DNA from: Paludisphaera rhizosphaerae
Lineage (GTDB): Bacteria; Planctomycetota; Planctomycetia; Isosphaerales; Isosphaeraceae
Direction of reading: 5' to 3'
Assembly: GCF_011065895.1 (NCBI RefSeq)
Contig: NZ_JAALCR010000044.1
Coordinates: 1 to 39,823 of the forward strand
Length of the DNA stretch: 39,823 nucleotides
The notes beneath the pieces are model-generated. The model searched no databases and was not told the DNA's origin. It was given only the letters and a program-made list of their open reading frames with translations. The translations under genes and the position numbers were made by a program. Shown here piece after piece: positions 1 to 39,823 of the stretch (positions within the stretch are counted from its first letter, which is position 1; each line of letters opens with the position of its first letter).

Positions 1-756
1 GCTCTTGGCGATTTTCAGGTTGCGCGTGTGAAAGGCGATCGCCTCCTGGATGTGCTCGTCCCAGTAACCCCAGTTGTGGTTGCCGGGGAACTCCTGGTAC
101 TCGTGGGCGATGTGGCGGTCTTCCAGGAACTTGTGGAAGTCGCGGTTCTGCTGGAGCAGGAAGTCCTCCGTGCCGCAGTCGATCCGCATGGCCGGGATTC
201 GGCCGTGGTCGATCCGCTCGACGATCGCGAAGGGGTCTTCCGGACCGTTCTTGGGCTCCTTGCCGAAGATTCGGGGGAACTCCGGGCTCAGCTTCTTGCC
301 TTCTTTCGGGTCGGCCTGCAAGAAGCCCACCGCCCCCGAATGCGAGTTGACGCTGCAGAACATCTCGTGGTGCTTCAGCCCCAGCTTCACCGCGCCGTAG
401 CCCCCCATCGAGAGCCCGCCGATCGCTCGGCCTTCGCGTTCAGCGCGGACGGGGAAGGTCCGTTCGACCAGTCCGACGACGTCCTTGATGAGGTCGTCCT
501 CGTAGGCGTAGCCTTCCTGGGCGTTGGTGTACCAGTTCCGGCCGCCGTCGGGCATGACGACGACCAGCGGGAAGTCTTGCACGTAACGCTCGATGCTCGT
601 GCGGCGGGCCCAGATGGTGTGGTCGTCGGAGAGTCCGTGGAGGAGGTAGAACGTGGACCAGGGGCGGGCCTTCGCTGGATCGTCGGGGAAGATGATGTTG
701 AACGCCGACGCTTTCATCAGCGACCGGCTGAAGTACTGGATCGTGGCGAAGGCCAT
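1..756 (-). CDS. Alpha/beta-hydrolase esterase (S-formylglutathione hydrolase/esterase D-like), 3' end cut by window
   Basis: Reading down from an ATG at 756-754 gives 252 codons without a stop, so the C-terminus lies outside the window. The chain has esterase features: an early 'LLHGLSDDHTIW' oxyanion-side segment, the nucleophile elbow GLSMGG (G-x-S-x-G), a later 'RIDCGTEDF' acid segment and 'GNHNWGYW' carrying the catalytic His, so the Ser-Asp-His triad appears complete. This is the putative esterase/tributyrin esterase family, which hydrolyses small acyl esters. No signal peptide is seen, so it is probably cytoplasmic. Its ATG overlaps the TGA of the upstream methyltransferase gene (TGATG), which implies translational coupling. 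The substrate cannot be inferred from sequence; formylglutathione, acetyl esters and carbohydrate esters are all possible. Confidence 0.85.
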   Translation of the reverse strand, partial: MAFATIQYFSRSLMKASAFNIIFPDDPAKARPWSTFYLLHGLSDDHTIWARRTSIERYVQDFPLVVVMPDGGRNWYTNAQEGYAYEDDLIKDVVGLVERTFPVRAEREGRAIGGLSMGGYGAVKLGLKHHEMFCSVNSHSGAVGFLQADPKEGKKLSPEFPRIFGKEPKNGPEDPFAIVERIDHGRIPAMRIDCGTEDFLLQQNRDFHKFLEDRHIAHEYQEFPGNHNWGYWDEHIQEAIAFHTRNLKIAKS

Positions 757-2360
757 CACGTCTCCTCGTCGGATCTGTGTGGGGGCTCAGACTCTGGATC
801 GAATCGACCCAGTGTCGGATCGCCGCTCGGCGAAAGCAACGGGGCGAGCGATTCGATGGCCGATTCGATCATGGCCTCGGGATTCGTCTCCAGCGATTGC
901 AGATCCTCGACGAGCGTCTCGACGCCCCGCGCGACGACCGCCCGTCGATCGGCCATCCGCAGCACGGCGGTCGGGTCGATCGCCTGGAGGACCGCCTTGG
1001 TCACCGGGCGTTTCGACCCGGGCGCGGCGAACGCGCGGAGCAGTTCCAGGGTGATCGGGTCGTTCCCCAGCGCGGCAAGGACGGCGGCCTCGGCGGCGGT
1101 CGAGCAGGGGAGCAGATAGCAGGTGTCGTCCAGGACGATCGGCTTTCCCGCGACCAGTCCCACCGCACGAAACCGAGCCGGGCGATGAACCCCCGCGACG
1201 GCGACCTTGTAGGGGGCGAAGGAGTACGGGCCGATCCCGAACATCGCGAACGGCGGTCGACCGTCGTAGATCGACGATCGTCGACGGGCGAAGCGATCGG
1301 CGTGGGCGTTGAGGTAAGCCCAGAGCCGAGGGGCCTCCGTGGCGATGGCGGTCGTGTCGTCGCCAAGCTTCCGCTGCGTGACGATCAGGGCCCGCCGAGG
1401 ACGCTCGCGTGCGGGCCGCTTCAGGTCGGCGCCCTTCACGAGCGGGTAGAGCCATTCGGGCTCAACGTCGACGACTTCACCCAGGCCGTTGCGGAGCGGG
1501 CCGCCCGGCCCGTCGGCGGTCAACTCCACGACGGGGGCGGCGTCGTGCTTGACGCCCTGACGCCACTCCCGCGGGCAGCCGCCGAGCGCGTCTTCGTGGG
1601 CCAGAGCCGTTTCGTAGTCCGTCGCGAATCGACCGCGGACGACGCCCATCGTGCGAACGGGGGCTGTCGCCTCCAGGTTCGGGAAGACGGCGATGCGGCC
1701 AGTAGGATTTGAGCGCCCAAGTGCCAAGATCAGGAAGCAAGCCGATACGGCCGCCCCGAACCAACGGCGGGCGTCGATCTCGATCAGCTCGGCGGTGATG
1801 GGAGTCTCGAGACGTCGAGCGTGGTCGAGCACGGCTCGGGCCACGGCCGACTTGCACAACAGGGCGATCGTCGCCGGTTGATCTGAGAGTTTGGCCAGGA
1901 GCTTGAGCCAGACGGCCTCGCCGAGGTCGAAGTTGGCCGAGCCCGTCCGGGCTTCCAGCCCTTCCAGGCCCTTCACGTTCCGCTTGGCCGGGAGGTTGAG
2001 GCTCCCCAGGCGGCCGAGCTCGGCGCTGGTCACCCAGGGAGGATTACCGACGATCAGGATCGGCCCGTCCCCTGACCAGGGGAGGCGGGAAAGGTCGACG
2101 CCGAAGAGGTCGGCTTCCAGGATCGTCGCGCGACCGTTCAGCGCGGCGCGGGCCTCGTTGCAATAGGCCGATTGCCGCTCGATCCCGATCGCCTCGCGGG
2201 GAGGGTGGGGCGAATCGAGCACGGCCCGCAGGAAGTTCCCGCGCCCGCAGGTGGGTTCCAGCACGCGAGCCCAGCGCCCGCCGATCGGACCGAGACGTTT
2301 GACGAGCGCCTCGGCCAATTCGGGGGGCGTCTGGAAGTCGCCGAACTCCTTCTTGCCCAC
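756..2360 (-). CDS. Putative class I SAM-dependent N6-adenine DNA methyltransferase, orphan
   Basis: The 534-residue protein starts at GTG 2360. Residues 6-23 (FGDFQTPPELAEALV...) match the entry segment of HsdM/Eco57I-like N6-adenine methylases. Motif I is 'VLEPTCGRGNFL' near 33-44 and binds SAM; motif IV is NPPW at 106-109, the catalytic N/D-P-P-Y/F/W of amino-methyltransferases. The roughly 350 C-terminal residues probably form the target-recognition part, with a 'GADLKRP' and 'YDGRPPFAMFGIGPY' region as in type IIG/BREX-like enzymes. No nuclease or helicase motif is visible and no restriction gene is adjacent, so it looks like a solitary methylase, although neighbours beyond base 1 are not visible. 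It begins 10 bases after the tRNA-binding protein stop and its TGA overlaps the esterase ATG, so the three are probably one transcript. RNA or protein methylation cannot be excluded. Confidence 0.78.
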   Translation of the reverse strand: MGKKEFGDFQTPPELAEALVKRLGPIGGRWARVLEPTCGRGNFLRAVLDSPHPPREAIGIERQSAYCNEARAALNGRATILEADLFGVDLSRLPWSGDGPILIVGNPPWVTSAELGRLGSLNLPAKRNVKGLEGLEARTGSANFDLGEAVWLKLLAKLSDQPATIALLCKSAVARAVLDHARRLETPITAELIEIDARRWFGAAVSACFLILALGRSNPTGRIAVFPNLEATAPVRTMGVVRGRFATDYETALAHEDALGGCPREWRQGVKHDAAPVVELTADGPGGPLRNGLGEVVDVEPEWLYPLVKGADLKRPARERPRRALIVTQRKLGDDTTAIATEAPRLWAYLNAHADRFARRRSSIYDGRPPFAMFGIGPYSFAPYKVAVAGVHRPARFRAVGLVAGKPIVLDDTCYLLPCSTAAEAAVLAALGNDPITLELLRAFAAPGSKRPVTKAVLQAIDPTAVLRMADRRAVVARGVETLVEDLQSLETNPEAMIESAIESLAPLLSPSGDPTLGRFDPESEPPHRSDEET

Positions 2361-2370
2361 GCGTCGGGCC

Positions 2371-2703
2371 TTACTTGATCTTGGCCCCGGGGACGCACTC
2401 GGCGTCGTCGACCGTGAGCAGGATCACCTTCTCGCCCGAGGTGGCCGCGAGGAGCATGCCGTTGGAGGTCTCGCCGCGGAGCATCGCCGGCGCGAGGTTG
2501 TTCACGATGATGATGTTCTTGCCCACGAGCGTCTCGGGCGCGTAGTGGGCCTTGACCCCGGCCACGATCTGCTTCTGCTGGTCGCCGACGTCCACCTGCA
2601 GGAGCAGCAGCTTGTCGGCGTTGGGATGCGGACGCGCCTCCAGCACCTTGGCCACCCGGAGTTCGATCTTGGCGAAGTCGTCGTACGTGATGGGATCGGC
2701 CAC
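2371..2703 (-). CDS. tRNA-binding domain protein, methionyl-tRNA synthetase beta-subunit-like
   Basis: The 110-residue protein starts at GTG 2703 with GAGAAC/AGGA upstream; an in-frame ATG at 2751 would add 16 poorly conserved residues. It is a single OB-fold tRNA-binding domain of the MetG C-terminal/Trbp111/CsaA family. The visible family motifs are 'FAKIELRVAKVLEA', 'HPNADKLLLLQVDVG', 'QIVAGV' and the hallmark 'NLAPAMLRGETSNGMLLAA'. Such domains dimerise and grip the outside corner of tRNA, improving tRNA capture by methionyl-tRNA synthetase when encoded separately. It sits 10 bases upstream of the methyltransferase start. A CsaA-like chaperone is the alternative, but the LRG-x-x-SNGMLLA form fits the MetG beta type better. 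Confidence 0.88.
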   Translation of the reverse strand: MADPITYDDFAKIELRVAKVLEARPHPNADKLLLLQVDVGDQQKQIVAGVKAHYAPETLVGKNIIIVNNLAPAMLRGETSNGMLLAATSGEKVILLTVDDAECVPGAKIK

Positions 2704-2826
2704 GGTCCTCGTTCTCTCGCAAAAAGGGCGGACGGTCGGGGAAAATCGCACCCGATTGTGACCCGTCGCGGCGAGAAATCCAAGACGAAAGGCGCGGGCC
2801 CTGCCCTCGCAGCCTCCGCTCCGGCT

Positions 2827-4446
2827 CTACTCGGGGGTAGCCGCGATTGTAATGTGGCCCACCGAGACGGTCGGACCGGCACCCACCAGCGGGTCCGCCG
2901 CCATCCCGGCCCTCGCGTCGGATGGAACCAGCGTTATCGTGATGGAGTCCGCCGATGCGCCTAAGAGACCTAATTCCCGCAGGTTCTCTGTGAGGTCCAA
3001 GGTAATGCTGGCCCCTTGACCTGCTTTCATCCCGTCCCGGTGGCCCATGGCCGCCTGGCTCGCCGATTCGAAGAAGGTGATTAGGCCCACAAAGTAGGGG
3101 GTGTTCGGGTCGCCGGCCTGCGCGAGGTCGGGCAGATTGATGTAGACGGAGTAATACCGACTCGGCGGCGTATCGTATCGGACGTCGGTGAAGATGGCTC
3201 GCACGATCCTGTGGTCGGCATCGCCTAGTCCTTGGAAGCCTCCTAACGCGGCCGTCAGTCTTGGCTGCTGAGCCGGCTCGACGGCGAGCCGGACCGTCTG
3301 GGGGGAACTGCCCAAGGTCCGCGGCGTTCCGTCGGTGGCGATAACTTCCTCCATCATACCTGGCGGGAACGCCTTGATGACGTTCCGGCGCTGAGGCCCG
3401 GCCAAGGAAGGCGGGACGGCCTGGACACTGACGCCCTTGTCGTAGTAATACCCAAGCCGATCCAGGTCTAACACATTTGATGCGGATAGTTCAATCCGTC
3501 TTCCGCCCGGGTCGAAGAAGGTAAAGCGGGTCTCAAGCCAGAGGGGGTCATCCGGATTCCTCCGGCCTCTGCCGAGGCGGAGCCATTCGCCCCAGAGCCG
3601 GTCGACATTGGCGTGATGCAACCAGAAGATGGGATCTCGCCCGGCCGTATCAGGATTGCCCATCCAATGGCCGATCTCCGTATGCACCGCGTTATGGGCG
3701 CAGACTTCGAGGGCTCCGAAATTACGGTTGTGTTCCCGATGGCCGGGCTCTCTCTTGTAGGGGCCACCGAACCCCTCGCCGCCACAAGGCGATGCGAACG
3801 AGACAACGCGGAACGCATGTTCCCAGGCGACGGCGGTGGCAGCGATTGGCATTCCCTGCTTGATACAGCGGTTCTTCTCGAAGAGCGGACTATCCGAGTC
3901 GAAGAATCGATCCGGTAGGGCCCGCTGGGAGCGATCTGTCCAATCCCAATAGGGAAGTGTCAACTCGACGTCGCCCGAGGCGGCGCGGAGGATGCGCTCG
4001 AAGGCGAACAGATAGGCACGGTGCCAGGGCAGGAACCACCAATTGGCATGCTGGCAGCTTCCCCAGGCTTCCAGTATCGTTTCTTCCTCCTGGTCAAGGT
4101 AGCCGTGCATGTTGGCCTGGTACCACCAGGAAGTCGGGTCGTGCTTGGGCCGCGATTTCATAACCCGGACGCCACGCTCAAGCGAGTCCAATTCGCGGGA
4201 CGTCAGGCTTGAGAAGCTCTTGCGCATCCGAATCCTGCCGTCCGGGCCAGGGGATGGCTCGGGTGCGGGACTTGGGCCTGGAGGCGGGATCGGTTGGGGC
4301 GGAGGCCAGGGGCTGGGAGTAGGCGGCACGTAGGGTTGGGGACCGCAATCGCAGGGAGTTAGCTGGCCTCGACGGGCACATCCGCCTAACGCGGCGGAGA
4401 GGCCAACTGCCAAAACCTCGCGACGGGTCACGATTCGATGGGCCAT
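2827..4446 (-). CDS. Tyrosinase-family copper oxidase, exported lipoprotein-like
   Basis: The 539-residue protein is read from ATG 4446; GTG 4458 is an in-frame alternative and neither has a strong ribosome site. The N-terminus has a twin-arginine motif (TRREVLAVGL) followed by ALGGC, a lipobox, with Cys23 as probable lipid attachment. A Pro-rich linker (about 40-70) follows. The type-3 copper centre is complete: CuA His114, His133 and His142 (CQHANWWFLPWHRAYL) and CuB His251, His255 (HNAVH) and the HH pair at 277-278 (FWLHHANVDRLW). Cys131, two residues before His133, is placed like the Cys of the thioether bridge in fungal tyrosinases and catechol oxidases. A beta-rich C-terminal region follows. 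It should oxidise phenols to quinones outside the cytoplasm. Sampled third codon positions are less GC-rich (about 70%) than in the neighbours, hinting at separate origin. Confidence 0.88.
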   Translation of the reverse strand: MAHRIVTRREVLAVGLSAALGGCARRGQLTPCDCGPQPYVPPTPSPWPPPQPIPPPGPSPAPEPSPGPDGRIRMRKSFSSLTSRELDSLERGVRVMKSRPKHDPTSWWYQANMHGYLDQEEETILEAWGSCQHANWWFLPWHRAYLFAFERILRAASGDVELTLPYWDWTDRSQRALPDRFFDSDSPLFEKNRCIKQGMPIAATAVAWEHAFRVVSFASPCGGEGFGGPYKREPGHREHNRNFGALEVCAHNAVHTEIGHWMGNPDTAGRDPIFWLHHANVDRLWGEWLRLGRGRRNPDDPLWLETRFTFFDPGGRRIELSASNVLDLDRLGYYYDKGVSVQAVPPSLAGPQRRNVIKAFPPGMMEEVIATDGTPRTLGSSPQTVRLAVEPAQQPRLTAALGGFQGLGDADHRIVRAIFTDVRYDTPPSRYYSVYINLPDLAQAGDPNTPYFVGLITFFESASQAAMGHRDGMKAGQGASITLDLTENLRELGLLGASADSITITLVPSDARAGMAADPLVGAGPTVSVGHITIAATPE

Positions 4447-4854
4447 AGGGGAGATCACCGCTTCGCAAAGATGGCACTCCTAATCGAGAGTCCATCCCGG
4501 CGGTCCCCGCCTGGGTCGATGAATGTACGCCTCATCGGCTAATCGGTTGTCGGTTCAGGAACCTGTTTCCCTGGAGTAACGGATTCCCGTCGGCCTGTGA
4601 TGGGTATACCTTTCGGTTGGATTGTTTCCCTTTCTGTGCTAGTCACACCTCTTCCTCTGGTCGCTCCTCTTTCGCTCCCTTCGCGGCAACCTTCCCCCAC
4701 GAAGGAAACCGATACTCGGCCACGTACTCTCGAACCGAGAATTGGCCTACCACTGCGAATCGGCTGCCTAGGTGTGTTGCGTTGGGTCGACGATATCGAC
4801 TCGCAGGCTTCTGATTCGCGACATAGCTCGTTGCGTGCCCGCCCACCTTGGGCT
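4447..4854. other. Gene-free gap between desaturase and tyrosinase genes
   Basis: No frame here shows recognisable protein similarity, and base composition is less GC-rich than the genes. It must hold the 5' control of the minus-strand tyrosinase gene and the 3' end of the desaturase transcript. A weak stem (CCTTCG near 4679 pairing with CGAAGG near 4702, 16-base loop) could be part of a terminator but has no T-run. I see no tRNA or convincing promoter. Confidence 0.5.
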
Positions 4855-5823
4855 TTACACCGTACGGCCGTTCAACCACGCGAACGGGACGGAGGGCTGG
4901 TCGGCGGTTCGCGCACCGATCTCGTCTGCGAGGTTCTCGTAGCGTTCCGGCTGGCGGCAGAGGTAGTCCTGGGCCTTGGCGGCCTTGCCGGAGAAGGAGC
5001 GGTTTTCCAGTCCCCAGGTGGTGTTCAGGTGACGGATGATCGCGGCGTAGTCTCGGGACGTGTAAACGCCGGAGCGCTGGGCCGCCGCGGCGAAGTGATC
5101 GAAGAGGTTCGGCAGTTGACCGTCCGTCATCCGGCTCCCGGGCATGGCGATCAGCCGCCTGAGCACGGAGTGGTAGGCGAGGAGCGTCGCTTCGGGGTCG
5201 CGCTCGAAGAGTTCGGCGACGATTCGGGTGTAGAAAACCTCGTGGCGCGTCTCGTCCGCGGCGATCTTGCGGCAGATCTTGGCGAGGCCCTCCTCGCCGC
5301 ATTTGACCGCGATCCGGGCGACGTTCCCGTGTGAGAGCCGCGTCGCACGCTCCTGGAACGCGGAGTAGATCAGCCCGGCGTATTCGTGCCCTTCGTGCCC
5401 GGAGGTGAAGCCGTCACTGATGAGGTGGTGGATGGTCAGCTCGATCGACCTCATGTCGACGCGGCCCGAGAGCCGCAGGTAGGCATTGAGCAGGTCGCCG
5501 TGACGGTTCTCCTCGGCGGTCCAGCCTCGCAGCCAGCGCGCCCACGGAGCCTGCCCCCCTCCGGTCGGGTCCCTGGCGATCCGCTCGACCGAGATCGCGT
5601 AATTCGGCAGCGCCTCCTCGGTCACCATGTTTCCGACGAGTACGACGAGGAGTTCGTCAGGCAGGGCCCGAGCCGTTTCGCGGAAGCGATTCAGCCGATC
5701 CGCCCAGTCGTCCGCGTTGAGATCGGGCAGGAAATCGGTCGGTTGCCATGCTTCGTCGATCGGAAGAAGCAGCGACAACTGGTCGGAAACGAAGTCCTGG
5801 AGGCTTTCAATGACTTCTATCAC
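4855..5823 (-). CDS. Soluble acyl-ACP desaturase, plant stearoyl-ACP Delta9-desaturase type
   Basis: The 322-residue protein starts at GTG 5823 with no clear ribosome site; no better start keeps the conserved N-terminus. It aligns by eye over its whole length with the plant plastid enzyme: 'WQPTDFLPD', 'VVLVGNMVTEEALPNY', 'WTAEENRHGDLLNAYLRLSGRVDM', 'FQERATRLSHGN' and 'IAADETRHE'. The diiron ligands are all present: Glu69, Glu105, His108, Glu158, Glu191 and His194. The enzyme inserts a cis double bond into acyl chains held on acyl carrier protein, using O2 and reduced ferredoxin, so it should make unsaturated fatty acids for membrane lipids in the cytoplasm. No ferredoxin or reductase gene is adjacent. 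Double-bond position and chain-length preference cannot be read from the sequence. Confidence 0.92.
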   Translation of the reverse strand: MIEVIESLQDFVSDQLSLLLPIDEAWQPTDFLPDLNADDWADRLNRFRETARALPDELLVVLVGNMVTEEALPNYAISVERIARDPTGGGQAPWARWLRGWTAEENRHGDLLNAYLRLSGRVDMRSIELTIHHLISDGFTSGHEGHEYAGLIYSAFQERATRLSHGNVARIAVKCGEEGLAKICRKIAADETRHEVFYTRIVAELFERDPEATLLAYHSVLRRLIAMPGSRMTDGQLPNLFDHFAAAAQRSGVYTSRDYAAIIRHLNTTWGLENRSFSGKAAKAQDYLCRQPERYENLADEIGARTADQPSVPFAWLNGRTV

Positions 5824-6168
5824 CTGGGGCCAAGGTCTTCCTGCCGGGCCGGGCGGTTGAGGTGTTCAGAAGTTGGTTGCAAAGGGAGTTCGGAGGCGGA
5901 GACTGAGAGCGAACTGCCGCCGACGCTGAGCATCGTCGGCAGAGGGATCCGGCGGTTCTTCCGGCATCCTCTAGGTTTACGATCAACCCCGCCCGGGCGA
6001 ATCTCCCAACGCCTGAGCCGACCGCGATCGTGGTCGATGCGGTCGGGTCTCTCCTCTGGGAACGGCAGCCGCCCTGTGCCGAGTTTCCTCCTTGATCCGT
6101 CCTCTCCGGGACGGACACCTTTGATCCGCAGACCATATCGAAAACCCAGCTTTCAGACCAGCCGAGCG

Positions 6169-6273
6169 ATCGGGCGTGGTGCGGCCTCTGGAAGGCGCTC
6201 TCGATGTTTCGAGCCCAAAGTCGACTTCCGATCGTCGGGTTTCATGGCCAGGTCACCGGAGGAACCTCTCTTG
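6169..6273. repeat. Possible third, most diverged copy of the 318-base-period repeat
   Basis: The segment around 6221-6242 (CGACTTCCGATCG...GGGTTT) matches 6539-6560 at 16 of 22 positions without gaps, again at an offset of exactly 318 bases. A second shared word (CCGGAGGAACC versus CCGAGCGAACC) follows about 30 bases later, with one small gap. Outside these two words similarity needs several gaps, so this copy is tentative. Confidence 0.4.
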
Positions 6274-6486
6274 GCGTTGTCGTCGGAGGCTCCCGTTCTC
6301 TCCGCGGCCCGCAAAGTCGTGACATTCCGGACGGCCGACGTCGGCCTCCCTTTCCACGCCTGGACGGGAGTGGAAGCCCGTGATGGAGCCGGAGTCTTGG
6401 TAGTATCGTATCGAATTGGAGGGCTGGGCTCGGATCTCCGCGGAGAAGGGGATCGGCGCGACCGGCCCGCCAGGCGAAAGCGACCG

Positions 6487-6591
6487 AACGAAGCCATCGT
6501 GGAGGCCCCGATTTCGATGTCCAACCGTCTGCCATTAGACGACTTGCGGTCGATGGCTTTGGTCGTCGAGCCGTCCGAGCGAACCCAATCC
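6487..6591. repeat. Imperfect direct repeat, copy A (318-base offset to copy B)
   Basis: The words AACGAAGCC (6487), CTTGCG (6543), CGATG (6551), TTTG (6558) and CCAATCC (6585) recur exactly 318 bases downstream, at 6805, 6861, 6869, 6876 and 6903. CCGATTTCG (6508) recurs with an offset of 319. The last 21 bases match at 16 positions without gaps. Several long words sharing one offset over about 105 bases make chance unlikely, although overall identity is only about 60-65% once one or two small gaps are allowed. Confidence 0.6.
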
Positions 6592-6804
6592 CGCGGGGCC
6601 GTCGTTGGCATTGGGCGACCCCTGGAGCGGTTCCCGTTCGGATTGCATCCGGTGGTCGGTCTGCCGGTGCCAGGAGTCCAGGCTCTTGGATCGATTCGGT
6701 GCCGGCTGCCTTTCCCCGTTTCCTCCTCCGCTCCTGGTGCAACCCAACCGGCAGGCGTTCGATGGCTTCCGTCTGGAACCGTCGCGAGCGGCGAGAAATC
6801 GTCA

Positions 6805-6909
6805 AACGAAGCCGTCGCGATCCATGCCGATTTCGTTCTCAAAACCCCTTCCGCCAATAGCTTGCGTCCGATGAGTTTGCTCTCGGATCGTTGCGAAGGA
6901 AGCCAATCC
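6805..6909. repeat. Imperfect direct repeat, copy B, ending next to a gene start
   Basis: This is the downstream partner of the copy at 6487-6591. It ends 14 bases before the ATG at 6924, and weaker similarity (a G-run then CGTCG) runs on to about 6920. The repeat therefore covers the alternative upstream TTG start at 6891 of the membrane protein, which argues that the real start is the ATG at 6924. Confidence 0.6.
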
Positions 6910-6923
6910 GGGGGGCGTCGCGG

Positions 6924-8699
6924 ATGAGGAAGCCGCCCCGGGAATCCAAGGAGGGGACGCCGACGCATGAGCCGACACGCCGGGCGGAGCGGGCTGTCGC
7001 GGCGGCGGGGCCGTTCGCGCGGGTGAACGCCTGGTTGGCGCGGCCGGTCGGCCGGCTGGGGCTGTTGGTCCTCTGGGGGGCGATTCTCTGCGCGCCGGGG
7101 ATCCTGTTCTTCAACCCGTATGAACCATTCGCGGGGGGGCATATCACTCGCGACCCGTTGTGGATCCACCGGCTCTACAGCGACGACTTCATCTACGTGT
7201 CGGCCTCGCGGAACCTCTCGCGGACGATGGCGAATCTGTTCACACCGCATTTCACCCACGTCGTCCCGGCCTGGCGGCTCCTAACCTGGTTTCTGGTCGC
7301 TTCGGCCGGGAGCCTGGCGCGGCTGCCGGACGTGTTGGCGGTCGCATCGTACGGGATCCTGGCGGCGACAATGGTTCTCGTGGGCCGGCTGACGGCGCGA
7401 GAGACGGGGAACCAGGCCGTGGGAGCGGCGGCGGCGGTCGGGGTCGGCACGACCTCGCTGATGATCGCGCCGGGGACGTGGTATTCGGCCGGGCAACCGC
7501 TCTGGGCGGCGTTCGCGACCCTCGGGGCTCTCTGGTTCGCGCAGTCCTGGCGGCGGTCGCCGTCGTGGCTTGCGCTCGGGCTCTGCATGGCGTCGACAGC
7601 CTGCGCGGGATGGCTCTGGACGATCGGCCATCTGGCGGGTCCGACGACGGCAATCTATCTGTGGCTCGATGGTCGACGGTCGTGCCGCAAGGCGGCCCTG
7701 GCGCCGATCGCGGCGACGGCCCTCGCCGTGGGGCTCTCGGTCGTCCTGGGCGCGGGGAAAGTCGACAGCCGGACGAGCTTCCACGGTCGGACGACGGCCG
7801 AGGCCGTGAGACCCGTCGAGGGCGTCTTCCACACGATGCAGGCCATCCCCGAGAGCCTGGTCCTGGGGAACCTCGGCCTGGCCGCCGAGACGACCGCGGG
7901 GCAGGGGGCGTTGCTCACCCTCGGCCTGCTCGGCCTCTGGGCGATCCCCCGGTTCCGTCGCGGCGGACTCGGGGCGTTCAACCCGATCGAGATCGCCGGC
8001 GCGACGTTCCTGGCGGGGAGCTATCTCATGGAATGGACCGTCCGCGGCTATCTCGATTACAAGTACTTACGCACGTTTAACGTGGACATGATGGTGCCCT
8101 GGTACCACGTCGCGCCCCAGGTCGGGGCGGTCCTCCTCGTGGTCGGCTGGTGGATGGGGCCGAGGAAGTCGGATGCGGTCGAGTCCCAGCCGGCGTCGAT
8201 GCCGTTGAGCCGCAAGGCGGCGCTGGGGGTTCTGGCCTTCGCGGCGGTGCTGGCCGCCCTGAACCGGCCTCGGGTGGAGGACCTCTGGATCCACAGCGCC
8301 CCGGAGATGACGGCCTCGGAAGCCGCGCGCTTTCCGATCCCAGAACTGCAGCGGATGCGGGCCACCTCGCTGCTGCTGGACGAGGCCGCGAACCAGCGGA
8401 AGCATCTGCGGCGATATGACCTCGCGCAGAAAACGGCGGCTGGAATGGGGATCGGCCGCGACGCCATCCACGCCGCATTCGGCCGGATCGACGCTCCGCT
8501 GTTGCCCGACCGCTGCGACGGGGTCGACCTCCTGGACCTGCCCGAGCACGGTCAGCCGGCGGATCATGCTCGGGTCCGGCAGGCGCTCGGGCCGTACTTC
8601 ATTCTGGAGCCGCCGCCCCGGCCGGATTGGTACGCGGCCGGGGACGTCTGGCCGCCGCCGTCGTCGAAGCCGACGAGCGGGGCGGCCCACGCTCCTTGA
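6924..8699 (+). CDS. Polytopic membrane protein, possibly a GT-C-type glycosyltransferase
   Basis: The 591-residue protein starts at ATG 6924 behind a G-rich stretch; TTG 6891 is in frame but lies in repeat DNA. About ten to twelve hydrophobic segments follow a charged N-terminus (first at about residues 46-63). The first large external loop carries 'LYSDDFIYVSASRNLS', an Asp-Asp pair near residues 87-88 placed like the acidic catalytic motif of GT-C glycosyltransferases that use lipid-linked sugars. The C-terminal 120 residues are soluble. I do not recognise a named family, so the glycosyltransferase idea is inference from topology and the DD motif. It converges on dnaB, the two stop codons being 10 bases apart. 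Function may concern cell-surface glycan or protein glycosylation. Confidence 0.7.
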   Translation: MRKPPRESKEGTPTHEPTRRAERAVAAAGPFARVNAWLARPVGRLGLLVLWGAILCAPGILFFNPYEPFAGGHITRDPLWIHRLYSDDFIYVSASRNLSRTMANLFTPHFTHVVPAWRLLTWFLVASAGSLARLPDVLAVASYGILAATMVLVGRLTARETGNQAVGAAAAVGVGTTSLMIAPGTWYSAGQPLWAAFATLGALWFAQSWRRSPSWLALGLCMASTACAGWLWTIGHLAGPTTAIYLWLDGRRSCRKAALAPIAATALAVGLSVVLGAGKVDSRTSFHGRTTAEAVRPVEGVFHTMQAIPESLVLGNLGLAAETTAGQGALLTLGLLGLWAIPRFRRGGLGAFNPIEIAGATFLAGSYLMEWTVRGYLDYKYLRTFNVDMMVPWYHVAPQVGAVLLVVGWWMGPRKSDAVESQPASMPLSRKAALGVLAFAAVLAALNRPRVEDLWIHSAPEMTASEAARFPIPELQRMRATSLLLDEAANQRKHLRRYDLAQKTAAGMGIGRDAIHAAFGRIDAPLLPDRCDGVDLLDLPEHGQPADHARVRQALGPYFILEPPPRPDWYAAGDVWPPPSSKPTSGAAHAP

Positions 8700-8709
8700 T
8701 TGCGCCCGG

Positions 8710-10152
8710 TCAGAACGGCCGGCCTTCCTCGATCGGCTGCTCGACGTGCGAGAGGTTGTCGAACAGGGTGAGGTTCTTGATGAAGACGAGCTTGGCGGTG
8801 TCGGTTCGTCCCGAGCGGTTCTTGGCGACGATGACCTCGGCGATGCCGGGCTGGTCGTTGGCGTCGTAGTAGTCGGGCCGGTGGAGCAGGAGCACCATGT
8901 CGGCGTCCTGCTCGATGGCGCCCGACTCGCGAAGGTCGGCCATGCGGGGCCGGCGGTCCTCGCGGTTCTCGACGGCTCGGTTCAACTGAGAAAGGGCGAT
9001 CACCGGCACATGCAACTCGCGGGCGAGCATCTTGAGGCGGCGGCTGATCTTGGCGATCTGCTCCTGGCGGCTGTCACGGGAGTCGTCGGAGTCGATGAGC
9101 TGGATGTAGTCGATCATGATCAGACCCAGCCCGTGCCGCATCTTCAACCGACGCGCCGAGGCCGTGATCTGGAGCATGTTCCGCGAGGGCGTGTCGTCGA
9201 TGTGGATGGGCGAGGTGTTGATCTCGCCGAACGCCTTGCTCAGTTTGCTCATCTCGCGGTAGTCCATACCGCGTCCCGTCCGGATCTTGTGGTGGTCGAC
9301 CTTGGAGTGGCCGCAGAGAATTCGCTCGCCCAACTCCAGCCGGCCCATTTCCAGGCTGACGATCAGCGAGGGGACCTTGAGATTGACGGCCGCGTGGGCG
9401 CAGATGTTCACGGCGAGAGCCGTCTTCCCCATGCTGGGCCGGGCCGCCAGGATGATGAGCTGCTCGGGCTGGAAGCCGCTGGTGATGTCGTCGAGGTCGT
9501 AGAAGCCGGTTCCGACCCCGGTGACGGCGTGGGAATCCTCCGATCGCTTGATAATCCGGTCCATCGCCTCGGCGAGGACGACGTCCAGGTCGTGGATCTG
9601 GCCCTTGATCTGGTCCTCGGCGATCTCGAAGACCTTGCGTTCGGCGGACTCCAGAAGCTGCTGCGAGGTGAACAGGTTGGAGTAGCCGTCGCGGATGATC
9701 TCCGTGGCGCTCTGGATCAACTGGCGGCTAACCGACTTCTGGCGGACGATCTCGGCGTGGTAGCGGGCGTTGGCGGCATGCGGGACGCTGTTGGCGATCT
9801 CCGACAGGCCGTCGTCGCCGCCGATCTGCTCCATCACGCCCTGGCGTTCCAGCTCGTCGCCCAGGGTGACCGCGTCGACGGCTTTCCCGTCGTTGTACAT
9901 CTCGCGGACGGCCCGGAAGATGATCTGGTGGGCGTCGCGGTAGAAGTCGTCGGGCGTCAGGAACGAGACGATGTCGTGCAGGACGTCGTTGTCCAGCAGG
10001 ATGCCGCCCAGGACGCTGCGCTCAGCATCGAGGTTCTGAGGCGGCAGACGGTCGCCGATCGCCGGCTCGTGACGACCAAAGGGCCCGTTGCCGTTCTTCC
10101 CTTCCCGTCCGAATCCCTGGCTGTTGCTGTATCCCGCGGGGACGGATGCCAT
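8710..10152 (-). CDS. dnaB: Replicative DNA helicase DnaB
   Basis: The 480-residue protein is read from ATG 10152, preceded by AAGGAG 11 bases upstream. An ATG at 10269 would add 39 residues of low-complexity sequence overlapping a palindrome, so I reject it. The N-terminal domain begins near residue 35 ('LPPQNLDAERSVLGGILLD'). The RecA-like core has Walker A 'ARPSMGKTA' near 238-245, the Walker B region 'GLGLIMIDYIQLI' and the sensor/arginine region 'SQLNRAVENREDRRP', typical of DnaB. The hexamer unwinds DNA 5'-3' at replication forks with DnaG primase. It is the last gene of the rplY-pth-rpsF-ssb-rplI-dnaB block, but a strong hairpin and a 264-base gap after rplI suggest at least partly independent transcription. 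Confidence 0.96.
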   Translation of the reverse strand: MASVPAGYSNSQGFGREGKNGNGPFGRHEPAIGDRLPPQNLDAERSVLGGILLDNDVLHDIVSFLTPDDFYRDAHQIIFRAVREMYNDGKAVDAVTLGDELERQGVMEQIGGDDGLSEIANSVPHAANARYHAEIVRQKSVSRQLIQSATEIIRDGYSNLFTSQQLLESAERKVFEIAEDQIKGQIHDLDVVLAEAMDRIIKRSEDSHAVTGVGTGFYDLDDITSGFQPEQLIILAARPSMGKTALAVNICAHAAVNLKVPSLIVSLEMGRLELGERILCGHSKVDHHKIRTGRGMDYREMSKLSKAFGEINTSPIHIDDTPSRNMLQITASARRLKMRHGLGLIMIDYIQLIDSDDSRDSRQEQIAKISRRLKMLARELHVPVIALSQLNRAVENREDRRPRMADLRESGAIEQDADMVLLLHRPDYYDANDQPGIAEVIVAKNRSGRTDTAKLVFIKNLTLFDNLSHVEQPIEEGRPF

Positions 10153-10223
10153 GACCGAGTCCACTCCTTGGAATGCCGAGGCCGGCGGTCCCGTCGTCTT
10201 CGGCGCGCGAGGGAACGCTGGTT

Positions 10224-10239
10224 GTTCAGTCGACTGAAC
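10224..10239. promoter_or_regulatory. Perfect 16-base palindrome upstream of dnaB
   Basis: GTTCAGTCGACTGAAC is its own reverse complement. It lies 72-87 bases upstream of the dnaB ATG. On the minus strand it directly follows TACAAT (10246-10241), a five-of-six match to a -10 box, so it would cover the transcription start, the usual place for a repressor. No good -35 is visible. The regulator is unknown; the GTTC-N8-GAAC form matches no LexA box I know. Confidence 0.5.
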
Positions 10240-10365
10240 GATTGTATCGGCGGACGACGCCGCAGGCATCGTCGAAAACGGGAATCCGTGGAGCGGAGGG
10301 GTGGGGTCGCGAGGGGATGTGGGGATTTGCCGGCGGCAGGCCGACGGCGAGGAGAGGCAAGGAGC

Positions 10366-10400
10366 GGGGCGTCCGCCGCGAGAGTGCGGCCGGACGCCCC
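10366..10400 (-). terminator. Strong hairpin after rplI
   Basis: GGGGCGTCCG pairs with CGGACGCCCC, and inside it CCGC pairs with GCGG around a short loop, giving about 14 pairs with one bulged C. It begins 17 bases after the rplI stop on the minus strand. There is no real T-run behind it, so it may be a weak or factor-aided terminator, an attenuator or a 3'-end stabiliser. Confidence 0.6.
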
Positions 10401-10416
10401 GAGATTCGGCGGCAGG

Positions 10417-11028
10417 TCAGACCGCGGCTTCCTCGGTGTGGGTCGGGACGACCCACAGCTTGACCTCGGTGTCGATGTCCTGCCCCAGGTGGAGCTTGAT
10501 CATGTAGAGGCCCAGCTCCTTGAGCGGACCTTCGATCTTGACCTGTTCGGTCGCGATCGTGAAGCCGTCGGTCTTGAGGGCGGCGGCGATCTGGTCGGCG
10601 TTGACCGAGCCGTAGAGGTGGCCGTCCTCGTTGGCGTTCGCCTCGATCGTCAGCGAGCGCTGGGCGATCTGGGCGGCGAGGGCCATGAGGTCGGCGCGAC
10701 GGGCGGCCTCGAGAGCGCGGAGACGCTCACGGTGCTTCTCGACGACGCGGAGGTTGTGCGGGGTCGCGAAGGTGGCCAGCCCCTGCGGGAGCAGGTAGTT
10801 GCGGGCGAAGCCGGGGCGGACCTTGACCAGGTCGCCGGCGTCGCCGACGAAGGGCACCTTGTTGGTCAGCAGGACGTGCATGTAGCCGTCCTTGGCCCGC
10901 AGCGGGTGGTTCTTGCGGCGCTCGACGCCGGGCTGGCGGGGGGGGCCGGCCGGGGTGGACTTCTTCGCGCCTTCGCCCTTCGCCTTGCCCTGGGACTTGG
11001 GCTTATTCTTGGTCTGGGTCTTCGCCAT
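10417..11028 (-). CDS. rplI: 50S ribosomal protein bL9 with basic N-terminal extension
   Basis: The 203-residue protein starts at ATG 11028. The canonical bL9 begins at internal Met50 ('MHVLLTNKVPFVGDAGDLVKV') and continues with 'RPGFARNYLLPQGLAT', the rRNA-binding N-domain, a central helix and the C-domain ending near 'LHLGQDIDTEVKLWVVP'. Most bL9 proteins are about 148 residues, so the 49 leading residues (Lys/Gln/Pro/Gly-rich) are extra. bL9 binds 23S rRNA near the L1 stalk and helps restrain mRNA slippage. It lies downstream of ssb and upstream of dnaB. Met50 itself as start is the alternative, but the in-frame extension has no stop. Confidence 0.93.
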   Translation of the reverse strand: MAKTQTKNKPKSQGKAKGEGAKKSTPAGPPRQPGVERRKNHPLRAKDGYMHVLLTNKVPFVGDAGDLVKVRPGFARNYLLPQGLATFATPHNLRVVEKHRERLRALEAARRADLMALAAQIAQRSLTIEANANEDGHLYGSVNADQIAAALKTDGFTIATEQVKIEGPLKELGLYMIKLHLGQDIDTEVKLWVVPTHTEEAAV

Positions 11029-11277
11029 TGTCGATTGTCGCTTTCGATCCTTAGGCAAGCGCCGGGCGTTGGGGGCGTTCGTCGCCCTCCCCCATCCTCT
11101 CATCTCGCAGAGCCGCGCCGAGCCGTTGACGTACTTCAGGAAAAAAGGGCGAGCCGTTCGAAAGGGCGCGGAGCGCTCTTCATCGACGACGGACGCGCAA
11201 GCAGTCGATTAAAACCGATCGGGCCGAAATCTCCAATAGGTGCGTCTGTGCACTGTCGTGGTTCGGCCCGCCGGGGG

Positions 11278-11820
11278 TCAGAACGGGATGTCGTCGTCTC
11301 CCTGGTCCGGTGCGACAGCCGCGCGGCCGGCGTTGGAGTTCGACGGAGCGAAGCCGCCGCGGGGCGGGCCGTTGTCGAAACCACGGTCCTGATCCTGCCG
11401 GGGGCGACGGGCTGGGGCCGACTCACGGGCCGGGGGCGCTCCGTACTCCTCGTCGCCGGCGTAACCGGTTCCGCCGCCGCCGTCTCGGCGGCTGTCGAGG
11501 AACTGGACGCGGTCGGCCTGGACGCGGACCTTCGAGCGCTTCTCGCCGGACGTCTTGTCTTCCCACTGGTCCATCTTGAGGGAGCCTTCGACGAAGATCA
11601 GGCTCCCCTTGCGGAGGATCTGGCAGCAGGTTTCAGCCTGCCGGTCCCAGACGGTGACGTCGATGTACAGGACTTCCTCGCGGCGGTCTCCGTCGCGCCC
11701 CTGCCAGGAGCGGTTGACGGCCATCCGCAGCTCGGCGACGGCGGTCCCGTTGGGGATCCGTCGCAGTTCGGGATCGAAGGTGAGACGACCCATCAACTGC
11801 ACGCGGTTCAAATCCGGCAT
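11278..11820 (-). CDS. ssb: Single-stranded DNA-binding protein
   Basis: The 180-residue protein starts at ATG 11820 with AAAGGAG nine bases upstream. Residues 1-110 form the OB fold: 'NRVQLMGRLTFDPELRRIPNG', 'VAELRMAVNRSW', 'VDRQ'-like 'VTVWDRQAETC' and 'KGSLIFVEGSLKMDQWED'. A Gly/Arg/Pro-rich linker leads to the acidic tip DDDIPF, which docks partner proteins such as primase, RecO and exonuclease I. It coats single-stranded DNA as a tetramer at forks and repair sites. It lies between rpsF and rplI, the usual place, but without the expected rpsR downstream. Confidence 0.96.
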   Translation of the reverse strand: MPDLNRVQLMGRLTFDPELRRIPNGTAVAELRMAVNRSWQGRDGDRREEVLYIDVTVWDRQAETCCQILRKGSLIFVEGSLKMDQWEDKTSGEKRSKVRVQADRVQFLDSRRDGGGGTGYAGDEEYGAPPARESAPARRPRQDQDRGFDNGPPRGGFAPSNSNAGRAAVAPDQGDDDIPF

Positions 11821-11973
11821 CGCCCCGCTCCTTTCCCTTCTGTCCGAGTACTCAATACGCGAAACGGCTTGCAGATAAGGGTAAACGGTTGTTCCCTAGA
11901 TTGCAAGTCGATTCGCGCGTCGATGGATGGGGTTGCAACGGTCGCGCCAGTTGGGTCTTCCGCGCCGGGGCGT

Positions 11974-12381
11974 TCAGTCGTCGCGACGGCGGCGGCGGGG
12001 ACGGTCGTCGAGGTCGTCGTCGGAGGCGTTCTCGGCGTCGACGTTCGGGTTCGAGGTCATCGCCTGGTTGACGAGCTGTTCCTCGAGCTTCGGGTGGACC
12101 TTCAGGATCAGCTCGCGAAGGATGACGTCGCTGAGGTGGCAGTCGTTGACGATCTCCTTGAGCTTCGATCCGTCGGTGCGGAAGTAGGTCAGGAGGTACG
12201 TCCCCTTCTTGTGGCCGTTGATCGGGTAGGCGAGCCGGCGCTCGTCCCACTGGCGGCTGGCGACGATCTCGGACTCGTACTTGGTGAGAATGTCGTGGAC
12301 CTGCTTGACGGTGTCGTCCCAGGCCGCGGCGGCCTTGGTGCTGTCGAGCAGGAACATGCCTTCATAGGTGTGGACGGGCAA
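11974..12381 (-). CDS. rpsF: 30S ribosomal protein bS6
   Basis: The 135-residue protein starts at TTG 12381, supported by GGAGA eight to nine bases upstream and by the family N-terminus 'HTYEGMFLLDS'. The ferredoxin-like core runs to about residue 105 ('WDERRLAYPINGHKKGTYLLTYF'). The tail is first acidic and then Arg-rich ('DDDLDDRPRRRRRDD'); S6 tails are often modified in other bacteria. bS6 normally pairs with bS18 on the 30S platform, yet the bS18 gene is not in this block. It is transcribed with pth upstream and ssb downstream. Confidence 0.94.
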   Translation of the reverse strand: MPVHTYEGMFLLDSTKAAAAWDDTVKQVHDILTKYESEIVASRQWDERRLAYPINGHKKGTYLLTYFRTDGSKLKEIVNDCHLSDVILRELILKVHPKLEEQLVNQAMTSNPNVDAENASDDDLDDRPRRRRRDD

Positions 12382-12438
12382 GGGTCGGGTCTCCGTTGGG
12401 TCGTCGTCAGGTTCGGGTGTGGGTGTTTGGCTTGTCTG

Positions 12439-13008
12439 TTACGTGGGGGACGGTCCGTTGAATCGGTTCATGGCCGCCTGCATCCCTTGGGAGGCCCAGA
12501 CGGCGACGGCCTGCGAGGCGAGGATCAGGGCGTCGTCGATTCTCGCACGGTCGGTCCCTTTGAAGCGGCCCAGGACGTAGTCGACGGCCTGGCCCTCCTC
12601 CGGCTCGCCGATGCCGATTCGGAGGCGGGGGAATTCATGGGTGCCGAAGTGGGCGGCGACGTCGCGGAGCCCTTTCTGGCCGCCGTCGGAGCCCCCCTTT
12701 CGGAGACGGAGCTTGCCGACGGGGAGGTTCAGGTCGTCGCAGACCACCAGGACGTCGGCCAACTCGATCTTGTGGAACCGGACGGCCTGGCCGACCGATC
12801 GGCCGCTGAGGTTCATGAACGTATCGGGCTTCAGCAACAGGACGCGGCGGAAGTCGATCTCGACCTCGGCGAGCAGGCCTTCGAACTTGCGAGTGAAGGC
12901 TGCGCCGGCGGCCATGCGGTCGACGAGGTCGAAACCGATGTTGTGCCGGGTCCCGTGGTATTTGGGGCCGGGATTTCCCAGCCCCACGACGAGCTTCAGG
13001 GATGGCAA
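12439..13008 (-). CDS. pth: Peptidyl-tRNA hydrolase
   Basis: The 189-residue protein starts at TTG 13008, with AGGGAG eight bases upstream. It has the family signature: 'LVVGLGNPGPKYHGTRHNIGF' including the conserved Asn and catalytic His, 'KPDTFMNLSGRSV', 'VVCDDLNLPVGKLRLRKGGSDGGQKGLRD' and 'FPRLRIGIGEPEE'. The enzyme cleaves peptides from peptidyl-tRNA released by stalled ribosomes, recycling tRNA in the cytoplasm. The length is normal for Pth. It follows rplY by 59 bases, an arrangement (bL25-pth) common in bacteria. Confidence 0.96.
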   Translation of the reverse strand: MPSLKLVVGLGNPGPKYHGTRHNIGFDLVDRMAAGAAFTRKFEGLLAEVEIDFRRVLLLKPDTFMNLSGRSVGQAVRFHKIELADVLVVCDDLNLPVGKLRLRKGGSDGGQKGLRDVAAHFGTHEFPRLRIGIGEPEEGQAVDYVLGRFKGTDRARIDDALILASQAVAVWASQGMQAAMNRFNGPSPT

Positions 13009-13067
13009 GGCGAGAACTCCCTACGGCAAGGCGGGGGAAGGGCCGGGGCCGGCCCCCCGCGCCGAGG

Positions 13068-13715
13068 TCACTCGGCCTCCTTCTCCTTACGCTCGGGCTT
13101 GATGACTTCGGGCTGGGTCGCTTCGCCCTCGGCCGAGGCGGCCTCGGTCTGCTGGGTCGGCGACACGACGTGGATGAGCAGCAGTTCGGGGTCCGCCTCG
13201 ACGACGACGCCCTGCGGAAGAGTCAACTCGCGGACGTGGACGCCCTGGTTGAGCTTCAGGCCGGAGACGTCGACCTTGATCGAGTCGGGGATCGAACCGG
13301 CGGGGCACTTGACGGTCAGGGTGCGGACGACGGGCTCCAGCACGCCCCCTTCGCCGACGCCGACGGCCTCGCCCTTGTATTCCAGGGCGACGTCGGTCTC
13401 GATCAGCTCGCCCTTGTCGACCCGAGCGAAATCGACGTGGAGGATCTCGCGGCCGAGGTGGTCCCACTGGACCTCGCGGATCAGCACGGTCTCAGTCTGG
13501 CCGCCCAGATCGAGCTCGGCCAGGTGGCTGGCGGCGGCGATCATCGACCGGGCGTCGATCGCGTCCAGGCTGATGGGGACCACGGCCTGCTTATGGCCGT
13601 AGATGACGGCAGGGATCCGGCCGGACTTGCGCAGGTTGCGTGACGCGCGGCTGCCCGTCCCCTTGTTCTTGGCGGGGTCTCGGGTTTCGACTTTCAACTT
13701 GAGTGCTTCGGACAT
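13068..13715 (-). CDS. rplY: 50S ribosomal protein bL25, CTC/TL5 two-domain form
   Basis: The 215-residue protein is read from ATG 13715, with GAGG nine bases upstream; longer in-frame starts add non-conserved sequence. The N-domain ('GSRASRNLRKSGRIPAVIYG') binds 5S rRNA. The C-domain of the CTC/TL5 type contains 'HVDFARVDKGELIETDVALEYKGEAVG' and 'LEPVVRTLTVKCPAGSIPDSIKVDVSGL'. A charged tail of about 25 residues ends the chain. In other bacteria the two-domain form is stress-linked (general stress protein CTC). It heads the rplY-pth-rpsF-ssb-rplI group and is separated from trmL by an intrinsic terminator. Confidence 0.95.
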   Translation of the reverse strand: MSEALKLKVETRDPAKNKGTGSRASRNLRKSGRIPAVIYGHKQAVVPISLDAIDARSMIAAASHLAELDLGGQTETVLIREVQWDHLGREILHVDFARVDKGELIETDVALEYKGEAVGVGEGGVLEPVVRTLTVKCPAGSIPDSIKVDVSGLKLNQGVHVRELTLPQGVVVEADPELLLIHVVSPTQQTEAASAEGEATQPEVIKPERKEKEAE

Positions 13716-13865
13716 CGTCGCTCGCCTCGACGGAACCGCGCCGGGCGGGGTTCCGTTGATCCATTGAAAAGAGAGCCGCGGGCTTCCCTCGACGCACCTT
13801 GCGCCGACGACCTCCCTCCGAGAAGGGTCGCCGCGAGCGGTCGCTCGTCGCACTTCGCCCGTCGA

Positions 13866-13887
13866 AAAATGCGGCCCTGGAGGCCGC
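13866..13887 (-). terminator. Intrinsic terminator after trmL
   Basis: On the minus strand GCGGCC-TCCAG-GGCCGC is followed at once by ATTTTT, a textbook hairpin and T-run. It lies about 36 bases past the trmL stop and before the rplY start. It separates trmL from the rplY group, so that group should have its own promoter. Confidence 0.8.
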
Positions 13888-13897
13888 GCATCCGTCC

Positions 13898-13926
13898 ATT
13901 ATGCAAATCCGACCCGAATCCTTCAA
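13898..13926 (-). promoter_or_regulatory. Possible promoter overlapping the trmL 3' end
   Basis: On the minus strand TTGAAG (four of six to TTGACA), 17 bases, then CATAAT (five of six to TATAAT). The start point would be near 13891, so the terminator hairpin would sit at the extreme 5' end of the RNA. This makes the element doubtful as the rplY promoter unless that hairpin is read through. Confidence 0.3.
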
Positions 13927-14417
13927 GACGGGAGATCGCCGACGGCTGGCGAATTACCGAAGCCGACCTGGCGAACAGCCTCGTAAAGCCCGACCGCCGC
14001 GGCGTTGGCGAGGTTCAAGCTGCGGGCTTCGGGTCGCATGGGGATTCTCAGGGCCCGCTCGCGGGCTTCGGTCACCCGGCGGACAGGAAGGCCGCGGCTT
14101 TCAGGGCCAAAGATCAGGCCGTCCCCAGCGTGGAAGACAGCCTCCGTATACAGGTGTGTCGATTTGGTGCTGAACCACCACAGATGGTCGATTCCGATGG
14201 CGGCGACGACCTCGTCTAAGGAGTCGACGATCCGGAGGTTCAGGTGCTCCCAGTAATCGAGGCCCGCACGGCGGACCATACGATCGTCGAGATGGAAGCC
14301 CAGGGGGCGTACCAGCCAGAGCGCCGCGCCGACCGCCACGCAGGTCCGGCCGATCGCACCGGCGTTGGCGGCGATCTCGGGTTCGAAGAGGATGACTTGG
14401 AGAGGAGGAGAAGGCAT
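13923..14417 (-). CDS. trmL: tRNA (cytidine/uridine-34 2'-O)-methyltransferase TrmL
   Basis: The 164-residue SPOUT protein starts at ATG 14417. The three SpoU motifs are present: 'NAGAIGRTC' near 16-25, 'GLIFGPESRGLP' near 98-110 and 'IPMRPEARSLNLANAAAVGLYE' near 124-147. These build the trefoil-knot SAM site. The length and lack of an extra RNA-binding domain fit TrmL, which methylates the 2'-O of the wobble base in tRNA-Leu isoacceptors as a dimer. Terminators lie on both sides, so it looks like a single-gene unit. Confidence 0.92.
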   Translation of the reverse strand: MPSPPLQVILFEPEIAANAGAIGRTCVAVGAALWLVRPLGFHLDDRMVRRAGLDYWEHLNLRIVDSLDEVVAAIGIDHLWWFSTKSTHLYTEAVFHAGDGLIFGPESRGLPVRRVTEARERALRIPMRPEARSLNLANAAAVGLYEAVRQVGFGNSPAVGDLPS

Positions 14418-14445
14418 CGAGCGTCGGCCCCTGGTGAAGGCGAAA

Positions 14446-14483
14446 CGCCCGGCGACGGGAGGATGTCCTCCGGTCGTCGGGCG
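14446..14483 (-). terminator. Long hairpin after the DUF1559 gene
   Basis: CGCCCGGCGAC pairs with GTCGTCGGGCG (10 Watson-Crick pairs plus one mismatch/wobble) and the interior GGAGGA/TCCTCC pairs again, so nearly all 38 bases fold into one stem. It starts 30 bases past the DUF1559 stop on the minus strand and is followed by GTTTCG, a weak T-run. It probably ends that transcript ahead of trmL. Confidence 0.65.
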
Positions 14484-14512
14484 CTGAGAGCGGACTCAGT
14501 CTTGCAATCAGA

Positions 14513-15580
14513 TCAGTAGGAGTCGGCCGAGGTGATCTCGCCGCCGGCTCGGGTGGTCAAGGCCTGGAAGACCCCGATCTTCTGGCCGGGCGAGATGGTG
14601 TAATTGCTGCTGGCGTACACTACGCCGGCAGGTGCGTCGCCAGGGGGGACCGGCATCCAGGTATCGATGCTGTCGCGGAGGAATCTCACCGAGCCGTCGA
14701 CCATCGAGACGTTCACGCCTCCCGGATGGAGGCTGGAGAGGTGAAGGGGAAGGTCCTCGATGTACGACGTGCTGTTGTAGATGGTCTTGGAGACGGACTT
14801 CTGGGCGTTGATCGGCCAGAGGCTCTGGAACGTGTTGTCCGTGTAATACCCCGAAGACCACCAGTGGAATGTGTCGCGGACGAGCGTGGTGCCGATGGTC
14901 TGGGGCAGCAGTGAATGGGCATGTTCGCCGAAGGAAATGGTGTTGCTCGTACCGTCGGTGATCCCCGCGATCGTGACGTTGGAATGACCGTACATCACCC
15001 CCGACATGCCGGCGAGGCGAGCGGCGTAGTTGGTGTTCGTCGTCCGAATCGACAACGACCAGAGGCCCGCGTTGCAGGCGTAGCTGCTGAACTGCATCCG
15101 CCAGCTGCCGGCCGGCGGAGCCACCCCGAAATTGGCCGTCGTGATCGCGACGGGTTGCGAGACCAACGGATCACTCGGGCACCAGAGGCTGGAGATGCCC
15201 TGGCCAATGACGGTCAGGTTCTCGAAGTCCGACTGACATAGGTTCATGTTGGCAGCGTCATAGACGCCCTTCTGCTCGATGAACGGGGCCAGCCGGAACC
15301 AGATGCTCAGGCTGTCCTTGGTGGTCATGTCGCGATAACGGATCTGTGTCAGGTTGCTGGGAGGGAAGCAGCCGTTGGAACTCTCATAGTTGGCGGCGCC
15401 CAACGCCAACTGCTTGAGGTTGTTGACGCACTGGGCGCGACGCGCTGCCTCGCGGGCGGCCTGGACCGCCGGCAAGAGAAGGGCAATGAGGACGGCGATG
15501 ATCGCGATCACCACCAGCAACTCGATCAGCGTGAAGCCGCGATCGCGCCGGAGGCTTGGAGATTCGGACACAGAGGTCAT
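14513..15580 (-). CDS. DUF1559 protein with prepilin-type N-terminal cleavage/methylation motif
   Basis: The 355-residue protein starts at ATG 15580 with GGGAG six bases upstream. Residues 12-50 are a class III signal: charged lead, '[18 protein letters not shown]' and the continuing hydrophobic helix, then '[23 protein letters not shown]', the entry to the DUF1559 (SBP_bac_10) domain. Late motifs '[16 protein letters not shown]' and '[17 protein letters not shown]' are typical of the family's C-terminal H-x-G/DGSVRF region. The family is greatly expanded in planctomycetes; a prepilin peptidase should cut before Phe, leaving a pseudopilin anchored in the membrane. The precise role is unknown. 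A small lipoprotein gene precedes it by 104 bases, a frequent pairing. Confidence 0.92.
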
Positions 15581-15684
15581 GGAGAACTCCCAAGAAAGGA
15601 TAACGATGGAGCGGGAGTTGGCGGAGAGAAGTCGGCTTGGGCGTGGCGGACGGTCCCGACAGATCAAGCGGCGGGTGGGATTCG

Positions 15685-15900
15685 TCAACGCCCGATGCCG
15701 GCTGCCTCACGCGCGGAGACGGTTTTCCCTTTGACCTTCACCGGAGGCTGTTCCTCGCCCCCCTTGATTAAAGGAGAGGAAGCGTCCGTCGCCGCAGCCT
15801 TCATGTCGGGGCCGGCCACCTCCGAGCTAGTGCAGCCGACGAACGACGTCGCCGCAGCCGTGGCGAGGATCAGGTTTAGGAAACAACGGCGGTGCGCCAT
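15685..15900 (-). CDS. Small lipoprotein, companion of the DUF1559 gene
   Basis: The 71-residue protein starts at ATG 15900. A short basic start is followed by a hydrophobic stretch ending 'ATSFVGC', a good lipobox with Cys23, leaving a mature 49-residue peptide rich in Ser, Lys and Gly ('[20 protein letters not shown]'). No known domain is recognisable. Planctomycete DUF1559 genes often have such small lipoproteins beside them, so it may be a partner in the envelope, but this is inferred from context. A longer in-frame start at 16023 gives non-conserved leader and is unlikely. Confidence 0.75.
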
Positions 15901-16237
15901 GTCTGCAAAGCTCCCGCGGCAGGACACTTCGTGCGCTCGTGGTGCACGGATTAATACATTTGAGCACCCGGGTCGCGAATGAAACACGACCCCAGGACCG
16001 AATGGGTCGGACCTAGCACTCAAGAGGCGAACGACTCTCAGTCCAGGGAGAGGAGGTCAGGACCGAGGAATCGCCAAGGGAATCGAATACTCGAAATCGA
16101 GAGACGATCATAACCCGGCCCTTCGGTCACCTGTCAAGGGTGTACGACGAGGGCAGGAATAATTGAAGAACGTTCATTTTCAGCGAGAAGGCGTTCGGTA
16201 TCGATGGCCGTCTCTTCAGGGCGTCAGAACCCGCCGG
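15901..16237. other. Gene-free gap between lipoprotein and RND permease genes
   Basis: No gene is supported here. It holds the end of the efflux operon and the control region of the lipoprotein/DUF1559 pair, including the promoter-like element at 16107-16137. A GGGTCG/CGACCC stem (15970-15992, 11-base loop) lies in what would be the roughly 200-base leader. Confidence 0.5.
16107..16137 (-). promoter_or_regulatory. Sigma-70-like promoter for lipoprotein/DUF1559 genes
   Basis: On the minus strand TTGACA (16137-16132, perfect) is followed after 19 bases by TATGAT (16112-16107, five of six). The 19-base spacing is slightly long. Transcription would start near 16100, giving a leader of about 200 bases before the lipoprotein ATG. 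Confidence 0.5.
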
Positions 16238-19200
16238 TTACCGGTGGGCCTCGGAAGACTCTGATGCGGAACGATGCGGAATCAGCTCGAATTCCGTATC
16301 GATCTGCCCAGGGTCGACCGCCCTGGCGGAGTGGGAGGCGTGCCCGTGCGCGACCACCGCCTCGGGGGGACGTCGTCCGCTGAGGCGCTGGATCACATAG
16401 AAGAACACCGGCGTCAGGAAGATCCCGAAAATGGTGACGCCGAGCATGCCGCTGAACACCGCCACGCCCAGGGTGCGGCGCATCTCGGCGCCGGCGCCCG
16501 TCGAGAGGATCAGCGGAACGACGCCGAGGATGAAGGCCATCGACGTCATGATGATCGGGCGGAGTCGCAGTTCGCAGGCTTCGAGCGTGGCGTCGAACGC
16601 GGTGGCCCCGTCTTCGCTTCGGAGCTTGGCGAACTCGACGATGAGGATGGCGTTCTTGCACGCCAGGCCCACCAGAACGATGAACCCGACCTGCGTGAAG
16701 ATATTCACGTCCATCTTCCAGAGGTTGACGCCGATGCAGGAGCAAAGAAGGCACATCGGCACGACCAGGATGACGGCCAGCGGCAAGGCCCAACTCTCAT
16801 ATTGAGCGGCCAGCACAAGGAAGACGAGGATCACCGCGAGCGTGAAGGCGAACATCGCCGTGCTGCCGGTCTGACGCTGAAGCAACGCCAATTCCGTCCA
16901 ATCGGCGCGCATCGCCTGGGGGATCTCGTCGCCGACCACGCGCTGCATCTCGTCGAGAGCCTGACCCGAACTGACGCCGGGGGCCGGACGGAGGTTGATC
17001 GCGGCCGAGGGATAGAGATTGTAGCGAAGGATCATGACGGGGCCGCTGACGTCGCGCAGTCGAGCGATCGAACCGAGGGGCACCATCATCCCGGCGTCGT
17101 TGCGAATTCTCAGCCCCGCCAGATCGCGGCGCTGGCGGCGGAAGTCCGCAAGACCCTGGACGTTGACCTGCCAGGTCCGGCCGAAGAGGTTGAAGTCGTT
17201 GACGTAGAGGGAGCCCAGATAGACCTGGAGCGTGTTGAACAACTCGGCGATTGAGACGCCCAGGAGCTTCGCCTTCTCACGGTCGACGTCCAGATAGAGC
17301 CAGGGAGTGTCGGCTCGGAAACTCGTGAAGAGGCCCTCCAGCATGGGCGAGGCCGTGCCCGCGGCGACGACGCGGCTCGCCACGGTCTCCAACTCCTTCG
17401 AGCCCAGATCGCCACGATCCTCCAGAACGATCTTAAAGCCGCCCGCGGTCCCCAGACCGTCGACCGGCGGCGCGTCGAAGACGTTCACCGCCCCTTCGTG
17501 GACCTGCTCCTGCAGGGCGTTTTGGAGCTGGGCTGCGACGATGGGACCGGAGAGGCCCTCCTTCGCACGGTGGTGGAAGTCGTCGAGCATGACGTACATC
17601 GCGCCGAAGTTCGGAGCGTTAGCGTTCATGAGAATCGACTGGCCGGCGATCGCCAAAGTGTGGGAGACTCCCGGCAGTTTCAGAGCCAGGGCCTCGGCCT
17701 GTTTCATGACGGCTCGCGTCCGCTCCAACGAAGAGGAGTCGGGCAACTGCATGTTGACCAGCAGATAGCCCTTGTCCTGAGAGGGGATGAACCCGGCTGG
17801 GGTTCGAGTGAAGGCGAAGTACGTCAATCCGAGCAGACCGCCGTACAGCAACAGCACCAGGGCGCTGACGCGGAGTAGGCCTCCCACCATTTTCGTATAA
17901 AATCCGGCCGAGGCGTCGAATCCACGGTTGAACGCGGCGAACGTCCAGCCCAGCAGACGGTTGAGTGGGAAGCCCGCCAGCCAGCCGCCGACGCCGCCGG
18001 CCAGCGCCCCGAGAATCATGGCGAACTGATCGTGGGTCAGCCTCGACGGCGTGTAGGCTTGGGGGATGTAGGACGCGAGGAGCGGAGCGAGGAACGTCGC
18101 TCCCGCCCAGCCTCCGGCGAGCACGAAAGCCAGGCCCGGCAGCGCCTCGAACGTCCCTTTCTTGCGGGGCTTCAGCAGCATTGCGGCCAGGGCCGGGCTC
18201 AGGGTCAACGAATTGAACGCCGAGATCAGGGTGGACGTCGCGATCGTAAGGGCGAACTGCCTGAAGAACTGGCCGATGATCCCCGAGATGAACGCGCAGG
18301 GGACGAACACGGCCGTCAACACCAGGCCCACCGCGACGACCGGCGAGGAGACTTGCTCCATGGCCTTAATCGTCGCCTCGCGAGGCGGGAGGCCGTGCTC
18401 GATGTGGTGTTCGACGGCCTCCACGACGACGATGGCGTCGTCGACCACGATGCCGATTGCCAGCACCAGCCCGAACAGCGTCAGGTTGTTCAGGCTGAAA
18501 CCCATCGCCGCCATCACGGCGAACGTCCCCACGACGGCGACAGGCACCGCGATGAGAGGGATCAGCGCAGACCGCCAGTTCTGAAGGAAGAGCAGCACGA
18601 CGACGGCCACCAGGATCACCGCGTCGCGAAGGGTCTTGAAGACCTCGTTGACCGATTCCGTGATGAACGGCGTCGTGTCGTAGGCGATGGAATAGTCCAC
18701 GCCTTCGGGGAACCGGTCTTTGAGTTCCTCCATCTTGGCGCGGACCAGATTGGCGACCTCCAGCGCGTTCGATCCGGGGCGCTGGTAGACCGAGAGCGCG
18801 ACGGTGGGCTGACCGTCGAGCGTACAGGCCTGGTCGTAGCCCTGGGCGCCCAACTCGACCTTCGCGACGTCCCGCAGGCGAACGATGGCGCCGTTGGGGT
18901 CCGACTTCAGGATCATATCGGCGAACTGGTCTGTGTCGCTGAGGCGGCCGAGGGTCGTGATGGTGAACTGGAACGCCTGCCCGGTGTCGACGGGAGGTTG
19001 GCCCAACTGGCCGGCGGCGACCTGGACGTTTTGCTGCTCGATCGCGCGGACGACGTCGGACGCTCCAAGGTTGCGGAAGGCCATTTTCTGAGGATCGAGC
19101 CAGACCCGCATGGAGTAGTTGCGCTGGCCGATGTAGGTGATGTCGCCGATGCCGTCGAGCCGGGCCAACTCGTCGCGAAGCTGGATGGTGGCGTAGTTGC

Positions 19201-19666
19201 TCAGATAGAGGTTGTCGCGGGTGTTGTTGGGCGAGTAGACGTTGATGATCATCAAGATGCTCGGCGACTTCTTCGTCACCGAGACGCCGCGGCGCTTGAC
19301 CAGGTCGGGGAGGATCGGCTCGGCGAGAGCCTCGCGGTTCTGGACGAGGACCTGGGCCATGTTCAGGTCGACGCCCGGTTTGAACGTGACGGTGAGCGTG
19401 TAATTGCCGTCGTTGGTGCACTGCGACGACATGTACATCATGTTCTCGACGCCGTTGACCTGCTGCTCGATGGGCGCGGCGACGGTGTCGGCGACGACCT
19501 GGGCGTTCGCCCCCGGATAGAACGCGGCGACCTCGACGGTCGGCGGCGTGATGTCGGGGTACTGCGCCACCGGGAGCGTCCAGAGGGTGATCCCGCCGGC
19601 GAGCGTGATCACGATCGAGAGCACCGAGGCGAAGATCGGTCGGTCGATGAAGAATCGCGAGAACAC
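16238..19666 (-). CDS. RND efflux permease, HAE1 (AcrB-like) family, second of tandem pair
   Basis: The 1142-residue protein starts at GTG 19666, seven bases after the upstream permease stop, with GAGG in the stop region as ribosome site. It shows the AcrB layout: first helix 'FIDRPIFASVLSIVITLAGG', porter domain, proton-relay Asp409-Asp410 in 'AIGIVVDDAIVVVE', and Lys in 'GLACKNAILIVEFAK'. Such trimers export drugs, dyes or lipophiles by proton motive force from the inner membrane and periplasm. Between KP500 and FN579-580 about 79 residues replace the roughly 18 of AcrB, including two hydrophobic segments (about 510-533 and 548-572). The operon supplies one adaptor; no outer-membrane channel gene is present. 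Confidence 0.93.
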   Translation of the reverse strand: MFSRFFIDRPIFASVLSIVITLAGGITLWTLPVAQYPDITPPTVEVAAFYPGANAQVVADTVAAPIEQQVNGVENMMYMSSQCTNDGNYTLTVTFKPGVDLNMAQVLVQNREALAEPILPDLVKRRGVSVTKKSPSILMIINVYSPNNTRDNLYLSNYATIQLRDELARLDGIGDITYIGQRNYSMRVWLDPQKMAFRNLGASDVVRAIEQQNVQVAAGQLGQPPVDTGQAFQFTITTLGRLSDTDQFADMILKSDPNGAIVRLRDVAKVELGAQGYDQACTLDGQPTVALSVYQRPGSNALEVANLVRAKMEELKDRFPEGVDYSIAYDTTPFITESVNEVFKTLRDAVILVAVVVLLFLQNWRSALIPLIAVPVAVVGTFAVMAAMGFSLNNLTLFGLVLAIGIVVDDAIVVVEAVEHHIEHGLPPREATIKAMEQVSSPVVAVGLVLTAVFVPCAFISGIIGQFFRQFALTIATSTLISAFNSLTLSPALAAMLLKPRKKGTFEALPGLAFVLAGGWAGATFLAPLLASYIPQAYTPSRLTHDQFAMILGALAGGVGGWLAGFPLNRLLGWTFAAFNRGFDASAGFYTKMVGGLLRVSALVLLLYGGLLGLTYFAFTRTPAGFIPSQDKGYLLVNMQLPDSSSLERTRAVMKQAEALALKLPGVSHTLAIAGQSILMNANAPNFGAMYVMLDDFHHRAKEGLSGPIVAAQLQNALQEQVHEGAVNVFDAPPVDGLGTAGGFKIVLEDRGDLGSKELETVASRVVAAGTASPMLEGLFTSFRADTPWLYLDVDREKAKLLGVSIAELFNTLQVYLGSLYVNDFNLFGRTWQVNVQGLADFRRQRRDLAGLRIRNDAGMMVPLGSIARLRDVSGPVMILRYNLYPSAAINLRPAPGVSSGQALDEMQRVVGDEIPQAMRADWTELALLQRQTGSTAMFAFTLAVILVFLVLAAQYESWALPLAVILVVPMCLLCSCIGVNLWKMDVNIFTQVGFIVLVGLACKNAILIVEFAKLRSEDGATAFDATLEACELRLRPIIMTSMAFILGVVPLILSTGAGAEMRRTLGVAVFSGMLGVTIFGIFLTPVFFYVIQRLSGRRPPEAVVAHGHASHSARAVDPGQIDTEFELIPHRSASESSEAHR

Positions 19667-19673
19667 GGCGGCC

Positions 19674-22600
19674 TCAGTCCTCGTCCAGGGGTTGCGGCTT
19701 GGAAGGCTTCCGGCGGGGGCGGGCGGCGGCCGCTCCGCGTCTGGCCAGCGACCAGGCAGGTCGCCAGAGGATGCGGAGGGTCAATACGTCGAGCAACGCC
19801 CCGCCGACGAATCGGACCCAGGGCGACGCGAACAGGCGCGACTCGGCGGCGCGGTCGATGGAGTAGAAGAAAACGGGGGTCAGGACGATGCCGAAGAGCG
19901 TGACTCCGAGCATGCCGCTGAACACGGCGACGCCCAGCGACTTCCGCATCTCGGCCCCGGCGCCGTGCGCGTAGAGCAGGGGGACCACGCCCAGGATGAA
20001 GGCCAGCGAGGTCATGATGATTGGACGTAGTCGAAGTCGGCAGGCTTCAAGAGTCGCCTCGCGGATTGAATGTCCTTGCGTGTGGATCAACTTGGCGAAC
20101 TGGACGATCAGGATCGCGTTCTTGCTCGCCAGGCCGACGAGCACCACCAGTCCGACCTGGGTGAAAATGTTGATGTCCGTCCCCGCGTTGTGAACCCCCA
20201 GCGAGGCGCTGTTGCGGACGCCCACCACGGCGCTGAGCATGCAGAGCGGCACCGAGAGAATCACCGCCAGGGGCATCGACCAACTCTCGAACTGGGCGGC
20301 CAGAACGAGGAAGACCATCACGATCGAGAAACAGAAGACGTACAGCGCCGTGTTGCCGGCGAGCTGCTCCAGATAGGCCAACTCGGTCCACTCAAAACTC
20401 ATCGCCTGCGGCAGTTCACGGGCGGCCAACTTCTCCATCGCGGCGATGGCTGTCCCCGAGCTGACGCCGGGGACGGCTGAGCCGTTGATCGAAGCGGCCG
20501 GGTACATGTTGTAGCGGGTGAGGATGAGCGGCCCGTTGATCTCCTTGACCTGGGCCACCGCGCCGATCGGCACCATGGTCCCGCGGTCGTTGCGGACATG
20601 GAGCCGACTGATGTCGTCCTTCTGGTCACGATACTTGGGCATGGCCTGGACCACGACCTGCCAGGTCCGGCCGAAGAGATTGAAGTCGTTGACGTAGAGC
20701 GAGCCCAGGTACGCCTGCAGCGTCTGGAAGACGTCGCGCAGGGTCAGTCCCTTGACCAGACAGGCGTCCCGGTCGACGTCGAGGAAGATCTGCGGGACGT
20801 TGGCGCGAAAGACGGCCGTCAGTCCATCGACGACCGGCGACCGCTTCGCCGGCCCTCCCTCAAGCAGTTGCCTGAGCGTTGCCGAAAGGTTGTTCGGCTT
20901 CTTGTCGGCCTCGGGCGCACCGGCGGGCGTCGGGGCCTGAGCGGGAATGCGTTCACCGTTGACGTCGATTCCGCCGTTCGTCGGACTGACGTTCGCGGCG
21001 GACACGAGTTTCTCGATCTCGCGCTGGAGTCGCTCGGGGCCGAGATCGCCGCGGTCCTCAATCATAAGCATCCAGCCGCCTGCACGGCCGGCGCCTCGAA
21101 TCGGCGGAGGCCCAAAGATCGAGACCTGGGCTTCCGGGACGGCGGCCGAGAGCTTCCCTCGCAGCCTGTTCATGATGGCCTCGTAATAGAGGTCATCGGA
21201 CTTGCGTTTGCCGAACTCGTCGAGCGTGATGAACATCGTTCCGAAGTTCGATCCGAAAGCGCTCAGCAGCAGCGACTGCCCGGTGATCGCCACGGTCGAC
21301 GCCACGCCCGGCTCCTTGCCAGCGATCTTGGCGATCTTACGAAGCGCCGTGCGCGTTCGCTCCAGGGAGGCCGAGTCCGGCAGCTGGACGTTCGCCAGCA
21401 TGTAGCCCATATCCTGCGATGGGACGAAGCCGCGGGGCGTCTTGATGAACGTGTCGTACGTCAAGAACATCAGGCCGGCGTAAACGACGAAGACGAGCAG
21501 GAAGACTCGCAAGAGGCCGCCGACCAGGCGGGAATACAGGCCGGCAGTGGCGACGAAGCCCCGATTGAAGATCGCGAAGAAACCGCCCAGGAATCGATTG
21601 ATCACACCAGAGAGGAGCCAGAGGACCACGGCGCCGATCAGCCCCCCCAGAATCAGGGCCGTTTGCTCGGGAGTGGCTCCGAGCCGGCTCATCAGCTCGT
21701 GGGCTCCGTCGAACACCGAGGCTCGCGACTGAACCTGCGCTTCAACCCGTTCCAGATAGGGCGTCAGTCGCGGCCCCAGGATCGTATATCCCAGCCAGGC
21801 CCCGAGGCACGCCAGGACCAATCGCGGCAGCGCCTGATACTCGCCCTTCTCGCGAGGCTTCAGGAGCATCGCGGCCAGGGCTGGGCTGAGCGTCAGCGAG
21901 TTGATCGTGGAGAGGATCGTCGAGGAGGCGATCGTGAGGGCGAACTGTCGGAAGAACTGCCCGGTTACTCCCGCAATGAACGCACAGGGGACGAACACGG
22001 CCGTCAGCACCAGGCCGACGGCGATCACCGGCGTCGAGACCTCGGACATCGCCTGGATCGTCGCCGCTCGGGGCGTCATGCCGTGCTCGATGTGATGCTC
22101 GACCGACTCGACGACGACGATGGCGTCGTCGACCACGATGCCGATCGCCAGCACTAGCCCGAACAGCGTCAAGTTGTTCAGGCTGAAACCGAGGGCCAGC
22201 ATGACGGCGAAGGTCCCGACGATGCCGACTGGAACGGCGACGAGCGGAATCAACGCCGACCGCCAGTTCTGAAGGAACAGGAGCACGACCAGAGCAACCA
22301 GCACGACCGAGTCCAGGAGGGTCTTGAAGACCTCCTGGATCGACTCCCGGATGAACGGGGTCGTGTCGTATCGGATCATGTAGTCCACGCCCTCGGGGAA
22401 ATCCTTCTTGAGCTCCTCGATCTTGGCTCGGACGACGTCCGCGGTCTCCAGCGCGTTGGAGTCCGGGAGCATGAAAATGGCCATGTTGGCCACAGGCATG
22501 CCGTTGATCTCGCTGTCGATGTCGAGGCTGCGGGCCCCCATCTCAATCTCACCGAGATCCCGGATGCGTACGAGCCGGCCGTCGCCTGTTCGACGGACGA

Positions 22601-23354
22601 TGACCGCGCCGAACTGATCGACCTCGTTCATTCGGCCGAGTGTGTCGATCGTGAACTGCGTGCTCTGGCCGGAGTCCGACGGCAGGCGTCCGACCGAGCC
22701 CGCGGCGACCTGCATGTTCTGCTCACGGAGGGCCGCCACGACGTCGCCGGCGTTGAGGCCGCGAATGGCGAGTTTGTCCGGGTCGAGCCAGATCCGCATG
22801 CTGTAGTTGCGCGTACCCAGGACGTTGACGTCGCTGATCCCCGGAACCCGCGCCAACTCCTCGCGGACGTGCATCAGGGCGTAATTGCTCAGATAGAGCT
22901 GGTCGTACCGGCCGTTGGGAGAGTAAATGCCAATCGACAGGAGGATGTCCGGGGAGCGTTTGCGAACCGTCACGCCGGTCGCCTTGATCACGTCGGGGAG
23001 CATCGGCGTCGCCAGCGCGACCCGGTTTTGGACGAGGACCTGGGCCAGGTTAAGGTCGATCCCCTGCTTGAACGTGACGGTGAGGGTGTAGTTGCCGTCG
23101 TTCGTCGACTGCGACGACATGTACATCATCTCGTCGACGCCGTTGACCTTCTGTTCGATGGGCGCGGCGACGGTGTCGGCGACGACCTGGGCGTTGGCCC
23201 CCGGATACTGGCAGGTGACCATCACCGTCGGCGGCGCGATCTGGGGGAACATCGCCACCGGCAGGCTGTACAGGGCCAGCCCGCCGGCGAGCGTGATCAC
23301 GATCGAGATGACCGACGCGAAGATGGGTCGATCGATGAAGAAGCGCGTGAACAC
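19674..23354 (-). CDS. RND efflux permease, HAE1 (AcrB-like) family, first of tandem pair
   Basis: The 1226-residue protein starts at GTG 23354. It is a paralogue of the following permease: 'FIDRPIFASVISIVITLAGG', the 'GIVVDDAIVVVESVEHHIEHG' proton-relay Asp pair and 'GLASKNAILIVQFAK'. It is longer than AcrB (1049) for three reasons: about 95 residues between helix 6 and the FNRGF segment with two hydrophobic stretches, an Ala/Pro-rich loop in the second porter half (bases about 20840-20995), and a hydrophobic C-terminal tail ending in Arg/Pro. Two tandem permeases may form separate trimers or a mixed one, as known for MdtBC. Specificity cannot be predicted. Confidence 0.93.
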   Translation of the reverse strand: MFTRFFIDRPIFASVISIVITLAGGLALYSLPVAMFPQIAPPTVMVTCQYPGANAQVVADTVAAPIEQKVNGVDEMMYMSSQSTNDGNYTLTVTFKQGIDLNLAQVLVQNRVALATPMLPDVIKATGVTVRKRSPDILLSIGIYSPNGRYDQLYLSNYALMHVREELARVPGISDVNVLGTRNYSMRIWLDPDKLAIRGLNAGDVVAALREQNMQVAAGSVGRLPSDSGQSTQFTIDTLGRMNEVDQFGAVIVRRTGDGRLVRIRDLGEIEMGARSLDIDSEINGMPVANMAIFMLPDSNALETADVVRAKIEELKKDFPEGVDYMIRYDTTPFIRESIQEVFKTLLDSVVLVALVVLLFLQNWRSALIPLVAVPVGIVGTFAVMLALGFSLNNLTLFGLVLAIGIVVDDAIVVVESVEHHIEHGMTPRAATIQAMSEVSTPVIAVGLVLTAVFVPCAFIAGVTGQFFRQFALTIASSTILSTINSLTLSPALAAMLLKPREKGEYQALPRLVLACLGAWLGYTILGPRLTPYLERVEAQVQSRASVFDGAHELMSRLGATPEQTALILGGLIGAVVLWLLSGVINRFLGGFFAIFNRGFVATAGLYSRLVGGLLRVFLLVFVVYAGLMFLTYDTFIKTPRGFVPSQDMGYMLANVQLPDSASLERTRTALRKIAKIAGKEPGVASTVAITGQSLLLSAFGSNFGTMFITLDEFGKRKSDDLYYEAIMNRLRGKLSAAVPEAQVSIFGPPPIRGAGRAGGWMLMIEDRGDLGPERLQREIEKLVSAANVSPTNGGIDVNGERIPAQAPTPAGAPEADKKPNNLSATLRQLLEGGPAKRSPVVDGLTAVFRANVPQIFLDVDRDACLVKGLTLRDVFQTLQAYLGSLYVNDFNLFGRTWQVVVQAMPKYRDQKDDISRLHVRNDRGTMVPIGAVAQVKEINGPLILTRYNMYPAASINGSAVPGVSSGTAIAAMEKLAARELPQAMSFEWTELAYLEQLAGNTALYVFCFSIVMVFLVLAAQFESWSMPLAVILSVPLCMLSAVVGVRNSASLGVHNAGTDINIFTQVGLVVLVGLASKNAILIVQFAKLIHTQGHSIREATLEACRLRLRPIIMTSLAFILGVVPLLYAHGAGAEMRKSLGVAVFSGMLGVTLFGIVLTPVFFYSIDRAAESRLFASPWVRFVGGALLDVLTLRILWRPAWSLARRGAAAARPRRKPSKPQPLDED

Positions 23355-23414
23355 GGCGGGGCGCCTCGGGGCTCGACGATGCGGTGTCCGGGGAGTGAAG
23401 CGGGCCTGCAGCGG

Positions 23415-24734
23415 TCAGTGGGTCGCGGCGGGCTTCGCCTCGGCGGCCTTGGCCTCGGCGGGTTTCGCCTCGGTCGGTTTGCTCGGCTGGGGTTGAGAGC
23501 CCGCCCCGTCGACGTCGGACTCGAACGGGCGGGCCGAAACGGGTGAGTCTTTGCGGAGCTTCTGGAGCCCGCTGACGACGACGAGATCGTCGGGCTTGAG
23601 GCCTTGTTCCACCTCGCGCCATCCGTCGACCAGGACGCCGATCCGGCCGAGCGGGACGAGCGTGTGGGTGAACTTCGGAATTGGCGCGCCAGCGCGGTCG
23701 AGGAGCGGCTTGCCAGCCTTGTCCTCGAAGAAGGCGGCCTTGCCTTCCTTCATGGCTCGCGTGAGGACGTAGACCTTCTTCTGGCCCTGGTCGGAGGTGA
23801 GAGCCTCCTCGCGGACCATCAACGCAGGGTGGGGATCGCCGATCGGCAGCTTGACCCGAACGAACATGCCCGGAGTGAACAACCCCTTGGAGTTCTCGAG
23901 CTTGGCTCGGAATCGGAGCGTGCCCGTGTTGAGGTCGACGCGGTTGTCGGTGAAGTCGACGAGCCCCTTGTGCTCGAACTCGTTCTCGTCGGCGAGGGCG
24001 ATTTCAACGGGAACTTGATGCTCGTTCTCGGCCTTGATTCGGCCCTCGTCGAGCAGGCGGCGGATCCGCAACATGGCCGCCTCGTGGACGTCGAAGTAAA
24101 CGTAGATCGGGTCCTGGCTGACGATGGTCGTCAGGGCCGTCTCGTCCGCCTTCACAAGGTTGCCCGGGTCGACGAGCCGGCGGCCGAGCCTCCCGCTGAT
24201 CGGCGAGGTGACGCGGGTGAACTCCAGGTCCAACTTCGCGAGGTCGTAAGCCGCCCGGGCCGTGCCGATCGCCGCGACGGCCTCGGCGTGGTCGAAGGCG
24301 TACCGGTCGTATTCTTCGCGGCTGATCGAGAGGCCCCGGTCGTAGAGGACCTTGGCCCGTTGATACTCGTTGTTCAACCGCTGGGCGTGGGCTTCCGCCT
24401 GTTCGAGCGTCGCCTTCGTTCGGTCGAGGGCCGCCTGGAACGGCCGGGCGTCGATCTGGAAGAGGACCGCGTCCTTCTCGACCAACTGGCCGTCCTGGAA
24501 GAAGACGTCGTTCAGGTAGCCTGCCACCCGGGCTCGGATCTCGACGGAGAAAATGGCCTCCGTCCGGCCGGGGAACGATTCGAAGTCAAGCACCTCGCGC
24601 GTGATCGGCCGGTCGAAGACGACGAGGTCCGGCGGCTTGGCCGCCGGCGACGTTGAAGACGACGCACTGCCGCAGCCGGGGGCGGCGGCAGCCAGCATCA
24701 CCAGACCCATGCCCAGCCAGTTGCGACGGTCCAT
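23415..24734 (-). CDS. RND efflux periplasmic adaptor (membrane fusion protein)
   Basis: The 439-residue protein is read from ATG 24734 with TAGGAG nine bases upstream. It has a hydrophobic leader ending 'AAAAPGC', a probable lipoprotein site. The split lipoyl domain shows as 'EIRARVAGYLNDVFFQDGQLV' and 'SPISGRLGRRLVDPGNLV', around an alpha-hairpin coiled coil ('DRTKATLEQAEAHAQRLNNEY'). The beta-barrel and membrane-proximal domain follow, and the tail is an Ala/Lys/Glu/Pro-rich repeat ('AEAKPAEAKAAEAKPAA'-like). It should bridge the RND permeases to an outer-membrane channel encoded elsewhere. It starts 25 bases after the TetR stop and ends 60 bases before the first permease. Confidence 0.93.
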   Translation of the reverse strand: MDRRNWLGMGLVMLAAAAPGCGSASSSTSPAAKPPDLVVFDRPITREVLDFESFPGRTEAIFSVEIRARVAGYLNDVFFQDGQLVEKDAVLFQIDARPFQAALDRTKATLEQAEAHAQRLNNEYQRAKVLYDRGLSISREEYDRYAFDHAEAVAAIGTARAAYDLAKLDLEFTRVTSPISGRLGRRLVDPGNLVKADETALTTIVSQDPIYVYFDVHEAAMLRIRRLLDEGRIKAENEHQVPVEIALADENEFEHKGLVDFTDNRVDLNTGTLRFRAKLENSKGLFTPGMFVRVKLPIGDPHPALMVREEALTSDQGQKKVYVLTRAMKEGKAAFFEDKAGKPLLDRAGAPIPKFTHTLVPLGRIGVLVDGWREVEQGLKPDDLVVVSGLQKLRKDSPVSARPFESDVDGAGSQPQPSKPTEAKPAEAKAAEAKPAATH

Positions 24735-24759
24735 TCGGATCGCTCCTACCGCGATGTCT

Positions 24760-25467
24760 TCACGCATGTTTCGGCCCTCTCGCGGGGGACGGCAGACTGA
24801 CGTTCGGAGGAAGCAGGTCGGCGTCGGCGAGCCTCTTCCGTTCGGCGTCCGAGAGAATCCCCCGGAAGACCACGTCCAGGATGTCCCGCGCCTGTTCGGC
24901 GACTGGTTTCGCGGAGCCTGCGAAGTAATTGGTGAACATCGTGCCGTAGATCAGGTTGCCGATCACGTCGCTGATCTGTTGCGGCGGCAGTTCTCGCAGC
25001 CGCCCGGCGGTCGTCAAGTCACCGTAGAGACTCCGCCATTTCTCGCCGTGAACCACCCGGTGCTCGATATAAGTGGGGCGAGTCCGGTCCTTGAACTGGG
25101 CCCGTTCCTGGATCAGCAACTCGACGAATTCGGGCCGCTCGGCGAAGAACGTCAAGAACGCCTCGATTCCCCGAGCGATCCGCTCCAGGCCGTCCTCGAT
25201 CGCCGCCGTCGACGACGACACCTGCTCCGCAAGCTTCCGCATCACTCGATCGGCGGCGGCCAGGAACAATTCCCGCTTGCTTGGGAAATAACGGTAGATC
25301 GTCCCCTTGCCCACCCCCAGCCGATCCGCCAGTTCCTGCGTCATGGCGTCCGAAAAACCGTGCTCGGCGAACAACTCCGTGGCCGTTCGGAGGATCTCCT
25401 CCTTACGAGCCTCGGCGTCCTTGCTGGAAGGCCGCGACGTCAATCTCTCTCCGGGGCCGACGCTCAT
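24760..25467 (-). CDS. TetR/AcrR-family repressor of the efflux operon
   Basis: The 235-residue protein starts at ATG 25467 with GAGGA seven bases upstream. The N-terminal helix-turn-helix is clear: 'RKEEILRTATELFAEHGFSDAMTQELADRLGVGKGTIYRYFPSKRELF' spans about residues 21-68 (quoted here only to mark the positions of helix 2-3, with GVGKGTIYRYF as recognition region). The C-terminal ligand domain is variable and alpha-helical. It is the first gene of the operon; a perfect palindrome over its promoter suggests it represses itself and the pump until an inducer binds. Inducer identity is unknown. Confidence 0.93.
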   Translation of the reverse strand: MSVGPGERLTSRPSSKDAEARKEEILRTATELFAEHGFSDAMTQELADRLGVGKGTIYRYFPSKRELFLAAADRVMRKLAEQVSSSTAAIEDGLERIARGIEAFLTFFAERPEFVELLIQERAQFKDRTRPTYIEHRVVHGEKWRSLYGDLTTAGRLRELPPQQISDVIGNLIYGTMFTNYFAGSAKPVAEQARDILDVVFRGILSDAERKRLADADLLPPNVSLPSPARGPKHA

Positions 25468-25488
25468 CGAGGTTCCTCAGGCGGGACG

Positions 25489-25504
25489 GACTGACCGGTC
25501 AGTC
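25489..25504. promoter_or_regulatory. Perfect 16-base palindrome, probable TetR-family operator
   Basis: GACTGACCGGTCAGTC equals its own reverse complement. It lies 22-37 bases upstream of the repressor ATG and abuts the TAGGCT -10 box, so it covers the likely transcription start. Size and symmetry fit an operator for a TetR dimer. Confidence 0.8.
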
Positions 25505-25532
25505 AGCCTATCTTAAAGGAACTAAGTGTCAA
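25505..25532 (-). promoter_or_regulatory. Promoter of the TetR-efflux operon
   Basis: On the minus strand a perfect TTGACA (25532-25527) is followed after 16 bases by TAGGCT (25510-25505; three of six, first two and last T kept). Transcription would start in the palindrome at 25489-25504, giving a leader of about 30 bases. Confidence 0.6.
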
Positions 25533-25559
25533 ATCAACCTTCAACATCCGGGTTGATTT
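25531..25559. promoter_or_regulatory. Second inverted repeat in the divergent control region
   Basis: AAATCAACC (25531-25539) and GGTTGATTT (25551-25559) are perfect 9-base arms around an 11-base spacer. The left arm overlaps the -35 box of the efflux promoter. No gene ends here, so it is more likely a protein-binding site or part of the divergent promoter than a terminator. Confidence 0.5.
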
Positions 25560-25719
25560 CGATTGCGAGCGCGTCCATGATGGTGGCGATCGGCGCGAGG
25601 GCGGTTCGACGTCCCGTGACCTTTGCACGCCTGCTTGCTCTCGACATCCGCTCCGCTCCCGCCGTCGACCACCGATCGACCCAATTTCCCAGCCTCTATC
25701 CGACAAGCGGACCCGAATC

Positions 25720-28557
25720 ATGCTGACCACCGGCCCGCTCCGCCGACTCCTGGCTTTATCAGCGTCATTGGCACTTGCCGCGGCCTTCCCGGCGGCCGGC
25801 GCGAAAGCCGCGGAGGATGCATCGGCCAAGGACGCGAAGCCTTCGCCGGAGGCAGTCGCGTTCTTCGAGACGTCGGTACGGCCGGTCCTGGTCGAATCCT
25901 GCCAGAAGTGCCACGGCCCCGAGAAGCAGAAGGCCGACTTCCGCGTGGACAGCCGCGAGGCGATTCTCAGAGGCGGATCGCTGGGGCCGGCCGTCGTCCC
26001 CGGAAAGCCCGGTGAGTCCCCGCTGGTTCAGGCCCTGGCTCACGCCGAGGGTGAGGAACTGAAGATGCCCCCCGCCGGTAAGCTGGCGGCCCCGGCGATT
26101 CAGGCTCTCACGCGGTGGGTTGAAATGGGGGCGCCCTGGGGCGAGGCGTCGGGTTCCACCGCTTCATCATCCGTCGACGCCGCCCGCGACCACTGGGCGT
26201 TTCGTCCGTTGCAGACGACGCCGCTTCCCGAGGTCCGCGACCATTCCTGGGTGAAGTCGCCGATCGACGCTCGGATCCTGGCGAAACTGGAGCAGGAGGG
26301 GATAACCCCTTCTCCCGCCGTCGACCGTCGGACGCTCCTTCGTCGCGCGACGATCGACCTGCTGGGAGTTCCCCCGACGATCGATGAGATTCGAGCCTTT
26401 GAGAACGACCCCGCCCCCGACGCTTTTGCGAAGGTCGTCGACCGTTTGCTGGCATCCCCCATGTACGGCGAGCGTTGGGGGAGGCACTGGCTGGACGTCG
26501 CCCGCTACGCCGACACCAAGGGGTATGTCTTCCAGGAGGAACGCAAGTATCCCTACGCGTTCACTTATCGCGACTATGTGATCGACGCGTTCAACGCCGA
26601 TATGCCGTTCAATCGGTTCATCCTCGAGCAACTCGCCGCCGATCGGTTGCCGGCGGACGGCGACGCCAGTCGGCTGGCGGCGATGGGGTTCCTGACCGTC
26701 GGGAGACGGTTCCTTCAGGACAAGAACGAGATCATCGACGACCGGATCGACCTCGTCGGACGCGGTTTGCTTGGCCTCACCGTCGCCTGCGCTCGGTGCC
26801 ATGACCACAAGTTCGACCCGATCCCGACCGAGGACTACTACTCCCTCTATGGCGTTTTCGCCAGCTCGCTCGAGCCGACGGAACTTCCTCGGCTAGATGG
26901 AGGCTCGACCGCGGAAGGGGCCCAGACCAAAGAGGCCGAAGCGAAGCTCGCGGCTGCGAAGAAGGACGTCGACGATTACAAGGCCGCCCGTCGCGCCGAG
27001 ATCGTCGAGGATCTGCGGGCGCGCGGGTCGCTTTACGTCAAAGCCGCCTACGACATCGACTTCGATCCACGCGCGGCGGGAGCCGAGGACCGCGCGAAAC
27101 GCGACGATCTGTCATCAAACCGGCTCCGCGTGGCCTCTCGCATCTGGAAGGCGAAACTCGACGCCGCCGCGGCCGACGCCGACCCGGTGCTGGCCCCCTG
27201 GCGGTTGTTTCGGGCCTTGCCCAGAGACGCCTTCTCGGCTAAGTCGCCCGAGGTTCTCGCGACGCTCGACCGGCGCGTACAGGAGAAGCCTGGGTCGATC
27301 CACCCGCTTCTGATCGAGGCGTTGAAGCGAGCCAATCCGACCGAGATGAGCCAGGTCATCGCTTGCTACACGGGGTTGCTCGCGGGGCTGGAGGAGCGTC
27401 TGAAGGCGGCCGGCGACAAGAAGAACGATCCGCTCCCCGAGGCCGACTGGGAATCCTTCCGCAAGGCGATCCACGGCGACGGGGGACCTCTTACCCCGGC
27501 GGGCGACGATAAGGGACTTCTGGACCGAGCCCAGCGAACAGCGCTCCAGAAGCTCGAAAACAAGGTCGTGCAGATCGACGCGACCCTGGCCGGTCGGATC
27601 CGCCGCGCAATGGTGATGAACGACGCTCCCAAGCCCTCGGATACGCGGGTTTTCATGCGAGGGAATCCTGGTCGTCCCGGCAAGGTCGCCCCTCGACAGT
27701 TCCTGCGAGTGCTGAGCGGACCCGATCGGAAACCCTTCAGCGACGGCAGCGGCCGGCTGGAACTGGCGCAGGCGATCATCGGTCAGGCGGCGCCTTTGAC
27801 GGCTCGGGTGATCGTGAATCGGGTCTGGCGCTGGCACTTCGGCGAGGGGCTCGTTGAGAGCCCCAGCGATTTTGGTCTCCGGGCCGATCCGCCGTCGCAT
27901 CCCGAACTGCTGGACGACCTCGCGGCGGGTTTCATCGCCGACGGTTGGTCGATCAAGAAGCTGCACCGTCGCATCATGCTCTCGAACGCCTATCAGCAGG
28001 CAAGCGTCCTTCGACCCGACTGCCAGCAGAAGGACGCTCGCAATCGGTGGGTTTGGCGGTTCAACCGCCAACGACTGGACTTCGAGGCGCTCCGGGACTC
28101 GATCCTGTTCGTCTCCGGTTCTCTCGACGAGGCCAAGGGGGGCCAGTCGGTGGCCTTCGACGGCACGTCCAGCCCGCCTCGGCGAACGGTTTACGGGTTC
28201 ATTGACCGCCAGAACATGGACGGCGTCTACCGAGCGTTCGACTTCGCCATCCCTGACGCCACCAACCCCAAGCGGTTCGTCACGACGGTCCCCCAGCAGG
28301 CCCTCTTCTTGATGAACAGTCCGTTCGTCCAATCCCAGGCCAAACGGCTATCCGAGGCCGTGGATTCGGCGGATCGAGCGGTCGCTGTGCGAACGCTCTA
28401 CGAGCGGGTTCTCGGGCGCCATCCCGATGCTCGCGAGGCCGAGTTGGCGTTGGCGTTCCTCGATCGCCCAGCGGCGAAGGACGGGCCTGCCACGTCCCCG
28501 TTGGCGCAGCTCGCCCAGGTTCTGATGCTCACGAACGAATTCCTTTACGTCGACTGA
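25720..28557 (+). CDS. Secreted PSCyt1-DUF1549-DUF1553 protein (planctomycete cytochrome)
   Basis: The 945-residue protein starts at ATG 25720 and has a Sec-type signal (hydrophobic about 9-25, cleaved near AKA). A planctomycete cytochrome-c-type domain follows with CQKCH at 61-65 and a possible axial Met in 'LKMPP' at 116. DUF1549 covers about 180-390, including 'YGERWGRHWLDVARYADTKG' and a second CxxCH (CARCHDHKFDP, 357-361). DUF1553 covers about 685-920 ('VNRVWRWHFGEGLVESPSDFG', 'HRRIMLSNAYQ', 'NPKRFVTTVPQQALFLMN'). The family is hugely expanded in planctomycetes with unproven function, probably periplasmic redox or polysaccharide-related. DUF1501 follows 20 bases later, the standard pairing. 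Confidence 0.95.
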   Translation: MLTTGPLRRLLALSASLALAAAFPAAGAKAAEDASAKDAKPSPEAVAFFETSVRPVLVESCQKCHGPEKQKADFRVDSREAILRGGSLGPAVVPGKPGESPLVQALAHAEGEELKMPPAGKLAAPAIQALTRWVEMGAPWGEASGSTASSSVDAARDHWAFRPLQTTPLPEVRDHSWVKSPIDARILAKLEQEGITPSPAVDRRTLLRRATIDLLGVPPTIDEIRAFENDPAPDAFAKVVDRLLASPMYGERWGRHWLDVARYADTKGYVFQEERKYPYAFTYRDYVIDAFNADMPFNRFILEQLAADRLPADGDASRLAAMGFLTVGRRFLQDKNEIIDDRIDLVGRGLLGLTVACARCHDHKFDPIPTEDYYSLYGVFASSLEPTELPRLDGGSTAEGAQTKEAEAKLAAAKKDVDDYKAARRAEIVEDLRARGSLYVKAAYDIDFDPRAAGAEDRAKRDDLSSNRLRVASRIWKAKLDAAAADADPVLAPWRLFRALPRDAFSAKSPEVLATLDRRVQEKPGSIHPLLIEALKRANPTEMSQVIACYTGLLAGLEERLKAAGDKKNDPLPEADWESFRKAIHGDGGPLTPAGDDKGLLDRAQRTALQKLENKVVQIDATLAGRIRRAMVMNDAPKPSDTRVFMRGNPGRPGKVAPRQFLRVLSGPDRKPFSDGSGRLELAQAIIGQAAPLTARVIVNRVWRWHFGEGLVESPSDFGLRADPPSHPELLDDLAAGFIADGWSIKKLHRRIMLSNAYQQASVLRPDCQQKDARNRWVWRFNRQRLDFEALRDSILFVSGSLDEAKGGQSVAFDGTSSPPRRTVYGFIDRQNMDGVYRAFDFAIPDATNPKRFVTTVPQQALFLMNSPFVQSQAKRLSEAVDSADRAVAVRTLYERVLGRHPDAREAELALAFLDRPAAKDGPATSPLAQLAQVLMLTNEFLYVD

Positions 28558-28577
28558 TTCCCAACGAGGCCCCTCCC

Positions 28578-30053
28578 ATGGCGCACGCGCCCGACCGGAT
28601 CGAGGACAGGCTGGCCACCCGCCGCGAGATGCTCTGCCGCTCGGGGATCGGCTTCGGCACGTTGGCCCTGGGGGCGATGCTGTCCGAGGTGGGCGTTCTC
28701 GACGCCTCCGCCCGAGCAGGCGACGTCGCGGCGAGCCCCGCCCGGACGTCTCCCAATCCGCTGCTGCCGAAGCTCGCGCCTGGTAAGGCGACCGCCAAGC
28801 GGGTCGTCCACTTGTTCATGAACGGCGGGATGTCGCACGTCGACACCTTCGACCCCAAGCCGATCCTGACGAAGTATCACGGCAAGTCGATTCCTTCATC
28901 GCTCCCCACGGAACGCAAGACCGGCGCGGCTCTGGGCTCCCCGTACAAGTTCAGGAAGTACGGCGAGAGCGGCCTGGAAGTCAGCGAGTTGTTCGCTCGC
29001 ACCGCCGAGATGGCCGACGAGATGTGCGTCGTCCGCTCGATGCACGCCGACGTCCCCAACCATGAGCCGTCGTTGATGCTCATGAACTGTGGGGAGTCCC
29101 GCCAGGCCCGCCCGAGCCTGGGTTCGTGGGTCCTCTACGGTCTGGGGACCGAGAACCAGAACCTTCCCGGGTTCCTGGTCATGTGTCCGGACGGATACCC
29201 GATCGCCGAGTCCCAGAACTGGCAGTCAGCCTTCCTGCCGGGCGTCTTTCAGGGGACTTATCTCGACACCCGCAACACGGATGTCGAGAAACTCATCGCC
29301 CACATCCGCAACCACGGCGTCAGTCCGGCCGGCCAGCGGGCTCAACTCGATCTCCTGGCCGAGTTGAACCGCGAGCATCTGGAGAAGCGGAAGCACGAAG
29401 CCGATCTTGAGGCTCGCATCCAGTCCTTCGAGCTTGCCTACCGGATGCAGTCCGAGGCCGCCGACGCCTTCGACGTGGATCGCGAGCCGCAGCACGTCCG
29501 CGACCTCTACGGCCCGGGCGTCCACGCTCGACAACTGCTGGCGACCCGCCGGCTGCTGGAGCGAGGGGTGCGGTTCGTTCAACTCTGGCACGGTGCCGGC
29601 CAGCCCTGGGACAGCCACGACGACCTGGAGACGGCTCACCGCAAGCTCGCGCAACAGTGCGACCAGGGGATCGCCGCTTTTCTGTTCGACCTCAAACAGC
29701 GCGGGATGCTCGACGACACGCTCGTGCTCTGCACGGGCGAGTTCGGCCGAACGCCGACCGTGGAACTCCCGACCCCCGGCGCCAACGCCGGCAAGATGAA
29801 CGGCCGCGACCACAACCACTACGGCTTCACCGCCTGGATGGCCGGCGGCGGAGTCAAGAAGGGCTACATCCACGGCGCGACCGACGAGCTGGGCTTCCAG
29901 GCCGTCGAGAACAAGGTTCACGTCCACGACCTGCACGCCACGATTCTTCACCTCCTCGGTTTCGACCACGAGAAGTTCACGTTCCACTACGCCGGCCGCG
30001 ATTTCCGCCTGACCGATGTGCACGGCCGCGTCGTCCACGAGATCGTCGCCTGA
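28578..30053 (+). CDS. DUF1501 protein with Tat signal, sulfatase-superfamily-like
   Basis: The 491-residue protein starts at ATG 28578 with GAGG upstream. Residues 14-36 (TRREMLCRSGIGFGTLALGA) form a twin-arginine signal, so it is exported folded. The body is DUF1501 of the alkaline-phosphatase-like fold: 'VHLFMNGGMSHVDTFDPKP', 'SMHADVPNHEPSL', 'GFLVMCPDGYPI', 'LWHGAGQPWDSHDDL', 'CTGEFGRTPTVE' and 'GRDHNHYGFTAWMAGGG', with a late 'VHDLHATILHLLGFDH'. Metal-binding His/Asp residues appear kept, but the reaction is unknown. It is co-transcribed with the upstream DUF1549/DUF1553 gene. Confidence 0.95.
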   Translation: MAHAPDRIEDRLATRREMLCRSGIGFGTLALGAMLSEVGVLDASARAGDVAASPARTSPNPLLPKLAPGKATAKRVVHLFMNGGMSHVDTFDPKPILTKYHGKSIPSSLPTERKTGAALGSPYKFRKYGESGLEVSELFARTAEMADEMCVVRSMHADVPNHEPSLMLMNCGESRQARPSLGSWVLYGLGTENQNLPGFLVMCPDGYPIAESQNWQSAFLPGVFQGTYLDTRNTDVEKLIAHIRNHGVSPAGQRAQLDLLAELNREHLEKRKHEADLEARIQSFELAYRMQSEAADAFDVDREPQHVRDLYGPGVHARQLLATRRLLERGVRFVQLWHGAGQPWDSHDDLETAHRKLAQQCDQGIAAFLFDLKQRGMLDDTLVLCTGEFGRTPTVELPTPGANAGKMNGRDHNHYGFTAWMAGGGVKKGYIHGATDELGFQAVENKVHVHDLHATILHLLGFDHEKFTFHYAGRDFRLTDVHGRVVHEIVA

Positions 30054-30089
30054 TCCTGGCGACTCCCTGAATCGCAGTGAAAAGCCCGA

Positions 30090-30113
30090 GCCGGCGCAGA
30101 CCGGTTCGCCGGC
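30090..30113 (+). terminator. Hairpin after the DUF1501 gene
   Basis: GCCGGCG and CGCCGGC pair perfectly around a 10-base loop, 36 bases past the DUF1501 stop. A short T-containing tail (CACTTGTTGG) follows. It probably ends the DUF1549-DUF1501 transcript. Confidence 0.6.
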
Positions 30114-30233
30114 CACTTGTTGGCGCAGAATGGGATCAACCATACGATGAGGATTGATCCGGCTTCATGCGCGCCCGCCGGCCCGGTCGCGGCGCCGCGA
30201 CCCGACCACCGGCCCCTTCACGAGGACCGTCCC

Positions 30234-32654
30234 GTGCGACGAACCCCGATCGACCCAACACGCCCGTTGTCTCGCCTGGTCGCCGTGCTTGCGGCCCTGG
30301 TGTTCGTCGGGAGCATCTCCACGGCTGCGTCGCGGGCCCAGACAGCCGGCAAGGCGGCAGCCCCGGCCCCCGCCCCCTCGCCTCCGATGGACGGGGCGAC
30401 TGTCGCCGGTCGAGACAAACTCCTGCTCTTCGTTGAGTTCGACGGCCTTGACGCCCACGAGGACGCCTGGCGGAAGACGGCCGCCGCGCGGATGCTCAGC
30501 GACACGCCCCTCGGAGCGATGCTGGAGGAGATCGGCGTTCCGCTTCTGGAGAGGATGTCGGCGTCTCTCCCCAAGCGAATGATCAACGGCGCAGACGCGG
30601 TCGCCATCATCAAGCACGTGGCCCGCAAGGGTTTTGTGCTGACCTACAGTGCTGATCCTTCGGCGGCCAAGGGTCTTCGCGGAATCCTTGTCCTCAAGGG
30701 TGTGACGACGAGCAAGGAATCCAAATCCCTGTTCAGCCGGTTGATCGGCTCGTTCATGGATCCCGCCGTCAAACCCAAGATCGAACGCAAGGGAGGCGCG
30801 TCCAGCGATCCCGCTTCCAAGGCCAAGAGCGACGAGTCGGGGCGGGTCCTTGTGAGCGTGCCGCCCGTTCAAGGCGACGGCAAGACCCCCGACCAGGGCT
30901 GGGGATGGTGGCCCGAAAAGGACGACCTGATTATCGGCCTCTCTCAGCCCTCCGACCTGGACGTGGCCATCTCGCGGCTGGACGGAAAGACGGCCAACGC
31001 CGTCGGCTATGAGCCGGTCGCATCGCTTTCCAAGCCCGACGCCGGAGTCGCTCCGGTGCTCAAGGCCTATTTCGATCCATCGGTCCGTCCGGGAAACAGC
31101 GATCCTGGATTCAAGCACATTGAGTATCGCTGGGGATTCCAGGACGAGGCCCTGGCGAGCGTCGCCCGGATCGTCGCGCCGAGGCCCCGGCAGGGGACGC
31201 TGGCGTTTCTGGACCAGCCGCCGACCGAGGCCAAGAAATTGCTGCCCGTCCCGGACGGCGTTGAGTATATGGCGTCGGTCTCGCTCAAGCCTGAGCAATG
31301 GGCGGCGATGATCTCCTCGGCCTTCGCATCTGGTTCGGCCAAGGCCCATTACGACGCCGTCGTGGAGAGCGTCAAGTCGCGAGGCCGGATTGATTTCGAG
31401 AAGGACCTGATCGGCAACCTGGGGCCTCGGGCCGTCTTTTATCTGGCTCCGAGCACCTCGGCCGCGGCCGTTGACGAGCCGAGAGTCGGAAACCTTGCCG
31501 ACCCGATGGCCATGTTCAACGCTGTCGGGGCTCGGATGCCCAGGCCCGTGATCGTGGCGGAGGTCGGGAACCCGGCCCAGTTCAGCCGAGCGCTCGACGC
31601 CGTGATGCTGGAAGCCAACAAGCAGATCAAGGCGGCCATGGCGGAGCAGATCGCCGCCGCGGTCAAGGCCGAGGCCGCCAAGGGAGCTCCCGGCGGTCTG
31701 GGCGGCCGGGAGGAGGGAGACGATGCGGCGGCCGCCGAACGCAAGGAACGTCGCCGAGAAGAAGCGGCCACGCCTGAATTCCGGCTGCTCCCCGCGACGG
31801 GCGGGGAGACTTCGCGAACCTACATGCTCAACGTCGCCACCTCGTCGCCCGTTAAGCTCCCCCCAGGTTTCAAGCCGACTGTCCGCCTGGAGGGGAAGAT
31901 TTTCGTCGTCTCGACGTCGCCCGAGGCGGCCCGGGTCGCCATGGACGCGGCCAAGCAGAAGTCGTGGACCCCGTCAGAGGAGATCGCGCGGGCGATCTCC
32001 AAGGCTCCTGATTCGGCGGTCGCCTTGTTCTACGGCGACTTCCGCGATACGACGTCGGGGGTTCTGGCAAGCCTTCCCGGAACGCTTCAGACGACGATCA
32101 ACTCGGCCATCGCGGCCAGCGAGGCTCTGATGACCGCGACCCCTGCCAGTGGGCCAGGCGCTCCTCCGGGAGCCGGCCCCGGCGCTTCTCCCCGCCGCGG
32201 CGGTGGACCGATGGGACTCGCGTCGGATGGGATGAGGCCCGGTATGGGGCCGGACGGGATGCTCTTGCCGCCGGGCTCGGGCGGTTCTGCTCCGGGAGGC
32301 GCAACTCCCGCGGGCGCGGCCCCTGCGATGGTCCAACTCCGAGTTGATCCCTCTCATCTGCCGAAGGTCGACGAACTCAAGGCACTGATGTTCCCGTCGA
32401 CGACCACTGTGACGGTCGACGACGACTCGATTCGGATCGTATCCCGCACTGCGTTCCCCGATGCGACGGCCGTGCTGGGAGCGAAGGGGGTTCTGCCGGC
32501 CATGCTCGCGCCGGCGATCGCCAACGCTCGAATCGCCGCCAAGGCGGCTGCGGCGGCTCAACCTGCGGGCGGTCAGCCTGGTCAACCAGGTCAACCAGGT
32601 GCTCCTGGAGCCCCCGGAGCACCCGGAGCCCCTGGCGCCCCGGGCCTTCCTTAA
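30234..32654 (+). CDS. Unrecognised secreted protein with collagen-like C-terminal tail
   Basis: The 806-residue protein is read from GTG 30234, with GAGGA seven bases upstream; TTG 30117 would precede the signal with non-hydrophobic residues. Residues about 13-35 form a Sec signal ending near ASRA. A Pro/Ala-rich linker precedes a soluble domain that begins 'KLLLFVEFDGLDAHEDAWRK' and repeatedly names quantities like 'ALFYGDF'; this resembles DUF3352-like planctomycete/cyanobacterial proteins, but only weakly. Ala/Lys/Glu coiled-coil-like and Gly/Pro-rich stretches (about 670-730) break the C-terminal half. The last 27 residues are nine Gly-X-Pro triplets. No catalytic motif is seen. Terminator-like hairpins bound it on both sides, so it is probably a single-gene unit. 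Confidence 0.75.
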   Translation: MRRTPIDPTRPLSRLVAVLAALVFVGSISTAASRAQTAGKAAAPAPAPSPPMDGATVAGRDKLLLFVEFDGLDAHEDAWRKTAAARMLSDTPLGAMLEEIGVPLLERMSASLPKRMINGADAVAIIKHVARKGFVLTYSADPSAAKGLRGILVLKGVTTSKESKSLFSRLIGSFMDPAVKPKIERKGGASSDPASKAKSDESGRVLVSVPPVQGDGKTPDQGWGWWPEKDDLIIGLSQPSDLDVAISRLDGKTANAVGYEPVASLSKPDAGVAPVLKAYFDPSVRPGNSDPGFKHIEYRWGFQDEALASVARIVAPRPRQGTLAFLDQPPTEAKKLLPVPDGVEYMASVSLKPEQWAAMISSAFASGSAKAHYDAVVESVKSRGRIDFEKDLIGNLGPRAVFYLAPSTSAAAVDEPRVGNLADPMAMFNAVGARMPRPVIVAEVGNPAQFSRALDAVMLEANKQIKAAMAEQIAAAVKAEAAKGAPGGLGGREEGDDAAAAERKERRREEAATPEFRLLPATGGETSRTYMLNVATSSPVKLPPGFKPTVRLEGKIFVVSTSPEAARVAMDAAKQKSWTPSEEIARAISKAPDSAVALFYGDFRDTTSGVLASLPGTLQTTINSAIAASEALMTATPASGPGAPPGAGPGASPRRGGGPMGLASDGMRPGMGPDGMLLPPGSGGSAPGGATPAGAAPAMVQLRVDPSHLPKVDELKALMFPSTTTVTVDDDSIRIVSRTAFPDATAVLGAKGVLPAMLAPAIANARIAAKAAAAAQPAGGQPGQPGQPGAPGAPGAPGAPGAPGLP
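32571..32651 (+). repeat. Nine Gly-X-Pro triplets (collagen-like tail)
   Basis: Three GQP, five GAP and one GLP triplet end the secreted protein. The underlying 9-base DNA units are similar but not identical (GGTCAACCA occurs twice), so copy number could vary between strains by slippage or recombination. Confidence 0.85.
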
Positions 32655-32689
32655 GGCGTCAGCGGCCGCCATCAGCTTTGAGAAGCCTT

Positions 32690-32725
32690 GGCCCGACCTC
32701 TGACGCGCCGGCCAGAGGTCGGGCC
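32690..32725 (+). terminator. Strong 13-pair hairpin after the secreted-protein gene
   Basis: GGCCCGACCTCTG and CAGAGGTCGGGCC pair perfectly around a 10-base loop. It starts 36 bases past the stop codon and precedes the ACT-domain gene. There is no T-run, so termination may be partial or use Rho. Confidence 0.65.
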
Positions 32726-32797
32726 GCTCCATCGCGGGCCGGCGTGGCTCGATAAAACGATCGTCCCCAGCTCTCCCATGAAACGGAGGACGTCTCG

Positions 32798-33244
32798 ATG
32801 GAACTCGTCAACGAAGTCACCGCCCGCCTGGAAAATAAGCCCGGCCGGTTGGCGAAAATCTGCTCCGCCCTCGCCCAGGAGAAGGTGGATCTCCAGGCGA
32901 TCAGCGTCATGGAGACCTCGAACGGCGCCAGCGTCCTGCGGCTGGTTGCGTCGGACGTCGAGGCCGCACGGCGGATTCTCACGGGGCTCGGCGCGGAGTC
33001 GACCGTCGCCGAGGTCCTGGCCGTCCAGATCGAGAACCGGACTGGGGCGTTGGCCGGGGTCCTCGAGAAACTGGCGGCGGAGCACATCAACATCGAGTAC
33101 GCTTACATCTCGTCGTCAGCGAACCAAGGAAAGGCGCTGGCGATCCTCCATGCGACGAACGTGAAACGGGCTCAGCAGATTCTCCGGGATTCGACCCCCG
33201 CCGCCGAGAAGGCGGCTGGTCGTCGACCCCTCCACTCGCGCTGA
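32798..33244 (+). CDS. Tandem ACT-domain protein
   Basis: The 148-residue protein starts at ATG 32798 with GGAGG eight bases upstream. It is built of two ACT domains, about residues 2-68 ('VTARLENKPGRLAKICSALAQEKVDLQAISV') and 72-140 ('IENRTGALAGVLEKLAAEHINIEYAYI'). Both carry the ligand-binding Gly after strand 1 (KPGR and RTGA). Such stand-alone double-ACT proteins sense amino acids and may regulate amino-acid metabolism by binding partner proteins. No enzyme is fused or adjacent, and the ligand cannot be told. The short Arg/His tail is likely disordered. It precedes rsgA by 48 bases and may share its transcript. Confidence 0.9.
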   Translation: MELVNEVTARLENKPGRLAKICSALAQEKVDLQAISVMETSNGASVLRLVASDVEAARRILTGLGAESTVAEVLAVQIENRTGALAGVLEKLAAEHINIEYAYISSSANQGKALAILHATNVKRAQQILRDSTPAAEKAAGRRPLHSR

Positions 33245-33292
33245 GGCGTCGCGGCAAATCCGGCGTCCCAGCCATCCTCTGAAGGTCGCGTC

Positions 33293-34465
33293 TTGGCGAA
33301 CAAGAAAAAGAAGATCCGGATCGAGCTGAAGAAGAATCGCCAGAAGCGTACGCGCTCAAACGACTTGACGCGCGCCTTCAGCGACGAGAAGCCGGCGGCG
33401 GCCGAGTCCGTCGCCGGCGAACGCGTCCGGCCCAAGGGGGAGATGTCCCGTCGCCGCACCATCGTTGCGGACGCCGACGAGACGTCGTCCCCCACGGGGG
33501 CCGAGGCCGCCGCCGAGGGGGCGGCCGGACGGCGGGCGGTCGACGAATCAAACTGGCTGTCCGGCAGGGTGTTGAGAGTCCACGGGCTGGTCAACATCGT
33601 TGAGGCTGAAGACGGCCGCACATATCCCTGCCACGTCCGCCGATTGCTCAAGAGCATGGCCATCGACGGGCGGAACGTCGTGGCCGTCGGCGACCGCGTT
33701 TGGTTCCGTCCTCCCGAAGGAGGAGGCGACGAGGGATTCATCGAGCGGGTCGAGAACCGTCGTGGAGTCGTCACGCGGGGCTACCGTGGGCGTCGCCACG
33801 TCCTCGCGGCCAACGTCGACGCCGTCTGCATCGTCTCCGGTCTGGCGGAGCCAGGTCTCAAGATCAGCCTGATCGACCGCTACCTCGCCGCGGCCGAAAT
33901 CGCCGGGGTGCGTCCGGTGATCGTCCTGAACAAGGCGGACCTCGTGGATGTGGCCCCATATCAGTGGGTCGTTGGACTTTACACCCAGCTTGGCTACGAG
34001 ACGATCGTCACCTCGGCGGCCGACGGCCGAGGAATCGACCGTTTGCGAGAGCTGCTCCGAGGCGGAGTGACCGCCATCTCCGGCCAGAGCGGCGTTGGGA
34101 AAAGTTCACTTCTGAACGCGATTCAACCCGGCCTGAACCTGCGGGTGAGCGAGGTCTCCGACTGGACCTCCAAGGGGAAGCACACCACGACCACCGCCGA
34201 GTTGATCCGTCTCAACGACGGCGGCTACGTCGTCGACACTCCCGGTTTGCGCCAATTCGAGTTATGGGACGTGCTTCCGGGCGAGCTTGAAGGCTGTTTC
34301 ATCGAATTCCGCCCCTTCGTCCCGCTCTGCCGGTTCCCCGACTGCTCCCATACCCATGAGCATCGCTGCGCGGTGAAGGACGCCGTCTACTGGGGGTGGA
34401 TCCACGCCGGTCGCTACGAGAGCTACCTGAAGCTCTACCACCAGAAGCCAGACGACGGCGTCTGA
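33293..34465 (+). CDS. rsgA: Ribosome small-subunit-dependent GTPase RsgA
   Basis: The 390-residue protein starts at TTG 33293, with GAAGGT eight bases upstream. The Lys/Arg-rich N-terminus ('KKKKIRIELKKNRQKRTRSND') suits rRNA contact. An OB fold near 88-165 is followed by the circularly permuted GTPase: NKAD (213-216, G4) precedes the P-loop GQSGVGKSS (264-272, G1) and DTPG (315-318, G3). The C-terminal zinc knuckle is complete: Cys346, Cys351, His353 and Cys359 (CX4CXHX5C). It aids maturation of the 30S decoding region. An Ala/Glu-rich spacer of about 50 residues separates the basic start from the OB fold, making it longer than most RsgA. Confidence 0.96.
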   Translation: MANKKKKIRIELKKNRQKRTRSNDLTRAFSDEKPAAAESVAGERVRPKGEMSRRRTIVADADETSSPTGAEAAAEGAAGRRAVDESNWLSGRVLRVHGLVNIVEAEDGRTYPCHVRRLLKSMAIDGRNVVAVGDRVWFRPPEGGGDEGFIERVENRRGVVTRGYRGRRHVLAANVDAVCIVSGLAEPGLKISLIDRYLAAAEIAGVRPVIVLNKADLVDVAPYQWVVGLYTQLGYETIVTSAADGRGIDRLRELLRGGVTAISGQSGVGKSSLLNAIQPGLNLRVSEVSDWTSKGKHTTTTAELIRLNDGGYVVDTPGLRQFELWDVLPGELEGCFIEFRPFVPLCRFPDCSHTHEHRCAVKDAVYWGWIHAGRYESYLKLYHQKPDDGV

Positions 34466-34477
34466 CCAATGTCAGGT

Positions 34478-34502
34478 CCGGGGTTGCCGAGATTCACCCC
34501 GG
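34478..34502 (+). terminator. Hairpin after rsgA
   Basis: CCGGGGT and ACCCCGG pair perfectly around an 11-base loop, 13 bases past the rsgA stop. It is followed by CTTGTAGG, a weak T-rich tail. Confidence 0.6.
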
Positions 34503-34859
34503 CTTGTAGGATGGCCGCCCCGCGCACGGAGGCCTAGCGCTTCCCAACTATTCGTGCGGCGCGGTTGCGATCGAGTTCGCGACTAGATTCGTAAGGGGCA
34601 GCCGTTGCCGGTCCAGAAGCTGGACGCGGTCGGGGGTCGTGTCGCTTCGATCGATACACGATGTCGGGCGAGATGCCTCATTCGATCGGTTCTTCCCAGG
34701 GTTTTTCCCGAACACGCATAAGAAACCACGGAAGACCCCGAATCTTCCCCCAGTGGGACGGCCGAGACCGACGCACTTCAGAGTCACGGCTGGAAGTTCG
34801 CTCAAGGCGACATCGATTACGCGGGATGAAGTCGCGCCGGGACGTTCGAGAGGAGACCG
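34503..34859. other. Gene-free gap before the WD40 gene
   Basis: No gene is supported in this stretch. It should contain the promoter of the WD40 gene, but no clear -35/-10 pair stands out. A TCGTGT/ACACGA inverted repeat (34637-34661, 13-base loop) is the only symmetric element I noticed, and it is weak. Confidence 0.45.
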
Positions 34860-36002
34860 ATGGGTATGTCCGACGATCAGACGCTTGAGCGGCCGCGAAC
34901 GGGGACCGACCCGGCCTCCGCTCGCATTCGGGGCGGACGTGTTCGGCTGTCTTGGCTGAGTTGGGAGGCCGTTTTCCTGGTCGCCCTTGTGTCGATCGTC
35001 GCCGTCGCACTGTCGTCGTCGCATGAGGCCGAGGACCGGGCGGAGCCTCACGAATCGACCCTGGCGGGTCATGATTTCTTGCTCGAGACAGTGGCCCTGG
35101 CCGCGGAACAGGATGTCCTGATCACGACCGGATCAGACGATACGGTCCGGTTCTGGGAGTTGGACCCCGCCAAGCCGATGGACTGGGGCGTGGAGGTGCA
35201 GTCTCTGCCTCACGGGTCGCGCCCATATGCTCTTTCCCCGAGCGCCGATGGTCGCTATCTGGCCGTTGGCGGCGGCGGCAGCCTGGCCATCTGGGAACGA
35301 AAGGGAGAGGGTTGGGTCCTGCTCACGACGAGGGAGGGGACGGATTACCGTTACCTCGCTTTCGCCCCGGACTCTCGGACGCTTGCGATCGGCGGGGAAG
35401 GCGGCGACGTCAGAGTTCTCGACGTACCGTCGATGAAAGAACTGCGCGTGCTGAAGGGGCTGGACGACGGGGTTCATTCCATCGTCTTCTCCCCCGATGG
35501 CGCGATCCTGGCGGCCGCCTCCTTCCGAGGGGAACTGGTCATGTGGGATTGGCGGACCGGAGTCGTGAAACCAGCCCTCGAAGCGATCGGTCGCGTCCAG
35601 TGCCTCGCCTTCACGCCCGATGGTCGAAGCCTTGCGACCGCGCATTGGGTTGAAGGAGGCGGGGTGGCCCTGCACGATCTTGCGACGGGCCGACTCAAGG
35701 CCCGCTTCGGATCTCGGGAAGGGTTCAACTCACTGACGTTCTCGCCCGACGGCTCCCTGCTGGCCGCCGCGGCGACCGATCATTCGATTCGACTCTGGGA
35801 CGCTCGCACGGGCGAGGTTAAGGGCGTGCTCGACAAGGACATCGGTTGGGTGAAGACGATTCTCTTCACCACCGAGGGGACGCGGCTGGCCTACGGCGGG
35901 CGCGACGGAACCGTCCACTTCTGGAACATTCCCGCAGGGGCCGTCGATGCTCAGCTCAGCTTGCGGCCGCGGGGAGAGCGGCATCAGTCTCGAGAGAGCT
36001 AA
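34860..36002 (+). CDS. Membrane-anchored seven-repeat WD40 protein
   Basis: The 380-residue protein starts at ATG 34860 after AGGAG (spacing four to five; ATG 34866 gives a better spacing). A hydrophobic segment at about 33-52 (WEAVFLVALVSIVAVAL) is an uncleaved anchor, leaving the rest outside the cytoplasm. Seven WD40 repeats can be counted by their 'S/TPDG...LA...D...W' pattern, starting at 'TTGSDDTVRFWEL' and ending at 'YGGRDGTVHFWNI', so a complete seven-bladed propeller is likely. WD40 propellers are scaffolds, so no catalysis is expected. It lies just upstream of the sigma factor and kinase, where a role as signal-binding partner is plausible but unproven. Confidence 0.88.
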   Translation: MGMSDDQTLERPRTGTDPASARIRGGRVRLSWLSWEAVFLVALVSIVAVALSSSHEAEDRAEPHESTLAGHDFLLETVALAAEQDVLITTGSDDTVRFWELDPAKPMDWGVEVQSLPHGSRPYALSPSADGRYLAVGGGGSLAIWERKGEGWVLLTTREGTDYRYLAFAPDSRTLAIGGEGGDVRVLDVPSMKELRVLKGLDDGVHSIVFSPDGAILAAASFRGELVMWDWRTGVVKPALEAIGRVQCLAFTPDGRSLATAHWVEGGGVALHDLATGRLKARFGSREGFNSLTFSPDGSLLAAAATDHSIRLWDARTGEVKGVLDKDIGWVKTILFTTEGTRLAYGGRDGTVHFWNIPAGAVDAQLSLRPRGERHQSRES

Positions 36003-36022
36003 AGGTCCAGGCGAGCGAAGCG

Positions 36023-36045
36023 TGTGATCTTGTATGATGATCACA
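36023..36045. promoter_or_regulatory. Inverted repeat around a TATGAT box, upstream of the ECF sigma gene
   Basis: TGTGATC and GATCACA are perfect arms around nine bases; the spacer's last six bases (36033-36038) spell TATGAT, a -10-like sequence on the plus strand. It lies 20 bases past the WD40 stop and 77 before the sigma ATG. It could be a repressor operator overlapping a promoter, or a weak terminator. No good -35 is seen. Confidence 0.45.
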
Positions 36046-36121
36046 GGCTCTCCTCGCTGTTGACCTTCAAGACTGCTCCGGCGAGAACGTCTAGGAGGCG
36101 GCGATCCCACAGGGACCGACG

Positions 36122-36751
36122 ATGAACCGTAACGTCGAGCCTGCTCCGACCGTCGAAAGACTCCTCGAGGACGCTCGTGGAGGCGATGGTGCGGCGTTGG
36201 GGGCGCTGCTTCAGCGGTACCATAACTACCTGACGCTGCTGACCCGGGTGCAACTCGGGCGGCGGATTCAGGCGAAGCTCGACGTCCTCGACGTCGTTCA
36301 GGAGGTCGCGCTCGAAGTCCACCGGCGGATCGGCGGATTCCGAGGTGCATCCGAGGGCGAGTTCCTCGCCTGGTTGCGGCAGATCCTCGGCGGCGTCCTG
36401 GCGAATCAGATTCGCCGCTACTTCGGAGCCAAACGACGCGACGTCCGGCTCGAGTGCGATCTCTACGAGGATCTCGACCGTTCGTCGAAGGCGATGGCGG
36501 AACCGATCGCGGCTTCGCAGAGCTCTCCCAGCGCCCAGGCCTCGCGTCGAGAGCAGGCGGTTCTGCTGGTCGATGCACTCGACGCGCTGGCGCCCGACTA
36601 TCGCGAGGTAATCATCCTCCGTCAGCTGGAAGGTCTCTCCTTCCCGGAGGTTTCCGCCCGCATGGGACGGTCGCTCGACAGCGTTAAGAACCTCTGGGCG
36701 CGGGCTCTGGCCAAGCTCCGTTGCGAACTGGAGGCGCTCGATGGACTCTAG
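36122..36751 (+). CDS. ECF-type sigma factor of the planctomycete kinase-linked kind
   Basis: The 209-residue protein starts at ATG 36122 with AGGGA seven bases upstream. Region 2 spans about 25-105 ('AKLDVLDVVQEVALEVHRRIGGF' and 'FLAWLRQILGGVLANQIRRYF'); region 4 spans about 150-203 ('LDALAPDYREVIILRQLEGLSFPEVSARMGRSLDSVKNLWARAL'), with a helix-turn-helix contacting the -35 element. There is no anti-sigma factor next to it. Instead its stop overlaps the start of a kinase gene by 11 bases. In planctomycetes ECF sigma factors paired with Ser/Thr kinases are a known arrangement, in which phosphorylation probably controls sigma activity. Confidence 0.92.
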   Translation: MNRNVEPAPTVERLLEDARGGDGAALGALLQRYHNYLTLLTRVQLGRRIQAKLDVLDVVQEVALEVHRRIGGFRGASEGEFLAWLRQILGGVLANQIRRYFGAKRRDVRLECDLYEDLDRSSKAMAEPIAASQSSPSAQASRREQAVLLVDALDALAPDYREVIILRQLEGLSFPEVSARMGRSLDSVKNLWARALAKLRCELEALDGL

Positions 36752-39700
36752 CTCCGGTCAGTTCGACCAGACGATCGGCGATCGACCAGACCGCCTCGTC
36801 TCGACGGGCGGCGAGGATTCGCTGCTCGCTCGCGCGCTCGAGGAGTATGAGGCCGCCTGCGAGCGAGGCGTCCCCCCTGTCCGCTCGACCTTCCTTCAGA
36901 AGTATCCCTCGATCGCTGGAGAGCTTGAATCCTGCCTGGAGGGGCTTGAACGTTTGCGGAGCGCCGAGGTCTGGTTCCATAGCGCCGTCCCCATGCCGCC
37001 GGAGAGTCTGGGCGAGTACCGGATCATCCGCGAGCTGGGTCGAGGGGGGATGGGAATCGTCTACGAAGCCGAGCAAGCTCCCTACGGTCGTCGCGTCGCT
37101 CTGAAATTGCTCTCCTCCACGGCGGCGATGGACCCGAAGCAGGTCCAGCGCTTCCAGGTTGAGGTTCAGGCCGCTGGGCATCTGCTGCACCCCCACATCG
37201 TCCCAATCTATGACGTGGGATGCGAGGCGGGGGTCCACTACTACAGCATGCGATACATCGCCGGAAGACCCCTCTCCGCCTGGATCGACATGCAGAGAAA
37301 ATCGCCCGAAGCCCAACTCGGCGAGACTGAGTCGTCCTTCCACAAGAAGGTCGCACGTCTAGGGATACAGGCGGCGGAGGCTCTCGACCATGCGCACGGT
37401 CTGGGCGTGATTCACCGCGACATCAAGCCGAGCAACCTGCTGCTCGACGAGGACGGTGAGCTTTGGGTCGCCGACTTTGGGCTGGCTCGGCTGCATGGCG
37501 CTTCCGGTCTGACCGCCACTGGTGACCTCGTCGGGACGCTCCGCTACATGAGTCCCGAACAGCTCGTCGCTCCCAGAGGCGTCGTCGACCATCGCACCGA
37601 TCTCTACTCGCTCGGCGCAACGCTGTACGAGTCGCTCGCGCTGACACCCGCTTTTCGCGGCCGGGATATGGCGAGCCTGGTGCGACGGGTCGTTGAGGAG
37701 GAGCCGGAACTCCCATCGCGGCGGAATCCGCGGATCCCGCGTGATCTGGAGACGATCGTTCTGAAGGCCATGACCAAGGAGCCCGCCGGACGCTACTCAA
37801 CGGCCCGGGAGATGGCCGACGACCTGCAACGTTTCGTGGACGGCCGGCCAATCCTCGCCCGTCGACCCAGTCTCGTCGAGCACGGGCGACGCTGGGCCCG
37901 CCGCCATCGCTCACTCGCCGCGGCTCTGGCCGGTCTCCTTGTGGTTTCCACCGTCTGTCTCGCGATCAGTACGCTGACGATCTGGTCCGCTCTGGCGAGG
38001 AGTCGAAGAGAGTCCGATGCTCGGCAGGTGTTGCTCGACCGGGCCGACCTGAACCTGGAAGTCGCGCACCGAGCCCTCGACCTTTACCTGAAAGCGGCGG
38101 AGAAGTGGTCTCCCCTGGGATCGAGCGACCGTCGGGTGACCGACGATCTCGTCGGAGCGGCCCAGCGGCTCTTCCTGGCGGTCGCCACTCGGGACGAGAT
38201 CTCGTACACCGCCGTGAAGCTCTATCTCGACTCGATGGACTCGTGGCCCCTCGTGCTGGCCGAGGAGACCACCGGCGATCCCGAACCGCTCCGCGCGGCA
38301 CTTCAATTCTATGAACTGATCGCTTCGTGGAACGAATCCGATCTTCGCACAGCCGAGGCCTGCGCACGCATCGGCGACATTCGAACGACGCTCGGGCAAA
38401 GGTATGAGGCGGAAGACGCTTATCGCAAGTCGATGGCGACGATGATCGATCTGATGGCCAAGCCCACCGAGGAACGACTCACCCTCCCGCTCGCGGTGGT
38501 CTTGCGAAAGTATGCGGATCTTCTGCGGCGGAGCGCCGTTTATGGGCCGGCCGAGTGGGCCGTCGCACAGTCCGTCGGGCTCTTGAGAGACCGCGTCGGC
38601 CACGCGCCGGACGACGCCCTGGCGAAGCTGGCCCTGGCCCAGACGCTGAATCTCAAGGCGAACCTCGAGGGAGACATCGGTCGCTCAGACGCTGCTTTGA
38701 AAGACGCTGAGGAAGCCCTGGCGTTGCTGAACGACCTCGAGACCGGGGCCGGCCGCAGTCTTGCCAGCACGCCCGACCTGAAGCAGGAACTCGTGGCCGC
38801 TTATACGGGGCTTGGAGCGTGGCTTCAGGTGGAACTCCGACATGAGGAGGCCGAGTCGGCCTATCGCAAAGGGCTGGAGGTGGTTGCAAGGCTCGACGCT
38901 GCCGTTTCGGCCCAACCGGCATTTCGCGAGGCGGCCGCACGGTGCCGCTCAGGACTGGGCGAGCTTCTTTGGCGCTCGCGCCGCTATGACGAAGGCGTCG
39001 CTGAGTTGAAGCCCGCCGTCGACGCCCTCAAACGTCTGACGACCGATTTCCCCCGCGTGCCCCGCTATCGTCGCGACATGAGTCGAGGCTACGAGCTTCT
39101 CAGCCGGATCTACTGGGAGACCGACCGGGCCGAGGAATCCGAGACCGCCCTCCGGGCGGCTTTGGAACTGGACCCCCGCCGCGAGAGTTACGAGCAGACG
39201 AGGCGGAACAATATCGCCTGGTATCTCGTCACCACTCCCGATCTGGCCGCACGCAACCCGGCGAAAGCCGTCGAGTGGGCCGAGGCCGTCGTTGCCTATG
39301 ATCCATCCGCATGGGCTTGCTGGAACACCCTCGGTTACGCTCGCTACCGTATCGGCGACTGGGAAGGCGCGCGTAAGGCCTTCGATCACGCCCTGAGTCT
39401 GGAGGACAGCGACGAAGCCTTCGACGGGTTCGGAATGGCGATGGCTCTTTGGCGGCTAGGCCGAAAGGAGGAGGCCCAGGAATGGTACCGCCGCGCCGAA
39501 CATGCAAGGCGCATCGATCGTTCCGACGATCTGGAGTTGCTCCGCTTCCTCGCCGAGGCGAGAGCGCTGATGGGAGAGGCTCCCGGGCCTAGCACCGACC
39601 CCGTTCCCGCGACGATCGCCGAAGTTCTCGCCTCTCCATCCTTCGGCCTTCCCGGTCGTCGCACCGACGTCGTTACTCCCGTCGGTCGACGAAAGATGCA

Positions 39701-39764
39701 GGGCGGGATCATTCCGCGGTTGCAGAGCTCGACAAGGGCGGTCGACGCAACGCTCGACGAATGA
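36741..39764 (+). CDS. Membrane Ser/Thr protein kinase with C-terminal tetratricopeptide-like region
   Basis: The 1007-residue protein starts at ATG 36741 with GGAGG six to seven bases upstream, inside the sigma gene. The kinase domain begins near residue 92: Gly-rich loop 'ELGRGGMGIVYEAE' (98-111), Lys122 (VALKLL), catalytic HRDIKPSN (225-232) and DFG (245-247), then 'VGTLRYMSPEQL'. All key residues are kept, so it should be active. A single transmembrane helix lies at about 391-415. The C-terminal 590 residues are helical repeats of tetratricopeptide type (for example 'GDWEGARKAFDHAL' and 'GRKEEAQEWYRRAE') and should lie outside the cytoplasm as a sensor. The 90-residue N-terminus is not recognised. 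The overlap with the sigma gene implies coupled translation. Confidence 0.94.
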   Translation: MDSSSGQFDQTIGDRPDRLVSTGGEDSLLARALEEYEAACERGVPPVRSTFLQKYPSIAGELESCLEGLERLRSAEVWFHSAVPMPPESLGEYRIIRELGRGGMGIVYEAEQAPYGRRVALKLLSSTAAMDPKQVQRFQVEVQAAGHLLHPHIVPIYDVGCEAGVHYYSMRYIAGRPLSAWIDMQRKSPEAQLGETESSFHKKVARLGIQAAEALDHAHGLGVIHRDIKPSNLLLDEDGELWVADFGLARLHGASGLTATGDLVGTLRYMSPEQLVAPRGVVDHRTDLYSLGATLYESLALTPAFRGRDMASLVRRVVEEEPELPSRRNPRIPRDLETIVLKAMTKEPAGRYSTAREMADDLQRFVDGRPILARRPSLVEHGRRWARRHRSLAAALAGLLVVSTVCLAISTLTIWSALARSRRESDARQVLLDRADLNLEVAHRALDLYLKAAEKWSPLGSSDRRVTDDLVGAAQRLFLAVATRDEISYTAVKLYLDSMDSWPLVLAEETTGDPEPLRAALQFYELIASWNESDLRTAEACARIGDIRTTLGQRYEAEDAYRKSMATMIDLMAKPTEERLTLPLAVVLRKYADLLRRSAVYGPAEWAVAQSVGLLRDRVGHAPDDALAKLALAQTLNLKANLEGDIGRSDAALKDAEEALALLNDLETGAGRSLASTPDLKQELVAAYTGLGAWLQVELRHEEAESAYRKGLEVVARLDAAVSAQPAFREAAARCRSGLGELLWRSRRYDEGVAELKPAVDALKRLTTDFPRVPRYRRDMSRGYELLSRIYWETDRAEESETALRAALELDPRRESYEQTRRNNIAWYLVTTPDLAARNPAKAVEWAEAVVAYDPSAWACWNTLGYARYRIGDWEGARKAFDHALSLEDSDEAFDGFGMAMALWRLGRKEEAQEWYRRAEHARRIDRSDDLELLRFLAEARALMGEAPGPSTDPVPATIAEVLASPSFGLPGRRTDVVTPVGRRKMQGGIIPRLQSSTRAVDATLDE

Positions 39765-39770
39765 GAAAAC

Positions 39771-39799
39771 GAAGCCGGCCCGTTGAGTGGGCCCGCTTC
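39771..39799 (+). terminator. Hairpin after the kinase gene
   Basis: GAAGC, C, GGCCC pairs with GGGCC, C, GCTTC around a seven-base loop, so 10 pairs with one C-C mismatch. It starts six bases past the kinase stop. The sequence behind it lacks a clear T-run. Confidence 0.65.
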
Positions 39800-39823
39800 G
39801 CCGGCCTCCACGCCCTTTCTGGT

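Follow-up and report, generated by a model that had tools for sequence, protein, structure and literature searches.

The window analysed here is a stretch of 39,823 nucleotides from Paludisphaera rhizosphaerae (contig NZ_JAALCR010000044.1 of assembly GCF_011065895.1). The part studied lies between a gene of the fatty acid desaturase family and a gene for which Pfam returned no family over 7023-8696 (Table 1). It contains two similar segments, W1 and W2, a promoter-like motif upstream of them, and between them a copy of another dispersed repeat, family B, whose core surrounds TTCCCCGTTTCCTCCTCCGCTCCTGG and which matches, wholly or partly, the loci L002, L004, L005, L006 and L008. The start of the right gene is uncertain. 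The codon-usage gene caller, which was trained on the window and 60 loci of the same genome, places it at 7023, while the preliminary description of this DNA had the last repeat copy ending just before an ATG; an in-frame ATG does lie there, 15 bases after W2.

Table 1. Features in the part of the window under study
Feature	Position	Strand	Basis
Left gene, fatty acid desaturase family (PF03405)	4855-5823	-	Pfam E 9.9e-124
Long open frame over the region	5386-6927	+	513 aa; codon-usage score -42 beyond 5823
Long open frame over the region	6153-7259	-	368 aa; codon-usage score -40
Possible third unit (eroded, uncertain), 318 bp before W1 and in register with it	6167-6268	+	b1 6167, b2 6236, b3 6257
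Promoter-like motif P, -10-like TATCGT at 6404-6409	6387-6410	+	EM motif score 8.05, just over cut-off 8
Unit W1, dispersed family A (profile positions 1-114)	6476-6590	+	nhmmer 67.2 bits, E 2.5e-19 over 62 sources; covariance model R1 73.1 bits in own genome
W1 site b1, CGAnCGAASCCR forward	6485-6496	+	three-site scan, 11/11
W1 site b2, motif on reverse strand	6554-6565	-	three-site scan, 10/11
W1 site b3, forward	6576-6587	+	three-site scan, 11/11
Dispersed repeat of family B in the W1-W2 spacer (core 6713-6757)	6620-6766		own-genome blastn, best E 5.7e-9
Unit W2, family A	6796-6908	+	nhmmer 56.8 bits; covariance model R1 60.4 bits
W2 site b1	6803-6814	+	three-site scan, 10/11
W2 site b2	6872-6883	-	three-site scan, 8/11
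W2 site b3	6894-6905	+	three-site scan, 10/11
Right gene	6924-8699	+	ORF; start uncertain, in-frame ATG 6924 or GTG 7023

The same description had proposed a diverged tandem repeat with an exact period of 318 bases. The words on which it relied, recurring between 6487-6591 and 6805-6909, are indeed present at that offset. When 5824-6967 is compared with itself without gaps, the highest score, 21 at 6543-6597, falls at offset 318, against a maximum of 15 in 60 dinucleotide shuffles. At this offset W1 and W2 are identical at 60 of 117 positions without gaps, their gapped score is 34 against at most 19 among 1000 shuffles, and a blastn self-comparison gives E 2e-10. Since the real scores exceed those of every shuffle in both control sets, the control that might have undone the proposal did not, and the similarity of W1 and W2 is real and homologous far beyond chance. 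The period itself is a different matter. Tandem Repeats Finder reported nothing for the region, and the DNA between the units is unrelated at offset 318: 6273-6475 and 6591-6793 share 54 of 203 positions, a level reached by 93 of 149 control offsets, whose mean is 28%. As the spacer is not repeated, a 318-bp tandem unit was rejected.

Judged by comparison with related genomes, W1 and W2 are two copies of a dispersed, non-coding, intergenic family of about 112 bp, here called family A, that belongs to one genus, apparently Paludisphaera. An iterated profile run over the window, 60 loci of its own genome (G000; 8.05 Mb in 110 contigs) and locus L003 reached 90 hits and 112 aligned columns. Genomes were then scored with two covariance models, the sequence-only R1, built from 19 copies, and R2, built from 105. 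As 150 (R1) or 82 (R2) candidates were scored per genome, all copy numbers are lower bounds. From the 150 candidates in G000, R1 gave at least 144 matches. Of these, 139 span most of the model, and among the five partial ones two overlap another match on the opposite strand. The option of a non-coding repeat family, which the preliminary description had left beside that of a gene, thus held up: the five congeners (G001 to G005) contain 50 to 129 R1 matches each, namely at least 60, 129, 50, 124 and 58 in that order. With R2, all 82 scored candidates matched in G000, G002 and G004, and 68, 47 and 33 of 82 in G001, G003 and G005. Outside the genus, 1-5 weak matches occurred in 4 of 15 genomes with R1 and in 10 of 39 genomes of the family with R2.

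A stringent pattern run over the GTDB species genomes, a scan that may leave out the window's own or near records, retrieved 49 stretches with 61 pattern matches, all from Paludisphaera soli JC670 (Isosphaeraceae, Planctomycetota). Searches of a plasmid collection gave no match; one unit of G002 lies on a contig of 97,874 bp that is possibly a plasmid (L172, G002:C2). A phylum-wide 12-mer search matched 46 of 119 genomes against 23 of 119 with the reversed control, which is too weak to indicate spread beyond the family. A literature search that reached few subscription papers yielded no report of such an element, and the available text of a comparative genomics study of Isosphaeraceae (PMC5352709) contains none of the words 'intergenic', 'noncoding' and 'non-coding', the repeats shown there being CRISPRs.

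Copies of family A stand singly or in same-strand groups. All 28 non-overlapping neighbour pairs within 600 bp in G000 are on the same strand, as are 18 of 26 adjacent pairs in P. soli, the other eight involving partial reverse hits on the palindrome formed by b2 and b3. Start-to-start distances of the G000 pairs range from 131 to 510 bp, with 8 of 28 between 225 and 230 and 318 seen twice; same-strand distances in P. soli run from 158 to 432 and include 319 and 320. The exact 318 bp at the window's locus is one value among variable unit spacings and no repeat period.

A further segment had been said to match at this offset, and 6221-6242 does agree with 6539-6560 at 16 of 22 positions; in nearly the same range of starts, a comparable 22-mer occurs at 1 of 499 other offsets. 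The match falls within the possible third unit, which would be eroded and stands exactly in register, 318 bp ahead of W1. This candidate has a three-site score of 22/33, ranking 286 of 79,400 positions, and 48 of 116 positions identical at offset 318, equalled by 1 of 149 control offsets. The family A profile missed it; its gapped scores with W1 and W2 were reached by 10 and 401 of 500 shuffles, and it keeps 17 of 39 conserved columns, a value reached at 550 positions of the window. These comparisons are suggestive of a third unit and go no further.

Each unit contains three copies of the 12-bp motif CGAnCGAASCCR, b1, b2 and b3, in forward, reverse and forward orientation at fixed spacing. Over 146 hits, the mean number of matches to the 11 specified positions was 10.7, 9.0 and 10.3, respectively, against a background of 3.6, and the three sites are about equally tolerant at motif positions 4, 9 and 12. 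Between b1 and b2, AA and TT steps separated by 21 bp flank a centre symmetrically, each at a distance of about one helical turn, and P. soli has further T and A preferences symmetric about the same centre. Within the unit, palindromy is confined to b2-b3, no conserved outer ends were found, and inspection by eye showed no terminal inverted repeat. An extra CGAASCC follows b3 at exactly 10 bp, one helical turn, in 27 of 82 G000 copies (at 9 bp in 2 and at 11 bp in 6), and is present in 1 of 56 G002 and 2 of 69 P. soli copies.

Outside these blocks, most positions are weakly conserved in the 90-copy profile, and the interior is close to random. The P. soli copies were fetched by an exact pattern, so that conservation at the pattern positions is built in; our argument for selection uses columns outside the pattern (AA, TT, AAT). 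Columns A17, T18, A42, A43, T63 and T64 keep one base in 64-68 of 69 P. soli copies, while the most similar of the 2346 pairs among them reaches 81% identity, most of the differences falling in the interior. Conserved sites around a free interior point to old copies under selection at the sites that have not recently moved, and recent transposition was rejected on the divergence of that best pair.

The motif may be older than the layout in which three copies are combined. Loci from two further genera of the family carry a 14-bp form of it, CGAACGAASCCAAT, with at most two mismatches, in arrays that keep to one strand but are spaced differently: L266 (1425-1607) has five copies 42-43 bp apart and L268 (1113-1678) eight copies at irregular spacing. 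In 55.9 kb of background loci, there were 3 hits, all in L192, which holds the window.

The units also have a characteristic placement. Of 88 G000 copies, 85 overlap no called gene. The non-coding stretch is longer to the left of the cluster than to the right in 124 of 138 clusters (52 of 56 in G000, 36 of 40 in G002, 36 of 42 in P. soli), a count that omits clusters without a called gene on both sides (5 of 61 in G000, 7 of 49 in P. soli). If the right gene points at the unit, the median distance to its stop is 27 bp in 55 loci of G000 and G002 and 20.5 bp in 24 loci of P. soli; if it points away, the corresponding medians are 145 bp in 44 loci and 136.5 bp in 18. The neighbours themselves are diverse. 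In a Pfam survey of G000 loci, covering 53 of 59 right and 53 of 58 left proteins, no family had more than two members, and enrichment of particular neighbouring genes was rejected on this basis.

On the left side, many loci carry upstream signals on the strand of their units. Motif P, aatcggCgaTcngGnccCAtnnTc, includes a -10-like YATnnT. With cut-offs chosen by eye, P scored above 8 in 50 of 101 upstream regions of G000 and G002, its training set, and in 43 of these it lies 78-120 bp ahead of the first unit. The reverse-complement, downstream and shuffled controls each gave 0 of 101; about half of the loci thus have no P above 8. In P. soli, which was held out, 21 of 49 regions passed the same threshold, 13 of them with P at 78-120 bp, compared with 0 of 49 for the reverse complement and 5 of 980 after shuffling. 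P in the window lies 89 bp before W1 and is followed within 10 bases by GGAGGG; the window belonged to the training set.

After P, a boxA-like sequence, CTCTTTGACAAT, was found with at most three mismatches at 18 of 101 loci (16 of 61 in G000, 2 of 40 in G002), against 1 of 101 in each of three controls, and at 13 of the 18 it lies 58-67 bp before the unit. The signal in P. soli is weak (6 of 49 sense, 2 of 49 reverse, 0 of 49 shuffled). The D profile, which contains this boxA, hits the boxA of the rRNA (rrn) leader and spacer of G001-G003 with E 1e-4 to 5e-2, so that an rrn-like boxA is present in a minority of loci; the window's locus is not among them (best 6 mismatches). The family A profile found nothing significant in rrn loci. 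In L204 and L207, near 1121-1139 and 3421-3444, boxA is seen both in the leader of 16S and downstream of it, in the 16S-23S spacer. The G000 draft yielded no 16S rRNA gene, although three congeners have 3-4 each. Other repeats separate the D module from the unit in L124, L108 and L117. A small membrane-protein frame upstream of D in a few loci was rejected, as by eye it was not conserved in 20 of 24 D hits. Short tandem repeats whose translation repeats words such as VIGVSSVFCLLRS lie in L149, within the 300 bp that precede its D module at 2380.

We tentatively propose that family A is a protein-binding element with several sites under selection, which closes off a short non-coding transcription unit and serves as a roadblock or insulator before the neighbouring gene. 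A sequence-specific DNA-binding protein would occupy b1, b2 and b3 as a nucleoprotein complex. Transcription from P would produce a short non-coding transcription unit whose end is marked by the three-site complex, and the complex would stand as a roadblock or insulator between this upstream transcription and the neighbouring gene. Selection would keep the sites while the interior drifts. The dispersal of the units, the motif on both strands, its fixed spacing and the free interior argue for this protein-barrier reading, as do the helical phasing in G000, the left-right polarity, the upstream P and boxA, and the motif arrays in other genera. Several observations count against it. About one locus in two lacks a P above 8, few G002 loci have a boxA, the extra phased site is frequent in G000 alone, and the window's locus is not conserved among relatives (see below). 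In addition, insulation alone would not require an upstream promoter.

The main rival, which we consider doubtful, is that the copies are multi-copy non-coding RNA genes. P would then be the promoter, a single or tandem unit the body of an RNA of about 170-180 nt, its scaffold conserved and its interior variable, and boxA would protect the untranslated transcript from Rho at some loci. P and boxA, upstream and on the same strand, fit such genes equally well, and the unit length is nearly fixed. Pairing was tested in 69 P. soli copies and 145 copies from G000 and G002; excluding 6 and 1 partial reverse palindrome hits, respectively, left the outcome unchanged. In the 145 copies, b2-b3 pairing slightly exceeds expectation (0.744 against 0.727; reached by 2 of 1000 shuffles), which favours an RNA and weighs against the protein-barrier reading, while b1-b2 pairing equals expectation (277 of 1000 shuffles reach the observed value). 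The other tests speak against RNA genes. All six units folded were no more stable than their shuffles (z from -0.92 to 0.68), RNAalifold on 19 copies gave no consensus pair, and Rfam gave two matches far below the gathering score, so that identity with an Rfam family was rejected. The b2-b3 stem of P. soli is nearly fixed except for its central S-S pair, and at this variable position there is no compensation (36 of 68 pairable, p 0.45; for b1-b2, p 0.81). Moreover, b2 is the reverse complement of the motif with the same degeneracy, which a single-stranded reader could not see. A required RNA stem b2-b3 or b1-b2 was rejected; apart from the small b2-b3 excess, the units show no conserved secondary structure with compensatory changes. 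The lack of compensation, the weak pairing and the helical phasing favour a DNA-binding protein as the reader of the units, which may nonetheless have a role as RNA.

It is quite improbable that family A consists of non-autonomous mobile elements, MITE- or REP-like, that spread within the genus, even though the high copy number and dispersal, and the copy on the possible plasmid contig of G002, would suit such elements. No recent copies were seen in P. soli, where even the best pair differs mostly in the interior; the outer ends are not conserved, the flanking genes are diverse, and no transposase was found among the 25 families listed (of 102 and 76) for the 53 right and 53 left proteins. Synteny gave a mixed picture. 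When 61 G000 loci were compared with 40 loci from G002, a genome with at least 129 units, five pairs had an orthologous right gene and matched in the side and strand of the unit (L092-L189, L112-L175, L117-L161, L127-L186 and L116-L190), which counts against mobility. Their motif positions persist in flanks that are otherwise largely unalignable and too diverged to be checked for target-site duplications. By inspection, the remaining pairs that share a gene do not have the unit next to the orthologue on the matching side. The window's locus is not conserved, as mobility would allow: in G001, G002 and G004 the orthologues of the two flanking genes are at separate places, and the stretches fetched around them hold no significant unit. 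Some positions thus are old and others turn over.

Palindromic repeat families neighbour the units in the same non-coding islands, which would also suit mobile elements. A second dispersed family with a strong palindrome of the CATGGCCACGCAAGCGTGGCCATGGCACCC type occurs in both orientations in L092, L100, L114, L124, L108 and L143, lying between the D module and the unit in L124, and another repeat group, partly self-complementary, is common to the islands of L102, L116, L105, L133, L114 and L143.

Finally, a remnant of a protein gene with 106-residue repeats, suggested earlier because 318 is divisible by three and because related peptide words lie on the minus strand, is contradicted by the results and vanishingly improbable: the words exist, within one open frame of 368 aa, but W1-W2 mismatches are even over the codon phases (17, 16 and 15 of 35 each), gaps in the alignment break the reading frame, both long open frames score negatively for codon usage against +55 to +156 for three called genes, nearly all G000 copies are free of called genes, and unit spacings vary. 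The W1/W2 region thus has no open frame with codon-type conservation of the kind expected of a tandem protein-repeat gene. Long intergenic stretches in Paludisphaera can be mosaics of repeat families rather than remnants of genes.

High-copy intergenic elements that are under selection beside unrelated genes usually indicate a genome-wide DNA- or RNA-binding system. More than 100 short non-coding transcription units, driven by promoters, led in part by boxA and each closed by a fixed three-site nucleoprotein barrier set against the next gene, might make up a genome-wide boundary or chromosome-organising system with its own putative reader protein, although we think this extension of the protein-barrier reading rather unlikely. 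We know of no bacterium with such a system, and nucleoid organisation and transcription in Planctomycetota are, to our knowledge, poorly known. Taken together, the conserved blocks, free interior, polarity and upstream signal lead to a clear prediction: one protein binds the three sites, and transcription stops there.

Several known systems resemble family A in part. REP, BIME and REPIN sequences, which are associated with RAYT, are likewise short, high-copy, intergenic and often grouped. In the available text of PMC3733652, REPs are small (20-40 bp) palindromic repeats; the family A unit, unlike these, is about 112 bp long, only partly palindromic and made of three motif copies at fixed spacing, and it shows neither the 20-40 bp imperfect palindrome nor the alternating orientation of REP and BIME, the close pairs in G000 all being on one strand. 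MITE-type repeats are similar in size, copy number and intergenic site. Correia (CREE) and ERIC elements are about 100-150 bp long, have many copies, lie between genes and may carry promoters, and their copies are alike throughout, with inverted ends. Family A, in contrast, conserves short blocks only, and neither whole-length similarity nor terminal inverted repeats were found in it.

BoxA-led untranslated transcripts, such as those of rRNA operons and CRISPR arrays, resemble the family A leaders that carry a sequence matching the rrn boxA of the genus, but most family A loci, including the window's, have none with at most three mismatches. Phage Mu ends, iteron arrays and resolvase sites usually occur at one or a few places with the protein gene nearby, whereas family A has more than 100 dispersed copies beside diverse genes. 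What family A has in common with them is its architecture: several copies of one short site, present on either strand and held at fixed orientation and spacing, as in multi-site DNA-binding elements.
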